Shown here piece by piece: positions 1-64,000 of a stretch of 64,000 nucleotides of DNA. The notes beneath the pieces are model-generated. The model worked only from the letters and a program-made list of their open reading frames with translations. It was not told the origin of the DNA and made no database searches. The position numbers were made by a program, and so were the translations under genes. The DNA comes from Terriglobia bacterium. Lineage in GTDB: Bacteria > Acidobacteriota > Terriglobia > JAJPHL01. Numbering within the stretch: position 1 is the stretch's first letter; each line of letters opens with the position of its first letter. Location of the stretch: the NCBI GenBank assembly GCA_021325275.1, contig JAJPHL010000022.1:1-64000 (forward strand). The letters run 5' to 3'.

Positions 1-104
1 ACCTTGGTGATCGCCGCGGTCAAGGTCGTCTTGCCGTGGTCGATGTGTCCAATCGTCCCGATGTTGACGTGCGGTTTACTGCGATCAAATTTCTCTTTGC
101 CCAT
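1..104 (-). CDS. tuf: Elongation factor Tu, N-terminal part (cut by window edge)
   Basis: Only the first 34 codons are inside the window. They contain the GTPase P-loop GHIDHGKT at residues 19-26 and the usual EF-Tu start ([19 protein letters not shown]). EF-Tu delivers aminoacyl-tRNA to the ribosome as a GTP complex in the cytoplasm. The ATG at 104-102 is preceded by AGGAG at 120-116, a good ribosome-binding site. The gene is the last visible member of the str cluster (rpsL-rpsG-fusA) but is separated from fusA by two small unknown genes. Identity is certain; the rest lies beyond position 1. Confidence 0.97.
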
Positions 105-127
105 TTCAGCCCATTCTCCTCGTCGAA

Positions 128-385
128 CTAGTTCTTAAATCCAATTCGAACTCGTCGCGGCTCCGGTGGCGGCAACTGATCGATCACCGCGGTATCGAAA
201 TGCGCCCACTTGACGAGCACAAGCTGATACGGCGCGGTCGAATCTTGCAACGAAACCCACGCGCCATGGTCGTCTTGCATTTCGACAATGCCGACCAGCA
301 AGCCATCGTCTTTCGAAACGGCACCAAAGACGCCCCTGCCCTCGGAACTCAACCGAAACACCACCGGACCGATTCCGAGAAACAT
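128..385 (-). CDS. Small hypothetical protein between fusA and tuf (85 aa)
   Basis: I do not recognise a family. The 85-residue product is probably cytosolic, with alternating beta-type hydrophobic stretches and a basic C-terminus, and has no signal peptide or membrane segment. Its ATG begins one base after the TAG of the upstream gene, with a GGGAG motif 8 nt before it, so translation is very likely coupled. It lies 23 bp upstream of the tuf start codon, inside the str cluster, where most bacteria have nothing. Tight packing supports a real gene; function unknown. Confidence 0.6.
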
Positions 386-386
386 C

Positions 387-830
387 CTAAACTCCCGCGT
401 CCTGCAAATAACGCTTCAACCGATCACGATCTTCAGATCTTGGTCCTTCTACCAAGTCCTGCCCCAACGCGCGCGGAATCTCGACGTTAGCATGGCTCGA
501 TTTAGCCCCCGTCATCACCAGAAGCCAGAAATCCGGCCGTCGAAGCACTACCGCATCGAGTCGCCAATCCGCTTTGATCTCATCGAGAACTTCAACAACA
601 ATTCGGCCCAAAGATTCAGCCGTCTTCTCTAGACGCTTGCGGCCCTCGTCCCACGCCACTCGAAGCCTTGCCAGCCTATCGAAGTCCATATGTTCCGTCG
701 GGAACAGCTTTCTGTAGAACTCTTTCTCCCCTTCGGACACGACAGGCAACTGCGCCGATGGAACGCGCTTCGCCGCTTCCCAATCCGGCCGCCCGACGGC
801 AATCTCGATATCGAATCCGGTCGTCTCCAT
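387..830 (-). CDS. Hypothetical protein directly after fusA (147 aa)
   Basis: No family recognised. It is a charged, largely helical-looking soluble protein with no signal peptide. The ATG lies 8 bp after the fusA stop and has AGGGG 5 nt upstream, overlapping the end of fusA, so it is probably co-transcribed with the ribosomal genes. Its stop is one base before the next small gene. The pair may have been inserted between fusA and tuf in this lineage. Alternatives such as a spurious open frame are less likely, because the start signals and spacing fit an operon well. Confidence 0.6.
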   Translation of the reverse strand: METTGFDIEIAVGRPDWEAAKRVPSAQLPVVSEGEKEFYRKLFPTEHMDFDRLARLRVAWDEGRKRLEKTAESLGRIVVEVLDEIKADWRLDAVVLRRPDFWLLVMTGAKSSHANVEIPRALGQDLVEGPRSEDRDRLKRYLQDAGV

Positions 831-838
831 TACATCCC

Positions 839-2938
839 CTACGTTCTCACTGTGCGGCCTTGCGCCTTCGCGACAATCTCTTCCGCCACGTTCTTCGGCG
901 CTTCTTCATAACGATAGAAGTGCATCGAGTAGCTGGCGCGACCTTGCGTGCGCGAACGCATTTCCGTGGCATATCCAAACATCGCCGCGAGCGGGACAAT
1001 CGCCTTGATCACTTGGCTGCCGGCATGCAATTCCATGTTTTCGATGCGGCCGCGGCGGGAATTCAGGTCGCCGATAATGTCGCCGACGTAGGATTGCTCG
1101 TCGGGCACGACCACTTCCACGCTCATCATCGGTTCCAGCAGCACCGGCGAAGCTTTTCGCGCCGCTTCTTTCACCGCGATGGAGCCGGCAATCTTGAACG
1201 CGATTTCCGAAGAGTCGACTTCGTGATAGCTGCCGTCGATCACCACCACCTTCACGTCGACCATTTCGTATCCCGCCAGCACGCCGCCTTCGAGCGCTTC
1301 CCGCACGCCCATTTGGATCGGCTTCATGTACTCCTTGGGGATCGATCCGCCGTACGTTTCGTCTTCGAAAACAAATCCCACGCCCGGACCGCTCGGCTCG
1401 ACCGTGAGTTTCACGTGACCGTACTGACCTCGGCCACCCGACTGCTTGACGTGCTTGTAGTCGGCCTCAGTTTTCTTGCGAATGGTCTCGCGATACGCGA
1501 CTTGCGGCGCGCCGACGTTGGCCGCCACGTTAAACTCGCGGCGCATGCGGTCGACAATGATCTCGAGGTGCAATTCGCCCATTCCCGAAATAATTGTTTG
1601 ATTGGTTTCTTCGTCGGTGTGAACTTTGAAGGTGGGATCTTCTTGCGCCAGCTTGGACAGGGCCACGCCCATCTTTTCCTGGTCGGCTTTGGTCTTCGGC
1701 TCGACCGCGACGGAAATAACCGGCGCCGGAAAGTCGATGGATTCCAGAACGATGGGATCTTTTTCGTCGCAGATCGTATCGCCCGTGGAAACGGTCTTGA
1801 GACCAACCGCCGCGGCGATGTCGCCCGCCAGCACTTCACTGATTTCCTCGCGCTTGTTGGCGTGCATTTGCAGCAAGCGGCCGATGCGTTCGCGGCGGCC
1901 CTTGGCGACGTTGTAAACCGTCGCCCCGGTTTCCAGTTTCCCGGAGTAAACACGCACGAAGGCTAACTGACCGACAAACGGATCGGTCATGATCTTGAAA
2001 ACGAGCGCGCAGAACGGCGCGTCGTCCGCGGCCGGACGCTGCAACGGCTCGGTGCCTTCGAGATTCGTTCCCATCACCGGCGGAATATCCACCGGCGACG
2101 GCAAATAGTTAACCACTGCATCAAGAAGTGGCTGTATTCCCTTGTTTTTAAAAGCGGTTCCGCAAACCATCGGGACCAGCTTCAAGGCCAGTGTCGACTT
2201 CCGCAGGCTGGCGCGCAGCTCGTTGGGGCTGATTTCCTGGCCTTCAACGTACTTCTCCAGAAGCGAGTCATCCGCACCACAAATCGCTTCGACCATTTGG
2301 TCGTGATACGCCTTGACGACGTCTTTGTATGCCGCGGGAACTTCTTCCACCGCGAATTCCGCGCCCAACGTTTCGTCGTGGTAGAAGATCGCTTTTTGCT
2401 CGATCAAATCGATGACGCCTTCAAAGGTGTCTTCTTTTCCGATGGGGCACTGGATCGCCACGGGATGCGCATTCAGGCGATTGCGAATCATACCCAGGCA
2501 GCGATCGAAGTCCGCGCCTACGCGATCCATTTTGTTCACGAAGATGATGCGCGGCACGCCGTACTTATCGGCCTGGCGCCACACCGTTTCCGACTGCGGT
2601 TGCACGCCGCTGACGGCGTCGAACACCGCCACCGCGCCGTCGAGCACGCGGAGCGAACGCTCCACTTCCGCCGTGAAATCGACGTGACCCGGCGTGTCGA
2701 TGATGTTGATGCGAACGTCGCGCCAGTTGCAGGTGGTGGCGGCGGAAGTGATGGTGATGCCGCGCTCCTGCTCCTGTTCCATCCAATCCATGGTCGCCGT
2801 GCCGTCGTGCACCTCGCCCAGGCGGTGCGTACGTCCTGTGTAGAACAGGATGCGCTCCGTGCAGGTAGTCTTTCCGGCATCGATATGCGCCATGATGCCG
2901 ATGTTCCGAGTTTTCGCGAGCGGTGTCTGACGAGCCAT
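839..2938 (-). CDS. fusA: Elongation factor G
   Basis: A 699-residue protein of normal EF-G length. It has the P-loop AHIDAGKTT at residues 17-25, the switch motif [17 protein letters not shown] near residue 82 and NKMD near 136, followed by the domain II-V region of translocase GTPases. It drives mRNA-tRNA translocation on the ribosome. It follows rpsG on the same strand, but the 86-bp gap holds a repeat (2952-3018), and no strong Shine-Dalgarno is visible before the ATG, only a weak AAAG. That is unusual for such a highly expressed gene. Confidence 0.98.
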
Positions 2939-2951
2939 AATCTTTAGTTCC

Positions 2952-3018
2952 GAGTGCTGAGTCCGGAGTGCTGGGTTCCTGAATTTACTCAGGACTCAGG
3001 ACTCAGCCCTCAGCACTT
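2952..3018. repeat. CTCAGGA-type heptamer repeat between rpsG and fusA
   Basis: Copies of the 7-base unit CTCAGGA/GGACTCA run on the right side (ACTCAGGACTCAGGACTCAG), with imperfect opposite-strand copies (AGTGCTGAGTCC) on the left, so the stretch can fold into an imperfect hairpin. The same family reappears as a perfect hairpin at 37383-37451. It fills almost the whole spacer between two str-operon genes. Confidence 0.85.
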
Positions 3019-3024
3019 TTCCTG

Positions 3025-3513
<489 letters not shown>

Positions 3514-3888
3514 TTATGACTTGGGGCGCTTCGCGCCGTACTTGGAGCGGCCTTGCTTGCGGTCGGCGACGCCGGAGGCGTCCAGCGTTCCGCGCACCAC
3601 GTGATAGCGCACGCCCGGGAGATCCTTGACGCGGCCACCGCGGATCAGCACGATGGAGTGCTCTTGCAAGTTGTGTCCGATGCCGGGGATGTAGGTGGTG
3701 ACTTCGATTCCGTTAGTGAGGCGAACGCGGGCCACTTTGCGCAGCGCGGAATTGGGCTTCTTGGGGGTCTGCGTGTACACACGAGTGCAGACGCCGCGCT
3801 TTTGCGGACACGATTGCAAAGCCGGGCTAGCCGTTTTGTATCGCGGCGCCTTCCGGCCCAAACGCACGAGCTGAATAAAAGTTGGCAC
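3514..3888 (-). CDS. rpsL: 30S ribosomal protein S12
   Basis: I choose the GTG at 3888-3886. It gives the canonical 124-residue protein beginning [12 protein letters not shown] and has GGAGAGG at 3899-3893. The longer open frame upstream adds a non-conserved Cys-rich stretch lying in the leader. The conserved decoding-loop segments [11 protein letters not shown] and [13 protein letters not shown] are present, both with the lysines whose mutation gives streptomycin resistance elsewhere, so the wild-type form. S12 sits at the 30S decoding centre. First gene of the operon, behind a long structured leader. Confidence 0.97.
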
Positions 3889-4238
3889 GAATCCTCTCCG
3901 TTCTCCGCAGTGACAGGGATACCCTGCCTCCCGCCTTTCCATCTTCAAAGATTCCGTGATACGTTCCCGGCATTTCGCATTCCGCGTGGGGCGGTACGCA
4001 TGATGCTCGAGATTACGTCAGGCTCGCCATAGCTGACCGCAAGTTGCGGTTTTGCGACGAAGCCTTAAGATGCTCCGAACCCTTCTTCGGAGCCAATTAG
4101 CGAGGACTTCCTGAGGTGCAACCGCTAAACGGTAACATCCAACGAGGAAAGCTGTCTCACAGCCGCCCCTTTCGGCCGATATCCCTTAACTGAAGGGAGG
4201 GTGCCTAGCAGGAGCTGAAACTCTCTCGCAAGGAAAAC
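3889..4238 (-). other. Hairpin-rich leader upstream of rpsL (possible regulatory RNA)
   Basis: No gene fits this 350-base stretch. Read on the minus strand from the promoter at 4274-4245, it has at least five short perfect hairpins: 4197-4183 (CCCTT/AAGGG), 4163-4151 (GCTG/CAGC), 4133-4121 (ACCG/CGGT), 4092-4073 (CTCCGAA/TTCGGAG) and 4050-4036 (ACCGC/GCGGT). None is followed by a run of U, so I see no simple terminator. I compared it from memory with RNase P, tmRNA, 6S, SRP RNA and common riboswitches and found no match. It could be an autoregulatory ribosomal-protein leader or a separate small RNA. Confidence 0.55.
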
Positions 4239-4244
4239 CTAACT

Positions 4245-4274
4245 ACTGTAACAGGATCAATGCGTTCCTGTCAA
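4245..4274 (-). promoter_or_regulatory. Sigma-70-type promoter of the str operon
   Basis: On the minus strand, TTGACA (4274-4269) is followed after 18 bases by TACAGT (4250-4245). The -35 is a perfect match and the -10 matches 4 of 6. The predicted start of transcription near 4238 gives a 5' leader of about 350 nt before rpsL. Confidence 0.75.
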
Positions 4275-4340
4275 ACACAATTGTAAAGATTGCCGCCACG
4301 GGCAACCCAGACCGAAGCGACAACCACAGTTTACCACGGA

Positions 4341-5150
4341 TTAAAACGATTTCCGCTCCACCGACCAAAGCGTATACGCCATTACCACCGCGATAAACAC
4401 ACCCGTCGACCAAATCGGCCACCAAGCCGTGATGTGGCCGGTTTTCAGATACGCCGAGGCCGCGTCGCCTAGTTCGCTGCACTTGGGGAAGATCCGATAG
4501 GCCCAGTCGAGCACCGGTTTCACCCACGGCCAGGCGTCCATCTCCGCCCGACGCATGAGGAACGGCGAAAAAAGCCAGACCGCCACGCCGCCCAGGATCG
4601 GCAGCGACGCCCCGCGCTGCGGCAGGCTGGCCATCGCGGCGACGGCCATTAATGAAGCGAAACTCAAGGTGAAGAGCAGCATCGCCACCGAGATTTCCCA
4701 GACACGCACGTCCGTTTGCCACCACATTCGCACCGCCAGGGGAAACGTGGCCACCCCGAAAGTGATCGCGTAAAGCGTGGCGCCGGCGAGGAACCGCCCC
4801 AAGAAGATCTGCCAGCGAGATGTGCCCTTGGAAAAGAGCAATTCCAGCCAACCCTTCTCGAGCGTCGACGAGAACAACGGCGCCGCGCCGAACAACGCGC
4901 CGAGAATCCACAGCGTTCCGGCAATACCCATCTGCTGGCTCACTAAATTGTGAACCATCGCCGGGACTCCTATGTCGCGCATTGGCAGCGGGGCGTTGCC
5001 CAGGACAATCCGGAATTGTTTATTCGGAAGCGGCGTGACTTTTACCAACAGGTTGAAACCGACGCTCGTGACCAGGGCCAAACCAATCAGCACCAGTGCC
5101 ACGCGTCTGCTCAGGCTCTCGTGAAGGGCATCCCAGTAAGAAGTAATCAT
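4341..5150 (-). CDS. ABC-2 type transporter permease
   Basis: 269 residues starting MITSYWDALHESLSRR. The ATG at 5150 overlaps the TGA of the ATPase gene by 4 bp (ATGA), and the longer open frame upstream is out-of-frame ATPase sequence. The protein has about six hydrophobic segments in the ABC-2 pattern (first near residues 17-36, last near 240-262) and the family-typical stretch with Ser/Phe-rich loops and GWLELLFSKGTSRWQ. It forms the membrane channel paired with the ATPase next to it. The substrate cannot be read from sequence. Confidence 0.88.
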   Translation of the reverse strand: MITSYWDALHESLSRRVALVLIGLALVTSVGFNLLVKVTPLPNKQFRIVLGNAPLPMRDIGVPAMVHNLVSQQMGIAGTLWILGALFGAAPLFSSTLEKGWLELLFSKGTSRWQIFLGRFLAGATLYAITFGVATFPLAVRMWWQTDVRVWEISVAMLLFTLSFASLMAVAAMASLPQRGASLPILGGVAVWLFSPFLMRRAEMDAWPWVKPVLDWAYRIFPKCSELGDAASAYLKTGHITAWWPIWSTGVFIAVVMAYTLWSVERKSF

Positions 5151-6082
5151 GCCGCCACCACCTTCAAGAAGAATTGCTCCAGGGACTCCTTCACCGGCTC
5201 GATCGCTTCGATATCCGCGGAAGCCGCGCGCAGCCGATCGATCATTTCGTTCAGGTGCGCTTGATCGCGCGGCGTAAAACGCAGCGCGGTTGCTTGCCAC
5301 GCGACAACAGCGACGCCCGCGGCGGCCGCGCGCACCGCCTCGCTCACTGCGGTGAGACGAATCACCACTTCGCCGGCTCCTCTCGTAAATTCCTCCGGCG
5401 ATCCGGTGCGCGCGACTTCGCCGCGATGCAGAATCATGATGCGGTCGCAAACCATTTCGATCTCCGAAAGCAGATGCGAGTTCAGGAAAACGGTTTTGCC
5501 CTCGGAACGCAAGCGCGTCAGAAGGTCGCGGACTTCTTTGCGTCCCAGCGGATCGAGACCATCGGTCGGCTCGTCGAGAAACAGCAGTTCGGGATCGTTG
5601 ATCAGCGCCTGCGCGAGACCAAGGCGCTGGTTCATGCCTTTGGAAAACTCCTTGACCGGCTTCTTGACTCCCGCGAGGCCCACCTGTTCCAGCAATTCCG
5701 GGATGCGCCGCCGCAGAATCGAAGAAGGAACGCTGTTCAATCGTCCCATCAGGTGCAACAGGCTTTCCGCGCGCAGGTGATCCTGCACCCGCATCGACTC
5801 CGGCAGGTAGCCCACGCGGCGGCGAATCGCGCCATCACCGGGAACGCCGCCGAGCAATCGCGCGGCGCCTGAGGTGGGTCGCGAAATTCCCAAGAGAATT
5901 TTCACGAGCGACGTCTTGCCTGCGCCGTTCGCGCCGATCAGGCCGAAAATCTCGCCGCGCTCGACGCGGAGAGAAACGCCCTTCAGCGCCGGGACCGCCG
6001 GGGCTAGATTCAGCCGCGTGCGCCATGAGGGATAGACTTTGTGTAGGTCTTGCGTTTCAATAACCGCGTTTGTGTTTGTCAT
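5147..6082 (-). CDS. ABC transporter ATP-binding protein
   Basis: 311 residues with a complete nucleotide-binding domain: Walker A GANGAGKTS (about residues 50-58), signature EFSKGMNQRLGLA, Walker B LLFLDEPTDGLDP and H-loop SHLLSEIE, plus a C-terminal extension of the type seen in DrrA/CcmA-like exporters. It powers the ABC-2 permease encoded immediately downstream. Its start overlaps the stop of the small upstream gene by 4 bp (ATGA), as does its stop with the permease, so the operon is translationally coupled throughout. Confidence 0.95.
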   Translation of the reverse strand: MTNTNAVIETQDLHKVYPSWRTRLNLAPAVPALKGVSLRVERGEIFGLIGANGAGKTSLVKILLGISRPTSGAARLLGGVPGDGAIRRRVGYLPESMRVQDHLRAESLLHLMGRLNSVPSSILRRRIPELLEQVGLAGVKKPVKEFSKGMNQRLGLAQALINDPELLFLDEPTDGLDPLGRKEVRDLLTRLRSEGKTVFLNSHLLSEIEMVCDRIMILHRGEVARTGSPEEFTRGAGEVVIRLTAVSEAVRAAAAGVAVVAWQATALRFTPRDQAHLNEMIDRLRAASADIEAIEPVKESLEQFFLKVVAA

Positions 6083-6297
6083 TTCTTTTTCACTGTCAGA
6101 ACCACAGTGGGCCCGATGGCCAGACCATGGAAGAGACCTCTGTCCGCCCGGTACGTCTGCCCGCCGGGAAGCGGACGAATCCCACCGCCCGGACCCTGCG
6201 GGTCGGCCGGTTTCACCAACGCGGCTTCAAAGGCCAACGGCGGCTTCGATTGGCTGAGCAAGCAGATTACCGTTAGAACAGCGAGACGATTTGTCAT
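6079..6297 (-). pseudogene. Truncated TIGR03435-type acidobacterial protein (72 aa)
   Basis: The product has a signal peptide (residues 1-22) followed by AFEAALVKPADPQGPGGGIR and PLPGGQTYRA. This matches the N-terminal signature of the Solibacter TIGR03435 family as I know it (F-x-V-A-S-V-K-P...GGxxR..PGG). Family members are some 250 residues or more. Here the protein jumps after about 50 residues to a short tail, GPTVVLTVKKK, like the end of the neighbouring TolB-like protein (QPTVLLTLRKQ). Both ends overlap neighbours by ATGA. It looks like an internally deleted remnant that keeps coupling the operon, or a shortened functional form. Confidence 0.6.
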
Positions 6298-7292
6298 TGT
6301 TTCCTCAGCGTCAGAAGCACGGTCGGTTGAAATTCCGCGCGCAGCGGCAAGCCCATCTTGTCGAGCGCATTCAGCGCGAAATCCCAGCCGGAGGGTGGCG
6401 GTTGCATCCGCTGGGCGATCAGCGTATTAGGTTCGGAGCCGGAGCCGAAGATCCGTATGTAGTAGGCGGGATCCGGAGTGATCTGAGTCCATGCTTCCTG
6501 AGGCAAGGCGAGATAAAAAATCGGAATGCCTTGTTGCTTATACTTTCCGTTCTCGCCCCGCGTCACGACCGATAGACATAGGAAAGGACCGCTGCTCCAC
6601 GATGGCCAGGACATCGACATGACATAGCCCTTCGGCGGCTGCAGTGACTTTGTTTCGCCCGTGGCAACATTCACGAGAAAGGATTTTCTGTCGGCGACCA
6701 TCGTGGCACGAGGCACCGACACGATTTGCGAACTGTCCGGCGACCACGCCATGTCGATCCGGGACGGATCGCAGTGGTCGCATAACACGCGCTGGTTCGC
6801 TCCGTCGGCCCGCACGAGCATGAGTACTTTGTCGCGATAGAAAGCGATGCTCTTGCCGTCCGGCGAGGGGCTAGGATTCGCGTTGAATACGCCGCCCGCG
6901 TCCTTGATCACTAGTTCCTTCTTGAGTGTTGCGATGCGGAGCCGCCACAGGTCGTTCTTGCCGACGCCGGCGCCCTGAAGGTAGTAGATCGACTTCCCAT
7001 CAGGCGACCAGCACGCCCAAACGCCGAGCGCGCCGGCGATGGATCCCTTGGGCAGCAATTCCTTTTCGACGGACGATTCGACCGAGCGAACGGCCAGCGC
7101 ACCGGCCTTTATGACCAGCACCGTTTTTCCGTCGGGTGAAGGCGCACCCCACCCGATCACCGGACCGCCGTAAGGGATCGTGAGAATCTCTCGCTCCGAG
7201 GAAAGCTCAAACTTGCCGTCGCCGCTAGATAGCAGCGGGCCAACGACGAGCAACAACAATGCGACACCCGTGCGAATCCCCGATTGAACCAT
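6294..7292 (-). CDS. Secreted TolB/WD40-like beta-propeller protein
   Basis: 332 residues from the ATG at 7292 (MVQSGIRTGVALLLL), which gives a clear signal peptide. The longer open frame adds a non-conserved leader that overlaps the divergent gene. The mature part has at least four PD40-type blades with SPDGK motifs (SPDGKTVLVIK, WSPDGKSIYYL, SPDGKSIAFY, SPDSSQIVSV). Such propellers act as periplasmic binding or scaffold proteins. It is first in the ABC operon and its TGA overlaps the next ATG, so it may serve the exporter; that role is inference. Confidence 0.75.
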   Translation of the reverse strand: MVQSGIRTGVALLLLVVGPLLSSGDGKFELSSEREILTIPYGGPVIGWGAPSPDGKTVLVIKAGALAVRSVESSVEKELLPKGSIAGALGVWACWSPDGKSIYYLQGAGVGKNDLWRLRIATLKKELVIKDAGGVFNANPSPSPDGKSIAFYRDKVLMLVRADGANQRVLCDHCDPSRIDMAWSPDSSQIVSVPRATMVADRKSFLVNVATGETKSLQPPKGYVMSMSWPSWSSGPFLCLSVVTRGENGKYKQQGIPIFYLALPQEAWTQITPDPAYYIRIFGSGSEPNTLIAQRMQPPPSGWDFALNALDKMGLPLRAEFQPTVLLTLRKQ

Positions 7293-7379
7293 TAACAGCC
7301 TAGACGAGGCGAAGCGGCAAATCTTGCAGGGGTTTTCAGAAAAAAGACGCCGTGGGGAAATTGATACACTGAGTTGGAG

Positions 7380-8918
7380 ATGGAAGCGCCGCAAATCCTG
7401 CAAGTTCATCCCGACGACAACGTTGCCATCGCGCTCCCCGAGCAAGGACTCCCAGCCGGGACCAAGCTGCCGAACGGAGTCGTGCTTCAGCAGCACGTTC
7501 CCGAAGCCCACAAAGTCGCACTCGGCGCGATTGCGTCCGGAAGCCCAATCAAGCGCTACGGACAAATCATCGGATACGCCTCAACCGACCTCGCCGCCGG
7601 CGCGTGGGTTCACGAAGGCAATGTTTCCCTGCCCAACATGCCCGACCTGGCGAGCGTTCCGCTCGCCACCGCGACACCTCCGAGGTTACCGCGGCTTGAA
7701 GGCTACACATTTCAAGGATTCCGCAATCCCGACGGCAGCGTCGGCACGAAAAACATTCTGGCGATTTCGACGACCGTGCAGTGCGTCGCCGCGACCGTCA
7801 ATTACGCCGTGCGCCGCATCCGCCAGGACCTGCTGCCGCGATTCCCCAACGTCGACGACGTCATCGCGATCACGCATAACTTCGGTTGCGGCGTGGCGAT
7901 TGGGGCACGCGGTGCAGACATACCCATTCGCACGCTGCGCAACTTGACGCTGAATCCCAACCTCGGCGGCGCGCCGATGGTCGTGTCGCTGGGATGCGAG
8001 AAACTGCAGCCCGCTGAGATGCTGCCGTCATCGACGCTGCCGATCTTGCAGCAGGCTCCTTACGTCGTGCGACTGCAAGACGAAGAGCACATGTGTTTCG
8101 ACGACATGGTCAACGCAATTCTAACCATGGCGGAAAAACGCCTCGAAACACTGAACGCGCGGCGGCGCACCACGTGCCCGGCGTCCGACCTAGTGGTCGG
8201 AATGCAATGCGGCGGCTCGGATGCGCTCTCCGGAGTCACGGCGAATCCGGCGGTCGGCGTGGCGTCGGATCTTCTCGTGCGCGCCGGCGCAACCGTGATG
8301 TTCTCCGAGGTCACCGAAGTGCGCGACGCCATCGCGTTGCTCACGGCGAAAGCCGCCGACGCCCACGTCGCGCGACGGCTGGTCGAAGAAATGCGATGGT
8401 ACGACGAATATCTCGATCGCGGCGGCATCGACCGCAGCGCGAATCCTTCGCCGGGGAACAAAAAAGGCGGCTTGTCGAATATTGTCGAGAAGGCCTTAGG
8501 ATCGGCGGCCAAGGCGGGATCGAGCGCCATCGCCGGCGTGGTTGGTCCCGGCGAGCGCGCCACGCGCTAAGGATTGCTTTTCGCCGCCACGCCGGCCAGC
8601 GATTTCATCTGCGGCACGCTGCAACTCGCCGCGGGAATGAACATGCACCTGTTCACGACGGGACGCGGCACGCCTTATGGACTCGCCATGGCGCCGGTGA
8701 TCAAAATTTCCTCGCGCAGCGCGCTGGCGCATCGCTGGCGCGATCTCATCGACATCGACGCCGGACGCATCGCCGCGGGCCAGGCGACGATCGACGAAGT
8801 CGGATGGGAAGTTTTCCACATGATCATCGAGGTAGCCAGCGGCCAGCGCAAAACCTGGGCCGACCACTGGGGTCTTCACAATGAATTTGCTTTGTTCAAC
8901 CCGTCGCCGGTGACGTAA
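7380..8918 (+). pseudogene. UxaA/GarD-family altronate or galactarate dehydratase with in-frame stop
   Basis: The full reading frame is about 512 codons, the normal length for the family, with an N-terminal SAF domain (residues ~1-95) and the GD/AH catalytic part. A single TAA at 8568-8570 interrupts it; the same frame then continues with [16 protein letters not shown] and [13 protein letters not shown], both typical of the family C-terminus. Homologues usually have Lys or a similar residue at that point, so an AAA-to-TAA change would explain it. The enzyme dehydrates a sugar acid (D-altronate or galactarate). The ATG at 7380 follows a TACACT box at 7365; a TTG at 7374 is an alternative. Either inactivated or a sequence error. 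Confidence 0.85.
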
Positions 8919-8935
8919 CCCGCCACATCCTGAGC

Positions 8936-8941
8936 TATAGT
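8936..8941 (+). promoter_or_regulatory. TATAGT -10-like box, 6 nt before the TPR gene start
   Basis: TATAGT matches the sigma-70 -10 consensus at 5 of 6 positions and ends exactly 6 bases before the ATG at 8948. That would place the transcription start on or next to the start codon (leaderless mRNA). I see no convincing -35. Confidence 0.45.
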
Positions 8942-8947
8942 GAGGCG

Positions 8948-9835
8948 ATGGAAGCGGAAAGTCCTGCCGAGAGATTATTAGCTGAAGGACGCGCGGCGCT
9001 GCAGCGCGGCGATCCTGAGCAAGCCCTGGCGCGCTTTCAGGAAGCCACTGCGGTCGCCAAGGGGCGCCTGCATGCCACCGCGCTCGGTGAAATGGCCGTG
9101 ATTCACCGTCGCCGCGGCGATGCGGCCGAGGCGCTCCAGCTACTCGAAGAGGCCTCGGACGCCTTCCAAACTCTCGACGACCAAGCATCGCGCGCCGGCA
9201 TTCTCGGGGAGATCGCCCGCGTCCGCCTGCAAAACGGCGAAGTCGACGAGGCGCTGCGATTGCAACAAGAGGCTCTGGCGATCTTCGAGGCCCTCGGCGA
9301 CAAGCTGTCGCGCTCGGTGATCGTCGGCGAGATCGCCATCATTCACGAAAACCGCGGCGACGTGGAGACGGCGCTGCTGATGCATCAAGAGAGATTGAGC
9401 ATGGTCGAAGCGCTCGGCGAGAAGCGAGAGCGCGCGATCGCTTTGGGTCACATCGCACGAATCCGCCTGGCAAAAGGCGACGTCGAGGAGGCCCTGCGCA
9501 TTCATCAGGAGCGACTTGCCGCCAATCAGGAACTAGGCGATCAAGACGGCATCGCCAACACGCTCTGGAATATCGGGCAGATCGAACTACAGCAACAGCA
9601 AATCCAGGCGGCGTTCCAACATCTGGCCGAGTCTTACAAGATTCTTCTGAACCTCGGACGCCTCGACGGCATTTGTTTCGTCGGGCTGGACCTGGGCAAA
9701 CTCCTCTGCAGCGCCGGGGAGCGTGAAACAGGAATCGAGATCCTCACGCGCTCTCGCGATGGCTTCACCCGCCTCGGTTGGACCGATCAGGCGCGCGGCA
9801 CGCAGCAGTTGATCGACGCGATCACTGCTCCGTAG
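8948..9835 (+). CDS. Tetratricopeptide-repeat protein
   Basis: 295 residues composed almost entirely of about six TPR-like repeats of ~40 residues, each with the pattern LGEIA..R...G..EEALRLHQE...I.EALGDK. This resembles the TPR_12/kinesin-light-chain style common in acidobacterial sensor and scaffold proteins. No signal peptide or catalytic domain is present, so a cytosolic protein-protein interaction role is likely. The gene sits between a broken dehydratase gene and a duplicated fragment of that gene's end (9845-9931), which suggests it was caught up in a duplication. Confidence 0.85.
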   Translation: MEAESPAERLLAEGRAALQRGDPEQALARFQEATAVAKGRLHATALGEMAVIHRRRGDAAEALQLLEEASDAFQTLDDQASRAGILGEIARVRLQNGEVDEALRLQQEALAIFEALGDKLSRSVIVGEIAIIHENRGDVETALLMHQERLSMVEALGEKRERAIALGHIARIRLAKGDVEEALRIHQERLAANQELGDQDGIANTLWNIGQIELQQQQIQAAFQHLAESYKILLNLGRLDGICFVGLDLGKLLCSAGERETGIEILTRSRDGFTRLGWTDQARGTQQLIDAITAP

Positions 9836-9844
9836 CGAGTAAAC

Positions 9845-9931
9845 GTCGCGAGCGGGAAACGCAAAGCGTGGGCCGGCCACTGGGGATTGCACAACGAATT
9901 TGCATTGTTCAATCCGTCGCTGGTTACGTAG
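9845..9931 (+). pseudogene. Orphan second copy of the dehydratase 3' end (28 codons)
   Basis: Ten bases after the TPR gene, 28 codons plus stop read [20 protein letters not shown] then LFNPSLVT. This differs at only four residues from the end of the dehydratase at 8832-8918 ([20 protein letters not shown] then LFNPSPVT). The DNA has diverged, mostly at third codon positions, so the copy was under protein selection before it was cut off. It has no start codon and is not a gene by itself. It appears to be the remnant of a second UxaA-type gene whose front part was lost or replaced. Confidence 0.85.
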
Positions 9932-9936
9932 TCGCC

Positions 9937-11649
9937 TTAAGGCGTCGGCGACCAACCTGTCATCCCGCCGGGACCCATGCGCTGAAGGACTCTCCGATTC
10001 GCGTCCATCAGCGTGAGGATTGTCTCTCCCGATCCGCGCGGACGGCCGAAGGTGTTTTCATTGGAGAGTTTCAGCGTGACGCTCTGGCGCGTGGGCAGGT
10101 TGAATGCTACGTATCCGGTCACGCCTGCCGATCCTTGAAGCGTCGCGCCGTATGATCCGCCACCAAGAAACTGTGCCGCACTGATGTTCATTTGAAACGC
10201 CGCGGCCGGCGTGCTGGAACCGGATCGCAATTCGAGCACGTAAAATCCTGGCGGCAGCGATTGATTCCAATGCAGTCCACCGAGGCCGGACATCGCGCCG
10301 CCCACGGGTTGATGGTTGGCGTCATAGATCTGCGCCGTCACGGTGAGCGATCCCGAAGATCCGGGCAATCCTTCCATCGACAAATCGAATTGAATTGCTT
10401 GTGTCACGCCTACTGTGAACGATCCGAAGCCGACTTCGTTTCCGCCCGCGGCGAGGAGTCCACCGAAGAACAAACCGTCGGTGATCGCGCCTGGCGTGTC
10501 GATCTCGATTCCCGCGAGTCCATCGGTTGCGCCGTCGTTCTGCGTGGCGGTCGCGATGTAGAAGCCCGGATCGAGCGTGGTTGTGAACCACGGTTCCCAC
10601 GCGACACTCTCGACTGTGGTGGTTGCCGCGTAGGTCGCCTTCGACGTGTCCGCACCACCAATAAGCAGAACTGTTCCGTCCGGCATGGCAACCAAGGTGG
10701 ACAAAGCCAAGTTAGGCGCTGGCGCGAGCAAAGAACGGAGCGTTCCGGTGGTCGGGTTGAATACCATCAACTGGGGCGTCAACTGCGGAAATATGAGGGC
10801 TTCTCCCGTAGGTATACTCACGGCTCTGTCAAAGACTGGAATCTTGTCCTTTGTGTCGGTGATCTGGTCAAGAACTGGATTGTAGATCTCGGTAAAGTTG
10901 GCTAGGCGAAATAACACTCGACCATCGGAAAGGACGACGGCGGCTTCGGTGCCGACAGCGCCAGCGGCCGATCGGCCTTTTGCAAGCGACGGCGTCCAGG
11001 TCTGCTTGACAGGATCGTAAATCTCAATGCTGGAGATTTGGGTTTCGGGAACGAAGCAGACAATACAAAAGAAAGCGGTGTACCCTGCAACCGCCACCGC
11101 TCGACCGTCGGCCAGGGGCAGTAGCGCCTCGCCGACCCGCCCTTGACCCAGCGCATTCGTTTCAGTCCATTGGTTCGTCTGCGGATCAAACAACCATGCA
11201 GCGTTCGTGCTCATATCAACGAAAATACCACCGGCCGCCAACACAGTTCCATCCCCCAGAGCAAGAAATGTGGCCTGCTGCGTATCGGGCAGATTAGCCG
11301 TTGGCGTCCATGTCGTCAGATCGGAAGAGAGTAACCCGCAGCCGCTCGGACAATCCAGTACGCGGCCATCTTTCAAGCGTACGGCGCCAGCGTCGACCCT
11401 CCCGGTGAAGCCACTCGGAAACGCTGGTATTGTGACGCTCTTACCAGTCTTGTAATCGTATAGTTCGATACTGGACTGGGTTGGGATGCTGCCCGTGGCG
11501 GTGTTGAAAAGCGTCCACCCACCGAGCAGAAGAACTTGCGTCGCACTCCAAGGAATTGCGATCCCTTCGGCACGTGGAAAAGCGACGGGCGGCCGCTCGT
11601 CGGCAAACAGCGTCGCGGCAAAAATCAGAGAGAGAAGGTAATACCGCAC
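9937..11649 (-). CDS. Secreted kelch-like beta-propeller protein
   Basis: I prefer the GTG at 11649 (VRYYLLSLIFAATLFADE, a signal peptide), which has GGAG 9 nt upstream and lies just after the stop of the preceding gene; a TTG at 11670 is possible. The product is 570 residues. Residues ~30-370 hold kelch-style blades (LLLGGWTLFN, DGTVLAAGGIF, LADGRAVAVAG, DGTVLLIGGAD), as in galactose-oxidase-like propellers. The last ~190 residues look like beta-sandwich modules. It is exported and probably binds or modifies carbohydrate; no copper-ligand set could be confirmed. Likely co-transcribed with the GH75-like gene. Confidence 0.75.
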   Translation of the reverse strand: MRYYLLSLIFAATLFADERPPVAFPRAEGIAIPWSATQVLLLGGWTLFNTATGSIPTQSSIELYDYKTGKSVTIPAFPSGFTGRVDAGAVRLKDGRVLDCPSGCGLLSSDLTTWTPTANLPDTQQATFLALGDGTVLAAGGIFVDMSTNAAWLFDPQTNQWTETNALGQGRVGEALLPLADGRAVAVAGYTAFFCIVCFVPETQISSIEIYDPVKQTWTPSLAKGRSAAGAVGTEAAVVLSDGRVLFRLANFTEIYNPVLDQITDTKDKIPVFDRAVSIPTGEALIFPQLTPQLMVFNPTTGTLRSLLAPAPNLALSTLVAMPDGTVLLIGGADTSKATYAATTTVESVAWEPWFTTTLDPGFYIATATQNDGATDGLAGIEIDTPGAITDGLFFGGLLAAGGNEVGFGSFTVGVTQAIQFDLSMEGLPGSSGSLTVTAQIYDANHQPVGGAMSGLGGLHWNQSLPPGFYVLELRSGSSTPAAAFQMNISAAQFLGGGSYGATLQGSAGVTGYVAFNLPTRQSVTLKLSNENTFGRPRGSGETILTLMDANRRVLQRMGPGGMTGWSPTP

Positions 11650-11653
11650 AGGA

Positions 11654-12343
11654 TCACTGCTCCGCTGCAACGACTGCAGAAAAGTCGCGACTCAATCCGA
11701 GCGCTCCGGCTTCCTTGTCGATTTCCGCTTGCGTCAGGAAAAAATGATGATCCGCGTTCGAGCCGGGAAAGTAGCGGATCACAATTTCCTCGCGCTGCAC
11801 GCCGCTGCGCCCATCGCGCACGCGATATCCGAGTGACTGCAGCAACGCGAGCGACCCTTCCGATCCCGCGGGATTTCCGGCGTCGCCGACAATCGCCCAG
11901 GCGCTCTTGTTGAACCGCTTGCTGTACACCGCCACGAAATCGCCGAGACGCACACCGCCCTGGCGGCCAACGTCGCCGATCACCACGTAGTTGATTTTCG
12001 TGGCGTCCACATATTTCCGCGGATCGAGCCAGTTGCGATTCTTGCGATCGGTGAACGCCGTCGTGGAAATGTAGTATCCCGGGAACGGATCGTCGGGGCC
12101 TTGCAACACCGGCGTCCGGTGGTCGGATTTGGTCATATAGCCGACCACTTCCCGATCCAACTGGCCGTCGGCATGCGCATTTTCTTCATCGTCGAGCGCC
12201 GGCATTCCCGGCGGACCGTAGGCATTCGGCGCGCCGTCCACGTCGGTGTCCATCTTCACGGAGATTTCAATGTACGCGGGCGCTGCCGGCCCGCGGTGAA
12301 GCGCCGTTAACATCATGAATACCCACAGCGGGGACATATTCAT
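11654..12343 (-). CDS. Secreted GH75 chitosanase-like protein
   Basis: 229 residues from the ATG at 12343 (MNMSPLWVFMMLTAL, signal peptide); a second ATG at 12337 also fits. The mature protein has DTDVDGAPNAYG, then YVVIGDVGRQGGVRLGDFVAV, and AIVGDAGNPAGSEGSLALL. I read the last as the GH75 catalytic region, with an Asp and a Glu about eight residues apart. GH75 enzymes cleave chitosan; the assignment is from pattern only and moderate. Its end precedes the GTG of the kelch-like gene by 4 bp, suggesting a two-gene secreted polysaccharide-active unit. The upstream region carries a tandem repeat. Confidence 0.55.
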   Translation of the reverse strand: MNMSPLWVFMMLTALHRGPAAPAYIEISVKMDTDVDGAPNAYGPPGMPALDDEENAHADGQLDREVVGYMTKSDHRTPVLQGPDDPFPGYYISTTAFTDRKNRNWLDPRKYVDATKINYVVIGDVGRQGGVRLGDFVAVYSKRFNKSAWAIVGDAGNPAGSEGSLALLQSLGYRVRDGRSGVQREEIVIRYFPGSNADHHFFLTQAEIDKEAGALGLSRDFSAVVAAEQ

Positions 12344-12360
12344 ACAGCGTATCAAAGGCA

Positions 12361-12411
12361 ACCGCCGATCCTTGCGGTTTTCATCGGCGTTCATCTGCGT
12401 TCATCGGCGGT
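12361..12411. repeat. GTTCATCnGC decamer repeat in a divergent promoter region
   Basis: Three copies of a ten-base unit (TCATCGGCGT, TCATCTGCGT, TCATCGGCGG) end at 12410. CCGCCGAT at 12362-12369 pairs with ATCGGCGG at 12403-12410, so the element has short inverted arms. It occupies most of the gap between the divergent GH75-like and ADOP genes and belongs to the same kind of short-unit repeats found elsewhere in the window. Confidence 0.7.
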
Positions 12412-12461
12412 GCATTTGCTTTTTTTCCGAACCAATTACGACTTCGCTCGTCTATGGAGTT

Positions 12462-15002
12462 ATGAGCTCCCTCTGGATGGATATCCGCTACGCCATTCGT
12501 ATGCTTCGTAAGGCCCCGTTCTTTACCGCGATCGCCGTGGTTTCGCTGGCCGCGGGAATGGGCGCGAACACCGCGATCTTTTCCTTTGTCGATCAGATCC
12601 TGCTGAGCCTGTTGCCGGTGAAGGATCCCGCCCAACTGGCGCTGCTCTCGATGAAGGGACGCCACTACGGCAGCAATTGGGGCGGCAATGCGATCTCCTA
12701 TCCGATGTACTCCGACTTCCGCGATCACAACGAAGTCTTCAGCGGCATGTTCTGCCGCTTTCCCATCAACGCGTCGATCGCCTTCGGTGGTCAAACCGAG
12801 CGCGTCCAAGCGGAGCTCGTTTCCGGCACCTACTTCCCTGTGCTCGGCGTCACCGCGGCGCTCGGCCGCACGTTTACGCCCGAGGAAGACCAGGTGCAAA
12901 ACGGCGAACCGTACGTGATGCTCAGCTACGCGTTCTGGAAATCGCGCTTCGCCGGCGACCGCGGCGTCATCGGCAAAGACATCACCGTAAACGGGCACAA
13001 CATGTCGATTGTGGGTGTCGCGCAGCCGGGATTCGACGGCGTAGAGCTCGGCAACACTACGCAAATCTTCGTGCCGGTGATGATGAAGAAAGTCATGACG
13101 CCGCAATGGGACGGCATGAAAGACCGCCGCTGGCGTTGGGTGAACGCCTTCGGCCGCTTGAAGCCGGGCGTGACGCCGGAAAAAGCGCAAGCTGCGCTGC
13201 AGCCGTTCTTCCACGGCATGCTCGAGATGGAAGTGAAGGATGTCGCCTTCAAAGACGCCGACTCCGAAACCAAGCAAGCGTTCCTGAAGAACATCATCCA
13301 AGTTCTTCCCGGGTCTCAAGGAAGATCGTACGTGCGGCGGCAACTGAAAACGCCCCTGTGGTTTCTCATGGCCGCGACGGGCGGCGTGCTTTTGATCGCG
13401 TGTGCCAACGTGGCGGGATTGCTGATCGCTCGCGCGTCCGGCCGGCAGAAGGAAATCGCGATACGCCTGGCCATGGGCGCGGGACGTTGGCGCGTGGTGC
13501 GGCAACTGCTTGTGGAAAGCGTGCTCCTCGCCGTGATGGGAAGCTCGCTGGGGCTGGTCCTCGCCTCCTTGACGATGAAGGGATTGTTGCTGAGCGTCCC
13601 GGCAGAAACGGTGGACATGCATCTCTCCACCGTGCCCGACTGGCGCGTGCTGATGTTCACCGCCATCGTGAGCTGCGTCACCGGTGTGCTCTTTGGACTC
13701 GCGCCCGCGCTGCAATCGAGCCGCCCGAATCTCGCGCCGACGCTCAAGGATACAGCGGGATCGGTGGTCGGCGGCGGGGCTCCTGTGCGTTTGCGCAAAG
13801 CCCTGGTGGCCGCGCAGGTCACGCTGTCGTTGTTGTTGCTCATCGGCGCGGGGCTTTTCTTGCGCAGCCTCGCGAATCTCAAGAATCTCGGGCCGGGATT
13901 CCCGGTTGAGCACTTAATCAGCTTCCAGATCGATCCTTCGCTCAATGGCTACGACAACAATCGCATCAAGGCGTTCTACCAGCGCATGCGCGACGATCTC
14001 GGCGCGATTCCCGGTGTGCGCTCGGTGGGCACGGCGGCGGTTCGCATTCTCGAAGACAATGAGTGGGACAGTTCCGCCACCGCCGAAGGTTACAACGTCG
14101 CGCCGAAGGACTCGCCCGAACCGTTCATGAACGAAATCAGCCCGGGATACTTCGCCACGATGGGCGTGCCCATCATCGAGGGCCGCGACTTCACGATGGC
14201 CGATCGCAACGAAGTGCCGCACGGAGACTCCAAGGATCCGGACGACAATTGGTCGCCCGCGGTGGTGATCATCAACGAGAAGTTTGCGAAAAAATTCTTT
14301 ATGGGCAAGGATCCCATCGGCCGTCACGTGGGGTTTGGTTCCAATCCCGGCACGAAAACCGACATGGAAGTGATCGGTGTGGTGAAGGACATCAAATACA
14401 CCAACCTTCGCGACGACATTCCGGTTCAGATGTTCATTCCCTACATGACCGACCATCATTTGGGCGGCACAACCTTCTACCTGCGCACCTCCGGCGACGC
14501 CGCGGCCGTAATGCCGTTGATCCGCGCGCGCGTCCACGACCTCGACGCCAACCTGCCGTTGTACAGCATGCGCACCGAAGACGAGCAAGTGAGCAATTCC
14601 CTGCTGATTGAGCGCATGGTTTCGGGACTCGCCGGTACGTTCGGCGCCTTGGCGACGTTGCTCGCCGGCATTGGACTTTACGGTGTGATGGCCTACACGG
14701 TGGAGCGCCGCACGCGCGAAATCGGCATTCGCATGGCGCTAGGCGCGCTGCGCGGCGACGTGATCTGGCTGGTGATGCGCGAAGTGCTGGTGCTCGTCGC
14801 CATCGGCGTGGTTGTCGGCCTGGGATCGGCGCTCGGTCTGGCGCAATACGTGGAGAGCCAGTTGTACGGCGTCACGCGCAACGATCCCGCGACGATCGCG
14901 CTGGCCACCATCGGCCTGGCGATGGTCGCGGCGTTTGCGGGATACGTGCCGGCCTTGCGCGCGAGTCGCGCGGACCCGATGCAGGCGCTGAGGTACGAGT
15001 GA
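12462..15002 (+). CDS. ADOP-family permease (acidobacterial duplicated orphan permease)
   Basis: 846 residues from the ATG at 12462 (MSSLWMDIRYAIRMLRKAPF), the classic ADOP start. The family is built from two MacB/FtsX-like halves, each with a periplasmic MacB_PCD-like domain and membrane segments. The FtsX signatures RQKEIAIRLAMGAGRWRVV (~residue 330) and RTREIGIRMALGALRGDV (~750) are both present. These proteins resemble MacB permeases but lack an attached ATPase, and none lies nearby, hence orphan. They are very abundant in Solibacter-type genomes. The substrate is unknown; an antibiotic or lipoprotein exporter role is assumed from MacB. Confidence 0.93.
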   Translation: MSSLWMDIRYAIRMLRKAPFFTAIAVVSLAAGMGANTAIFSFVDQILLSLLPVKDPAQLALLSMKGRHYGSNWGGNAISYPMYSDFRDHNEVFSGMFCRFPINASIAFGGQTERVQAELVSGTYFPVLGVTAALGRTFTPEEDQVQNGEPYVMLSYAFWKSRFAGDRGVIGKDITVNGHNMSIVGVAQPGFDGVELGNTTQIFVPVMMKKVMTPQWDGMKDRRWRWVNAFGRLKPGVTPEKAQAALQPFFHGMLEMEVKDVAFKDADSETKQAFLKNIIQVLPGSQGRSYVRRQLKTPLWFLMAATGGVLLIACANVAGLLIARASGRQKEIAIRLAMGAGRWRVVRQLLVESVLLAVMGSSLGLVLASLTMKGLLLSVPAETVDMHLSTVPDWRVLMFTAIVSCVTGVLFGLAPALQSSRPNLAPTLKDTAGSVVGGGAPVRLRKALVAAQVTLSLLLLIGAGLFLRSLANLKNLGPGFPVEHLISFQIDPSLNGYDNNRIKAFYQRMRDDLGAIPGVRSVGTAAVRILEDNEWDSSATAEGYNVAPKDSPEPFMNEISPGYFATMGVPIIEGRDFTMADRNEVPHGDSKDPDDNWSPAVVIINEKFAKKFFMGKDPIGRHVGFGSNPGTKTDMEVIGVVKDIKYTNLRDDIPVQMFIPYMTDHHLGGTTFYLRTSGDAAAVMPLIRARVHDLDANLPLYSMRTEDEQVSNSLLIERMVSGLAGTFGALATLLAGIGLYGVMAYTVERRTREIGIRMALGALRGDVIWLVMREVLVLVAIGVVVGLGSALGLAQYVESQLYGVTRNDPATIALATIGLAMVAAFAGYVPALRASRADPMQALRYE

Positions 15003-15012
15003 TCGCGTGGCG

Positions 15013-15399
15013 TTAGTAACTGAGAACCTTCAAGCCGGGCACTCTGCCAAAGTGGCTGCTGTTGCGACTGACAAGAGGAATTCCGTGCTGCATGGCCGTC
15101 GCGGCAATCCAAATATCGTGATCGCCAATCGCGCGACCACCCTTCCGTAGCTGTGCGGCGATTCGCGATGCCAGCCAAGCGGTCTCGACATCCGGCGGCA
15201 GCACTAGGAAGGTGGAAAGGAATCTCCGGCAATCGCCTTCCGCTGGTGTCTCAAGCCCTTCGGCAAATTCCATCCAGGTAATCAAACTGATCCGCAGCGC
15301 GTCTCCACCGTGGCCGGCTAGGAAAGCCAAGGCTCCACGTGACTTCCCGCCTTTCACTTCCCGATGCAGGTCGATCACGAAGTCGGTATCGAGTAACAT
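15013..15399 (-). CDS. PIN-domain toxin (VapC-like)
   Basis: 128 residues with a complete PIN fold. The acidic residues expected to bind Mg/Mn are visible: D4 (MLLDTDFVID), E44 (WMEFAEG) and D93/D95 (GDHDIWIAATA). VapC toxins are ribonucleases that cleave tRNA or rRNA when the antitoxin is lost. The start lies 12 bp after the stop of the antitoxin gene, so the two form one operon. It ends 10 bp from the convergent ADOP gene. Confidence 0.88.
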   Translation of the reverse strand: MLLDTDFVIDLHREVKGGKSRGALAFLAGHGGDALRISLITWMEFAEGLETPAEGDCRRFLSTFLVLPPDVETAWLASRIAAQLRKGGRAIGDHDIWIAATAMQHGIPLVSRNSSHFGRVPGLKVLSY

Positions 15400-15411
15400 G
15401 AGCGGCGTGGT

Positions 15412-15672
15412 CTACTGCCAACGAGACTTAGGGCGAACCGTTCTTCGCCGGACCCGTCGCGCGATCCGATTCAGCGCGCTGTCAGCCAGAAAAGACTCGG
15501 GATGCTCGCGGAAAAGCTGCGAGAGGTTCAGCACGACATTCTTGGCCTGGTATTTCTCCTGATCCCAATGGGCCCGGCGCACGACGCTCGAGAACGACTC
15601 GCGCGCACTCCGCCGCGCCTGACACAGCTTCTCGTAGGCGTCTAACTCCAGACTGATCGTCTTGGTGGCCAT
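15412..15672 (-). CDS. VapB-type antitoxin
   Basis: 86 residues from the ATG at 15672 (MATKTISLELDAYEKLCQAR). The N-terminus is a ribbon-helix-helix-like DNA-binding segment of the antitoxin family seen next to PIN toxins, and the rest is a basic tail that would wrap the toxin. The open frame extends upstream, but the chosen ATG lies exactly 6 nt after a good -10 box, and the extension does not look conserved. Antitoxins of this type usually repress their own promoter. Confidence 0.8.
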   Translation of the reverse strand: MATKTISLELDAYEKLCQARRSARESFSSVVRRAHWDQEKYQAKNVVLNLSQLFREHPESFLADSALNRIARRVRRRTVRPKSRWQ

Positions 15673-15678
15673 GCATAG

Positions 15679-15708
15679 ATCATGCATGAACGCTGGGCTT
15701 TCCGTCAA
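15679..15708 (-). promoter_or_regulatory. Promoter of the VapBC-like operon, apparently leaderless
   Basis: On the minus strand, TTGACG (15708-15703) and CATGAT (15684-15679) are separated by 18 bases. The -10 ends 6 bases before the ATG at 15672, so transcription should begin at about the start codon. The promoter partly overlaps the coding stop region of the PfpI gene upstream. Confidence 0.6.
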
Positions 15709-15712
15709 CCGC

Positions 15713-16234
15713 TTACGCCTTCAGGTGATGCAAGATCGCCTGCATGAACGCGGGCAGATCGTTCGGCTTCCGCGACGTGATCAGATTCTTGTCGACCACA
15801 ACTTCGGAGTCTTCCCAAAGCGCGCCGGCGTTCACCAAGTCGTCTTTGATGTTGATGAAACTCGTGGCGCGGCGATCTTTCAGAATCCCCGCGGAGCACA
15901 ACACCCATCCGGCGTGACAAATCGCCGCCACAACTTTGCCCGCTTGGTCCATGCCGCGCACGAATCGCAGAACTTCGGGATAGGCGCGCAAATAATCGGG
16001 CGCATATCCGCCGGGAATCACCACGGCGTCGAAGTCCGGCCGCAGCGCGTGGATCGCTACGTCGGAGACAATCGGATACCCGCGCTTGCTCGTATACGTT
16101 TTCCCTTCTTCGCGCCCCGCCGCAATCACGTCGAGTCCGGCCTCTTGCAGGCGATAGTAGGGATACCAAACTTCCATTTCCTGATAGTTGTTTTCTACCA
16201 GAACGACGGCCCGCTTCCGTTGGTGGCTGCTCAT
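15713..16234 (-). CDS. DJ-1/PfpI family protein
   Basis: 173 residues covering a whole PfpI-type domain. The nucleophilic Cys is C106 in AAICHAGW, followed by H107, and the conserved Glu is E14 in VLVENNYQEMEVWYP. Members act as glyoxalase/deglycase, general-stress or protease-like enzymes; which one cannot be told from sequence. No signal peptide, so cytosolic. It is transcribed divergently from the exopolysaccharide transferase gene (16308). Confidence 0.9.
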   Translation of the reverse strand: MSSHQRKRAVVLVENNYQEMEVWYPYYRLQEAGLDVIAAGREEGKTYTSKRGYPIVSDVAIHALRPDFDAVVIPGGYAPDYLRAYPEVLRFVRGMDQAGKVVAAICHAGWVLCSAGILKDRRATSFINIKDDLVNAGALWEDSEVVVDKNLITSRKPNDLPAFMQAILHHLKA

Positions 16235-16307
16235 AAGAGCAATGTACCACGACCACGGCGCCGGCCTTGTAATCGCTGGTGGCGGTTGTTACGATACAAA
16301 TCAGGAC

Positions 16308-17732
16308 ATGTTCACCCGCAGAAATCGGATTCTCGGCGTTCTCGCCGGACTCGGTGACGTGGCCGTTGTCGCGCTGGCCTTCTACGTCGCGTATTTCATC
16401 CGTCTGACGTTTCCGGGACTGAAAGTTTTTCGCACCGATCAAGTCACGTGGAAAATTTTCGCGTCGGCGCTGGTGATTTGGTGGATTTCCGGGCTGGTGT
16501 CGGGCGCGTATCGCCGCGCCGCCACGCACGATTTTTCCGCCGTCGCCGGCGCTACGCTGCGCCAAGCCGCCATCGCCATGGGATTGATGGGCGCGTGGAT
16601 TTTCCTCCTGAAAGACGACATCAGCCGCGTCTTCATTGTGATTTTCGGCGCGACCGCGCCGGTGCTTCTGCTGATCTATCGCGTCACGGGACGACGCCTC
16701 GAAAGCCTGCTGCGGCAGGATCTCGATGGGCAATGCCATTACGTGATCGTCGGCACGGGCCAACCGGCGGTGGAAATGGCACGCATGATCGAATCGGGCG
16801 AAGACCTCGGCAATCGCATCGTGGCCTTTTTGAGCGAACAAGACTCCGACGCTGAGTCGACTTTCCGGGACAGTTCGCTTAGCCGGCCGTATCCGCTGAG
16901 GCCCCTCGCGAGCCTGCGGGCCATGCTGGAGGATCACGTGGTCGACGAAGTGATCTTCGCCGTGGAAAAAAGCCAACTCGAGCAAATGGAGGAGTTGTTC
17001 CTCTCCTGCGAGGAAGAAGGCGTGAAGACCCGCGTGCTGGTGAACTTTTTCCCGCGCCTGCACTCCGATGTCTATCTCGAAAAACTGAAAAGCGTCCCGC
17101 TGCTGACCTTCGGCGCGGCGCCGGAGAACGATTACCTGTTGTTCCTCAAGCGCGTCTTCGACGTGATTCTCTCCGCTGTGCTGCTCATCGTCCTCTCCCC
17201 GTTTTTTCTATTGGTCGCGATTCTGGTAAAACTCTCGTCGCCGGGACCGGTCTTCTACTCGCAGCTGCGTTGCGGATTGAATGGCCGGCGTTTTCGCCTG
17301 TACAAGTTCCGCTCCATGTTCAAGGACGCCGACGATCGGCGCGCCGAAGTCATGCACTTGAACGAACGCGACGGTCCCGCGTTCAAGATGGCGCGCGATC
17401 CGCGAACCACGCCGCTGGGCCGCCATTTGCGGCGGCTGAGCATCGACGAATGGCCGCAGCTCTACAACATTCTGAAGGGCGAAATGAGTTTTGTGGGTCC
17501 GCGCCCGCCGGTGCAGGAAGAAGTGGAGCGCTACGAGCGGTGGCAGCGCCGCCGTTTGCGCATGAAGCCGGGACTCACCTGCTTGTGGGCGCTCGAAGGC
17601 CGCAGCGAACTCGATTTCCGCCGCTGGATGCGCTTGGACCTCGACTACATCGAGCAATGGAGTTTGATGCTGGACTTCAAGATCCTCTGGCGGACGATCC
17701 CGCGCGTAATCTCCGGGCGCGGCGCTAGCTAG
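16308..17732 (+). CDS. Undecaprenyl-phosphate sugar phosphotransferase (exopolysaccharide priming)
   Basis: 474 residues from the ATG at 16308 (MFTRRNRILGVLAGLGD); the upstream extension overlaps the divergent PfpI gene. Four N-terminal membrane segments (~15-135) are followed by a CoA-binding-like Rossmann part (~140-270) and a C-terminal bacterial sugar transferase domain. That domain has its own membrane helix (~285-310) and the motifs KFRSM, DEWPQLYNILKGEMSFVGPR and KPGLTCLW. It transfers sugar-1-phosphate to the lipid carrier, the first step of exopolysaccharide assembly. No other eps genes are adjacent. A TACAAA box at 16295 lies 7 nt before the ATG. Confidence 0.92.
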   Translation: MFTRRNRILGVLAGLGDVAVVALAFYVAYFIRLTFPGLKVFRTDQVTWKIFASALVIWWISGLVSGAYRRAATHDFSAVAGATLRQAAIAMGLMGAWIFLLKDDISRVFIVIFGATAPVLLLIYRVTGRRLESLLRQDLDGQCHYVIVGTGQPAVEMARMIESGEDLGNRIVAFLSEQDSDAESTFRDSSLSRPYPLRPLASLRAMLEDHVVDEVIFAVEKSQLEQMEELFLSCEEEGVKTRVLVNFFPRLHSDVYLEKLKSVPLLTFGAAPENDYLLFLKRVFDVILSAVLLIVLSPFFLLVAILVKLSSPGPVFYSQLRCGLNGRRFRLYKFRSMFKDADDRRAEVMHLNERDGPAFKMARDPRTTPLGRHLRRLSIDEWPQLYNILKGEMSFVGPRPPVQEEVERYERWQRRRLRMKPGLTCLWALEGRSELDFRRWMRLDLDYIEQWSLMLDFKILWRTIPRVISGRGAS

Positions 17733-17747
17733 GCGTTCTGGCGTTCT

Positions 17748-17940
17748 GGAACACGGAAGGCCCGGAAAAACTGCGCACAGAGAACACGGAAAAAACCACG
17801 CGACAAGGAAGGCCTATCCCCTTTGCTTTTTGCCCTTTGCCTTTTGCCCTTTGCCTTTTGCCTTTTGCCTTTTGATTTTTGATTTTTGATTTCGCCGTCA
17901 CCGTTTCCCGTGTGTATTCTTCCGTGTTTTTCCGTGTTCC
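17748..17940. repeat. Compound repeat: CACGGAA units flanking a TTTTGCC array
   Basis: GGAACACGGAA (17748-17758) and its exact reverse complement TTCCGTGTTCC (17930-17940) form the outer arms. Between them lies a one-sided array of the heptamer TTTTGCC with TTTGCCC variants (17821-17875), which degrades into TTTTTGA units (to 17892). The element lies between two convergent genes, and its right part encodes the last residues of the lipoprotein at 17898-18890. Confidence 0.85.
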
Positions 17941-18890
17941 AAAGCCTTCTTCCCCCGGGCAAGTGTCTGCGGCGCGGAAACGCGCTTCACACGATTCCCT
18001 TGCAATTCGAACCGATACTGCACGCGCTCGCCCGCCTTGTTCTCCGCAAAGTAGGAGAATCCCGGCGGATCTTTGGTGACCTCCATCGGGTAATATCCGC
18101 GAAGGTTGCTTTCGATGTAGCTGGTCTCGTAGTGTTTTTTCCGCGATCCCCACGAGAAAACGCGCACCGTCTCGAAGTCGTGCGGCAATCCCATGGCACT
18201 GGTGGTCGCCCACAGAATCGTCGGCTTCGCCTCCTCGCCTTCACCCGGGCCGGAAGCGAGAATGAACCACGCCACCACGCGTTTCCCTTCCGCGTATTGC
18301 AGTACGTCGTCGGGCACGGCCATGTCGAGATTGCCGGCCAGTCCCCATCCAACGGCCGTTGGGTTGCGCACCAGGAACCAATCTTCGTATTCCTTCTTGT
18401 CCGGCGGTTGTTTCGGACGCGGCGGACGCTCGGAAAACGCGCGCTTCACCACGTCGCAACTTTCGTCTTCCTTCAGCGTGTAGTACGCCGGCGATTTCCG
18501 GTCGGGATCGAGATGCAGGTTGAGATCGCGCCGCGCCTTCGCGGTGCCTTCCGACGGCAAGGCCGACGCCGCCTGGCGTACTTTCTCGAAGCGGTCGAAA
18601 ATCTCCTGCGTGACGATGTGGCGCTCTTCGATCCAGCCTTCTTGCTTCGACGTCGTGCGCACGTGCAGCCAATGGTGCTGGCGTCCGATGATCTCCAGAC
18701 GCTGCCCCTGCTTCAAAGTGGCGACCGTGTATTGCGTCGCGCCGAGGCGATCGCGCAGATTGATGGAATTGCTCGAAACGTAGCCCACTCCGATGGAAGG
18801 TTCGGCGCGCTCGCGGTGGCATGCCGCGGCACAACCGAGCACTGCAATGAGAGTAAGAATTTCCAGCCGGCGGATCACTGTTTCAATCAT
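17898..18890 (-). CDS. Lipoprotein with SH3-like domains
   Basis: 330 residues. The N-terminus is a lipoprotein-type signal (LTLIAVLGC, Cys at about 20), so it is probably membrane-anchored on the periplasmic side. Residues ~35-95 form a bacterial SH3 domain (SSNSINLRDRLG, LKQGQRLEIIG, WLHVRT, GWIEERHI), and a second, weaker SH3-like part follows at ~115-190. Such domains bind peptidoglycan or peptides. The last 12 residues (HGKTRKNTHGKR) are encoded by the CACGGAA repeat, so the original C-terminus appears to have been replaced. The start lies only 11 bp from the divergent zinc-ribbon gene. Confidence 0.8.
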   Translation of the reverse strand: MIETVIRRLEILTLIAVLGCAAACHRERAEPSIGVGYVSSNSINLRDRLGATQYTVATLKQGQRLEIIGRQHHWLHVRTTSKQEGWIEERHIVTQEIFDRFEKVRQAASALPSEGTAKARRDLNLHLDPDRKSPAYYTLKEDESCDVVKRAFSERPPRPKQPPDKKEYEDWFLVRNPTAVGWGLAGNLDMAVPDDVLQYAEGKRVVAWFILASGPGEGEEAKPTILWATTSAMGLPHDFETVRVFSWGSRKKHYETSYIESNLRGYYPMEVTKDPPGFSYFAENKAGERVQYRFELQGNRVKRVSAPQTLARGKKALEHGKTRKNTHGKR

Positions 18891-18895
18891 ACAAT
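18890..18895 (+). promoter_or_regulatory. TACAAT -10 box, 6 nt before the zinc-ribbon gene
   Basis: TACAAT (5 of 6 to the -10 consensus) ends 6 bases before the ATG at 18902, implying a leaderless transcript. No clear -35 is present; the region upstream is the start of the divergent lipoprotein gene. Confidence 0.5.
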
Positions 18896-18901
18896 GTCGC
18901 T

Positions 18902-19063
18902 ATGAGCGACATATTGGAATCGAAAGCGGAGGCCGAAACGCTCTACTGTCCCGAGTGCGAGACGGTGTGCGACCAGCCTTTGGTGTGCGGCGATTGCCGT
19001 TCGGTGATCTGCAACAAGTGCGGAACGCTGCTGGAAAAAGTCGACGACCTCGGAATGGGATAG
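18902..19063 (+). CDS. Zinc-ribbon mini-protein (53 aa)
   Basis: A 53-residue protein below the size of usual gene calls. It carries seven cysteines arranged as C16-x2-C19-x3-C23, C29-x2-C32 and C37-x2-C40, the pattern of a small zinc ribbon. It begins MSDILESKAEAETLYCPECE and ends DDLGMG. It precedes hemQ by 58 bp on the same strand and may be co-expressed with it; a link to heme synthesis is only suggested by position. It could be a metal-binding adaptor or a stand-alone rubredoxin-like ribbon. Confidence 0.7.
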   Translation: MSDILESKAEAETLYCPECETVCDQPLVCGDCRSVICNKCGTLLEKVDDLGMG

Positions 19064-19121
19064 CGCCACGGGATCAGCATTCTAATCTCGCATCCCGCGA
19101 CCTTCATATAGACTAGACTTC

Positions 19122-19961
19122 ATGTCCACCGATCTCGCCGCGTTTGCCGCGCCTCTCACACTCGAAGGCTCACCGATCCTGCACCAGATGTTCTCGGTCA
19201 ACTGGAGAGCCTGGCGGCAACACGGCGCCAACGCCCAAGAAATGGCGCGCCACGCCGCGGCGACGCTGGCGGAAATGAAAGGCACTGCGCTCTTCGCCAT
19301 GCTCGGCCACAAGGGCGACTTGCAGATCGTGCATTTCCGCGAAACATTCGATGAACTTCATCAAGCGGAATTGACCGTCGCGCACCTGGAGCTGAGCCAA
19401 TTTCTGGAGCCGACTACGTCCTATGTTTCGGTGGTGGAGTTGGGATTGTACGATTCCACGATTCGCTTGCAGGGCGCCCTGGCACAAAAAGAGTTGGCGC
19501 CCGGAAGCCCCGAATGGGAAGCGGAAATCGCCGGCACGCTGGAGCAGCAACGGAAGTCGATGGCGCCGCGTCTGCGCCCCGAGATTCCGCGCCGCCGCTA
19601 CCATTGCTTTTATCCGATGGACAAGAAACGCGCCGACGCCAACAATTGGTATTCCCTGCCGATGGCGCAGCGCGGCAAACTGATGCGCGAGCACGGTATG
19701 ATCGGGCGCAAGTATGCCGGTGAAGTGACGCAGATTATTTCCGGGTCGATCGGCTTCGACAACTGGGAATGGGGCGTCGATCTTTTCGCCGACGATCCGC
19801 TGGTGTTCAAGCGCTTGATCTACGAAATGCGTTTCGACGAAGCCAGCGCGCTGTATGCGGCGTTCGGTCCATTCTATTTCAGCTTGCGCTTCGAGGCCTC
19901 GGACCTGGTGAAGCTGATGCAAGGCGAAACGCCGGGATTCGCGGGCGCCGCGGCGCATTAA
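19122..19961 (+). CDS. hemQ: Coproheme decarboxylase HemQ (chlorite dismutase family)
   Basis: 279 residues. Using the known Geobacillus HemQ residues Y145, K149 and H172, the equivalents here are Y164 and K168 in YPMDKK and the proximal heme ligand H191 in REHGMIG, with identical spacing. The enzyme removes two carboxyl groups from coproheme III to make heme b using peroxide, the last step of the coproporphyrin-dependent heme pathway, in the cytoplasm. The C-terminal half (GFDNWEWGVDLFADDP, FYFSLRF) is strongly typical. The true chlorite-detoxifying Clds differ in the active-site loop. TATAGACT-like boxes precede the ATG. Confidence 0.92.
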   Translation: MSTDLAAFAAPLTLEGSPILHQMFSVNWRAWRQHGANAQEMARHAAATLAEMKGTALFAMLGHKGDLQIVHFRETFDELHQAELTVAHLELSQFLEPTTSYVSVVELGLYDSTIRLQGALAQKELAPGSPEWEAEIAGTLEQQRKSMAPRLRPEIPRRRYHCFYPMDKKRADANNWYSLPMAQRGKLMREHGMIGRKYAGEVTQIISGSIGFDNWEWGVDLFADDPLVFKRLIYEMRFDEASALYAAFGPFYFSLRFEASDLVKLMQGETPGFAGAAAH

Positions 19962-20996
19962 CGCACCGAAAACAACAAATCCTTCGTCTCCGTGCGCGGC
20001 GTTTTCTCGATGTGCTCGAAAACGTCCACGTCAAACGGGCGATCCACTTTGTTCCCTGCTAAATCCTCCAGCGCGGTATCGACACGCAGCCGATAGCCGC
20101 CCGCCTTCCACGGCGCCGCCGGCGTGAATCGCCAGCGCTGTTCGTTGCGATCAATGGTGATCGTACCGGGAACGCGTTTCCCCGAGCGATCGATCACGGC
20201 GATCATGCGATCGAGCAACGCGCGATCGAGCGGTCGAGGAAAAATCACTTCGAGCGTGGCGCTGGCCGTGGAAGGCGCGGTGACTCGCCACGTTTTCAGA
20301 TCAATGGGACGACGCTCGCCCTCGGTGGTCGAAAAAGTCTTGCGAAATTCATGCGCCATCGGTTGACCGTTGCCGTCCTGCCACGCCGCATCGATCACGA
20401 GCGTGTAGCGACGCCCGGCGACGAGCGGTGGTCCCTGTTCGCGATTCGGCGCCAATCCTCGTTTGATGCGTCCGGGGCTGAAGAGCAGAGTGAAACGCTC
20501 GCTCGTGGGATTCCACAACTCTTCGGTCAATTCGAGAAACGGCATTTCCGACGGCCTGCCGTGTTCATCAAGCAAATGAATGTGATCGTAGGCGTCGCCG
20601 CGCGACATGGGCGCGGAAAAAATAAATGTAGAACTTCAGCGTGTTCGCGGGCAACACCGGCGCCGTGGGGAAAACCTCCGTCACCACGGTATTGGCCTGA
20701 TGCGCGACCGCGGGAATTTCAAAAACTTTCTCGATCGGCGACTCGCCCGGCGCGCCAAAAACAGCGCGATAGCGCAAGCCGGGCTGCCACGCGAATCGCG
20801 GATGAAAAACTAAGTCGCCGCTTTCCACCGAGTAGCGCCCGAGGAGCGGCGGCTGATCGACAGAATGAGGCTCGGTGTAGACGCGCAGGATTTGCGAAAA
20901 ATCCGAAGAAGATGCGTGAGCGGCGTCAAAGCCGCTCACGCGAATCGCCCCGCCGTCCAGCGTGAGGACGGCGGCCAGCAGGAGAAGCGAATGCAC
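19958..20996 (-). pseudogene. Secreted Ig-like-domain protein, frameshifted in a homopolymer
   Basis: Two overlapping frames (20996-20568 and 20608-19958) together encode one protein of about 345 residues: signal peptide (HSLLLLAAVLTLDGG), a beta-rich N-terminal part and two Ig-like (Big_5/SbsA-like) modules near the C-terminus. The break is at six A on the plus strand (20617-20622, TTTTTT in the gene). Removing one T joins FYIYFS directly to APMSRGDAYDHIH. It starts with a GTG that overlaps the TAG of the upstream gene by one base, so it is coupled to it. Real frameshift, slippage or assembly error cannot be told apart here. Confidence 0.75.
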
Positions 20997-22108
20997 TAGG
21001 GCAGCGCGACCGTCTTCAAATCGACCGAGCCGTTTTCCGCTTTCACCAAGAGCAGCGCGTTGCGATCATCGTACTTGTCGAGATGCTGCACACCCTTGAG
21101 TGAATCGATCGTGGTGTACGGCACGCCGGTGATTTCGGTCTGCGCGGTGATCGGCTTGTAGGTATCGAGACCATCCGCGGTGATCTTCATCACGCCGCGC
21201 CGCGAGTTGTTCAACAGGATGAAATTCTTGCCGTCCTGCTGATAGACGATCATGTCGAGCGGGCTGTTGCCGGCGCCGAGTTCGGCGATGGTCTTGCCCA
21301 TCACCTTGGCGCCCGGTTGCAGATCGCTCACCGGAAACGCCACCAGCGGCGTGCAGGTGTAGGCGGCCAGAATGTTCTGCTGGCCCTTGATGTTGTACGA
21401 AACGAAGGTGCGCACCGGCGCGTTGGTTTCAAAGCGTCCATGCGAGCCGTGGAAGATTTCCACGCTGGTTCCCTTGCCCGGTTGGCTGGTGGGTTGCGCG
21501 AAGGGGAATGGAATGGCGCGCAGCTTGGAGGAGAATTCTTCGTTCGAGAGGCCCGCCACAAACACGCGCCCGTCAACGTAAGCGATTTCCGTGATGGCCT
21601 GCAGGCGCGCGTTCTGTCCGCGCTGATCGGTGGAATCGGCGGGCGCATCGCTGAGCGACACGTGCGAATACTTCACGGAGTCAAGCGAAAGCTCCTCGAT
21701 TTTGCCCGTCGTGTCCACGCGCAGAATCACCGGCTGCGAATCGGCGCCGCGTCCGCGCGACACCGCGATGTAAGCCTTATGCGAAACAGGATTCACGACC
21801 ATGCCGTTGAACAGCAATTTGTCGGGCGTAGTTCCGAGCATCGCCGCGACCTTCTCGCTGAATCCAGTGACGTTGATTCCCGCGGCCTTTCCGGCTGCGC
21901 GATCGCCCGTATCCACAGCGAGGATCGACGCGTCGGCAGGATCGCCGATGAAAAGAACGCCATCGGGGCCAAACGCCAGCGCGGTCGCCGACTTCAGCGT
22001 CGCCCGTCCGGTGGAGGTCAAACCTTCGGTCATGTCGGCAGCGAACGCGAAGGACGCCGCCAGCGTAAGCGCAAATACACCAAGGATCACGCGAGATTTC
22101 ATGGACAT
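20996..22108 (-). CDS. Secreted beta-propeller-like hypothetical protein
   Basis: 370 residues from the ATG at 22108 (MSMKSRVILGVFALTLAASF, signal peptide), with GGGG 5 nt upstream. Repeated segments such as ATALAFGPDGVLFIGD, NGMVVNPVSHKAYIAVSRG and SPLDMIVYQQDGKNFILLNN resemble the blades of NHL/SMP-30-type propellers. I do not know the exact family. The protein is exported, with no anchor visible. The next gene, an Ig-like secreted protein, starts on its stop codon, so the two are probably made together. Confidence 0.75.
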   Translation of the reverse strand: MSMKSRVILGVFALTLAASFAFAADMTEGLTSTGRATLKSATALAFGPDGVLFIGDPADASILAVDTGDRAAGKAAGINVTGFSEKVAAMLGTTPDKLLFNGMVVNPVSHKAYIAVSRGRGADSQPVILRVDTTGKIEELSLDSVKYSHVSLSDAPADSTDQRGQNARLQAITEIAYVDGRVFVAGLSNEEFSSKLRAIPFPFAQPTSQPGKGTSVEIFHGSHGRFETNAPVRTFVSYNIKGQQNILAAYTCTPLVAFPVSDLQPGAKVMGKTIAELGAGNSPLDMIVYQQDGKNFILLNNSRRGVMKITADGLDTYKPITAQTEITGVPYTTIDSLKGVQHLDKYDDRNALLLVKAENGSVDLKTVALP

Positions 22109-22220
22109 GGCTACCCCTTTTGAGGTGGAAATTCCCAAACAATTACAATGTCCCATCTTGCGGGATTGAAGTCAAGCAATGAGCCGCGACAGTTATGGAG
22201 CGGCGCAAACGGGTAGTGGG

Positions 22221-22508
22221 TCAATTTGAATTTCCCTTCCTGAGAAACCGGATAATAGTCCAGACGGCCAGCAGCAAGGCGGCATTGAACAGGAACGGAA
22301 GCGCGACTATTGGGAGGTAATCCCCTCGTGACCATAGGGCATAGGGTAACCACTCAATCACCGGAACCCAAGGTAGCGACAGAAAGTACAGGATTTGGTC
22401 GAACCGTCCGTGGCCTCCACCAAACCCACCTTGCAACCAAAATAGGCTGGATGAGACGATGAAACACAGTCCAACTAGGACGCTCACAACCGAGAATGTT
22501 CTAAGCAT
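22221..22508 (-). CDS. Small membrane protein (about 95 aa)
   Basis: Two or three hydrophobic segments (MLRTFSVVSVLVGLCFIVSS near the N-terminus, IVALPFLFNAALLLAVWTII near the C-terminus) around a Gly/Trp-rich loop. The ATG at 22508 is my choice because it sits directly before the first membrane segment; a TTG at 22562 would add 18 residues. No family recognised. It lies between the propeller gene and the bicupin gene on the same strand. The stretch 22109-22220 shows nothing else. Confidence 0.55.
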   Translation of the reverse strand: MLRTFSVVSVLVGLCFIVSSSLFWLQGGFGGGHGRFDQILYFLSLPWVPVIEWLPYALWSRGDYLPIVALPFLFNAALLLAVWTIIRFLRKGNSN

Positions 22509-22573
22509 CGTGCTTATCTTGATCCAGTAGCCGCAAACGCGACTCTTGCGCTGCCGAGTCAAGGCGTCGCTCC

Positions 22574-23755
22574 CTAAAAGATCGTCAGGGCTTCTTTCGG
22601 CAGCTTCGCGACAATCTCGCGCGACAATCCCAGGTTATCCACGAGCATACCCGCGGGATTCGCTGAGAGCCACGAGCTCAGTGAGATTTCCTGGAAGTGC
22701 GGTGTGTTGAACATCGCCAGGAAACGCAGCGGCTCGTTGCCGATGTTTTCCACGTAGTGTCCGAAGCCTTGCTTGATGAAGCCGACGTTGCCTTTGGAGA
22801 ACTCCGCGGTCAGATAGCGGCGGTGCGCGCCGAAAATTCCCACGCGCGCTTTGCCGGCCAAGTAATACTGCCACTCGTCGGAATTCGGGTGCCAATGCAA
22901 TTCGCGAATCGCGCCCGGCTGCAATTCTTCAATCGCCGCGCTCAGCGTGGTTTGGATTGGAAACTCCGTTTGCGTCACCAGTTTGATGCTGCCCTTGGCG
23001 TTCTTCACGTGATACGGCGCCTTCGTCAAGCGGAACTTGTGCGGAAATTGATTCGACGACGGATCGCCGTTCAAAAGCGCTTCCGGGGCGGCCGGCGGAA
23101 TCTTGCCTGGACAAATGTACACTTCGCCCTTCGGCAGCGAGCGCACCGCCTCGACCGAGACGCCCAAGTTGCGCGCCAGAATTTCCGGCGGCGCGAGATT
23201 CATCCAATCGGTGACCGAGAACGTGCCGAATTCAGAGAAATGTCCATCATCGAAAACCAAAATGAAGTGCGCGTCCTCAGGCCCCAGGCATTGAATCGCG
23301 TGGCCATGACCTTTCGGGAAATACCAGATGTCACCTTCGGCGAAGTCGGCTTGCTCCGCTTGACCATCGGGCGTGATCACCGTGGCGCGCACGTTGCCCT
23401 TCACCATATACGCCCATTCGGCGGCGATAGCGTGCCAATGCAACTCGCGCATCGCTCCCGGCTTCAGACGCATCGACACGCCGGCCATGCTTTCCGACAC
23501 CGGAAATTGCGTGACGGTCGATTCCTTGGCCGATCCGCCCGGACCGTTCCAACCGATTTCCGCCTCGATATCGAACTTGAAATTCTGAAGCGGCTCGAAA
23601 ACCTTCTTGGCGTTGGGGCCCTGTGCGGCCTCAACGGCCGCGGGTGCCACAGTCGCGGCTGCGCGCGCGCCCACTCCGGCCGCTGCCGCAACTCCCGCGG
23701 CCGCGCCTAAGATGTCGCGGCGAGTTGCAAAGCTCTTTCGATTCTTCTCTGTCAT
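22574..23755 (-). CDS. Exported bicupin, oxalate decarboxylase family
   Basis: 393 residues with a Tat-type leader (ATRRDILGAAAGVAAAAG) and two cupin barrels. Metal ligands are complete in both: H106, H108, E113, H152 and H287, H289, E294, H333, which should bind Mn. In Bacillus OxdC the lid loop SENST carries the Glu needed for decarboxylation. The equivalent here is SEFGT at 174-178, keeping the Glu (E175) but changing its neighbours. The likely reaction is oxalate to formate plus CO2 in the periplasm; oxalate oxidase-like activity is possible. Confidence 0.85.
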   Translation of the reverse strand: MTEKNRKSFATRRDILGAAAGVAAAAGVGARAAATVAPAAVEAAQGPNAKKVFEPLQNFKFDIEAEIGWNGPGGSAKESTVTQFPVSESMAGVSMRLKPGAMRELHWHAIAAEWAYMVKGNVRATVITPDGQAEQADFAEGDIWYFPKGHGHAIQCLGPEDAHFILVFDDGHFSEFGTFSVTDWMNLAPPEILARNLGVSVEAVRSLPKGEVYICPGKIPPAAPEALLNGDPSSNQFPHKFRLTKAPYHVKNAKGSIKLVTQTEFPIQTTLSAAIEELQPGAIRELHWHPNSDEWQYYLAGKARVGIFGAHRRYLTAEFSKGNVGFIKQGFGHYVENIGNEPLRFLAMFNTPHFQEISLSSWLSANPAGMLVDNLGLSREIVAKLPKEALTIF

Positions 23756-23846
23756 TATTAAGACGCCCTTTCTAACGCCACAGCGTATCCGAATCTATCG
23801 CCGCTTGCCAAGCGATTTTGACTTGACCGCACTGGTCAAAGCCAGT

Positions 23847-24119
23847 GTGATAACTCAGCTCCGAAGGAGCGCGCTACGACCGCCCAGGTCGAAGCCGGAG
23901 CTCTCCCTGCTCCGGCGAAGGCCCGGGCAGGGTTGGATATCAGTCGAGTCCTGAAAGGACGGCCCAAGAAATCCGGCTCTCGCGTTGCCCGCGATTTCTT
24001 GAATCGCGCCTTCAGCGCTATGTTTTTATTGCCACCTTATCCAGGCCCGCGCCGGAGCAAAAGACGCTCCGGCTTCGACCTGGGCTGTCATAGCGCGCCC
24101 TTCCGGGCTGAGTTGTCAC
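23847..24119. mobile_element. Inverted-dimer repeat with GAA-loop hairpins (MITE/REPIN-like)
   Basis: The 400-bp gap between two genes holds two inverted copies of a structured unit. Terminal inverted repeats GTGATAACTCAG (23847-23858) and CTGAGTTGTCAC (24108-24119) match at 11 of 12. Inside each half, in the same order and spacing, come a GAA-loop hairpin (23858-23870; 24097-24108), an 8-bp hairpin GCCGGAGC/GCTCCGGC with different 7-nt loops (23894-23916; 24051-24073), and another GAA-type hairpin (23948-23960; 24006-24018). Stem sequences differ between halves but stay paired. There is no transposase in the window and no clear target duplication. Confidence 0.7.
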
Positions 24120-24162
24120 GCTCGGTTCGACCCGCTTCGAGGGTCATACAAATATTTTACCG

Positions 24163-25131
24163 CTACGCTCCGTAGAAATTTCGTTCCCAGCGATGTGCTT
24201 TCAATCGCGCGAGCAAATCCTTTGGCAGCGGCCCGCGATCGCTCGACGCGCAGTTCTGCTCCACCGAACTCGGCCGCCGCATGCCCGGGATCACCGTCGA
24301 TACCGCGGGGTCGCTGAGACAGTAGCGTAGCGCGGCGTCCGGCAATGACACGGCGGCGTCGCCGATTTCCTTTTGCAGCTTCTGCACGCGATCCCAAACC
24401 TGCTGGGGCCGGTCGCCCGAGAAGTAGCGATTGCGCCAGTCCGATGGCTCGAACTTGACGCCAGGCTTGATCGCGCCCGTCAGTCCGCCTTCGTCGAACG
24501 GACAACGCGCAATCACGCCGACATTCAGCTCGCGGCACAGCGCCGTCAAACCGTCGCCGGGGCTTTGGTCGAAAATGTTGTAGATCACTTGCACGGTGTC
24601 GACAAGTCCCGTCTTCACCAACTCCATCACCGACTGCGGTTGATGATCGTTCACCGACACGCCGAAGAAACGGATTTTGCCGGCTTTCATCAGGCGCTCG
24701 CGCGCCTCGCGCCACTCGTCGTTGTGAATGAAGTCCGGCGACCAGACGTGCATCTGCTGAAGATCAATCTGCTCCACGCCGAGTTTCTTCAGCGATCGGT
24801 CGGTGCAATCGAGCATCCACTGCACCGGAAAAACATCTTGGATCGGCACGTTCGGCTGCGCCGGCCAGCGCATATTCTTCCCCGGAATCTTCGTGGCCAC
24901 AATCGTTTTCGGATGGCGCTTATGAACCTTGGCCACCAACTCCTCGCTGTGACCATCGCCGTAAACGTACGCTGTGTCGATGAAATTCAGCCCCAGCGAA
25001 ATGGCGTGCTCCAACGCCTTCAGCGACGTTTCGTCCTCGGAGTCGGCCCACATCACACCGCCGATTCCCCACGCGCCGTAGCCGACTTCGGAAACTTCCA
25101 GTCCCGTGCGTCCCAGCTTGCGATATCGCAT
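24163..25131 (-). CDS. Aldo-keto reductase
   Basis: 322 residues, full-length for the family. The catalytic tetrad is D52, Y57, K81 and H128 (NFIDTAYVYG, VATKIPG, LQQMHVW). These enzymes reduce or oxidise carbonyl/hydroxyl groups of sugars and aldehydes with NADP(H). The ATG follows directly after the TAA of the ThuA gene, so they form an operon. The fucose-type operon starts nearby on the other strand, and some AKRs act as L-fucose dehydrogenases, but nothing in the sequence proves that here. Confidence 0.9.
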   Translation of the reverse strand: MRYRKLGRTGLEVSEVGYGAWGIGGVMWADSEDETSLKALEHAISLGLNFIDTAYVYGDGHSEELVAKVHKRHPKTIVATKIPGKNMRWPAQPNVPIQDVFPVQWMLDCTDRSLKKLGVEQIDLQQMHVWSPDFIHNDEWREARERLMKAGKIRFFGVSVNDHQPQSVMELVKTGLVDTVQVIYNIFDQSPGDGLTALCRELNVGVIARCPFDEGGLTGAIKPGVKFEPSDWRNRYFSGDRPQQVWDRVQKLQKEIGDAAVSLPDAALRYCLSDPAVSTVIPGMRRPSSVEQNCASSDRGPLPKDLLARLKAHRWERNFYGA

Positions 25132-25881
25132 TTAGTGATCTTCTCCCAACCAATGAACTGCGTTGTCGATGACCTTCTGCACTTCGGGCATGAAGAAAAT
25201 CGGATACTCTTCGTGACCTGTGCGCCAGTAGAAAACGCGTCCCTTGCCGACGGTCCACGCCAATCCTTGGCGCGCGTGTGTGCCATCGGAATATGTGCCG
25301 TTGAAGACCGTCGATTCCGGTCCGGGCACTTGGAACGGTTCCTCGTAACGCTCCGTTTTCGGCACAGTGAAATTCTTCACGCCCTTGGCGATGGGATGAT
25401 TCGGGTCGGCCACGATGATTTCAAGCGGCTTGCCGTCGTTGATGTAGTTCCGCCACGCACCGACGTCTTTCGTCTGCTGAATCTCGTTGAGGATCGCTTT
25501 GAACGGCAGCGCGAAGTGCGACGAGTGCACGGGCAGATATCCCATGCCCTTCTCTTTGATGTGCTTGACGATTCGCGCGATCGTTTCCGGCATGACATCG
25601 GCGTGCTTGCGATGGCCGAACCAGATCAGCACGTCGGTTTCGTCGAGCACCGCGTCCGAGACGCCCTGATCGGGATCGGTGATGGTGGCGGTCTTCACCG
25701 AAAGGCTTGAGTCTTTCTTCAACGCCTCGGCGATCGCGCCGTTGATGCCGTGCGGATAGACCGCAGCCGGCTCGGAGAGCTCCGACCAACAGAGCACGCG
25801 GATGGTCTTGCGCGGCGCGGCGGCGAGCATGACAGGCAGCAATAGTAGCAACGGTAGAACGGAAACCCCATGACGGATCAT
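25132..25881 (-). CDS. Secreted ThuA-domain protein
   Basis: 249 residues: signal peptide (VSVLPLLLLLPVMLAAA), then a ThuA/trehalose-utilisation domain of the class I glutamine-amidotransferase-like fold (IRVLCWSE, DVLIWFGHRKHAD, YLPVHSSHFA, GKGRVFYWRTGHEEYP). ThuA-like proteins are linked to sugar use in Acidobacteria and Planctomycetes; the exact reaction is uncertain. The TAA abuts the ATG of the aldo-keto reductase gene. The promoter (25917-25888) places the -10 box 6 nt from the ATG. Confidence 0.88.
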   Translation of the reverse strand: MIRHGVSVLPLLLLLPVMLAAAPRKTIRVLCWSELSEPAAVYPHGINGAIAEALKKDSSLSVKTATITDPDQGVSDAVLDETDVLIWFGHRKHADVMPETIARIVKHIKEKGMGYLPVHSSHFALPFKAILNEIQQTKDVGAWRNYINDGKPLEIIVADPNHPIAKGVKNFTVPKTERYEEPFQVPGPESTVFNGTYSDGTHARQGLAWTVGKGRVFYWRTGHEEYPIFFMPEVQKVIDNAVHWLGEDH

Positions 25882-25887
25882 CTCGCT

Positions 25888-25917
25888 AATGTATCGGAAG
25901 TCGCGCCGCGATGTAAA
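25888..25917 (-). promoter_or_regulatory. Promoter of the ThuA/aldo-keto reductase operon, apparently leaderless
   Basis: Minus-strand TTTACA (25917-25912) and TACATT (25893-25888) have an 18-base spacer. The -10 ends 6 bases before the ATG at 25881, so little or no 5' leader is expected. Confidence 0.55.
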
Positions 25918-25922
25918 GAGGA

Positions 25923-25951
25923 TTGACTTAGTCCAGTTGTTAGTTCACAAT
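25923..25951 (+). promoter_or_regulatory. Promoter of the Phd/PIN operon
   Basis: TTGACT (25923-25928) and CACAAT (25946-25951) are separated by 17 bases. The -10 ends 6 bases before the ATG at 25958, again implying a leaderless message. It lies back-to-back with the ThuA promoter, whose -35 is only 5 bp away. Confidence 0.55.
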
Positions 25952-25957
25952 ATGGTC

Positions 25958-26209
25958 ATGATTCGGCTGAATGTCCACGAGGCCAAAACCCACCTATCGA
26001 AGTATCTCGACAAGGTAGCCAAGGGCGAGACCCTGATCCTGTGCAAACGGAACGTGCCCATCGCCGAAGTTCACGCCCTCGGCACAGGAAGCCGCAAGCG
26101 CCGGCCTCCGTTTGGCATCGCGCGCAACGAAATCGTCATCCACGACTCGTTCTTTGATCCCCTACCGGACGATGAGCTTGACCTATTCGAGGGCAAACGG
26201 AAATCGTGA
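25958..26209 (+). CDS. Phd/YefM-type antitoxin
   Basis: 83 residues from the ATG at 25958 (MIRLNVHEAKTHLSKYLDKV), which is the standard Phd/YefM start; an ATG two codons earlier is possible. The N-terminal half is the Phd DNA-binding and dimer fold (HEAKTHLSKYLDKVAKGETL, RNVPIAEV). The acidic C-terminus (DPLPDDELDLFEGKRKS) is the part that would block the toxin. Its TGA overlaps the GTG of the PIN gene (GTGA), so the pair is coupled. Autorepression at the adjacent promoter is typical of the family. Confidence 0.88.
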   Translation: MIRLNVHEAKTHLSKYLDKVAKGETLILCKRNVPIAEVHALGTGSRKRRPPFGIARNEIVIHDSFFDPLPDDELDLFEGKRKS

Positions 26210-26592
26210 GGCTGCTCTTAGACACCTGTACGTTCCTGTGGCTCATCGGTCTTCCGGATCGGCTCTCGACGCGGGCTCGCGACGTCCTAGCGAAGGCCGA
26301 CAACACTGTATTTCTCAGCGTCATTTCTTCTTGGGAAATTGCCGTGAAAGTTTCCCGCGGACGGTTGGAATGGCAAGGGGACCCGCAGGTTCGCGTCCCG
26401 CGATTGCGTGATCACTTCGGGATTCGCGCACTCCCTCTCGACGAAACGTCGGCTTTGCAAGCAAGCGACCTTCCCCATCTCCATCGCGACCCGTTTGATC
26501 GTTTGCTGGTCTGCCAAGCAATCACGCATGGCTTGACAATCGTTACACCCGACGAAGCGATTCGCAAGTATCCTGTCAGCGTGCTCTGGTAG
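26206..26592 (+). CDS. PIN-domain toxin partnered with Phd-type antitoxin
   Basis: 128 residues, starting at a GTG that overlaps the antitoxin stop. PIN acidic residues visible are D6 (LLLDTCTFLWL), E44 (SSWEIAVKVS), D95/D98 (RDPFDRLLVCQA) and D116 (TPDEAI). It belongs to the PIN subgroup commonly paired with Phd rather than VapB antitoxins. Predicted ribonuclease acting on translation RNAs. It differs clearly from the PIN toxin at 15013, so the two modules are not recent duplicates. Confidence 0.9.
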   Translation: MRLLLDTCTFLWLIGLPDRLSTRARDVLAKADNTVFLSVISSWEIAVKVSRGRLEWQGDPQVRVPRLRDHFGIRALPLDETSALQASDLPHLHRDPFDRLLVCQAITHGLTIVTPDEAIRKYPVSVLW

Positions 26593-26642
26593 CCTCCATT
26601 AGCGATAAAGAACGCCCGTCGCGATGATATTCTGTACGTTCC

Positions 26643-27410
26643 ATGTTTGACCTCACAGGAAAAGTCGCGGCGATCACCGGCGCGGGATCGGGCATCGGGC
26701 AAGCGATTGCCCTCGAGTTCGCGGAGCAAGGCGCGAGAATTGCCGTGCTCGAGATCAGCGAATCAGCCGCGGCCGGCACGGTTGAGCAAATCAAAAGCGC
26801 AGGCGGCGATGCGACGGCATTCCTCTGCGACGTCGCGAATCACGCCAGTGTCACGGCGGCCTTTGCCGCGCTCGACGCGGCGTATGGACGGCTCAACATT
26901 CTCGTGAACAACGCGGGGATTTCGCACATCGGCACGGTGGAATCGACCACCGAAGCCGACTTCGACCGCGTCTTTTCCGTCAACGTGAAGGGAATGTTTC
27001 TCTGCGCGCAAGCGGCGGTACCGCTGCTGCTGCGTCAACCGGGCGCGGTGATCTTGAACATGGCGTCGATCGCGTCGCACATCGGCATCCCCGACCGCTT
27101 CGCGTACTCCATGTCGAAGGGCGCGGTCCACACCATGACGCTCTCCATCGCCGCCGACTACATGAAGCGCATCCGCTGCAATTGCATCAGTCCGGCGCGC
27201 GTGCACACGCCGTTTGTCGACGCGTATCTCGCGAAAAGCTATCCGGGGCGCGAGGCAGAGATGTTCCAGAAACTTTCCGAGTATCAGCCCATGGGGCGCA
27301 TGGGCAAACCCCAAGAAGTCGCGCAACTGGCGGTCTATCTTTGTTCCGACGAAGCGTGTTTCATCACCGGACACGCCTATCCTATCGACGGTGGAGTGAT
27401 GGCCTTATGA
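26643..27410 (+). CDS. SDR dehydrogenase, probably 2-keto-3-deoxy-L-fuconate dehydrogenase
   Basis: 255 residues with the classical SDR fold: TGAGSGIG at 12-19, NNAG near 89-92, catalytic S142, Y155 and K159 (YSMSK). E37 at the end of the second strand points to NAD rather than NADP. The gene overlaps the FAH gene by 4 bp (ATGA) and is followed by an L-fuconate dehydratase. In that oxidative pathway an SDR oxidises 2-keto-3-deoxy-L-fuconate to the 2,4-diketo acid. The general class is certain; the substrate is inferred from the operon. Confidence 0.88.
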   Translation: MFDLTGKVAAITGAGSGIGQAIALEFAEQGARIAVLEISESAAAGTVEQIKSAGGDATAFLCDVANHASVTAAFAALDAAYGRLNILVNNAGISHIGTVESTTEADFDRVFSVNVKGMFLCAQAAVPLLLRQPGAVILNMASIASHIGIPDRFAYSMSKGAVHTMTLSIAADYMKRIRCNCISPARVHTPFVDAYLAKSYPGREAEMFQKLSEYQPMGRMGKPQEVAQLAVYLCSDEACFITGHAYPIDGGVMAL

Positions 27411-28258
27411 AATTGATTCGTTTCGGCGAACCGGGACGCGAAAAGCCCGGCCTGCTTCTTCCTGACAACACGCGCATCGACGCATCCGCGTTTGGCCGCG
27501 ATTACGACGAAGGATTTTTCGAGACTGGCGGACTCACGGCGCTCGCGGCGTGGGCGAAATCGCACGCCGCTGATGCGCATCGCGTCGACGCAAGCGTGCG
27601 ACTCGGGTCGTGCGTCGCGCGACCGAGCAAGATTATTTGCATCGGTTTGAACTTTCGCGATCACGCCGCGGAGAGCGGTGCTGAACTTCCCAAAGAACCG
27701 GTGGTGTTCTTCAAAGCCACGACGGCGTTATGCGGTCCCAACGACGACGTGATCATCCCGCGCAATTCCCAGAAAACGGACTGGGAAGTGGAACTCGCGC
27801 TGGTGATCGGCAAGCGGGCTTCTTATGTGGACGAGGCGAACGCACGTGATTACGTCGCGGGATACGCGCTGCACAACGATTACTCCGAGCGCGCATTTCA
27901 GTTGGAACGCGGCGGGCAATGGGTGAAAGGAAAATCCGCCGACACCTTCGCGCCGCTCGGGCCGTTTCTCGCGACGCCCGATGAAATCGCCGACGCCGGC
28001 AAGCTCGACATGTGGCTCAACGTCAATGGCGAGAAGCGCCAGAAGAGCAACACGGGCAATTTGATCTTCGGCGTCGCCACGCTCGTGAGTTACTTGAGCC
28101 AGTTCATGACGCTGCTTCCCGGCGACGTGATCTCGACGGGCACACCGGGCGGCGTGGGTCTCGGCATGAAGCCGCCGCAATATCTCAAACCCGGCGACGT
28201 GGTCACGCTCGGCATCGCGGGACTCGGCGAGCAGAAGCAAACGGCGCGGGCGTTTTGA
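27407..28258 (+). CDS. Fumarylacetoacetase-family hydrolase (2,4-diketo-3-deoxy-L-fuconate type)
   Basis: 283 residues from the ATG at 27407, which overlaps the SDR stop. The C-terminal FAH domain starts at RPSKIICIGLNFRDHAAESG and includes the metal-binding EVELALVIG, YALHNDYSER, GPFL and TGTPGGVGLG. FAH enzymes hydrolyse C-C bonds of diketo acids. Next to fuconate dehydratase the expected reaction is cleavage of 2,4-diketo-3-deoxy-L-fuconate to pyruvate and L-lactate. Rhamnonate-pathway and ureidoglycolate-type relatives are alternatives. Confidence 0.88.
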   Translation: MKLIRFGEPGREKPGLLLPDNTRIDASAFGRDYDEGFFETGGLTALAAWAKSHAADAHRVDASVRLGSCVARPSKIICIGLNFRDHAAESGAELPKEPVVFFKATTALCGPNDDVIIPRNSQKTDWEVELALVIGKRASYVDEANARDYVAGYALHNDYSERAFQLERGGQWVKGKSADTFAPLGPFLATPDEIADAGKLDMWLNVNGEKRQKSNTGNLIFGVATLVSYLSQFMTLLPGDVISTGTPGGVGLGMKPPQYLKPGDVVTLGIAGLGEQKQTARAF

Positions 28259-28271
28259 TTAAGGGCAGCGC

Positions 28272-29609
28272 ATGAAAATTCGCGATCTCGAAATCTGGGA
28301 CATTCGCTTCCCCACTTCGCGCACGATGGCGGGATCGGATGCCGTCAACGTCGATCCCGATTACTCGGCGGCGTACGTAATTCTGAAAACCGACGGCGAT
28401 CTGGAAGGCCACGGCCTTACGTTCACCGTTGGACGCGGCAACGAAGTCGTCGCGGCGGCGATCGAGGCGTTCCGGCCACTTGTTGTCGGTGAATCGCTCG
28501 ACGCAATCACCGCGGACTTCGCGGGATTCTGGCGCAAGCTCGCGGGCGAGTCGCAATTGCGCTGGCTCGGTCCCGAAAAAGGCGTCATCCATCTCGCGAT
28601 GGCGGCGATCATCAACGCCATTTGGGATTTGTGGGCGAAGTCCGCCGGCAGACCGGTTTGGAAATTGCTGGCCGATCTTACGCCGAAACAAGTTGTCGCG
28701 TGCATCGACTTCCACCACATCACCGACGCGATCACGGCGGATGAAGCGCTGGAAATCCTGGAGCGCCAGGCCGCCGGCAAAGCCGCACGCGAGGCGCATT
28801 TGCTGAAGGAAGGATATCCCGCGTACACAACGTCAGTCGGATGGATGGGATACTCGGACGAGAAAATCCGCACGCTTTGCCGACAAGCTCTCTCAGAAGG
28901 TTGGACGCATTTCAAACTCAAAGTCGGCGGCGACCTTTCGGACGACGCGCGGCGCGCGGCTCTGGTGCGCGCGGAAATCGGACCACACAACAAGTTGATG
29001 ATGGACGCGAATCAACGCTGGGACGTCGGCGAAGCGATCGCCGCCATGGACCGCCTTTGCGAATACGCACCCCTGTGGATCGAGGAGCCGACGAGTCCCG
29101 ATGACGTGCTCGGTCACGCGCGCATCGCCGATGCGGTGCGCAAACGCGGCGTAGGCGTCGCCACGGGCGAGCATTGCGCGAATCGCGTGATCTTCAAGCA
29201 GCTTTTGCAGGCGCGCGCCATCGACTATTGCCAAATCGATAGCTGCCGCGTGGGCGGCGTGAACGAGAATCTCGCGATCATCCTTCTGGCCGCGAAGTTC
29301 GGCGTCCCGGTGTGTCCGCACGCCGGCGGCGTCGTATTATGCGAATACGTGCAGCATCTCTCGATGTTCGATTACATCGCGGTGACGGGAACGATGGAGG
29401 GACGCGTCATCGAATATGTTGATCACTTGCATGAACATTTTCTCGATCCTGTGGTGATTCGGTACGCGCGGTACATGCCCCCGTCGCGGGCGGGATATTC
29501 CATTGAAATGAAGCGAGCGTCGATGGAGGTGCACCAATTCCCGAGTGGAACGGTATGGAAAGAAGGGGAAGGCAAAAGGCAAAAGGCAAAAGTCAAAAGG
29601 CAAAAGTGA
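28272..29609 (+). CDS. L-fuconate dehydratase (enolase superfamily)
   Basis: 445 residues closely resembling bacterial FucD and human ENOSF1. Catalytic residues are in place: K215-x-K217 (FKLKVGG), D245 and N247 (MMDANQRW), E271/E272 (WIEEPTS), E300 (ATGEH) and H350 (CPHAGG). It dehydrates L-fuconate to 2-keto-3-deoxy-L-fuconate using Mg. It starts 13 bp after the FAH gene, in the same operon. The last ~14 residues (EGEGKRQKAKVKRQK) are encoded by the GGCAAAA repeat that follows, so the natural C-terminus after FPSGTVW has been replaced by repeat-derived basic residues. Confidence 0.93.
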   Translation: MKIRDLEIWDIRFPTSRTMAGSDAVNVDPDYSAAYVILKTDGDLEGHGLTFTVGRGNEVVAAAIEAFRPLVVGESLDAITADFAGFWRKLAGESQLRWLGPEKGVIHLAMAAIINAIWDLWAKSAGRPVWKLLADLTPKQVVACIDFHHITDAITADEALEILERQAAGKAAREAHLLKEGYPAYTTSVGWMGYSDEKIRTLCRQALSEGWTHFKLKVGGDLSDDARRAALVRAEIGPHNKLMMDANQRWDVGEAIAAMDRLCEYAPLWIEEPTSPDDVLGHARIADAVRKRGVGVATGEHCANRVIFKQLLQARAIDYCQIDSCRVGGVNENLAIILLAAKFGVPVCPHAGGVVLCEYVQHLSMFDYIAVTGTMEGRVIEYVDHLHEHFLDPVVIRYARYMPPSRAGYSIEMKRASMEVHQFPSGTVWKEGEGKRQKAKVKRQK

Positions 29610-29696
29610 AGGATCGCGCGAGGTTCACTTTTGCCTTTTGCCTCTTGCCTTTTGCCTTTTGCCTTCCGTTTCTTGCCTTTGCCTCTTGCCTTCCGT
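29567..29696. repeat. TTTTGCC heptamer repeat forming a 44-bp hairpin
   Basis: Left arm 29567-29610 (GGAAGGCAAAAGGC...AAAAGTGAA) and right arm 29624-29667 pair at 42 of 44 positions around a 13-nt loop. Further TTTGCC/CTTGCC units follow to 29696. The left arm contains the end and stop codon of the fuconate dehydratase gene, and the right side lies 19 bp from the stop of the convergent chemoreceptor gene. A hairpin of this size could act as a two-way terminator. Confidence 0.9.
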
Positions 29697-29714
29697 CCCC
29701 TTTGATTTCCGCCG

Positions 29715-31502
29715 CTACGCCGCCGCGCGAAACTCCCCCACAAGCGTCTGCATATCCAGCGCCAGATTCGTGAGGTCCTGGCACGCGCGCGCCGATTGCT
29801 GCGATCCCGTCGCCGACTCGCCGGTGATCCGGGCGATCTGCTCGAGCGATTGCGAGATTTGTTCCGTCGCCGCCGATTGCTGCGACGCCGCCGCGGCGAT
29901 CTGCGTGGTCATTTCTCCCACTTGACGCGCCATTTCGATGATGCGTTCGAGCGCCTGGCCCGCTTCCGTAGTGCTCTCCACGCCTTGGTGAACGTTGCTC
30001 AATCCGTTTTCCATCGCTTCCACGGCTTGACGCGTTTCGCCCTGGACGTGACCAATCATTCCGGCGATTTCCTTGGTCGCCTTTCTGGTGCGTTCCGCCA
30101 GTTTGCGCACTTCATCGGCCACCACCGCGAATCCGCGGCCTTGTTCGCCGGCGCGCGCCGCTTCGATCGCCGCGTTCAACGCCAGTAAATTCGTCTGCTC
30201 CGCGATTTCGTTGATCACGCCCACGATTTCGCCGATTTGCTCGGAGCGCGCGCCCAATCCGCGCACTTGATTCGCCGCCGCTTCCACCGATTGCGCGATG
30301 GCGCGCATCTTGTCCACCGACGCCGACACCACTTCTCCGCCCTGGCGCGCGGTTTCCGCCGCGGTGCGCGCGGCATCCGCGGCGCGAATGGAACTTTGCG
30401 TCACTTCGTCGACGGTGGCCGACATTTCTTGCATCGCCGCCGATACTTGCGAGGTTTGGTCGCGTTGCGCGTTGGCGCCGTTGGCTTGCTGCGACGCCGA
30501 CGCGGAAATCTGCTCGCTGGCCGATGCCACCAGCGCCGCGGTGCGCGCCGCCGATCCGATGGTCACACTCAAGCTTTGCTTCATATGATTCACCGCGACG
30601 GTCAAGCGGCCGAGTTCATCGGTGGTGGTCACGGCGGCGTCGTCGCGGGTGAGATCGCCCTGCGCGATCGCGTCCGCGTGACTCAATAAATGTCCGATGG
30701 CGTGCGACAAGCGGCGGCTGAACGCGGCGGCCAGCACCAGGCCCACGGTCAGCGCGATGAGCGTGGCGACAATCAGCGTCCAGCGCACTTGCGCCAGGGC
30801 ATTGCGCGTCTCCACACCTTCTTGTCCCATCACTTTGCGTTGATCGGCCATCATGCCGGCCAGCGCGTCGGCGACGGTGGAGCTGAGCGGATCGACCTTC
30901 GCGGTCATGTCCGATTCGGCGGCGGCGCGCGATGTCGCGCCTTTCTCGGAAATCTGCGCGACTTCCTCTTGCGCGCGGCGCAATTCCGGCAGGGCCTGCT
31001 CGATCGTCGCGAGCCGTTCTTTATTCGCTTGGATCGTAAGACTCTTGGCAATTTCCTGATATTCCTTGAGCGCGGCTTCCAGGCGATCCCACGCTTCCAG
31101 GCGCGACGCGCGCACGATGCGGGCGCGGCGCTGATCGCCGCCGAAAGTGATCTCGCCGCGAAGGGCATCATTGGTTTGCTGCAACGCCGAGAGCATTTCG
31201 AAGCGCGCCAGCGCGGCCGGGTAGCGCGTGGTCACGAGGCGTTCAACGATGAACGAACTCTTCGCCGATTCCAGGTAGACCGTCACGGCGCTCGCCAGCA
31301 TCACGGCGAGCACGGCGCCGAAACAGAGGCTCATTTTCTGCGCGATCGTGAGGTTGAATCTAGATGTAGCAACGGCGCCGACCGGATCCCCGTGTGGCGC
31401 GGATGCGGGGCCGGCGCTCGTCCCGCCGTGGGGGTGGAACGCAGACGGATGCGAAGAAGAAGCAGCCGAAACTAAGTGCGGTCGAGTTGGTGCCGTCATC
31501 AT
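29715..31502 (-). CDS. Methyl-accepting chemotaxis protein
   Basis: About 595 residues from the ATG at 31502; the true start is uncertain because residues before ~50 are low-complexity and TM1 ([20 protein letters not shown]) begins near residue 55. Then comes a ~170-residue four-helix-type ligand domain, TM2 ([18 protein letters not shown]), a HAMP domain and the signalling coiled coil. The conserved hairpin tip is [20 protein letters not shown], followed by [18 protein letters not shown]. It would signal to CheA/CheW, which are not in this window. Ligand unknown. Confidence 0.93.
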
Positions 31503-31646
31503 GCCATGAATGTGGGCAATTGCGGTGCCAGACAGGTTAGCGGACTCTAACTTGAAGGAAAAACAGGCGATTGCGAAGGGCAATTACGATAGTCCTTGGG
31601 ACCACCATGCGCGGGGTGGAACGAAAAGTAACAAATTTGAAATAAA

Positions 31647-32099
31647 TTAGCCGTTGCGTCGTTCTTGAAAGAACTGGCGGAGGAGTCCCGCGCATTCCTC
31701 TCCCATCACGCCGGCGACAATCTCCGCGCGATGGTTGAGCCGCGCGTCGTCGGCGATTTGATAGAGCGTTCGCAGGGCGCCGGCCTTGGGATCGTCGCAG
31801 CCGTAGACGACTCGCGCGATTCGCGCCTGGACGATCGCGCCCGCGCACATGGCGCACGGTTCCACTGTGACATATAAGGTGCAATCGATGAGCCGGTGGT
31901 TGGATAGCCCTCGCGCAGCATCGCGGAGCGCCACAATCTCCGCGTGCGCAGTGGGATCGTGGTCAATGATGCTGCGATTGTGCCCGCGGCCGACGATCGT
32001 ACCGTGGTGCGTGACCACCGCGCCAACGGGAACTTCGCCGATCTCGCACGCGTCTTGTGCTGCGCGCAGGGCCTCCGCCATGAAGCCGGCGTCGGTCAC
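31647..32099 (-). CDS. tadA: tRNA-specific adenosine deaminase
   Basis: 150 residues with the zinc deaminase motifs H52-A-E54 (AHAEIVALRDA) and P-C82-x2-C85 (EPCAMCAGAI), full-length for TadA. It converts A34 of tRNA-Arg(ACG) to inosine. The start is a GTG that overlaps the TGA of the PhoD-like gene (GTGA), indicating coupling. Other deaminases of the CMP/guanine type share these motifs, but the C-terminal RQFFQERR and the overall pattern favour TadA. Confidence 0.93.
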   Translation of the reverse strand: MTDAGFMAEALRAAQDACEIGEVPVGAVVTHHGTIVGRGHNRSIIDHDPTAHAEIVALRDAARGLSNHRLIDCTLYVTVEPCAMCAGAIVQARIARVVYGCDDPKAGALRTLYQIADDARLNHRAEIVAGVMGEECAGLLRQFFQERRNG

Positions 32100-33688
32100 G
32101 CTCGCTCCGGCGCTAGTTCGACGGAGAACAATTTTTCATTGCCCACGTTGTGCAAGGACGCCGTCATCGCGTGCGTCTTGTGATCGATTTTGAATTTCAC
32201 GAAGAACTGGAATCCTTCCGACGGCGCGCGATTCCCTTTCGGCGGGACCTTTTGGAATCTAACCTGCGGCCCGAATGTCTTGTCGAGCTGGTTCGGGCCG
32301 AACGTGCCCGCGTTCAACGGACCGCCCACGAACTCCCAGAACGGTAGAAAGTCGGTGAACTTCGCCTTCGCGGGATCGTAGTAATTCGCCGAGCAGTAAT
32401 GCACGTCGGCGGTCACCCACACCAGATTGTGAATCCGATTCTCCTTGATGAAGCGGAAGAGGCGCGCAAATTCCAACTCGCGACCCTTCGGCGGGCCATC
32501 GTCGCCTTGCGCGACGGCCTCGAAAATCTCCGGGTGCAGGGGCACGTCGCGGACCACCAGGCTGATCGGCATATCGGAGGCAATCAATTTCCACGTGGCG
32601 CGCGAGCTTTTCAGCGATTTCTTTAGCCACTCCATCTGCGCCGTGCCGAGGAAGGGCGTATCTTCGTCCTCCGCCATTTGATCGTTCTCGTTGTTGCGGC
32701 CGCGATAGCTGCGCTCGTCGAGCATGAAGACTTCGAGCAGCGGGCCGTACGAGTACTTGCGATAAATCCGGTTGGGATCCTCCTGCGATACGCGGATCGG
32801 CGTGAATTCGAAAAACGCTTGGCGCGCGTACTCGGAAAGCACCGAGGAGTGACGCTCCTTGTAGCGCTTGTCCTCGAGAATCTGCCCGGGATACCAGTTG
32901 TCGTGTGTCTCGTGATCGTCCCACTGCACAAGCTGCGGAACTTCGGCGTTGAACTTGCGCATGTTCGCGTCCATCAAGTTGTAAGCGAAGCATCCGCGGA
33001 AATCGGGGAGCGTTTGCGCGACTTTCGACTTGGCCTCGGTCACAAGATTCTTCCAGACGCTTGGGCCCGAGATCGGAGCGTCGAGCGTGACTTCCTTCAC
33101 CAGCGGCTGATCGGCGTAAATCGTGTCGCCGCCGTTGATGAACAAATCCGGCTGATGCTGGCGCATCGTTTCGTAAATCTTGTAGCCGCCCCAGTCGGGA
33201 TTGATGCCGTACCCTTGACCGCACGTGTCCGCCGAGCAAACCACGGTTAAATCGCGCGGCGCCGGCGCGCCCGGCGAAGGCGCGGTGTGAAACGATCCCA
33301 CCACTTTTTCCGACGTGATGCGTGGATGCATCAGGTCTTCGTACCAGATGCGATAGAAAATCCGCTGATTCGCGGGCAATCCGGTCAAATCCACGCGCGT
33401 GGTGAGCGCGTTGAACTCCATCGCCGCGGGACCTGCCAGGCGATTCAGTTTTTCAAACGATTCGGTGGTCGACCACTCCACCCACATGCGCGCGGGACGA
33501 TCGGCTTGACTCCAAACGATGGCGCGGGCTTCCGATCCAAAGCTGGCGATATCGCCGGCGGCCACGCCGCTCGGCTGGTCCATGCGACGCTCGCCGCGTC
33601 CTTGCGCGAGAAATGCGGGCGCGCGCAGAAATCCGCCGGAGGCGGCAGCCGCACCTGCGGCCGTGCGAAGAAATCTCCGCCGATTCAT
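32096..33688 (-). CDS. PhoD-family alkaline phosphatase/phosphodiesterase, Tat-exported
   Basis: 530 residues with a twin-arginine leader (NRRRFLRTAAGAAAASGGF). An N-terminal beta domain (~40-135) is followed by the PhoD metallophosphatase core: CSADTCGQ, INGGDTIYADQ, QWDDHETHDNWYPG, LDERSYRG and WVTADVHY provide the metal-binding Asp, Asn and His. PhoD enzymes use Ca and Fe to release phosphate from mono- and diesters in the periplasm. The gene starts immediately after yggX (TAG-ATG) and overlaps tadA. No Pho box could be identified. Confidence 0.93.
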   Translation of the reverse strand: MNRRRFLRTAAGAAAASGGFLRAPAFLAQGRGERRMDQPSGVAAGDIASFGSEARAIVWSQADRPARMWVEWSTTESFEKLNRLAGPAAMEFNALTTRVDLTGLPANQRIFYRIWYEDLMHPRITSEKVVGSFHTAPSPGAPAPRDLTVVCSADTCGQGYGINPDWGGYKIYETMRQHQPDLFINGGDTIYADQPLVKEVTLDAPISGPSVWKNLVTEAKSKVAQTLPDFRGCFAYNLMDANMRKFNAEVPQLVQWDDHETHDNWYPGQILEDKRYKERHSSVLSEYARQAFFEFTPIRVSQEDPNRIYRKYSYGPLLEVFMLDERSYRGRNNENDQMAEDEDTPFLGTAQMEWLKKSLKSSRATWKLIASDMPISLVVRDVPLHPEIFEAVAQGDDGPPKGRELEFARLFRFIKENRIHNLVWVTADVHYCSANYYDPAKAKFTDFLPFWEFVGGPLNAGTFGPNQLDKTFGPQVRFQKVPPKGNRAPSEGFQFFVKFKIDHKTHAMTASLHNVGNEKLFSVELAPERA

Positions 33689-33967
33689 CTAGCCCTTGCG
33701 ACGCGGAGGCACATAGCCGGGCGGCAGCGCCGCGCCTTCACCGAAGAAATAATCTTCCATCTGCTTCGCCACCATCTCCTGCGCCTGTGGGTCTGCGAGG
33801 TTCAAGCGGTATTCGTTGATGATCATCTTGAGGTGTTCTTTCCACAACTCCCACGCCTCTTGCGAAACATTTTCATAGATGCGCTGACCGAGCGCGCCGC
33901 CGAACGGCGGTTGCTCCAGGCCGGGCATCTCTTTCTGGAATTTTACGCACTTGACGATGTGTGCCAT
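33689..33967 (-). CDS. yggX: Fe(II)-trafficking protein YggX
   Basis: 92 residues of the YggX family: the conserved start IVKCVKFQKEMPGLEQPPF, then GQRIYENVSQEAW and INEYRLNLADPQAQEMV. It protects Fe-S clusters from oxidation and may shuttle iron in the cytoplasm. The TAG is directly followed by the PhoD ATG. A TACCCT box lies 8 nt before the ATG. The pairing with a PhoD phosphatase and tadA is probably only operon packing. Confidence 0.92.
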   Translation of the reverse strand: MAHIVKCVKFQKEMPGLEQPPFGGALGQRIYENVSQEAWELWKEHLKMIINEYRLNLADPQAQEMVAKQMEDYFFGEGAALPPGYVPPRRKG

Positions 33968-34104
33968 GGCCTTCTAGGGTATCGCACTTCCCGCTCCGCC
34001 CGCAATTCACGCCATTCGGGGAAAAATTCTAGCGCGCGGCGGCGAGGAGTGACACAATACTTCCTTTACAAAACGGGAGCCAGCGAAAAGGAGAACGCCT
34101 TATC

Positions 34105-35094
34105 GTGCGCCGCGCAAAGATCACTGCCTTGGGTACGTACGCGCCGCCCAAGCTGCTTACCAACGCCGACCTCGAAAAAATGGTCGAGACCAGCAATGAG
34201 TGGATTCTGGAACGTACCGGCATCAGCGAACGGCACATTGTAGAAGAAGGCAAGGCCACTTCCGACCTGGCGGTGGAAGCGGCGAAGCGCGCACTGGCGC
34301 AGCGCGGCGTGGAGCCCAGCACCGTCGATCTGATCATTCTCGCCACCGTCACGCCTGACATGTTTTTTCCCGCGACCGCGTGCCTGGTGCAGGATCGCCT
34401 GGGCGCGAAAGCGTGGGGATTCGATATTCTCGCAGCGTGTTCGGGATTCGTCTACGCGCTCTCCACCGGCGCCCAGTTCGTCGCCAACGGTTCGGCCAAG
34501 CGCGTGCTTGTGATTGGCGCGGACTCCATGTCGCGCATTCTCGACTACACCGATCGCGCCACGTGCGTCTTGTTCGGCGACGGCGCGGGCGCAGTTCTGT
34601 TGGAACCGGCCGAAGACGGCGAGCCATTTGGTGTGATCGATTTCTTGAATGAAGTGGACGGCTCCGGCGGAACGTCGCTGTCCATGCCGGGCGGCGGCAG
34701 TTTGCATCCCGCAACCGAGGAAACGGTGAAAAAGCGGATGCACTTCGTGCACCAAGACGGCCGTCAAGTCTTCAAATACGCCACACGGAAAATGTATGAA
34801 GTGAGCATGGCGCTGCTTGAGCGCAATGGACTCACGGTGAACGACGTCGACGTGGTGCTGCCGCATCAAGCGAACAAACGCATCATCACCGCGGCGACCG
34901 AACGCATGGGAATCGATCCGTCGAAGGTGCTGATCAACATCGGCCGCTACGGAAACACCACCGCCGGCACCATCCCGCTCGCGATGCAGGACGCCTACGA
35001 CCAAGGGTTGCTGAAAAAAGGCAGTTTGGCGCTGCTTTGCGCCGTGGGAGCTGGATTCACCGTTGGCACCGCGCTCGTCCGCTGGGGAATCTAA
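34105..35094 (+). CDS. fabH: 3-oxoacyl-ACP synthase III
   Basis: 329 residues with the catalytic triad C112 (ILAACSGF), H254 (LPHQANKRI) and N284 (GRYGNTTAG). FabH condenses acetyl- or branched acyl-CoA with malonyl-ACP to start fatty acid synthesis. The start is a GTG at 34105, with AAGGAG about 11 nt upstream. It stands alone here without other fab genes. The 137-bp gap before it (33968-34104) holds no other gene and probably the promoters of fabH and of the divergent yggX. Confidence 0.95.
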
Positions 35095-35108
35095 ACCACC
35101 AAGAATTC

Positions 35109-35216
35109 AACACAGAGCGCACAGAGAACACAGAGCGCACAGAGAAAACAAAATGCAGTTCTCTGTGCGCTCTGTGTTCTCTGCGCGCTCTGTGTTCTCT
35201 GCGCGCTCTGTGTTAA
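35109..35216. repeat. CACAGAGnn nonamer repeat forming a 38-bp hairpin
   Basis: Left arm 35109-35146 (AACACAGAGCGCACAGAG repeated) and right arm 35159-35196 pair at 37 of 38 positions around a 12-nt loop; one extra right-hand unit runs to 35216. The repeating unit is nine bases, with the last two alternating between CG and AA. It starts 14 bp after the fabH stop and ends 22 bp before the next gene. Confidence 0.9.
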
Positions 35217-35238
35217 CTTGTTCTGGTTGGAGGAACCC

Positions 35239-37383
35239 ATGCGCAAGCTCGCTTTTTGCCTATTGCTTCTATGCTCTGTGGCTTTCGCCCAGAAGCGCAA
35301 CATCACCGAAACCGATTTATGCAACTTCCAGTGGATCGCCGGGGCGCAAATTTCGCCCGACGGCACACAAGTTGTGTACACGCACGTGAAAGTCACGCCG
35401 AAGCACGATAACTACGAGACGTCGCTGTGGATTGTGCCCACGGCGGGCGGTCCGGCGCGACAACTTACGTCGAAGGCCAACGATGCCGGGCCGGTGTGGT
35501 CGCCGGACGGCAAGACCATCGCGTTTTCGCGATCCGCGGGCGAAGGCCCCGCGGCCCGCGCGCAAATCTTCTTGCTATCGATGGACGCGGGCGGCGAGGC
35601 GCGCCAACTTACGGACATGCCGCGCGGCGCAGGCGGTCCGGTTTGGTCGCCGGACAGCCGGCAGATTGCGTTTACCTCCACAACGCAAACGAAGGATTTC
35701 GAGAAGAAGAAGCCCGATGCGCCGGAAGAGAGCGACGTTCGCGTGATCACTAAGGCGCAATATCGCAACAACGGAGCGGGATTCGCGGAAATCGCGCGGC
35801 CGTCGCACATTTGGGTGGTCGACGTGCCGAAGATCGTGAACGAGCCGGTAAAAGCGCATCAAGTGACTTCCGGTGAATTCTCCGAGGGCGACATCGCATG
35901 GTCGAAGGACGGCAAGCACATCTACTTCGTCTCCACGCACTCCCTGGAGCCGTACTTCGAACCGCCGTCGAGCGAGTTGTATGAAGTGGCCGTGGGCGCG
36001 GGCGAAATGCCCAGCGGCACCGTCACCGAAGTAGTGAAGATGAAGGACGGGTTTATTCGCGGAATCTCGCTGAGTCCCGATGGGTCGCGGATGGCGTTTG
36101 TCAGCGCGATCAACGCGGGCGATGCGCCTGACGGAAAAGTGAAGCAGCGGTCGTACAGCCAACCGGATTTGTTTGTTGTGGATCTCAAGCCGGGATCCAC
36201 GCCGAAGAATCTCACCACCGCGTACGACTACGACATCGGCGGCGGAATCGGCGGCGACCAAGCGCCTCCGCGCGGCGGCGCCGGCGGCGGCAAACTTATT
36301 TGGACTCCCGATGGCCGCGGCATCATCGTCGCAACGGGCGAAGAGGGCAAAGGCAATCTGCGGCGCTTTGACGCGTCGGGTACCGGCGCGATGACGCCGA
36401 TCACCGAGGGCAATCACGACATCTACGCGTATAGCTTTACCCCGGACGCCACAAAGTTCGCGGCGTTGGTCTCGAATCCGACCAATATCGGCGATCTGTT
36501 CTTCTCCACGCAACCGCTGCACATGACGCGCCTCACAAACATCAACGGCGATTTGTTCTCGAAACTGAATCTCACCGAGCCGGAAACGATTTGGTACAAG
36601 AGCTTCGACGGCCGCAAGATCGAAGCGTGGGTCCAGCGTCCGCCCGATTTCCAGGAAGGCAAAAAGTATCCGCTGATCCTCGACATTCATGGTGGACCGC
36701 ATGCCGCGTACGGCTTCACGTTCGATCATGAATTTCAGTGGATGGCCGCGAAGGGCTACATCGTGCTCTATCCGAATCCACGCGGATCCACGACCTACGG
36801 CCAGGATTTCGGCAACGTGATTCAGTATCACTATCCCGGCGACGACTACAAAGACCTGATGGCCGGCGTCGACGAATTGATCAAGCGCGGCTGGGTGGAC
36901 GAGAACCGCATGGGCGTCACGGGCGGTTCCGGCGGCGGCGTGTTGACGAATTGGGTGGTCGGCCACACGAATCGCTTTAAGGCGGCCGTGTCGCAGCGCT
37001 CGATCGCCGATTGGTCGGGCTTCTGGTACACGGCTGATTTCAGCCAGTTCACCGCGTCATGGTTCCGCGGCGCGCCGTGGGAAGACGAAGCCGATTTTAA
37101 GGCGCGGTCGCCGATCACTTACATCAAGGAAATGAAAACGCCGATGATGTTCGTAGAAGGCGACGCCGATTTGCGCACGCCTCCGGCCGACGGCGGCGAG
37201 CAGCTATTCCGCGCGCTGAAGTACAAGCATATTCCCACGGTAATGGTGCGCTTCCCCGGCGAGTCGCATGAGCTTTCGCGATCAGGCAAGCCCACGCATC
37301 GCGTGGAGCGCTTGGAACATATTGTCGGTTGGATGGATAAGTACGTGGAAGGGAAAGAACTTCACATCTACGATGTGAAGTAA
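35239..37383 (+). CDS. Secreted S9 family serine peptidase (acylaminoacyl/dipeptidyl type)
   Basis: 714 residues from the ATG at 35239 ([18 protein letters not shown], signal peptide), with GGAGG 6 nt upstream. Residues ~40-420 form a beta-propeller with SPDG repeats, and the last ~250 are an alpha/beta hydrolase. The catalytic Ser is in VTGGSGGGV (around residue 562), the Asp in [11 protein letters not shown], and the His in PGESHELSR. The enzyme should cleave peptides in the periplasm or outside. The repeat at 35109-35216 separates it from fabH; the stop codon abuts the next repeat. Confidence 0.93.
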
Positions 37384-37458
37384 GTCCTGAGTGCTGAGTC
37401 CTGAGAAATGCTGAGTCCGAGTTTTTTACTCAGGACTCAGCACTCAGGACTCAGGACT
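37383..37458. repeat. CTCAGGA heptamer repeat forming a perfect 23-bp hairpin
   Basis: 37383-37405 and 37429-37451 are exact reverse complements over 23 bp, separated by a 23-nt loop with TTTTTT. The unit is the heptamer CTCAGGA, with a CTCAGCA variant. The left arm begins on the last base of the S9 peptidase stop codon, and the element lies between convergent genes. It shares its family with 2952-3018. Confidence 0.92.
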
Positions 37459-37472
37459 ATGCTCGTTCTCCG

Positions 37473-37856
37473 CTACGCTGAGAAAGAGCTGCCGCACCCG
37501 CACGTCGACTTCACGTTCGGGTTGTTGAACTTGAATCCGGCGCCTTCCAGCGTCTCGATGTAATCCACCGAGCATCCTTCGAGATAGAGCAGACTCGCGG
37601 CATCGACGAACACCTTGAGACCTCCGAAATCGTAGGTCTGGTCCATCATCTTCGCGCCGTCGTCGAAGTTCATTTGATACGAGAAGCCCGAGCATCCGCC
37701 GCCGACCACGGAAATCCGCAGGCCCGCCGGCTGGGGCGTCTGTTGCGTCAGAATCTCCTTCACCTTGTTGATCGCGCCATCTGTGAGTTGGATTCCGTTC
37801 GCTTTAGCGGCCGGTTGCTGCGGCCGAGTCTCGTTGCAAACTGCATCGGTTGTCAT
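37473..37856 (-). CDS. A-type iron-sulfur carrier protein (IscA/ErpA family)
   Basis: 127 residues from the ATG at 37856, chosen because GGAGG lies 9 nt upstream. Conserved cysteines are in GGGCSGFSY and the C-terminal STCGCGSSF, the three-Cys set that holds a [2Fe-2S] or iron. A-type carriers hand Fe-S clusters to target enzymes. IscA, ErpA and SufA cannot be separated by eye. It follows a small membrane protein and an ABC exporter on the same strand, with no isc/suf genes nearby. Confidence 0.92.
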   Translation of the reverse strand: MTTDAVCNETRPQQPAAKANGIQLTDGAINKVKEILTQQTPQPAGLRISVVGGGCSGFSYQMNFDDGAKMMDQTYDFGGLKVFVDAASLLYLEGCSVDYIETLEGAGFKFNNPNVKSTCGCGSSFSA

Positions 37857-37907
37857 TCGGTTGAACCCTCCAATATCTATTCTACTCGGTTTCGTCCGTT
37901 TCGCCAA

Positions 37908-38267
37908 TTACCTGGCCGGACCATGCCCGAAGTGCAGGATGCCCCACACGATCAGCGCAATGAGCGCAACGAGGATTGCGAATTCGATCAGGTTGGTCCA
38001 AACAGAGCGCCGAAACCACATGGGCGGCGGCTCATCCTCATACCACGCAATGTGGCGTAGCCAGGTAAGTACGATCAGTCCGCCGATCGCGAAGACGGTA
38101 GATTTGACTCCATTCCATGTGAGAAGCTGACGGAACGCGAACCGCAGCAAATCGACTCCGCCGAACAGGCCCAAGAAGACGAATGCAGCTGCGGTCACGC
38201 AAGCGATTGGAATTCCAACGAGTCGCAGAAGCATGCGAGACTGTTGACGCCAGTATGAGTCGCTCAT
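37908..38267 (-). CDS. Small membrane protein after ABC exporter (119 aa)
   Basis: Three hydrophobic segments: GIPIACVTAAAFVFLGLFGG (~18-37), STVFAIGGLIVLTWL (~56-70) and IEFAILVALIALIVWGIL (~94-111). No family recognised. It starts 12 bp after the ABC exporter gene and ends 51 bp before the Fe-S carrier start, so it is likely in the same operon and could be an accessory membrane subunit. That role is only positional. Confidence 0.6.
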   Translation of the reverse strand: MSDSYWRQQSRMLLRLVGIPIACVTAAAFVFLGLFGGVDLLRFAFRQLLTWNGVKSTVFAIGGLIVLTWLRHIAWYEDEPPPMWFRRSVWTNLIEFAILVALIALIVWGILHFGHGPAR

Positions 38268-38279
38268 TGAGTACCTGCG

Positions 38280-40091
38280 CTAACGATACGCCTTCGCCTG
38301 AATCGCGTACAACTCCGAGTACGGACCGCCTTTGGCCACTAGTTCTTCGTGCGTTCCCACCTCGGCGACGCGCGCTCCGTCGAGGACCACGATCAGGTCC
38401 GCCATGCGCACGGTGGAGAAACGATGCGACACCAGCACGGTGATGCGGCCGTCCGCCGTTGAATCTTTTGCGGCGCTTGCGTAGCGCTCGAAGAGCGCGT
38501 GTTCGGTCTCGGCGTCGAGCGCGGCGGTCGGTTCGTCGAGGATCTGCAACAATGGACGATCGCGCATGAAGCCGCGGGCCAGCGCGAGTTTCTGCCATTG
38601 TCCGAAACTGATATCAACGCCGCCGGGCCACGATGGTCCGAGCTGCGTTTCCAGGCCCGACGGCAAGCGTTCGAGTACGTCCTCCGCACCGGCGCGACCC
38701 ACGGCGGCGGTAACGGCGGGCGCATCGTCAAGCAAGGCCACCTCGCCGAGTCCCACCGTGTGCTGCGCGCGGAATTCAAATTTGAAAAAATCCTGGAACG
38801 CGCCGGCGAGTCGCGCCCGCCAGTCGTCGGCACGAATGCGCGCCAGATCGACACCGTCGATCAAGATACGTCCGGCGTCGGGCCGATACATGCGCGACAG
38901 CAGTTTTACAAGCGTGCTCTTGCCCGCGCCGTTTTCCCCAACGATCGCGACGACGGTGCCGGGCTTCAGTTCCAGGGTCACGTCCTCCAGCACGCGTTTC
39001 TGCGTCCCTGGATAGGCGAATGAAACATGGTCGAAGCGAATTCCCTGCTTCAGGCTTGCCGGCGCGCCCGAATCCGCTTTTTCGTCAAGTGACGCGGCAT
39101 AATCTTCGAGCCAGGCCATCCGGCGTGATCCATCGAGCCAGAATCCGCGCAGGAATCCGATTTCTCCGACGGTCGCGCCGATGTAGGTGGAGAGTTGCGC
39201 GCCCGCCGCGAGCACCAGCAGCACTTGACCAGGCGTCGCGCCCGCCCGCGACGAAACAAACACCACCGCTCCGACGTACGCCAAGCCAAAAATTGCCCAC
39301 GCAGCCGTGTACCATAGCGCGCTTTGCCAGCGCGCCTTCGATACCGGCGCGTACCAGCGTTCCCAAACCTCGCGGCGATCGCGGATCAATCCATCGGCGA
39401 TGCGCATGACGCGCACTTCTTTTGCCGGCGACGCCGTGGTTGCGACGTTGAACAAATGGCGCGATAAGCGGTCCTCCGGCGCGGCGCGTTCCTGCGTTTC
39501 GCGCTCGATTCCCGGCCGCCACGTCGAGGTAAACACCGTGGGCAGCGCGAAAACCGCCAACAGGGCCAGCGCCGGATGAATCGATACCAGCAGCGCGATC
39601 GCCACGCCGAGCCGCAAGACCCATCCGCACGTCGTGAACAACGACATGTACATGTGATCAAGCACGAAAACCTGATCGCGCAACATGGCCAGCCTGTCGA
39701 GATACGCGGGACGTTCGTGATGCTCGATCGTTGCGACCGACGCTTGCAAGCGCGCGACGTGCGCTTCCAGCGCCACGGCCACGCGATCGCGGAAGCGCCG
39801 CTGCACGCGGTCGCTGATCACTTTCAGGAACCAGGTGGCCGCCGCCGACACGCCCAATCCCATGCCCGCGCCGATCGCGAGGCGCTGGTCGTGATGCAAT
39901 ACGCCGTCGGCGAGCAGTTTCATCCACAACGCGATCAGAGCGTCGGGCAGCGCGGCCAGCATCGCCAACGAAAACGATCCCGCAAGCAGCCGCGGCTCGG
40001 CTTCGTTGGCGCGTTTCAGCGCGCGCCACATCGAGGGCACGGCGGGCGGAAGGTCGCCGATGGCTTCGACGACGCGTTTCGGATCAGGCAT
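38280..40091 (-). CDS. ABC exporter half-transporter with degenerate signature motif
   Basis: 603 residues: an N-terminal type-I ABC exporter membrane domain (about six helices, ~30-330) and a C-terminal ATPase. Walker A is GENGAGKST, Walker B LQILDEPTAALD, switch SHRFSTVR. The signature reads ISFGQWQKLALARG, where the first residues of canonical LSGGQ are changed. Its start overlaps the stop of the partner gene by 8 bp. Heterodimeric exporters often have one degenerate ATP site, so this and the next gene probably form such a pair. Substrate unknown (lipid, peptide or drug). Confidence 0.9.
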   Translation of the reverse strand: MPDPKRVVEAIGDLPPAVPSMWRALKRANEAEPRLLAGSFSLAMLAALPDALIALWMKLLADGVLHHDQRLAIGAGMGLGVSAAATWFLKVISDRVQRRFRDRVAVALEAHVARLQASVATIEHHERPAYLDRLAMLRDQVFVLDHMYMSLFTTCGWVLRLGVAIALLVSIHPALALLAVFALPTVFTSTWRPGIERETQERAAPEDRLSRHLFNVATTASPAKEVRVMRIADGLIRDRREVWERWYAPVSKARWQSALWYTAAWAIFGLAYVGAVVFVSSRAGATPGQVLLVLAAGAQLSTYIGATVGEIGFLRGFWLDGSRRMAWLEDYAASLDEKADSGAPASLKQGIRFDHVSFAYPGTQKRVLEDVTLELKPGTVVAIVGENGAGKSTLVKLLSRMYRPDAGRILIDGVDLARIRADDWRARLAGAFQDFFKFEFRAQHTVGLGEVALLDDAPAVTAAVGRAGAEDVLERLPSGLETQLGPSWPGGVDISFGQWQKLALARGFMRDRPLLQILDEPTAALDAETEHALFERYASAAKDSTADGRITVLVSHRFSTVRMADLIVVLDGARVAEVGTHEELVAKGGPYSELYAIQAKAYR

Positions 40092-41892
40092 CCAGCGGCA
40101 CTCCTTCTTCTTCGCTCTTTTCCTCGAATCGCGACGCCTGCAGCGTGAACATCGTGTGATAGCGCCCGCCGGCGGCCATCAATTCGTCGTGCGATCCCAG
40201 TTCGACAACCTTGCCGTGTTCCAGCACGCAAATTCGATCGGCTTGTCGAACCGTGGAAAAGCGGTGGGAAATCAAAATGGTTGTGGCGTGCCGCGTCGCC
40301 GCGAGAATGCGCTCGAAGATCTCGGCCTCGCCGCGCACGTCGAGTTGCGCCGTGGGCTCGTCGAGCAGCACCAGACCCGCGCCCATTTCAACAGCGCACA
40401 TCGCGCGCGCCAACGCGACTCTCTGCCACTGTCCACCCGAGAGATCGGTGCCGCCCTCGTAAGCGCGCGACAGAATCGTGTCGAGTCCCGCCAGCCGCGA
40501 TGCGCCGGCTTTTTCGAGCGCCGCTTCGATCATCGCGTCGGGCGCACCGCGCGGCGCAACGTTATCTCGCAGCGGCAACTCCAAACGGATGTAGTCCTGA
40601 AAGACCGCGGTGACGCGCTCACGCCAGGAGTCCGACGCGATTTCGCGCAAATCGACGCCGTCGATTTCGATCGCGCCCGATTGCGGGTCGTATAGACGGC
40701 AGAGCAGTTTTGCGAGCGTCGTTTTTCCCGCGCCGTTTTGCCCGACGATCGCGAGCGACTGTCCGGCGGGAATCGTGAGATCAAAATCTTTCAGGACCAT
40801 CCGGCCTTCCGGCGTACCTTCTGCCGCGCCGCCCTGCGGATAGGCGAAGCTCACGTTGCGGAAGCGAATCTCCTTCGCCGGAGACTTTCCGGCTTCGCGC
40901 GACCCGCCCGAGAGCGCGCCGGACGGCCGCATCGCCTCGTGCAACCGCATGACCGCTAACATAGGAGCGGCCGCGCCGTCGAGCGCCCACGAGAGTCCGC
41001 CGAATGCGATCATGCTGACGCCCGCCGCCGCGGTGATAAATGTCACTGCCGCCGGCAACGCCAGCGCGCCGGAAACGGCGTCCGCCGCGATCGCTCCCAA
41101 CACCGCGACGTTCGCGGCGAGCACCAACAGCAAGCTCCACATCACGGGACGCTCGCGCAATCGCGTGGCGTGATATTGCAGGTCGAGCAATTTTGTCCGT
41201 CGCGAGGCGAATCGCTCGACCACCCAGTTCCCGAGTCCAAACAAACGCAATTCCTTCGACGGCGCAGCGTCCACGGCCAGCCGATACGCGTAGTCGGCGT
41301 GGCGATGCGCTTGCCGCACTTCCTCGGTGTTGCGATCGAACCACACGGCACTTTCGCGCAGCAGGACATGTGTAGCGATCCATGCACCTGCCAGTACACT
41401 CGGCGCCCACCACGTGTACGCGAACAACACGCACGCTTGCGCCGCGCCGCTCGCCGCGTTCACTAATCCTCCGGCGATGAAATCCATGTTGATGGCCATC
41501 GGCGGTCCGGTGAGGCCGAGATCGAACTCGCGCGCGGTCGTGAGATCGGTGACCAAGCGCGGATCTTCGAGATGTCCGATACCGGGCGGATCGATGCACG
41601 CGCGCGTGAGTTGATCGTAGAGCCAAGCACTGGTGCGGCTACCGAGATTCGCGCCGACCGCGCGATGCAACGGTCCGAGGATTTGCATTGATACGAAAAT
41701 CGCACCGGTGATGCTAAGAGGCGCCATCAGCGACGCGCCATGTTGAACCGCCCCAACCAGCACGCCCATCGCGATGGCAAACAGTGCGGGCAATGCGCCG
41801 CGCGCGGCGACGAGCGCGTACCAAGCAAGCGCCAAGTGACCGTCGGCCTTCGGGAGTACGCGAAAAAATGTCCGTTCTTTCGTTAGGTCCAC
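40084..41892 (-). CDS. ABC exporter half-transporter with canonical motifs
   Basis: 602 residues with the same layout: membrane domain ~20-320 and ATPase ~350-590. Walker A is GQNGAGKTT, signature LSGGQWQRVALARAM, Walker B LVLLDEPTAQLD, switch SHRFSTVR. The start is a GTG at 41892 with GGAAGG very close upstream, so the exact start is less certain. It pairs with the following half-transporter. The region before it contains an ACACAGATT hairpin repeat. Confidence 0.92.
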   Translation of the reverse strand: MDLTKERTFFRVLPKADGHLALAWYALVAARGALPALFAIAMGVLVGAVQHGASLMAPLSITGAIFVSMQILGPLHRAVGANLGSRTSAWLYDQLTRACIDPPGIGHLEDPRLVTDLTTAREFDLGLTGPPMAINMDFIAGGLVNAASGAAQACVLFAYTWWAPSVLAGAWIATHVLLRESAVWFDRNTEEVRQAHRHADYAYRLAVDAAPSKELRLFGLGNWVVERFASRRTKLLDLQYHATRLRERPVMWSLLLVLAANVAVLGAIAADAVSGALALPAAVTFITAAAGVSMIAFGGLSWALDGAAAPMLAVMRLHEAMRPSGALSGGSREAGKSPAKEIRFRNVSFAYPQGGAAEGTPEGRMVLKDFDLTIPAGQSLAIVGQNGAGKTTLAKLLCRLYDPQSGAIEIDGVDLREIASDSWRERVTAVFQDYIRLELPLRDNVAPRGAPDAMIEAALEKAGASRLAGLDTILSRAYEGGTDLSGGQWQRVALARAMCAVEMGAGLVLLDEPTAQLDVRGEAEIFERILAATRHATTILISHRFSTVRQADRICVLEHGKVVELGSHDELMAAGGRYHTMFTLQASRFEEKSEEEGVPLDA

Positions 41893-41912
41893 AGACCTTC
41901 CCGGAAACTGCT

Positions 41913-41985
41913 ATCCACAGATTACACAGATTACACAGATTCGGAATTCAGGTTTTCATCTGTGCAATCTGTGCAATCTGTGGAT
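41913..41985. repeat. ACACAGATT nonamer repeat forming a 28-bp hairpin
   Basis: Arms 41913-41940 and 41958-41985 match at 26 of 28 positions; the loop is 17 nt. The unit is nine bases (ACACAGATT on one side, GCACAGATT on the other, read on the minus strand). The two differences become G-U pairs in RNA transcribed from the minus strand, the direction of both neighbouring genes, so that transcript folds completely. Confidence 0.9.
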
Positions 41986-42013
41986 TGCTCTTCTGCTCTT
42001 TCAAATCGGTGGA

Positions 42014-45000
42014 TCAATTTCCTCGCCCCGGCGGTTCCGTCTCGCCCGCCGGCAGATTCGGCCGCAGCCGCTCGACTCTCCATGTGATTTTGCCCGCCGC
42101 CTCGCGCTCGGTGCGATTGATGCGCATTTTCGCGTGCGCGAGATATTCGAGATGCACGCGATCGAACGCCAGACCTGCCGAGGCCATCAACTTCATGTAG
42201 TCGCCGTGCGCGGTTTCATCCGGCGCTTCGGTGTATCCGGAATCCCACGTGACGTCCGGCGACACGCCGCCCGTCGCACCCGCTCCACCGCGGCCACCCG
42301 CCGCGTCGCCGCCTGCGCCACCACGTGCCGGCGATCCTTTCAACGCCATGTAAATCCGGATACCGTTGACGATCGGCTGCTGCATATTGCGCGGCTGCCA
42401 ACGTTGACCAAAGCGTTCGTAACGCGCGTTCATGCGATTCTCCAAATCGAGCAATCCCGGCACGGCGCGCTCGGCGGTAACGATGCGGTCGCGAATTTCG
42501 TAAGCGATTTTCTCACTGTATGGATGATTCGGGTCGCGCAAATACGTCAAGCTCGTGAACCATCCGCGCGGAATCCACCAGGTGCGTCCGGTGTTCGACG
42601 CTTGCCGCGACGTCACCCACCCGGAATATTCCGAAAACGGCTGCACCCACTCGTGCGACGGATATCCATGTGGATTCAAGAACGCGTCCGGCAGCCACGT
42701 TTCAAGCAATTGCCGCCGCGTGCGCGACTCCGGATACGTCGGATCGATTTCCGCTTGTCCCGTGGAAACATCGGCGGCCAGCGCGCCGTGATATCCGGGA
42801 TGCAACATGTTGTCGGGCGTGATCGCCGCAAGTTGCACGGACATTTCCGATCCGTCGGGATTCGTGATGGGATGCAGAATCACGTTGACTTGCTTCAGCG
42901 CCGCGCGTGTTGCGGCATCCGTCGTAAGCAAATCGCCGAGTTTCAGCAAGTGACTGGTGCTCGACACTTCGTTGGCGTGCTGGCGTCCCGAATACAGGAT
43001 CGATTCCTTCAGCGTGGTTTCTTTCGCTTGAGAAACCAACGTTGAGGGCGACGGCAGCGTCACGTCGGCGGCCCAAATGTTTTCGCCGAGGTAACTGCGG
43101 CCCATCCAGTAGACATTGACGCCCGGCCGCTCGGCGAGCTTCGCGAGAATCGCGGCATTTTCTTCCGGCGAAATCGGCTCGTCCCATTGCACAAGGTCGG
43201 CGCGTTTCAAATCGCGCTTGAAGTCCTGAATGTGCGGACGCGCCGTAAGCGGCGACGGCGTGGTGGGCCAAGACGCAAATTCGCGCGGCGCTGCGCTTTC
43301 CACTTTTTCCGTGCGCGCTACGGGCAACTCAAACTCCATGGCGATCCCATGCAGGCGATGCCAACCCATTTCGTTGGTGTACAACCCGGCGCTCTGCATC
43401 GCGGTCCAGCAACGAATCTCGCCGCGCGCCTGCTCGACGGAAAAAATTCCGCGCTCCACTTGATCGGCGCCTTCTTCCCGCACCCACTCGTCGTAGCGGT
43501 CTTCTTTGTAGTCGGCGGGAAGCAACCAAGTGAGTTGTTCGAGCCCGCGATCTTGCATGCCGGGACCGCCTTTCACTCGCGCAGCGATCAGGCGCGGCTG
43601 CATCGGTTCGCCGGACACAAACATGTCGCGCTTGCGCTCGCGGCGACGGCCCGACGCATCGGTCCAATGCAACACGACCATGGGATTTGCGGCGGCCTTG
43701 CCGTAAAACTCAATATGCACGCGGCCATCCTTGCCGTCGTCGCCGGCGGGTCGATGCACAATCGGAATGATCCGCCCGGCGTAGGTCATCGCGCGGCCCG
43801 CTTCGAGGTCGCTCATCGTGTTGACGAAGTTTTCCGTCGAGTAAAACGTGTCTTCCTGCAACGCTTCGAGCGAGGAGATGCGTTCACGGTCGAGACCGAT
43901 GTCGTAATCCGGCTCGCTTAGGTGAAAATCGATCTTCAAGGTGTCGAACGGCGGCGCGAACTCCGGCCGCAGTTCGCCGTGGGCCTGCGCCATCACGAAA
44001 CCGTAGACGCGCGGCAGGGTGATGTTCTGATAGTGGTCCCAAAATTCCTCGATGTCGGTGCGGATGCGCTGATCGAGCACCTTGTGTCCGCCCGACTCAA
44101 TCCGCACCCAGCCGGTGTCGATTTCCACCTGCTCGTAGCGCGGGATCGCGCCGTTGTAGGACTGAATCGCCGAGGTGACCGTGAATGAATCGGAGAGGAT
44201 TTCGTGGCCTGCGGCGTCGAAGGCATGAACGCGATACGTCGGCGCTTTGTCGTCACCGTCGAAATCCGCCAGTGCGATTTTGTCCAGCGGAATACTCAGA
44301 TCGCGTGCCAGCATTTCGTCGACGGGATACAGTTCCTGCACCCAGCGCGCCGGCGTGTACATGGCGCGCTGGTGCGAGGGATCTTCGTTGCGCTTGAACT
44401 CGATCTTCATCGACGCGACGCTGCGGCCTTTGAGTCGAGGCGCTACGTCGTCCATCAGCCAGCTATAGCCTTGCTTGAACGCGCACAACACAACGATGGA
44501 CGCTTTCGCGTCTCTTGGAAGTAAATCACGGAGCTGTTTCTCGAGTTTCCTGCGCACTTCCGGACTCTCGCTGACGCGAGCCACGATCTTCACCGGCGCG
44601 CTTGGCGTCAATTTCGGCAGTGCGCTTTTCACCGCGGCAACGAGCCGCGCGCCTTCCCACGGAATGTGAATGTCTTCTTGGAACGACGGCGCGGCTTGCT
44701 GAAACGTGTAGCCCGGCGCGCGATAATGCAGCGCGGGTAGCTGATCGCAGCACTTGGTTCCGGCATGCAGGCTGCCGGTGGTGACCGGCATGTGCAATTG
44801 CCGAGAAGCATACGCGGCCAGCCCCGGATCGGCGATATCGGTGTAGATTTCCGCCTGTAAATCTCGCGCGGCGGTCGATTCGCCTCCGGCCTCGCCGTTC
44901 AATTCGGCCTTCCATTTTTCGAGCCAATACATTGCCACGGCCGCTTGACCTGGCGCCGAACGGAGGGAAAAGAAACGATGCAAATCGTAGCGAATCTCTT

Positions 45001-46135
45001 CCAGCGGCCGCTCGGTTTTTCCGGGCGTCCACAGGTTAGGAAAACGATCGGACAACACCGAGATCGCCGCGGCCTGCCCGGCATCGTCCCCACGAATCAC
45101 CACGGCGCTCTGGCGTCCGAACGCTTTATCGACGATACGCAATTCTCCCTCGCCGGGCGTCAACGACGGCGCGGATTCGCGCGACGCCGGATCTTCTTCG
45201 CGCATCTTGCGCTCGGCTTCGGCCGTAAGGGCGTTGGCGCCAGTGAGCACGGCTTTGGTCCGCACTTCACGCGGCGTCACATCATCGGCCGGCGACGCCA
45301 ACGGCAGCGTGATGCCGGTCGTCTCCATTCCCATCCGTGCCGCAAGATTCGCCATCGCCACGCCCGCCGGGCCGCCGGGAACGTAGAGTTGTCCGTCGAG
45401 ATTCGAGGGAATCGGCATGCGCGCGGTGCCGCGAAACAGTCCGCGCATTGTGTAGAGCGTCGCGAGATCGAGACGCTGCGGCGCGCCTTCGGCGTCTGTC
45501 GCTGCTCCGGCCGCACCGGCCGCCGCCGGGGCCGGCGCGGGTGCGGCTGGTTCGGTGCGCGCCGCGGGTTCGGTGAATTTTGCGCCGTCGTAAACGCGAT
45601 TGATCCCGGTCTTCCCTTTCACGTAGGTAATTCCCAACGCGCCGGCAGGAATTTTGTCACCTGGCACTTTCCAAGCGAATGGCGCGCGCGCGGAATACGC
45701 ATCGGCCGCCGCCAGAAGGCTCGCGTCGTCGTGACCCTCGATGAACAGGTTGCCGTCAACCAAGAACACGCCGCCTTCGTTGGGAAAAAGCAAATCGCGA
45801 AGATTGGCGCGCAAACCAATGTAGACGCGCGGACCATCGTGCTGATCTTCCGCCGCCGTGATCACCACCGGCGGTGTGATCCCCGTCGACTCGTAGCCGA
45901 GCCGCGCCGCGAGATTCGCCGCCGCCGCACATTGGTACGACGTCGGGTGATCCGGCAGCACGACTTTTCCTAGCACCGCGTCGATGATGCCGTCGCCGTT
46001 GGTATCGGCGAGCATCCAGCCGGCCGCAAACGGATCGGTAAGATGATTCGGCGGGGTGGTCGTTTGTTCGATGGAGGGCGTTGCGAAAAACGCGGCCAGC
46101 GCCGCGAACACGAGCGAAAGACGAAGCGCGTTCAT
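42014..46135 (-). CDS. Very large secreted M14 zinc carboxypeptidase-like protein
   Basis: 1373 residues with a signal peptide (MNALRLSLVFAALAAFFATP). The first ~950 residues are repeated alpha/beta and beta-rich parts without a family I can name, including an Ala/Pro-rich linker near 190-215. The M14 domain is around residues 1030-1200: SGRQHANEVSS supplies His and Glu of the HxxE zinc motif, LHPITNPDG and NPHGYPSHEW the later ligands. It should cleave peptides outside the cytoplasm. A Gly/Ala-rich insert (ARGGAGGDAAGGRGGAGA) lies near residue 1295. No frameshift is seen despite the size. Confidence 0.85.
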   Translation of the reverse strand: MNALRLSLVFAALAAFFATPSIEQTTTPPNHLTDPFAAGWMLADTNGDGIIDAVLGKVVLPDHPTSYQCAAAANLAARLGYESTGITPPVVITAAEDQHDGPRVYIGLRANLRDLLFPNEGGVFLVDGNLFIEGHDDASLLAAADAYSARAPFAWKVPGDKIPAGALGITYVKGKTGINRVYDGAKFTEPAARTEPAAPAPAPAAAGAAGAATDAEGAPQRLDLATLYTMRGLFRGTARMPIPSNLDGQLYVPGGPAGVAMANLAARMGMETTGITLPLASPADDVTPREVRTKAVLTGANALTAEAERKMREEDPASRESAPSLTPGEGELRIVDKAFGRQSAVVIRGDDAGQAAAISVLSDRFPNLWTPGKTERPLEEIRYDLHRFFSLRSAPGQAAVAMYWLEKWKAELNGEAGGESTAARDLQAEIYTDIADPGLAAYASRQLHMPVTTGSLHAGTKCCDQLPALHYRAPGYTFQQAAPSFQEDIHIPWEGARLVAAVKSALPKLTPSAPVKIVARVSESPEVRRKLEKQLRDLLPRDAKASIVVLCAFKQGYSWLMDDVAPRLKGRSVASMKIEFKRNEDPSHQRAMYTPARWVQELYPVDEMLARDLSIPLDKIALADFDGDDKAPTYRVHAFDAAGHEILSDSFTVTSAIQSYNGAIPRYEQVEIDTGWVRIESGGHKVLDQRIRTDIEEFWDHYQNITLPRVYGFVMAQAHGELRPEFAPPFDTLKIDFHLSEPDYDIGLDRERISSLEALQEDTFYSTENFVNTMSDLEAGRAMTYAGRIIPIVHRPAGDDGKDGRVHIEFYGKAAANPMVVLHWTDASGRRRERKRDMFVSGEPMQPRLIAARVKGGPGMQDRGLEQLTWLLPADYKEDRYDEWVREEGADQVERGIFSVEQARGEIRCWTAMQSAGLYTNEMGWHRLHGIAMEFELPVARTEKVESAAPREFASWPTTPSPLTARPHIQDFKRDLKRADLVQWDEPISPEENAAILAKLAERPGVNVYWMGRSYLGENIWAADVTLPSPSTLVSQAKETTLKESILYSGRQHANEVSSTSHLLKLGDLLTTDAATRAALKQVNVILHPITNPDGSEMSVQLAAITPDNMLHPGYHGALAADVSTGQAEIDPTYPESRTRRQLLETWLPDAFLNPHGYPSHEWVQPFSEYSGWVTSRQASNTGRTWWIPRGWFTSLTYLRDPNHPYSEKIAYEIRDRIVTAERAVPGLLDLENRMNARYERFGQRWQPRNMQQPIVNGIRIYMALKGSPARGGAGGDAAGGRGGAGATGGVSPDVTWDSGYTEAPDETAHGDYMKLMASAGLAFDRVHLEYLAHAKMRINRTEREAAGKITWRVERLRPNLPAGETEPPGRGN

Positions 46136-46158
46136 CCGAACAGCTTACCGTCTTGAGA

Positions 46159-46164
46159 TATGAT
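46159..46164 (+). promoter_or_regulatory. TATGAT -10 box, 6 nt before the fumarase start
   Basis: TATGAT (5 of 6) ends 6 bases before the ATG at 46171, indicating a leaderless transcript. Only 35 bp separate this ATG from the divergent peptidase start, and no clear -35 is visible. Confidence 0.5.
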
Positions 46165-46170
46165 TTCCGT

Positions 46171-47706
46171 ATGGAATTTTTCGAATCGAGCGTTCTCGAA
46201 CTTATCATTCAAACGTCCACGAACCTTCCGCCCGACGTCCGCGCCGCCATGAAGCACGCCATGCACATGGAGAAGCACGACACGCGCGCGGGCCAGGCGC
46301 TCTCGATCATCGCGGAAAACGTCGACCAGGCGGCGGAAGGCGAAGGCGCCATTTGCCAGGACACCGGCATGCCCACGTTTATGATCCACACGCCGGTGGG
46401 CGCGAACCAAATCGTCATGGGCCGCGAGATTCGCGCGGCCATCGTCGAAGCCACCAAGGGTGGCAAGCTGCGTCCCAATTCCGTGGATTCAATCACCGGA
46501 AAAAACAGTGGCAACAATCTCGGTGAAGGAACGCCGGTGCTCCACTGGGAACAGTGGGAAAACAACGATGAGATCGAAGTGCGCCTGATTCTGAAAGGCG
46601 GCGGCTGCGAAAACATGAACGCGCAGTTTTCCGTACCCGCGGAGTTGCCGCATCTCGGCCGCGCCGATCGCGATCTGGACGGCGTGCGCAAATGCATTCT
46701 CGCGGCGGTGTGGAAAGCGCAGGGCAAAGGTTGCGGACCGGGCGTCGTGGGCGTGTGCATCGGCGGCGATCGCACGTCGGGATATCAGCAGGCCAAGGAA
46801 CAATTATTCCGCACCATCGACGATGTGAATCCGAATCCCGAGCTGGCCGCGCTCGAAAAAGCGGTGGTGGAGCAATCGAACACGCTGGGTGTCGGCGCGA
46901 TGGGATTTGGCGGCGTCGGTACTTTGCTCGCTTGCAAGATCGGCGTGCAGAATCGCCTGCCGGCGAGTTTCTTCGTGTCCGTGGCATACGAATGCTGGGC
47001 GTATCGACGCCTCGGCGTGATTCTCGACGCGCAGACGGGCGCGATCAAACGGTGGCTGTATCGCGATCCCGAACGCGCGGTGGAAAAACTCGCCGCGGAC
47101 TCGCCGTTCCGCCTCACGGGCCGCGAGGTGAATCTCGAAACGCCGCTGGCGGAGGAAAAAATCCGCGCGCTTAAGGTCGGCGACATGGTGCTCGTCTCAG
47201 GGAAGATCTACACGGGGCGCGACGCGGTGCATCACCACTTGGCGCATCACGATTTGCCGGCGCCCCTTACCCAGGACTCGCTCCGCGGCGCGCTGCTCTA
47301 CCACTGTGGTCCCGTGATGATGAAACAAGGCGAACGGTGGACCGTCAGCGCGGCCGGCCCGACCACGTCGATTCGCGAAGAGCCGTACGAAGCGGATTTG
47401 ATCGCGCGCTTCGGCATTCGCGCGGTGATGGGCAAAGGCGGCATGGGCGCGAAAACGGCCGCGGCGCTGAAGAAACACGGCGCGGTCTATCTCAACGCAA
47501 TCGGCGGCGCGGCGCAATTCTACGCACGCTGCATCAAGCGCGTCGACGGCGTACATTTGCTGGAATTCGGCCAACCCGAGGCGATGTGGGAGTTGCAAGT
47601 GGAAAGATTGCCCGCCATCGTTACCATGGATTCCACTGGCGCCAGCCTGCATCAGGACGTCGAGGAAACGAGCGGAGTGGAATTGGAGAAGCTCGCGACA
47701 GTCTGA
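46171..47706 (+). CDS. Class I fumarate hydratase (Fe-S type)
   Basis: 511 residues from the ATG at 46171 (MEFFESSVLELIIQTS). It is the fused alpha/beta form of iron-sulfur fumarase. Probable cluster cysteines lie in AICQDTGMP, GGCENMN and GVCIGGDRTSGY, and the beta part has YHCGPVM and the KGGMGAKT loop. It interconverts fumarate and malate in the TCA cycle, complementing the sdhCAB operon at 55523-58733. A tartrate dehydratase activity is possible for this family, but the isolated TCA context favours fumarase. Confidence 0.92.
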   Translation: MEFFESSVLELIIQTSTNLPPDVRAAMKHAMHMEKHDTRAGQALSIIAENVDQAAEGEGAICQDTGMPTFMIHTPVGANQIVMGREIRAAIVEATKGGKLRPNSVDSITGKNSGNNLGEGTPVLHWEQWENNDEIEVRLILKGGGCENMNAQFSVPAELPHLGRADRDLDGVRKCILAAVWKAQGKGCGPGVVGVCIGGDRTSGYQQAKEQLFRTIDDVNPNPELAALEKAVVEQSNTLGVGAMGFGGVGTLLACKIGVQNRLPASFFVSVAYECWAYRRLGVILDAQTGAIKRWLYRDPERAVEKLAADSPFRLTGREVNLETPLAEEKIRALKVGDMVLVSGKIYTGRDAVHHHLAHHDLPAPLTQDSLRGALLYHCGPVMMKQGERWTVSAAGPTTSIREEPYEADLIARFGIRAVMGKGGMGAKTAAALKKHGAVYLNAIGGAAQFYARCIKRVDGVHLLEFGQPEAMWELQVERLPAIVTMDSTGASLHQDVEETSGVELEKLATV

Positions 47707-47730
47707 GAGGACTCGAGCGTGCATCCTGCA

Positions 47731-49569
47731 TCACTTCAATCGCGTGACCTTTAGATTCTTGGCGCGCTGGCCGCCCATGTGTCCTTTGTTCTCCTCGTCG
47801 GAAAACGCCACACCCGCCGCGCCCTCGTTCTTGCCGACCTTCGGCGGACCGTCCCACGTCGATGGAATCGGCACGGTCGCACCTTGATGGTTGCTTTGAT
47901 CGAAGACCACGATGTGATGGTCGAGCCAAACCTGCAAACTGTCGCCGCGCGCTTCCACGTCGAGATGGTGGAAGATGCTGGAATCGAAGCGATCGACGGG
48001 CCCGGAGAACGCCACGACCGCTTGCCGGTTGAGCCGCTTCACGCGCACGCTGCCCGTCGAGTAAAGTTGCACCCAATATCCAGCCGACGTCCCGCCGATC
48101 AATCCGTCGCCGGGATGCGCGCGCCGGCTGCGAAAGTATGGTCCCGCATCGCTGACGTTTCCGGTGGCATCGCTCGGAACCAGCAGGTCGACCGAGATTC
48201 GCAGATCCTGGCCCGCGTCCGCGCCGCGAATGCCGGCCATGGCGCATGCGCTCTCCGCCTTCGCCAACTGCATGCCGGTCCAATTGGTTCCGGAGTTGTG
48301 AAGGTCGATGGAAGTGGCGCCGCGTTCAAACGCGATTCCGTCGAGGAAGATCGGCATGAAATAATCGCCGTCCACATCGTCTACGCCCGCCGAGCAACGA
48401 TAGATGGAGACGACTTCCGCCGGCGATAGCGCGCGCTCGAAAACTCGCACATCGTTGATCGCGCCGCGGAACGCGGAGCCGCCGAAAGCGCCTTGCCCGA
48501 TTTTCCACGTGGCATCGGCGCGCGTCACCAAAGGCCACGGCACGCGGCCGGTGGCATCGAGTTGGCCGTCGACGTAAATGTGCACCAAATCCGACGGCGC
48601 GCCGTCGTAAACGGCCGCCACCATATGCCACGCTTCATCCGCAAACTGCGCGGCGGTGGTGACGGCTATCGCGGTGATCCGGCCGTCGCGACGGAGAAAT
48701 ACCACAAAGTGCGGAGCGGGTGGATCGTGGCGGTCGGAGTTGTACTCGAAGATCACGGTGTCGTCAACGCGTGGACGCGTGGCCTTGAACCAGGCCGTCG
48801 CGGTTCGCGGAGCGTCGTCCACCGGAAGCGCGCCTCGCGCAGAGCCGTCGACCGCCGATTGCAGGCCGTTAAAGCTAACTACGCTTCGGCTGCCGGTTCG
48901 ATCAGGGGTCCACGCGACCTCGCCGCGAATCACGCCGTCGAGTCCATGACCGCTCGCGTCGTGCACAGCCGCGCCCTGACCTTCGTCGAGTTTCCACCAC
49001 GCGACTTCCCCTCGGTTGGGCTCGGGAGCAGGCGGCGCGACCGGCCGCTTGAGAACCGCCACGATCGCCGCGAGGAGAAATATCAATGCTGCTGCAAGAA
49101 TCCACTTCGCTTTGCTCGCCGGCGGCGCAGGCTCCAATGCAATCGCCTCGGCCTCCGGCGCCGCCGCGAGGTCAGGGGGCGCGGCGGGAATCTCGGAGTC
49201 GACAACTCGCGCCACAACCGAGTATCCCAGCTTCGGGTGCGTTCGAAAAATCTTCGGATTCTTCGGATCGTCGTCGAAGGCCTTGCGCAATTCGGAAATC
49301 GAGCGTGCCAGCACGTCGTCAGAGACGGCCAACCCTTCCCACACGCCCTCAATCAGCTCGTCTTTGCTGACCAGCCGGTCGCGGCGAGCCAGCATGAAAA
49401 GTAGGACCCGATAGGTCTTCGGCCGCAGCGGGATTTCGATGCCATTTCGCCGAACAGTGGCTCGTGCTACGTCAACCTCTGCTTCGTTGACGTAGAACAC
49501 CCCCTCTTTCGGCAAAATTTCAACGTTCTTACGGTCGCTTTCCCTTACTTTGCTGGCCGAATCGGCCAT
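47731..49569 (-). CDS. Membrane-spanning CadC-like regulator with LamG-type sensor
   Basis: 612 residues from the ATG at 49569 (MADSASKVRESDRKN), with GGGAGG upstream. Residues ~30-120 are an OmpR/PhoB-type winged helix (RPKTYRVLLFMLARRDRLVS, DVLARSISELRKAF, PKLGYSVVA). A single membrane helix follows at ~156-173. Outside the membrane come a LamG/concanavalin-like domain (~185-380; WKLDEGQG, DGVIRG, IYVDGQLDATG, IGQGAFGGSAFRGAINDVRV) and a second beta-jelly-roll (~385-610) resembling DUF1080-type sugar-binding folds. It probably senses a polymer and controls genes directly; the divergent secreted protein gene 64 bp away is the obvious candidate. Confidence 0.82.
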   Translation of the reverse strand: MADSASKVRESDRKNVEILPKEGVFYVNEAEVDVARATVRRNGIEIPLRPKTYRVLLFMLARRDRLVSKDELIEGVWEGLAVSDDVLARSISELRKAFDDDPKNPKIFRTHPKLGYSVVARVVDSEIPAAPPDLAAAPEAEAIALEPAPPASKAKWILAAALIFLLAAIVAVLKRPVAPPAPEPNRGEVAWWKLDEGQGAAVHDASGHGLDGVIRGEVAWTPDRTGSRSVVSFNGLQSAVDGSARGALPVDDAPRTATAWFKATRPRVDDTVIFEYNSDRHDPPAPHFVVFLRRDGRITAIAVTTAAQFADEAWHMVAAVYDGAPSDLVHIYVDGQLDATGRVPWPLVTRADATWKIGQGAFGGSAFRGAINDVRVFERALSPAEVVSIYRCSAGVDDVDGDYFMPIFLDGIAFERGATSIDLHNSGTNWTGMQLAKAESACAMAGIRGADAGQDLRISVDLLVPSDATGNVSDAGPYFRSRRAHPGDGLIGGTSAGYWVQLYSTGSVRVKRLNRQAVVAFSGPVDRFDSSIFHHLDVEARGDSLQVWLDHHIVVFDQSNHQGATVPIPSTWDGPPKVGKNEGAAGVAFSDEENKGHMGGQRAKNLKVTRLK

Positions 49570-49633
49570 CCTCAATGCCTCCCCCCGCAAGTGCGAGGTC
49601 CTATGTTGGAAGTTTACCTGGAGGTGGACGGTT

Positions 49634-52195
49634 ATGGGAATACTTAAGCGCTGTTTGTTCGTTGGTTTTGCGATACTGGTTACACTGACACTGGCCCGGT
49701 GGGCCACCGCGCAGTCGACCCTTCCGGTGGTTCGCACTCTCAGCTACAACCAAATTAGCTTGCTCACGGCGAATCCCGGCACACCTCAAGGAACCGGCCG
49801 GCAATTCCCGTCGATCTCGGCAAACGGGTCGAAGCTGGTCTTCTCGCAGACCGACTCGTCGGGTGCGTTCCATGTTTACTCCATGAACGCCGATGGGTCG
49901 GGACAAACTCAGTTGGATACGTACAAGCCGCTGGCGTGCTGCGGTCCCGCGATGGTCGACATCTCCTCGGACGGCAGCAAGATTGTCTCCGCCGATCCCG
50001 CGCAGATCCGCATCAACGGCAGCGTGCTAGCGCAGTTCAACGACGGACAGTTGCTCGACGTGAAGATCACCGGCGACGGCACGAAGATTCATTTCATGAT
50101 CGGGCGCGACACCGTGCTCACCGGCAAGAACACCGCCGTCACGCGCGGCATCTGGGTGATCAACTCGGACGGCACGGGCATGAAGCAAATCGTAACGCCG
50201 AGCAACTTGCAGTCGATCGGCATTTCCGGCGCCGCCGGCTACATCAACTTTGCGCAGCAAGGACCGATGATTGGATCGTCCACCGACGGAACGCACGTTG
50301 TCTTCGGTGCCTACGACAGCCCCGTCTCCGGCGGTCAAGGTCAAGGTGTCTTCGCCGTGAACGCCGACGGCACGGGCTTGCGTGATCTAATCGGACGCAT
50401 CGGTTTCACCAACACGGTGAACATCAGCGGCGACGGAACGAAAGTCGGCTACACATACACGGATCTCAACGGCGGGCAGGTTTGCGGCGTGGTTAATTTT
50501 GACGGATCCGGAAAACTCAATCTCACCGATAGCACGGTGCTGCATCCAGGCACCGGCTTCAATCTTCCCGATCCGCGCGATCGGGTGCAGCTTACCAACG
50601 ACGGAACGCAATTACTGATGGGCAATTCGGGATTGCTCTATAGCACGGCTTCTGGTTCAAGCGTAGTGCAACTCGCCGCGCGCGGCGGATATTTTTCCAG
50701 CGATCCGGTGCCGCTCGTCGGCGATGGACTCTATGGTCCAAGCATGAACTCCACCGGCACGCGCGTTCTCTATCTGCAAGGTGACAACAACAACATCCCG
50801 CAACTGGCCGTGCTCGACGTGAATCCCGCGTCGCCTAACGCGGCTGCGCCGGTGATGTCGAATGTCGCGCTGAATCCAGCGTTCATGCTCGTGAACACCA
50901 CTAACGCCGTCGCCTCGGCCCAAGTGACCGCGGCAGGGTCGATCCTGCGTGTGGGAGTAAACTTCCTGCTCAACGGCCTGAACGACGGGAATGTCTTCAA
51001 CTCGAACCCGTTGTTCGACGATGGGACACACGGCGACACGAAGGCCAATGACGGCACCTATACGGGTAACAACAACCTAGTGGAAGGCAACGCGACCATC
51101 GGCGGACGCACGATGCGCGTGAAGGCGGAAACGAAAACCAGCGACGGATTGCGTCACGCCACGGCGGTGGAGGTCAGCGGACTGTCTGTCGTCACGCAAC
51201 CACCGACCGCTCCGACTGTTTCATCGACCAGTCCATTCAGCGGAAAGCCCGGCGCGAGCGTCACGATCAACGGAACTGGCTTCAGCACCACGGTTGGCAA
51301 CGACAGCGTGTCGTTTGGGGGGCAATCGGCACAAATCACGAGCGTCACGGCCACAACTCTCAACGTCGTGGTTCCGTCGGCGCTCGCGCCGGGCGTGGTT
51401 GCCGTTTCCGTTGCGGTCTTTGGACAAGCAAGCAATTCGGTGAACTTCACCGTCACCAGCGGAACCGGAACTCCTCCGGTGATCAACACAGGAGGTGTCG
51501 TCGGCGGTGCGAATTTCCTCGCGGTGGTGACGGCCGCGGGCATCACGTCGGTCTTCGGCACGAATTTCACGACGGTCAACTTGGGTGCGTCGACGTTACC
51601 GCTGCCCACCACGCTCGGCGGCGTGACGATCCATGTGAACGCGATTCCCGCGCCGCTCTTCTTCGTGTCGCCCACCCAAATCAATTTCCTGATGCCCTAT
51701 GAAGTGTTGGGTTTGAGTCAAGCGACGATCACGGCGACCACGTCGGCCGGCGACAGTTTGTCGCAAACCATCTCCTTGCAGAGTGTGGCGCCCGGCATTT
51801 TCGCCGTGAACGCCGCGGGGCAAGGCGCGGTTCTGATTTCACAAACCGGCCAGTTGGCTGCGCCGACCGGCAGCATTCCCGGCCTGTCTACGCGACCCGT
51901 ACAACGCGGCGAGTTCGTAACCATTTACTGCACCGGACTCGGCGCCGTCACCAATCCCCCAGCGACCGGCGCACCTGCGCCGAATTCGCCGCTGTCCAAC
52001 ACCACGGCCACGCCGACCGTGACGATTGGCGGCGTCGCGGGAACGCCGACGTTCTCAGGATTGTCGCCGGGATTCGTTGGACTCTACCAGATCAACGTGG
52101 CGGTTCCGTCGGGTGCTCCATCGGGATCGGCGGTCTCGTTGGTTGTGGGGATCGGCGGCGTGAATTCGAACACGGTGACTATTGCCGTCCAATAG
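49634..52195 (+). CDS. Secreted propeller/IPT protein with Solibacter C-terminal domain
   Basis: 853 residues from the ATG at 49634, with GAGGT upstream. It has a signal peptide (GILKRCLFVGFAILVTLTLA), TolB/PD40-type blades (~30-400; SISANGSKLVFSQTD, DISSDGSKIVS, NISGDGTKVGYTY), an Ig-like part (~410-515), an IPT/TIG domain (~525-610), and a C-terminal ~220 residues matching the Solibacter TIGR03437-type domain (FLAVVTAAGITSVFGTNF, PTQINFLMPYE, GLYQINVAVPSGAPSG). Probably a surface or extracellular binding protein. It is transcribed divergently from the LamG regulator and overlaps the M19 dipeptidase end by 17 bp. Confidence 0.88.
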   Translation: MGILKRCLFVGFAILVTLTLARWATAQSTLPVVRTLSYNQISLLTANPGTPQGTGRQFPSISANGSKLVFSQTDSSGAFHVYSMNADGSGQTQLDTYKPLACCGPAMVDISSDGSKIVSADPAQIRINGSVLAQFNDGQLLDVKITGDGTKIHFMIGRDTVLTGKNTAVTRGIWVINSDGTGMKQIVTPSNLQSIGISGAAGYINFAQQGPMIGSSTDGTHVVFGAYDSPVSGGQGQGVFAVNADGTGLRDLIGRIGFTNTVNISGDGTKVGYTYTDLNGGQVCGVVNFDGSGKLNLTDSTVLHPGTGFNLPDPRDRVQLTNDGTQLLMGNSGLLYSTASGSSVVQLAARGGYFSSDPVPLVGDGLYGPSMNSTGTRVLYLQGDNNNIPQLAVLDVNPASPNAAAPVMSNVALNPAFMLVNTTNAVASAQVTAAGSILRVGVNFLLNGLNDGNVFNSNPLFDDGTHGDTKANDGTYTGNNNLVEGNATIGGRTMRVKAETKTSDGLRHATAVEVSGLSVVTQPPTAPTVSSTSPFSGKPGASVTINGTGFSTTVGNDSVSFGGQSAQITSVTATTLNVVVPSALAPGVVAVSVAVFGQASNSVNFTVTSGTGTPPVINTGGVVGGANFLAVVTAAGITSVFGTNFTTVNLGASTLPLPTTLGGVTIHVNAIPAPLFFVSPTQINFLMPYEVLGLSQATITATTSAGDSLSQTISLQSVAPGIFAVNAAGQGAVLISQTGQLAAPTGSIPGLSTRPVQRGEFVTIYCTGLGAVTNPPATGAPAPNSPLSNTTATPTVTIGGVAGTPTFSGLSPGFVGLYQINVAVPSGAPSGSAVSLVVGIGGVNSNTVTIAVQ

Positions 52196-53315
52196 GCCGC
52201 GCGGCGTTTTCAACTTGTTGCATCACACGCAGCGTGTTCTCGCCGAGGATTTGAAGCAACTCGGCCTCCGCGTAACCGCGGCGTAGCAACTCCGCGGTGA
52301 GATTCGGTAATTCATCGGCGCCTTCGAGTCCAACGGGCATGAAGGCGCCGTCGAAATCCGATCCGATTCCGATGTGACTCACACCGACGAGCTTTTTCAC
52401 GTGGTCGATATGATCGGCCACGTCAGCCACAGTCGGACGCGGCAGCCGCGCCTCATGTTTCGGAAGCAATTTGCGTAATTCTTTGGCCGCAGTCGCCGGA
52501 TCGTCCTTGTAGCGCTCTTCCATGGCGTGTTCCTCCCCGTCCATTTCTTCCTTGAACGGACGGCGCGCGTCGACGTATTTCTGCGACAGAAAACCTTCGT
52601 GAAAATTGATATGGATCACGCCGCCGCGCGACGCCAGATCGCGAATCATCTGATCGCTCATGTTGCGCGGCACATCGCATAAGGCACGGCAGCAAGAGTG
52701 CGTCGCGACAATCGGCGCGCGGCTGATTTCCAGCACGTCGTAGAACGTTTTGTCGGAGACATGCGAGATGTCCACGATCATGCCCAGATCGTTCATTCTT
52801 CTTACGACGCTTCTTCCGAAATCGGTGAGACCGTTGTGACGCGGCGGTTCCGTCGACGCGTCGGCCCAGTTGTTGTGGAACGCCCACGTCAGCGTCATAT
52901 ATCGCACGCCGAGATTGTAGAACGCCGTCAACACGCCGAGATCGTCTTCGATGGCGTGACCTCCTTCGATCGCCACGAGCGCGGCGATCCGGCCTTCCTT
53001 GTGCAAGCGGCGAATATCGGCGGCGGTTCGCGCGAGCGCGATTTCCTCGGGATGCGCGGTGATCGCGGTGTGCAGCGCGTCGGCCAGCGTGAGTGCGCGC
53101 GCCAGATCGTGTCCCTTGAATTTCGGCTGAACCCAAAGCGCGAAAAACTCGGCGGCCAGTCCGCCGGCCTTCATGCGCGGAATGTCGAGGTGACCGTCGG
53201 GAAGGCGCGTGCTCCAATCGATGTGTTCGTCGAGGAAGCGCTGCGGCGTGTCGGCGTGGAGGTCCACGACGATAGCGCGTCGATGAATTTCACGAGCGAC
53301 TTGCAACTCATTCAT
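52179..53315 (-). CDS. Membrane dipeptidase, peptidase family M19
   Basis: 378 residues from the ATG at 53315 (MNELQVAREIHRRAIVVDLH). Zinc-site motifs are DLHADTP (His, Asp), IEGGHAIED (bridging Glu), DISHVSDKT and ATHSCCRAL (His). The C-terminal part GIGSDFDGAFMPVGLEGADE is also diagnostic. M19 enzymes hydrolyse dipeptides, including D-amino-acid and beta-lactam-like ones. No signal peptide is seen in this version, so it may be cytosolic. Directly upstream lies a CACAGAG repeat, and no ribosome site is obvious. Confidence 0.93.
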   Translation of the reverse strand: MNELQVAREIHRRAIVVDLHADTPQRFLDEHIDWSTRLPDGHLDIPRMKAGGLAAEFFALWVQPKFKGHDLARALTLADALHTAITAHPEEIALARTAADIRRLHKEGRIAALVAIEGGHAIEDDLGVLTAFYNLGVRYMTLTWAFHNNWADASTEPPRHNGLTDFGRSVVRRMNDLGMIVDISHVSDKTFYDVLEISRAPIVATHSCCRALCDVPRNMSDQMIRDLASRGGVIHINFHEGFLSQKYVDARRPFKEEMDGEEHAMEERYKDDPATAAKELRKLLPKHEARLPRPTVADVADHIDHVKKLVGVSHIGIGSDFDGAFMPVGLEGADELPNLTAELLRRGYAEAELLQILGENTLRVMQQVENAARPIGRQ

Positions 53316-53342
53316 AGCTGGTTGTTCATCACAGGCAGTTTC

Positions 53343-53446
53343 AACACAGAGACCACTGAGCACACAGAGAACACAGAGAAACCCAACTCGCTTTCTTTGA
53401 TTTTCTCCGTGCTCTCTGTGTTCTCCGTGTTCTCTGTGTTAGGTTT
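53343..53446. repeat. CACAGAG nonamer repeat, imperfect hairpin
   Basis: Left part 53343-53383 (AACACAGAG...AACACAGAGAAA) and right part 53400-53446 (TTTTCTCCGTGCTCTCTGTG...TTCTCTGTGTT) are imperfect inverted copies built on the same nine-base unit as 35109-35216. It occupies the upstream region of the M19 gene and ends 15 bp before the stop of the next gene. Confidence 0.85.
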
Positions 53447-53460
53447 TTCTTCCTCCGTGG

Positions 53461-54423
53461 TTACGCCGCCACCGGAGGCAGCAACGTCTTCAAAAACTCG
53501 TGCGCCACTCGAAAGCCGCGCTTGAACTGTTCTGTGAAATTGCCTTGTCCGTCAGTGGACGGCTCGTAGAAGCGATCTTCGTTCTCGATGTTCATCGCGC
53601 CTTGATAGCCGGCGTCGGCCAGCACGGAGAAAAACGCTTTCCAATCGATTTGACCCGCGCCGGGCACGCGGAAGCGCCACCAACTCGCGCGATTCACCGG
53701 CTGGATGCCGCCGCGATGCAGGACGTGGTAGAGAATTTCGGTGTCCTTCAAATGCACATCGTAAATCTTCGATGCGAAATCGCGCGCCGCTTGGATCGGG
53801 TCCATCATTTGCCAGACGAGATGCGAAATGTCCATCTGCAAGCCGACGGGCGCCTTGGCGTCGAAGGAATTGAAGAGCGCTTCCCATCCGATCGGCCCGG
53901 TGGCGATATTGGGTCCGCCGGCGTACGGTTCCCACAGGATGCGAACCTTATTTTTCTCAAGCACCGGAAAATATTTCTCCGTATACACGCGCACGATTTC
54001 GTTCACCTGCTCGGGCAGCGGGCGGCCTTCCTGCTTGCCGGATTGTCCGCCAATGTTGGGAATGCCGAGTTTGCCGCACAACTCGATACAAGCGATCGTG
54101 TACTGGATTTGCTTTTCGCGCTTCGCTGGATCGGGATCGATGTGATTGCCGTCGCAAGCGAGCGAAGAAACGTAAATCCCCGATTTGTCGATGCGCGACT
54201 TGATGTCGGCGATGCGCGCATCGTCAACCTTGGCGGGATCGATTCGCAATTGCATCGAGGTAAAACCTTCCGACTTCACCCAGTCGAGATTGGAGTCGGT
54301 GTAAGGACCGAGCACGCCGACGCGCGGACGAAAACGCGGTCGATTCTGCGGCGGAAATTGCGCCGCGGCAGCGGCAGTAGCGGCGACGGGAACGGCGGCG
54401 AGAAGATTGCGTCGAGTGATCAT
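53461..54423 (-). CDS. Tat-exported sugar phosphate isomerase/epimerase-like TIM barrel
   Basis: 320 residues from the ATG at 54423 (MITRRNLLAAVPVAATAAAA), a short twin-arginine leader; the ten-residue-longer upstream version is not needed. The rest is a xylose-isomerase-like TIM barrel: GVLGPYTDSNLDWVKSEGF, YVSSLACDGNHI, ILWEPYAGG, GLQMDISHLVW, DVHLKDTEI and MNIENEDRF carry the Glu, Asp and His usually binding divalent metal. It likely isomerises or epimerises a sugar derivative in the periplasm. TATACT lies 10 nt before the ATG. Confidence 0.88.
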   Translation of the reverse strand: MITRRNLLAAVPVAATAAAAAQFPPQNRPRFRPRVGVLGPYTDSNLDWVKSEGFTSMQLRIDPAKVDDARIADIKSRIDKSGIYVSSLACDGNHIDPDPAKREKQIQYTIACIELCGKLGIPNIGGQSGKQEGRPLPEQVNEIVRVYTEKYFPVLEKNKVRILWEPYAGGPNIATGPIGWEALFNSFDAKAPVGLQMDISHLVWQMMDPIQAARDFASKIYDVHLKDTEILYHVLHRGGIQPVNRASWWRFRVPGAGQIDWKAFFSVLADAGYQGAMNIENEDRFYEPSTDGQGNFTEQFKRGFRVAHEFLKTLLPPVAA

Positions 54424-54460
54424 AGCGAATGCCAGTATACCGGAACGGCGTTTGATGCGG

Positions 54461-54466
54461 TACAAT
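54461..54466 (+). promoter_or_regulatory. TACAAT -10 box, 6 nt before the ParD-like start
   Basis: TACAAT ends 6 bases before the ATG at 54473, giving an expected leaderless transcript. GGAAC at 54442-54446 lies upstream, but a standard -35 is not seen. Confidence 0.5.
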
Positions 54467-54472
54467 CCACCC

Positions 54473-54766
54473 ATGGAGATCACACTTTCGCCGGAGTTCG
54501 AAAGCTACGTTGATGAGTTGATCGCCGCCGGGAAGTACGCGACAAAGGATGAAGCCCTCACCGATGGCCTTCGCGCGCTCCGGGAGCGTCAAGAACTCAG
54601 TGGAGCCGAACTGGAGGATTTGCGCCGCGAGATTCAGGTTGGTATCGACGCCATCGATCGCGGAGAATACGAAGAGTTCGACGAAACCAATATCCATAAG
54701 CTTGCTGAGGACGTTCATCGTCGCGGGATGGAGCGCTTGGCCGCAGAGCGGCTGAAGCGCGCATGA
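54473..54766 (+). CDS. ParD-like antitoxin
   Basis: 97 residues starting MEITLSPEFESYVDELIAAG. The N-terminal half is the ribbon-helix-helix fold of ParD antitoxins (ITLSPEFESYVDELIAAGKY then ATKDEALTDGLRALRERQE). The C-terminal half is long and charged, suited to wrapping the toxin. Its TGA overlaps the toxin ATG by 4 bp. It should repress its own promoter as a dimer and neutralise the ParE-like product. Confidence 0.87.
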   Translation: MEITLSPEFESYVDELIAAGKYATKDEALTDGLRALRERQELSGAELEDLRREIQVGIDAIDRGEYEEFDETNIHKLAEDVHRRGMERLAAERLKRA

Positions 54767-55053
54767 AGCAAGCGCGGACAACGCACCCAGCCCGCCGAGA
54801 CTTAGACGACATCTGGTTGTGGATCGCGAGAGACAGCCCAGCGAACGCCCAGCGGTTTGTATCGGAAATCGCCGATCACTTTCCGATGCTCGCCGCCTTT
54901 CCAAGAACCGGGCGACTGTGTCCGGAATTGAAGCCAGGGATGCGAAGGTTTCCGGTTCACAAGTATGTGATCTACTATCGCGAAACGAAGCGCGGAGTCG
55001 AAATCCTTCGCGTCCTTCACGGAGCGAGAGACGCGAAACGCATCTTCGGCTAG
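54763..55053 (+). CDS. ParE/RelE-family toxin
   Basis: 96 residues with the ParE pattern: ARRDLDDIWLWIARDSPANA, FPRTGRLCPELKPGMRRFPV, YVIYYRETKRGVEILRVLHG and the closing Arg/Asp-rich ARDAKRIFG. ParE toxins inhibit DNA gyrase, RelE toxins cleave mRNA; the ParD partner favours the first. It is translationally coupled to the antitoxin (ATGA). Confidence 0.88.
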   Translation: MKQARTTHPARRDLDDIWLWIARDSPANAQRFVSEIADHFPMLAAFPRTGRLCPELKPGMRRFPVHKYVIYYRETKRGVEILRVLHGARDAKRIFG

Positions 55054-55515
55054 CTATCGACCCGCAGCTAGATCATTGAGGTAAGCTTCCAATTCCTCGA
55101 CCGGCATCACTTCGGCCGGTCGACAAAGCAGGCTCCAATCGCCGGATCGCTCGATCGTTAGCTCGGAATTGAACTTAGTGGCTGGAAAGACGCTGGCATC
55201 GGCGCGGGCAGCGACCACGGTGCAGAGATGGCTCCGATCGCCATCGCTAATTCGGCGATCGAACGCGACGACCGAAACGTGTCCCAATTCTCCTTCGATC
55301 ACGTTCCTAACAAGCGGCGATCCCTGCATAGTTCTTCCGTCGAGACCGAACCATGCGCTGATCGGTTTCCCAACGAATCGAAGACCGAGTCGCTCGGCGA
55401 GGTTCTGAATGTCGCGCGTCCTTCGGTTTTGTTTGGAAACAATCAGCCAACCTGCAAAGCAAATAGCGGCCGCAAACAACAAGGCAATGGCCGCACCGGT
55501 CGCGTTCCCGCCCAA
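55054..55515 (-). CDS. Membrane-anchored hypothetical protein after sdhB (153 aa)
   Basis: One N-terminal membrane helix (ATGAAIALLFAAAICFAGWL, ~5-24), then a soluble alpha/beta domain of unknown family with WFGLDGRTMQGSP and VSVVAFDRR. The start is probably the TTG at 55515, 7 bp after the sdhB stop, with GAGAGGA upstream, so it may be translated from the sdh transcript. The stop lies directly next to that of the convergent ParE-like gene. No function assigned. Confidence 0.6.
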   Translation of the reverse strand: MGGNATGAAIALLFAAAICFAGWLIVSKQNRRTRDIQNLAERLGLRFVGKPISAWFGLDGRTMQGSPLVRNVIEGELGHVSVVAFDRRISDGDRSHLCTVVAARADASVFPATKFNSELTIERSGDWSLLCRPAEVMPVEELEAYLNDLAAGR

Positions 55516-55522
55516 GGAGAAC

Positions 55523-56266
55523 CTATCCTCTCAGGAAATCCAGCACCGACTCGATCACCACGTCGCGACCAACTTGGCTGATCGCTTCGGTCAGGGGAAT
55601 TTCCTTGGGACACGCCTTCACGCAATTCTGGGCGTAGCCGCATTCATGCACGCCGCCGGGACCCGTCAGGGCCATCAGGCGCTCGTGCGCATTCATCTTC
55701 CCGGTCGGATGGCTGTTCAGCAAACGGACCTGGCCGATTACCGCCGCGCCGACGAATCCGGTTTCGTCGTTGTATTGCGGGCAAACTTCCAGGCAGTTGC
55801 CGCACGAGATGCAGTGCGAAAACGGATACGCCGCTTCTTGCGTCTTCTGCGACATGCGCGGGCCGGGACCCAAGTCGTAGCTGCCGTCGATGGGAATCCA
55901 CGCCTTCACGCGTTTCAAATCGTTGAACAAGCGCTGCCGATTCACTTGTAGATCGCGAATCACCGGGAACTTCGACATCGGCTCCACGCGAATCGGCTGC
56001 TCCAGCTTGTCGACCAGCGCCGTGCACGCCTGACGCGATCGCCCGTTCACGAGCATCGTGCACGCGCCGCAAACTTCCTCCAGGCAATTCGATTCGTAGG
56101 TGATGGGCGTGCTCGCTTTGCCCTGCTTCGTCGTGGGAGCGGCGGCGATTTCTTGGAGCACCGCGATCAGGTTCATGTTCGGCCGGTACGGAAGGGAGAA
56201 CTCCTCCCAATACGATTCTCCATCTGGCGTTAGCTGGCGCTTGACTTGCACTTCGATAGTTTTCAT
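55523..56266 (-). CDS. sdhB: Succinate dehydrogenase iron-sulfur subunit
   Basis: 247 residues with the expected clusters: [2Fe-2S] ligands C61, C66, C69 and C81, then the [4Fe-4S]/[3Fe-4S] motifs C152-x2-C155-x2-C158-x3-C162-P and ECGYAQNCVKACPKEIP. It passes electrons from SdhA to quinone at the membrane. The order sdhC-sdhA-sdhB and the sequence fit the Bacillus-like SQR/FRD type. The 42-bp gap to sdhA is a GGCAAAA repeat, and AAAAGG of that repeat lies 5 nt before the ATG, so the repeat seems to provide the ribosome-binding site. Confidence 0.96.
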   Translation of the reverse strand: MKTIEVQVKRQLTPDGESYWEEFSLPYRPNMNLIAVLQEIAAAPTTKQGKASTPITYESNCLEEVCGACTMLVNGRSRQACTALVDKLEQPIRVEPMSKFPVIRDLQVNRQRLFNDLKRVKAWIPIDGSYDLGPGPRMSQKTQEAAYPFSHCISCGNCLEVCPQYNDETGFVGAAVIGQVRLLNSHPTGKMNAHERLMALTGPGGVHECGYAQNCVKACPKEIPLTEAISQVGRDVVIESVLDFLRG

Positions 56267-56304
56267 TTTTGCCTTTTGCCTTTTGACTTTCCCCTCTTGC
56301 CCTA
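56267..56304. repeat. Short TTTTGCC heptamer repeat in the sdhA-sdhB gap
   Basis: Two or three exact TTTTGCC units plus degenerate ones (TTTTGAC, CTTGCCC) fill the space between sdhA and sdhB. Read in the gene direction they give GGCAAAAGGCAAAA directly before the sdhB ATG. Same family as 17821-17892 and 29567-29696. Confidence 0.85.
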
Positions 56305-56308
56305 GCGC

Positions 56309-58060
56309 TTACGCCGCAATGTCATACTTACGCGGACGCGGTTGAATCAAACTGGCGTCCACAGCCTCGTACGAAAGCACCGGCTCGTCGGCGTCGGGCG
56401 CGAAGACGGCCTTGGTCGTCTTCATCCAGTTAGCGTCGTCGCGATCCGGGAAATCGGGCTTGTAGTGCGCGCCGCGACTTTCGTTGCGGGCTTCCGCGCC
56501 GCGCGCAATCACACGCGCCAGTTGCAGCATGTTCGTCAGCTCGCGGCAAAATGCCAGCGTTTGATTCGCCCACGAACTGCGATCGCTCAAATTCATGCGA
56601 CGGCTGCGTTCGAGAAGCGTGACTAGTTGCTCGTCGGCCTTGCGCAGTCCTTTATTGTTGCGGACCACCGTGCAGTGCTCGGTCATCAACTCGCCCATCT
56701 CTTTCCAGATGTGGAAGGGATTTTCCCCGCCCTGACCCTTGAGCAGCGCGTCGTTCAATTCTTGCTGCCGTTTCAATTCCTGCTCGAACACCGTGGAAGA
56801 AACCGCTTCCGCCGACTTCGCGTTGTTCTTCGAATACGCCGCGGCCGTACGTCCCGCGACCATGCCACCATAGATGCACGACACGAGGGAATTCGCGCCC
56901 AGCCGATTTGCGCCGTGATACTGATACTCCGCCTCGCCCGCCGCAAAGAGTCCCGGCAAGTTGGTCATTTGGTCGTAATCGATCCACAGGCCGCCCATCG
57001 TGTAGTGCATCCCGGGGAAAACTTTCATCGGATGCTTGCGCGGATCGACTCCAACGAATTTTTCGTAAATTTCCAGAATGCCGCCGAGCTTGCGATTCAA
57101 AGTTTCGACCGGAATGTGCGAAACGTCGAGGTAAACCGCCGCCTTTCCGTCGAGGCCGAGGCCTAGTTCGTAGACAACTTTGTGGATCGCGCGCGTGGCG
57201 ATGTCGCGCGGGACAAGATTGCCGTATTTCGGATACCACTCTTCCAAAAAGTACCAAGGCTTGCCGTCGCGCACCGTCCACACACGTCCGCCTTCGCCGC
57301 GCGCCGATTCCGACATCAGGCGCAGCTTGTCTTCGCCGGGGATCGCCGTGGGATGCACTTGAATGAACTCGCCGTTGGCGTAAACCGCGCCTTGCTGATA
57401 AAGGGCACTTTGCGCCGATCCTGTGCACACAACCGAATTCGTGGACTTGCCGAAGATCGATCCATTGCCGCCCGTCGCGATGATCACGGCGTCGGCCGCA
57501 AACGTCTTCAACTGCATGGAGCGCAGATCCATCGCGCAGATGCCGTGGCAGCGCCGGTTGCCGTCGAGCACGGCGGAGAGAAATTCCCAACCTTCGTACT
57601 TGGTGACCTTGCCGTCGGCTTCAAAGCGACGCACTTGCTCGTCGAGCGCATACAAAAGCTGCTGGCCGGTGGTCGCGCCGGCGAACGCCGTGCGATTGTA
57701 GAGCGTGCCGCCGAAGCGTCGGAAATCGAGCAAGCCCTCCGGCGTGCGATTGAACATCACACCCATGCGATCGAGCAAGTCGATGATGCCGGGCGCGGCG
57801 TCGCACATCGCCTTCACGGGCGGTTGATTGGCCAGGAAGTCCCCGCCATAAATCGTGTCGTCGAAATGCTTGAACGTGGAGTCGCCTTCACCCTTGGTGT
57901 TCTTGGCCGCGTTGATTCCGCCTTGCGCGCACACCGAATGCGAGCGTTTTACAGGCACGATCGAAAACAGATCGACGGCCATACCCAATTCCGCCGATTT
58001 GATGGCGGCCATCAGCCCCGCGAGGCCGCCGCCCACAATGATGATTCGAGAATTTGCCAT
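56309..58060 (-). CDS. sdhA: Succinate dehydrogenase flavoprotein subunit
   Basis: 583 residues. The FAD dinucleotide site is GGGLAGL at 10-16, covalent flavin attachment is expected at H41 (KRSHSVCAQGG), and substrate-site motifs HPTAIPGEDKL, SARGEGG and HGANRLGANSL are present. It oxidises succinate to fumarate, linking the TCA cycle to the quinone pool, or works in reverse as fumarate reductase. Located between sdhC and sdhB in one operon. The fumarase at 46171 would take the product. Confidence 0.97.
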   Translation of the reverse strand: MANSRIIIVGGGLAGLMAAIKSAELGMAVDLFSIVPVKRSHSVCAQGGINAAKNTKGEGDSTFKHFDDTIYGGDFLANQPPVKAMCDAAPGIIDLLDRMGVMFNRTPEGLLDFRRFGGTLYNRTAFAGATTGQQLLYALDEQVRRFEADGKVTKYEGWEFLSAVLDGNRRCHGICAMDLRSMQLKTFAADAVIIATGGNGSIFGKSTNSVVCTGSAQSALYQQGAVYANGEFIQVHPTAIPGEDKLRLMSESARGEGGRVWTVRDGKPWYFLEEWYPKYGNLVPRDIATRAIHKVVYELGLGLDGKAAVYLDVSHIPVETLNRKLGGILEIYEKFVGVDPRKHPMKVFPGMHYTMGGLWIDYDQMTNLPGLFAAGEAEYQYHGANRLGANSLVSCIYGGMVAGRTAAAYSKNNAKSAEAVSSTVFEQELKRQQELNDALLKGQGGENPFHIWKEMGELMTEHCTVVRNNKGLRKADEQLVTLLERSRRMNLSDRSSWANQTLAFCRELTNMLQLARVIARGAEARNESRGAHYKPDFPDRDDANWMKTTKAVFAPDADEPVLSYEAVDASLIQPRPRKYDIAA

Positions 58061-58076
58061 AAGTTTTGGTCGCGCG

Positions 58077-58733
58077 TTACGGATGAATGTAGATCGACAT
58101 CATGGAAACGAGACCCGCGGCGCAAAGACCAGCGCCCACGCTGCCGCACAACACGCCCGAAATTTTCTGCGAGCGCGGCCCCATCGTGATTCCCCATTTG
58201 CACCCGAACAACCAGAGTCCGTAGCCGAAATGGAAGCACGCCGCGATCATGCCGACGGCGTAGAACGCGAGAATCAGCGGATTCTGTAGCGCGTGCGAAA
58301 CTTTTCCGTACGCCAGTTCCGGATGCGACGCCAGATGCTCGCCGGTGAAGCGCTGTTCCCACAAGTGATATCCGATGTAGACGAATGCGATGATCCCGCT
58401 GACGCGCTGCCAGAAGTAGAGCCAGTTTCCGACCCAAGGATAATCGGTGACGTTCGATTCTCCGCGATACCAGATGTAGATTCCGTATCCGCCGTGAAAA
58501 AGAATCGGGCCGAAAATGAACAGCGTTTCCACCGCCACGAGAAACGGAATGCTCACGAGAAACGCCACGTGTGCGTTATACGCGTCGGGTCCTTTGAGGG
58601 CGAGCACCTGCGCGTAAATGTGTTGAACGAGAAACGCGCCGACGGGAACGACGCCGGAAAGGGAATGAAGTTTGCGGAGCAGAAAACTGTGATCGGTAGC
58701 GGACGTGGACACTGCCGCTGAAGCAGTTGACAT
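58077..58733 (-). CDS. sdhC: Succinate dehydrogenase cytochrome b558-type membrane subunit
   Basis: 218 residues with five membrane helices (first around 25-45, last around 190-212), the single-subunit b558 layout that needs no SdhD. Histidines suited to bind two hemes lie in RKLHSLSG, LVQHIYAQ, LFHGGYG, YHLWEQ and CFHFGYG. It anchors SdhAB and transfers electrons to quinone, in Bacillus-type complexes to menaquinone. The ATG has GAGG upstream and a consensus-like promoter further up; it heads sdhCAB. Confidence 0.93.
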   Translation of the reverse strand: MSTASAAVSTSATDHSFLLRKLHSLSGVVPVGAFLVQHIYAQVLALKGPDAYNAHVAFLVSIPFLVAVETLFIFGPILFHGGYGIYIWYRGESNVTDYPWVGNWLYFWQRVSGIIAFVYIGYHLWEQRFTGEHLASHPELAYGKVSHALQNPLILAFYAVGMIAACFHFGYGLWLFGCKWGITMGPRSQKISGVLCGSVGAGLCAAGLVSMMSIYIHP

Positions 58734-58763
58734 GAAATGAGCCTCGTTTGTTGGTAAGCAACT

Positions 58764-58793
58764 ATTTTCTTACCGGAGGGCGTGTGGTGTCAA
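58764..58793 (-). promoter_or_regulatory. Promoter of the sdhCAB operon
   Basis: Minus-strand TTGACA (58793-58788) and GAAAAT (58769-58764) are separated by 18 bases, giving a start about 25 nt before the sdhC ATG. It lies in the 71-bp gap after the DUF5615 gene. Confidence 0.6.
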
Positions 58794-58804
58794 GCGATGT
58801 AGCT

Positions 58805-59152
58805 TCAACTCTGCGCGGGCCAGACAATCCGCTGCCCCGGCAAGGGCACGATCGGTTGCTCGGCCCATGCCCGCCGGAACTCGTCGGCGAACTGGGGTCC
58901 GCGTTGCTGGGCGATCTGAACCAACACGACCGCAAATTGCGGAAAACGCCGCAACGCCCGAACCGCTGCTTCGCTGAAGCTCCGATCGCGCGTCAGCACG
59001 ACGGTGAAGCCCGCGAGAACGGCGGCTTCGACTAAATCACCATTCTTCAGCGCCTTCCAGCCTCTCGATTCCGTGGTGTCTGCCTCAATCCCGAGCTCTG
59101 TCCGGAGAACATCGGCGATGACTACCGGCATGTTCGCGTCAAGCAGCCACAT
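58805..59152 (-). CDS. DUF5615-type PIN-like toxin
   Basis: 115 residues from the ATG at 59152 (MWLLDANMPVVIADVLRTEL); a TTG four codons upstream is possible. The pattern LLDANMP ... VLTRDRSFSEAAVRALRRFP is that of the PIN-like DUF5615/Mut7-C group, with an Asp in LDAN and another in TRDRS as likely metal ligands. These proteins are regularly encoded after DUF433 antitoxins, as here, with a 14-bp overlap. Predicted nuclease toxin. Confidence 0.82.
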   Translation of the reverse strand: MWLLDANMPVVIADVLRTELGIEADTTESRGWKALKNGDLVEAAVLAGFTVVLTRDRSFSEAAVRALRRFPQFAVVLVQIAQQRGPQFADEFRRAWAEQPIVPLPGQRIVWPAQS

Positions 59153-59384
59153 TCGGTACGCCAAGTTGTTCGGACGCGACTCTCAGCATCTCGGGAATGG
59201 CTTCGTGAGGAAATGAACCATACGTGGAGTCGATTTCATCCGGCGACATTCCTTCGGCCAAACAGGAGAGAATAAACGACACTGAAAATCTTGTGCCTCG
59301 CACGGCCAATTGCCCGCCCAGTAGGTCTGGATCCGCTACGATCCAACTGTAGTTGCGATACGGCTTGATTTCAGCGGTTACCAT
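59139..59384 (-). CDS. DUF433 antitoxin
   Basis: 81 residues from the ATG at 59384, with GAGAGGAG upstream. The characteristic DUF433 start WIVADPDLLGGQLAVRGTRF is followed by a small helix-turn-helix (VSFILSCLAEGMSPDEIDST). It is the DNA-binding partner of the DUF5615 toxin downstream. The longer open frame reaching 59762 is antisense to and upstream of other genes and is not supported. Confidence 0.85.
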   Translation of the reverse strand: MVTAEIKPYRNYSWIVADPDLLGGQLAVRGTRFSVSFILSCLAEGMSPDEIDSTYGSFPHEAIPEMLRVASEQLGVPNVAA

Positions 59385-59409
59385 CGGGCTCCTCTCTGGG
59401 GCGATCATA

Positions 59410-59724
59410 TCACGGCGACTTAGCGGCGAGGAGTCGCCGCAGTTCGCGCCGTTTGGCGGAATCGGGAAATTGCTTGATGTCCTGCGCGAGCCACTTTCGC
59501 GCGAGTGTCCGCGTACCGGCGGCAATCCGTTTGAGATTCGCGAAATTGGAGCGGAGAAAGGCGGCTGGATCGCCATCATCGCGGAGGAAGTACAGAGCCT
59601 CGATCTCCGCCTTCGTAGCCGACGAGCGCTTTCCGTCAAAGTGAAACTTGTTGTCCGGGCCTCTGTGTATACGGCAATGTGCCGGAGCGGGCCTACGCCG
59701 CGCGGACTTCGCGCGGTGAGGCAA
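59410..59724 (-). CDS. Hypothetical basic protein (104 aa)
   Basis: A possible gene upstream of the DUF433 pair. The product is rich in Arg/Lys, with a helical centre (KAEIEALYFLRDDGDPAAFL) and no signal peptide, membrane helix or recognisable domain. The first ~25 residues are low-complexity, so the real start may be further in. Its start region lies 46 bp from the divergent gene at 59771. Coding status is uncertain. Confidence 0.4.
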   Translation of the reverse strand: MPHRAKSARRRPAPAHCRIHRGPDNKFHFDGKRSSATKAEIEALYFLRDDGDPAAFLRSNFANLKRIAAGTRTLARKWLAQDIKQFPDSAKRRELRRLLAAKSP

Positions 59725-59757
59725 ATATCCGGCTGGGAACGCGACGATCCCTCATCG

Positions 59758-59763
59758 TACAAT
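59758..59763 (+). promoter_or_regulatory. TACAAT -10 box, 7 nt before the toroid protein start
   Basis: TACAAT ends 7 bases before the ATG at 59771, again consistent with a leaderless message. GGGAAC at 59735-59740 is reminiscent of an ECF-type -35, and an ECF gene lies 2.4 kb downstream; this is only a suggestion. Confidence 0.45.
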
Positions 59764-59770
59764 GGATCAC

Positions 59771-61456
59771 ATGAATCCCCTCACACGCCGTCAGGCGATC
59801 GCTACGCTTGGTGCGATTGCCTCTGCCGCGTCCGCTGGTGACGGACAGGCACAGAACATAACTCCGCAGAGCCCGGGCGCGCTGGAAAAAGGCGCACTCG
59901 AACGCAATGACGCTGCCGTCGCGCGATTGCTCGCGCAGCAAGTCACCGATGACGCGAATCCCTACCTCGGATCGTTTCCGGATCGATTTGGCCTGCACGC
60001 GCCGGGCTCGGCTGCGGGAGCGATCCAAACGTTCGCCGCGTCCTTCGTGCATCCGCAATCGAAGTATCGCGCCGACGGGGCGGTCATGCAGCGCATCGGC
60101 GCGGCGGTCTCGTACCTGGAACGCAGCCAGTCGCCGGAAGGCAACATCGACTTACCGACCACGAATTTCAATTCCCCGCCCGACACCGCGTTCGCCGTCA
60201 ACCACGTGGCTTCGGCCGCCGCGATCGGACAAAAGCACGGCGTGCCGGAAATCTCGGCCGTGCTGCGGACGTTTCTCGCCAAGGCGGGCAACGCGCTGTC
60301 GTCCGGCGGAGTCCACACACCGAATCACCGCTGGGTGGTGTGCGCGGCGCTGGCCCAACTGAATGAAATCTTTCCGAACTCCAGTTACGTGCGGCGCATC
60401 GAGGAATGGCTCGGCGAATCGGTCGACACCGACGCCGACGGCCAATTCATCGAGCGCAGCACGCTGGTCTACGACATCATCTGCGACCGCTCGTTCGTGG
60501 TGATGGCGGCGAAGCTGGGGCGGCCGGAATTGCTCGAGCCGGCGCGCGCGAATCTGCAAAATCTGGCGTACCTGCTGCACGCCAACGGCGAAGTGGAGTC
60601 GGGCGTGTCGAGCCGCCAGGACCGCGACACACGCGGCAACGCCGCCGGCTACTGGTTCCCCCTCGCGTATCTCGCGCAGCACGACAGCAACAAGGACTTC
60701 GCGGCGATCGCGACGCTTTTGGGTCCCGAACATTCCTCGCTCGCCGATTTTCTGGAGTATCCCGAGTTGCTGCGCCCATCTCCGCCACTCACCCTGCTGC
60801 CCGTGGATTTCGAAAAATATTTTCCCGCGTCGGAAATGGTGCGCGTCCGCCGCGCGGCCTTGAGCGGCACGGTGATCCTGCGAGGATCGTCCCGCGTTTT
60901 CGCCATGCAGTATGGCGACGCCGCAATCACCGGCGTGCGTTTCGCCAGCGCGTTCTTCGGCAAGGGTCAATTCGTGCCGGAACAATTCGAAAAGCGCGGC
61001 AAGGTCTGGTACATGCGGCAAATTCTCGAAGCGCCGTACTATCAGCCGCTGGACAAGCAAGTGACGCGCGAGAATTGGGCGGCCACGCGCGCGCAGCGGC
61101 GGCAAACGCAGGTCTGCAAGCTTGAACAGACGCTCGAAGTCTCCGAAAGCAAGGGCGGATTCTCGCTTCGCTTCCGCGCCGCCGGGACGAACAACGTTCC
61201 CGTGGCGATCGAAATTGGCTTTCGCGAAGGCGGACAGTTGGAAGGCTGCACGACCGCGCCCGCGAAACCAGGCATGTTGCTCGGGTCGGGCACCGGAACT
61301 TTTCGCGGCGGGAAAAACTCGATCCGCTTTGGATCCGGCGCCGCGCCACATCAATACACGCAGTTGCGCGGCGCGGAAGCGCCGCTCGCCGGACAAAGTG
61401 TCTACATCACGGGAGTGACGCCGTTCGATCACACAGTTGTGCTTGAAGGTGCTTAG
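59771..61456 (+). CDS. Tat-exported alpha/alpha-toroid protein, possible polysaccharide lyase
   Basis: 561 residues from the ATG at 59771 (MNPLTRRQAIATLGAIASAA), a twin-arginine leader. Residues ~35-340 are a helical repeat region typical of alpha/alpha toroids (YLERSQSPEGNIDLPTTNFN, HTPNHRWVVCAALAQLN, GYWFPLAYLAQHD). The remainder is a beta-sandwich (SGTVILRGSSRVFAMQYGDA). The layout matches heparinase II/III-like and related polysaccharide lyases, with candidate Asn, His and Tyr/Arg residues, but I cannot name the family or substrate. Confidence 0.7.
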   Translation: MNPLTRRQAIATLGAIASAASAGDGQAQNITPQSPGALEKGALERNDAAVARLLAQQVTDDANPYLGSFPDRFGLHAPGSAAGAIQTFAASFVHPQSKYRADGAVMQRIGAAVSYLERSQSPEGNIDLPTTNFNSPPDTAFAVNHVASAAAIGQKHGVPEISAVLRTFLAKAGNALSSGGVHTPNHRWVVCAALAQLNEIFPNSSYVRRIEEWLGESVDTDADGQFIERSTLVYDIICDRSFVVMAAKLGRPELLEPARANLQNLAYLLHANGEVESGVSSRQDRDTRGNAAGYWFPLAYLAQHDSNKDFAAIATLLGPEHSSLADFLEYPELLRPSPPLTLLPVDFEKYFPASEMVRVRRAALSGTVILRGSSRVFAMQYGDAAITGVRFASAFFGKGQFVPEQFEKRGKVWYMRQILEAPYYQPLDKQVTRENWAATRAQRRQTQVCKLEQTLEVSESKGGFSLRFRAAGTNNVPVAIEIGFREGGQLEGCTTAPAKPGMLLGSGTGTFRGGKNSIRFGSGAAPHQYTQLRGAEAPLAGQSVYITGVTPFDHTVVLEGA

Positions 61457-61575
61457 TTAATGTCTTTGTTGAGGTTTATTATCTAGTACACTGCGTTTTT
61501 TTTCTGCCGTCGTTTGAGGCGGTTACGCGGATCGGCAGGCTACGAAGACCAGGCGAAATGCAATAATGGTCTTTT

Positions 61576-62166
61576 ATGCCGAAGTCCGATGCCATCAGCG
61601 CTCTCCTTGAAGTCGTGCCGCAGTTCGAAGGCAACATCTCACACATGTATCTCGACACTGCGGGACTGGTCACCGCAGGCATCGGCCACATGATCCCCCA
61701 CGTCGCGGCCGCGCAGCAGATTCCCTTTGTTGTTCGCGCGACTGGCGCGCCGGCCGCCGTCGACCACATTGCCGCCGACTATCGAGCAGTTGCCGCCGCG
61801 CAAAAGGGCCAGCCGATGCAGGTGTATCAGCGAATCACCGCTTGCATCTTGGCCGACGGTTGGGCGATCCGCGATGCGGCTTTTCGATTGCGTAATGAGT
61901 TTTTTCCGTTGCTTTCAGCCGCCTATCCCGACCTCGACACGTATCCGCTGCCGGCGCAGGTCGCGCTCCTCGATATGATCTACAATCTGGGAGCCGCGGG
62001 ATTGGCGAAATTCCGGCATCTGCACTCGTCCATCGAGGCGAAGGATTGGGCAGCGGCGGCGCGCCAATGCCATCGCATGGGCATCCAAGCGTCGCGTAAT
62101 GAATGGACAGCCCAGCAGTTTATGGCAGCAGCCGGTGTAAACCCCGCGCCGGGGCCCCAAGTCTAA
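61576..62166 (+). CDS. T4-type lysozyme-like protein (GH24)
   Basis: 196 residues. The start region QFEGNISHMYLDTAGLVTAG then IGHM is the GH24 motif (E-G-x-x-x-x-Y-x-D-T-x-G-x-x-T-x-G-x-G-H), with catalytic Glu at 18 and Asp at 27. Later DMIYNLGAAGLAKF is also family-typical. It would cleave peptidoglycan. No signal peptide and no phage genes nearby, so delivery is unclear (it could be a toxin-like effector or a domesticated phage gene). AATAAT lies 8 nt before the ATG. The preceding gap 61457-61575 has a T8 run but no gene. Confidence 0.75.
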   Translation: MPKSDAISALLEVVPQFEGNISHMYLDTAGLVTAGIGHMIPHVAAAQQIPFVVRATGAPAAVDHIAADYRAVAAAQKGQPMQVYQRITACILADGWAIRDAAFRLRNEFFPLLSAAYPDLDTYPLPAQVALLDMIYNLGAAGLAKFRHLHSSIEAKDWAAAARQCHRMGIQASRNEWTAQQFMAAAGVNPAPGPQV

Positions 62167-62174
62167 CAGGGTGG

Positions 62175-62786
62175 ATGGAGACAGTCCTGGTAGAAACGTC
62201 AGGAGCAAGCGTGCCAGCAGGCCGGACCGCCGCGCAGTTGCTCGCGGCGCAAGAGGTCGCGGACTTCGACGCGTTGGTCGCGCAGCATCGCGCGCGGATC
62301 TTCCGCTACGTCTTGGCATCGCTACGCGACTACGACGCCGCCGAGACGATCACGCAGGACACCTTCATCCGCGCCTACCGCGCCCGCGACGGATTTCGCG
62401 GGGAGTCGAGTGTCGGCACGTGGCTCATGCAGATTGCGGTGAATTTGGTGCGCAGTCACGTGTCGAGCAGCCGTTGGAGATTCTGGCGGCAGGCCGAACG
62501 TTCCGGCGTGGACGCCGCCGAAGCGGGTGACTGGCTGGCGGATCGCGGCGGGTCGCCGGAAGACACCGCCGCCGCGCGCGAACAGGTGGCGGCCGTCTGG
62601 CGCGCCGCGGAGAGTTTGTCGGAACGGCAACGGACCGTGTTTCTTCTGCGCTTCGTCGAAGACATGGATTTGCTGGAAATCGCGGCGGCCACGGGAATGA
62701 AGGAAGGGACTGTGAAGACACATTTGTTCCGTGCGCTGGAAACGATTCGGACGCAAGTGAGTCCGCAAGGAAACGAAAATGTCTAA
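62175..62786 (+). CDS. ECF RNA polymerase sigma factor
   Basis: 203 residues from the ATG at 62175. Sigma region 2 covers ~30-95 (FDALVAQHRARIFRYVLASL, DAAETITQDTFIRAYR, TWLMQIAVNLVRSH) and region 4 ~140-190 (LSERQRTVFLLRFVEDMDLL, MKEGTVKTHLFRALETIR). It directs RNA polymerase to stress-type promoters. It overlaps the downstream anti-sigma-like gene by 8 bp, the usual arrangement for an ECF sigma with its inhibitor, and a Spy-like periplasmic protein follows. Confidence 0.93.
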   Translation: METVLVETSGASVPAGRTAAQLLAAQEVADFDALVAQHRARIFRYVLASLRDYDAAETITQDTFIRAYRARDGFRGESSVGTWLMQIAVNLVRSHVSSSRWRFWRQAERSGVDAAEAGDWLADRGGSPEDTAAAREQVAAVWRAAESLSERQRTVFLLRFVEDMDLLEIAAATGMKEGTVKTHLFRALETIRTQVSPQGNENV

Positions 62787-63240
62787 CGCAACTCATCTTA
62801 CTCAAGCGCAAATCTCGGGGCTTCTCGCGGGACTCGCGACGTCCGGGCAATTGGCGCACGTGGCCGGTTGCGCAGAGTGCCGCGAGGAAATCGCGCGGCG
62901 GAAGTTGCCGCTTGAAATGTTCCGCGAATCGGTGCAGGCGCGCGGCGAGCGGCCTGCAGCGCGCACGATTACGTGGACCGAGCCGAATCGCTGGCGCGGG
63001 ATGATGCTGCGATGGGCCGCAGGCACGGCGCTGGCGCTGCTTTTCCTGGGAGTTCCGCTGATGTATTGGAACAAGCAAGTGCATTTGCGCGAAGCGGAGC
63101 GTTTGCGGGAAGACGCCGCGCTGCTCGACAGCGTGAATCAGACGCTCTCGCGGTCGGTGCCGGAATCGTTCGAACCGTTGGACAAGATGGTGGCGTGGAG
63201 TCCGTCCACTGATTCAACCAGCGGGCAGGTCAAGCAGTAG
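62779..63240 (+). CDS. Putative zinc-binding anti-sigma factor
   Basis: 153 residues. The N-terminal part includes HVAGCAECREEI, an H-x3-C-x2-C motif like zinc-binding anti-sigma domains, and one membrane helix (AAGTALALLFLGVPLMYWN, ~78-96) separates it from a periplasmic tail. It overlaps the ECF sigma gene by 8 bp and probably holds the sigma factor at the membrane until a signal releases it. Confidence 0.8.
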   Translation: MSNATHLTQAQISGLLAGLATSGQLAHVAGCAECREEIARRKLPLEMFRESVQARGERPAARTITWTEPNRWRGMMLRWAAGTALALLFLGVPLMYWNKQVHLREAERLREDAALLDSVNQTLSRSVPESFEPLDKMVAWSPSTDSTSGQVKQ

Positions 63241-63267
63241 GGGTCAATTTCATACGCCGGAGAGAAC

Positions 63268-63951
63268 ATGCCTCAAACATCAGAATTACAAAACGAACCT
63301 ACCGAAGTACAAATCCCTTTGTTTCATAAACGTAGCGCCGCAGTGTCGTGTTTCACGACAGCAGCCGCGATCCTCCTAACCGCCGCGCTGGTGTGGTCGC
63401 AACCCGCACCGGCGGCACCGGCGGGGTTCGATGGGATCGGCGTCGATGCCGAACAAGGCTCTCCTCCGCCTCCCGGCGGGCCCGGTGGCGGCGGACCGCA
63501 GGGTCCCGGCGGCCCTGGCGGACATCGCCAAGCACCACCGCCGCCAGGTGGTCCAGGTGGCGGACCCGGATTGCACATGCCACCGGGGATGTGGTGGACC
63601 AATCCCACAGTGATTCAGAAAATCAATCTCACCACCGATCAGCAGAAAAAGATTTCCGACATTTTTCAGCAGTACCGCTCGAAGTTGATCGACGCCAACG
63701 TGGCCGTGCGCATTGAAGAAGCGATCATGGAACCGCTGGTGCAATCCGACCCGCCGGAGGACTCGAAAATTCTTGCGCAGATCGACAAAGTCGCCGGCGC
63801 GCGGGCGGAACTTGAGAAGACCGACGCGCGAATGCTCCTGGGAATCCGCCACGTGCTGACGCCCGAGCAGTGGAAGACGCTGCAAGCGGGACACGATGGA
63901 CCTCCGCGACGCCCTGACGGAGATGGTCCGCCACCGGCGAGAAGGCCGTAA
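63268..63951 (+). CDS. Spy/CpxP-like periplasmic protein with Pro/Gly-rich linker
   Basis: 227 residues: signal or anchor segment (CFTTAAAILLTAALVWSQPA, ~29-48), a strongly Pro/Gly-rich stretch (~65-105; PPPPGGPGGGGPQGPGG), then a helical Spy/CpxP-type domain with the paired LTxxQ motifs NLTTDQQKKISDIF and VLTPEQWKTLQ. Such proteins act as periplasmic chaperones or metal sensors. Third gene of the sigma operon, 27 bp after the anti-sigma gene, so it may be part of the signal input or an output. The Pro/Gly-rich tail repeats at the C-terminus. Confidence 0.82.
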   Translation: MPQTSELQNEPTEVQIPLFHKRSAAVSCFTTAAAILLTAALVWSQPAPAAPAGFDGIGVDAEQGSPPPPGGPGGGGPQGPGGPGGHRQAPPPPGGPGGGPGLHMPPGMWWTNPTVIQKINLTTDQQKKISDIFQQYRSKLIDANVAVRIEEAIMEPLVQSDPPEDSKILAQIDKVAGARAELEKTDARMLLGIRHVLTPEQWKTLQAGHDGPPRRPDGDGPPPARRP

Positions 63952-63956
63952 AAGAT

Positions 63957-64000
63957 GGTTGCCGGTCGCCGGTTGCTGGTTGCTGGTTGCTGGTTGCTGG
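63957..64000. repeat. GGTTGCT heptamer repeat at the window end
   Basis: Tandem copies of the 7-base unit GGTTGCT (four exact units preceded by GGTTGCC and GGTCGCC variants) begin 5 bp after the stop of the Spy-like gene and run to the edge, so its full extent and any inverted arm are not visible. Confidence 0.9.

Follow-up and report, generated by a model that had tools for sequence, protein, structure and literature searches.

Two genes lie back to back in the window, the whole stretch of 64,000 nucleotides from a Terriglobia bacterium that was analysed here. One encodes a membrane-bound regulator with two outer domains, a LamG domain and an unnamed domain called D2 in this work. The other encodes an exported protein. 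The positions of both genes and of their parts are given in Table 1.

Table 1. The divergent gene pair and its features, in window coordinates
Feature	Position	Strand	Basis
Regulator gene, 612 aa, ToxR/CadC-type one-component membrane regulator	47731..49569	(-)	Trans_reg_C and CadC similarity
Winged-helix DNA-binding domain, aa 27-122	49204..49491	(-)	Trans_reg_C, E 3.2e-13; limits are those of the local profile
Single transmembrane helix, about aa 155-173	49051..49107	(-)	Hydropathy 2.62; helix 152-173 in a low-confidence model
LamG/concanavalin-like domain, aa 187-392, ending in invariant Cys392	48394..49011	(-)	Laminin_G_3, E 8.2e-21
D2, unnamed domain, aa 394-612, core AGPYFRSR..PGDG..GG.SAGYW, invariant Cys442	47734..48390	(-)	Multiple alignment
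64-bp gap between start codons, presumed shared control region	49570..49633	.	GGAGG before both starts
Divergent gene, 853 aa exported protein: possible propeller, IPT/TIG, Soli_cterm	49634..52195	(+)	ATG at 49634
IPT/TIG domain, best stretch	51212..51451	(+)	PF01833, E 2.2e-14, 53.6 bits
Soli_cterm (TIGR03437)	51497..52192	(+)	E 9.5e-65

The coordinates and strand of the regulator gene were re-derived from the sequence, with the start placed at the ATG at 49569 on the reverse strand. A start further upstream, at 49737, would give a longer frame but is less probable: GGAGG precedes 49569, and several homologues align from there. Trans_reg_C scores 50.0 bits in the regulator against a Pfam cut-off of 26.2, and Laminin_G_3 (PF13385) scores 75.2 bits against 27.6, so that two of the families named in an earlier, sequence-only reading of this DNA exceed their cut-offs. 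By sequence, the DNA-binding domain of CadC is the nearest solved structure (5ju7, E 9.1e-13), and in Foldseek the predicted model of the winged helix retrieves CadC and ToxR (E 8e-7), in keeping with the CadC-like winged helix of that reading. The protein is not CadC itself, since it scores 60.4 bits with the NCBIfam CadC equivalog (NF007540), whose cut-off is 400.

The regulator has a single hydrophobic stretch, placed after the winged helix and before LamG. Every 19-residue stretch of the protein with a mean hydropathy above 1.6 starts at residues 151-163, by hydropathy and with no dedicated predictor, which agrees with the single membrane helix that had been claimed. The winged helix would then lie in the cytoplasm, with LamG and D2 on the outer side. 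The charge flanking the helix is more positive on the N-side than on the C-side in 17 of 20 LamG-D2 regulators. In the window's regulator the helix departs from the positive-inside pattern (N-side 0, C-side +1), as it does in two others, and for this reason confidence in the best explanation given below is slightly lowered. By its layout, as read from the sequence, the regulator belongs with the ToxR-like receptors, and its sensor is unusual.

D2 is a real and conserved domain. Mean identity among 24 regulators is 44% for D2, 44% for the winged helix, 36% for LamG and 22% for the linker plus helix. The corresponding values for 20 regulators are 47%, 46%, 38% and 23%, in a set from which L077, L088, L102 and L107 had been manually excluded; two of these four rank among the most diverged (L numbers denote loci). 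Cys392 and Cys442 are kept in all 24.

The family to which D2 belongs is harder to name. The window's copy matched no Pfam or NCBIfam family. Of the ten relatives scanned, three show a marginal match to DUF1080, the best at E 0.011, and one to Laminin_G_3 (E 0.073). In profile comparisons with hhalign, D2 reaches a probability of 9.5% (P 0.0034) against five DUF1080 domains and 1.7% against the LamG profile. A search of the PDB with the D2 profile put neurexin LamG domains on top at a non-significant E of 0.018. Structure models of the outer part, built from two-sequence alignments, are poor (mean pLDDT 37.6 and 38.1, the latter for D2). The D2 model nevertheless finds CBM66, SHBG LamG domains and galectins first in Foldseek, none under E 0.02, with an S-layer protein among the top five, and the full model finds CBM66 at rank 28 (E 2e-4, TM-score 0.11 by query). 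Taken together, these matches weakly suggest a concanavalin-like fold, at low certainty. The sequence-only reading had described two carbohydrate-binding-like beta domains, the second of them DUF1080. The first is firm; the second exists, and its proposed fold class may be right on weak evidence, but membership of DUF1080 (3keto-disac_hyd, PF06439) is not borne out.

The divergent protein has a signal-peptide-like start by a crude hydropathy test. Its Soli_cterm domain scores 218.5 bits against an NCBIfam cut-off of 29.05, and such domains are common in these bacteria, with 120 places at E <= 0.001 in the window's genome and 32 to 93 in six relatives. A propeller is weakly supported: a TolB propeller matches at E 0.013, far below the cut-off, and PD40 has no match in the window's protein; in a relative at L072, PD40 is found at E 9e-4, just below the cut-off. 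The protein had been described as a secreted propeller/IPT protein with a Solibacter C-terminal domain, and all of this holds well except the propeller.

In GC content and third-position GC both genes resemble five nearby genes, a comparison that gives no sign of horizontal transfer for either. A ParD/ParE toxin-antitoxin pair lies at 54467-55053 of the window (ParE E 1e-22, ParD E 1.8e-4).

The gap between the two start codons is indeed 64 bp long, as had been read. A consensus scan found no sigma-70-like promoter in 49570-49633, and TATACT is absent from it. At 7 of 21 loci (L070, L073, L074, L079, L080, L081 and L093) TATACT lies no more than 45 bp ahead of the regulator start that was used, beginning 15-27 bp before it; so near the start, it would leave a very short leader. 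No shared operator was found in the regulator gaps. An EM motif search gave 41.7 at width 12, compared with 29.7-34.1 in shuffled sets, and 73.7 at width 18, compared with 50.2-55.7; the four shuffled sets preserve base composition alone, so that ribosome sites and TATACT boxes are lost in them. The motifs have no clear sense and were not used as an operator.

Full-length relatives of the regulator sit in one family of the same class, here called f5, in a search that scored three candidates per genome and therefore gives a lower bound. A named record with such a relative, CAIRSA010000321 (uncultured Acidobacteriia bacterium), is the same DNA as L079 of f5. A D2 profile matched 26 of 237 f5 genomes at 39 or more places, again a lower bound with 12 candidates scored per genome; 37 of the 39 places were read, the other two being short contig-edge pieces. 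The window's genome carries D2 as well. With seven candidates scored per genome, and hence as lower bounds, D2 was found in at least 7 of 399 genomes sampled from the class (six of f5 and the window's) and, of 396 sampled from the phylum, in the window's genome only. Horizontal transfer keeps a chance, because in these samples no genome outside f5 other than the window's has D2.

D2 is not confined to regulators. It is also present in giant exported-looking proteins (L081, L096, L097, L098, L104 and L105). At L085, positions 8315-9616 encode an exported-looking LamG-D2 protein that has no DNA-binding domain; genes for an NtrC-type response regulator and an S49 peptidase lie upstream of it. The regulator genes at L084, L106, L107 and L094 have broken frames, either by decay or by assembly error.

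The sequence-only reading expected the gene pair to be conserved. The exact pair hardly is. The propeller-like region of the window's exported protein was found in 2 of 237 f5 genomes (E <= 1e-20), a lower bound with at most six candidates scored per genome. One of these homologues, at L072, stands beside a LamG-D2 regulator, and the other, at L114, has no regulator in the 17 kb read.

What recurs is the arrangement. A LamG-D2 regulator is present at 27 loci, the window and broken ones included. Of these, 24 were counted, leaving out L088 and L107, which end at a contig edge, and L094, which is broken. A regulator was scored as facing an exported gene when a divergent ORF of at least 150 aa, with a signal-peptide-like start, began between 30 bp inside and 400 bp upstream of it; the test for signal peptides is a rough one, and some of its hits are implausible. 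By this measure 20 of the 24 regulators face a divergent exported-looking ORF (19 of 23 without the window), which starts 33 to 253 bp away. The same layout is found for 41 of 156 other genes, that is, mechanical ORFs of at least 200 aa (5/35 in the window and 36/121 in 25 other loci). The difference is large (Fisher 1.2e-7), for rows that are not independent, some loci such as L073 and L074 being close kin. No exported partner is faced at L077, L091, L102 and L106, and at L077 and L091 the regulator stands in tandem with Soli_cterm-type genes. The claim that the regulator faces its probable target gene is plausible: the arrangement recurs, but the identity of the partner is not conserved.

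Other CadC-like regulators of the class were compared in the same way. In a set of 26 rows (L002-L059), 17 face an exported ORF, which does not differ significantly from 20/24 (p 0.20). In a second set of 29 rows (L115-L141), 18 do so, compared with 41/156 for other genes (p 3e-4); this set has longer flanks and partly shares its loci with the first, its hits are in part spurious-looking (for instance the partner at L136), and 6 of the 29 rows lack a membrane helix by a coarse rule applied to partly cut proteins. CadC-like regulators of this class thus tend in general to face an exported gene, and this is not peculiar to the LamG-D2 type: because the others do nearly as well (17/26), the layout is general, not sensor-specific.

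The best explanation of the locus, to which we give a probability of roughly 60%, is that the regulator acts as a ToxR-like receptor, in which ligand binding by LamG-D2 would control the divergent exported gene through the winged helix. At the cell envelope, LamG and D2 would bind a ligand resembling a carbohydrate. This would change, by way of the single membrane helix, how the receptor dimerises or packs, and the winged helix on the cytoplasmic side would then act on the 64-bp divergent control region. As a result, expression of the exported IPT/Soli_cterm protein would be set, and probably also that of the regulator's own gene. The nature of the ligand, DNA binding at the gap, control of the neighbour and the direction of that control are parts of this mechanism that we infer.

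Alternately, the two genes may merely share a divergent promoter region, with the regulator acting mainly elsewhere or on itself only. The scarcity of the exact partner, the target homologue at L114 that has no adjacent regulator, and the failure to find an operator would all fit such a situation. Against it stands the recurrence of the layout, far above the level of other genes, and it is judged unlikely.

The kinds of neighbour differ. A partner of at least 700 aa is present at 14 of 24 LamG-D2 loci. Among the controls the count is 7 of 29 (p 0.02), and among other genes it is 5 of 156. Five of the seven large control partners are Oar/TonB-like, three by pattern and two (L126 and L138) by eye. 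Large partners that are not of the Oar/TonB type are thus faced at 14/24 LamG-D2 loci and 2/29 controls (p 6e-5), in a comparison chosen after seeing the data and partly judged by eye. Facing such proteins may be special to LamG-D2 regulators.

The 20 exported partners scanned fall into overlapping classes. Soli_cterm is present in four (the window, L071, L072 and L075), which exceeds the one or two per hundred genes estimated from genome size. PEP-CTERM-like tails are present in five (L070, L073, L074, L084 and, below the cut-off, L087). Choice-of-anchor D repeats exceed their cut-off in five (L071, L079, L083, L086 and L095), and choice-of-anchor C is found in one (L082). Other partners have a propeller (L089), FG-GAP repeats (L080 and L081) or F5/8 type C domains (L093), and no named domain was found in those of L090 and L092.

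Some further likenesses were noted. By eye, the giant partners at L071, L083, L086, L093 and L128 end in a sequence like GNxxIRAxV, possibly a further common domain. The partners of the control CadC-like regulators include Oar/TonB-like receptors, PEP-CTERM-like proteins and, judged by eye, proteins resembling aspartyl proteases. In the window's genome, two PD40-type CadC-like regulators, L137 (C13) and L140 (C17), face proteins with PEP-CTERM-like tails by pattern only, and sensor type and partner type perhaps go together.

A partner could also be the thing that is sensed. In this case the exported protein or its stalled precursor would bind LamG-D2 and give feedback on assembly or export. 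Relatives of the sensor domains are present in the partner or an adjacent gene at four loci: D2 in the divergent partner at L081, LamG in that at L079, and a distant LamG in the tandem gene at L091 and in the gene behind the partner at L090. In the D2 tree, however, the copies from giant exported proteins form a clade of their own (100/99), and at neither L081 nor L079 do the trees place the partner's copy nearest to that of its own regulator. Recent copying of a target's domain into the sensor is unsupported, because of this separate clade and the lack of partner-regulator pairing. The partners are also diverse while D2 is constant, and sensing of the partner is accordingly rated as improbable, somewhat more so than the shared promoter.

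For the preferred reading, in which LamG-D2 binds an external ligand, the same constancy is informative. Given an unchanging D2 and varying partners, the ligand is more likely to be a common polymer of the envelope or matrix than the partner protein. PEP-CTERM-like partners occur, by eye, at two separate places of the D2 tree, and partners were therefore exchanged. A tentative extension is that these are lineage-restricted switches, in which a constant LamG-D2 sensor has been paired repeatedly with different giant exported or PEP-CTERM-like proteins, and which might tune the surface proteome to one envelope or matrix polymer.

Lastly, LamG-D2 might anchor to peptidoglycan or another envelope layer and report strain or damage with no soluble ligand, which the conserved D2 core across diverse partners and the two invariant cysteines would suit, but nothing speaks specifically for it, it looks the same as ligand sensing by computation, and it is very unlikely.

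Test of a putative ligand-sensing receptor. With a lectin-like sensor lying next to its putative target gene, the pair forms a compact system that allows direct tests of ligand, DNA site and output.

Purpose of exported proteins. If the control is real, it offers a lead on what Soli_cterm-type exported proteins are for.

Cell-surface display. The recurring layout with varied exported proteins hints at a sensor that can be reused.

A candidate domain family. D2 has no name in the copies of Pfam and NCBIfam used and is conserved enough to merit its own family. It is weakly similar to the 3-keto-disaccharide hydrolase domain (DUF1080, PF06439) and to CBM66, with no significant match.

The class Acidobacteriae has more membrane one-component regulators than average according to one survey, whose table of characterised examples contains none from this phylum and whose main text does not contain the terms LamG, laminin or concanavalin (PMC10269533). 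Among the matches listed, no title or abstract in the open-access literature describes a LamG-bearing membrane regulator.

A role in polysaccharide responses has a precedent in TfoS of Vibrio cholerae, described as a membrane one-component regulator in the chitin response (PMC11856585); on the strength of this example, such regulators can serve responses to polysaccharides. The window's regulator is like TfoS in being a membrane one-component regulator, and differs in that TfoS, as portrayed there, acts with ChiS on another kind of target.

Within the class, CadC-like regulators of the TPR and PD40 types share the kind of DNA-binding domain and also often face exported genes. Nine other CadC-like proteins were scanned, and six have TPR, three have PD40 and none has LamG; four of the nine ended 28 to 65 aa early at the end of their locus, too little for a LamG domain. 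The suggestion that this sensor is unusual for the CadC type agrees with these counts.

ToxR-like receptors are described as having a cytoplasmic OmpR-type winged helix, a single transmembrane helix and a periplasmic sensor, and as regulating DNA from the membrane (PMC5430869). The window's regulator resembles them, and CadC of E. coli, in its winged helix, its one membrane helix and the domains behind it. It differs from CadC of E. coli in the sensor, which consists of LamG plus the unnamed D2.
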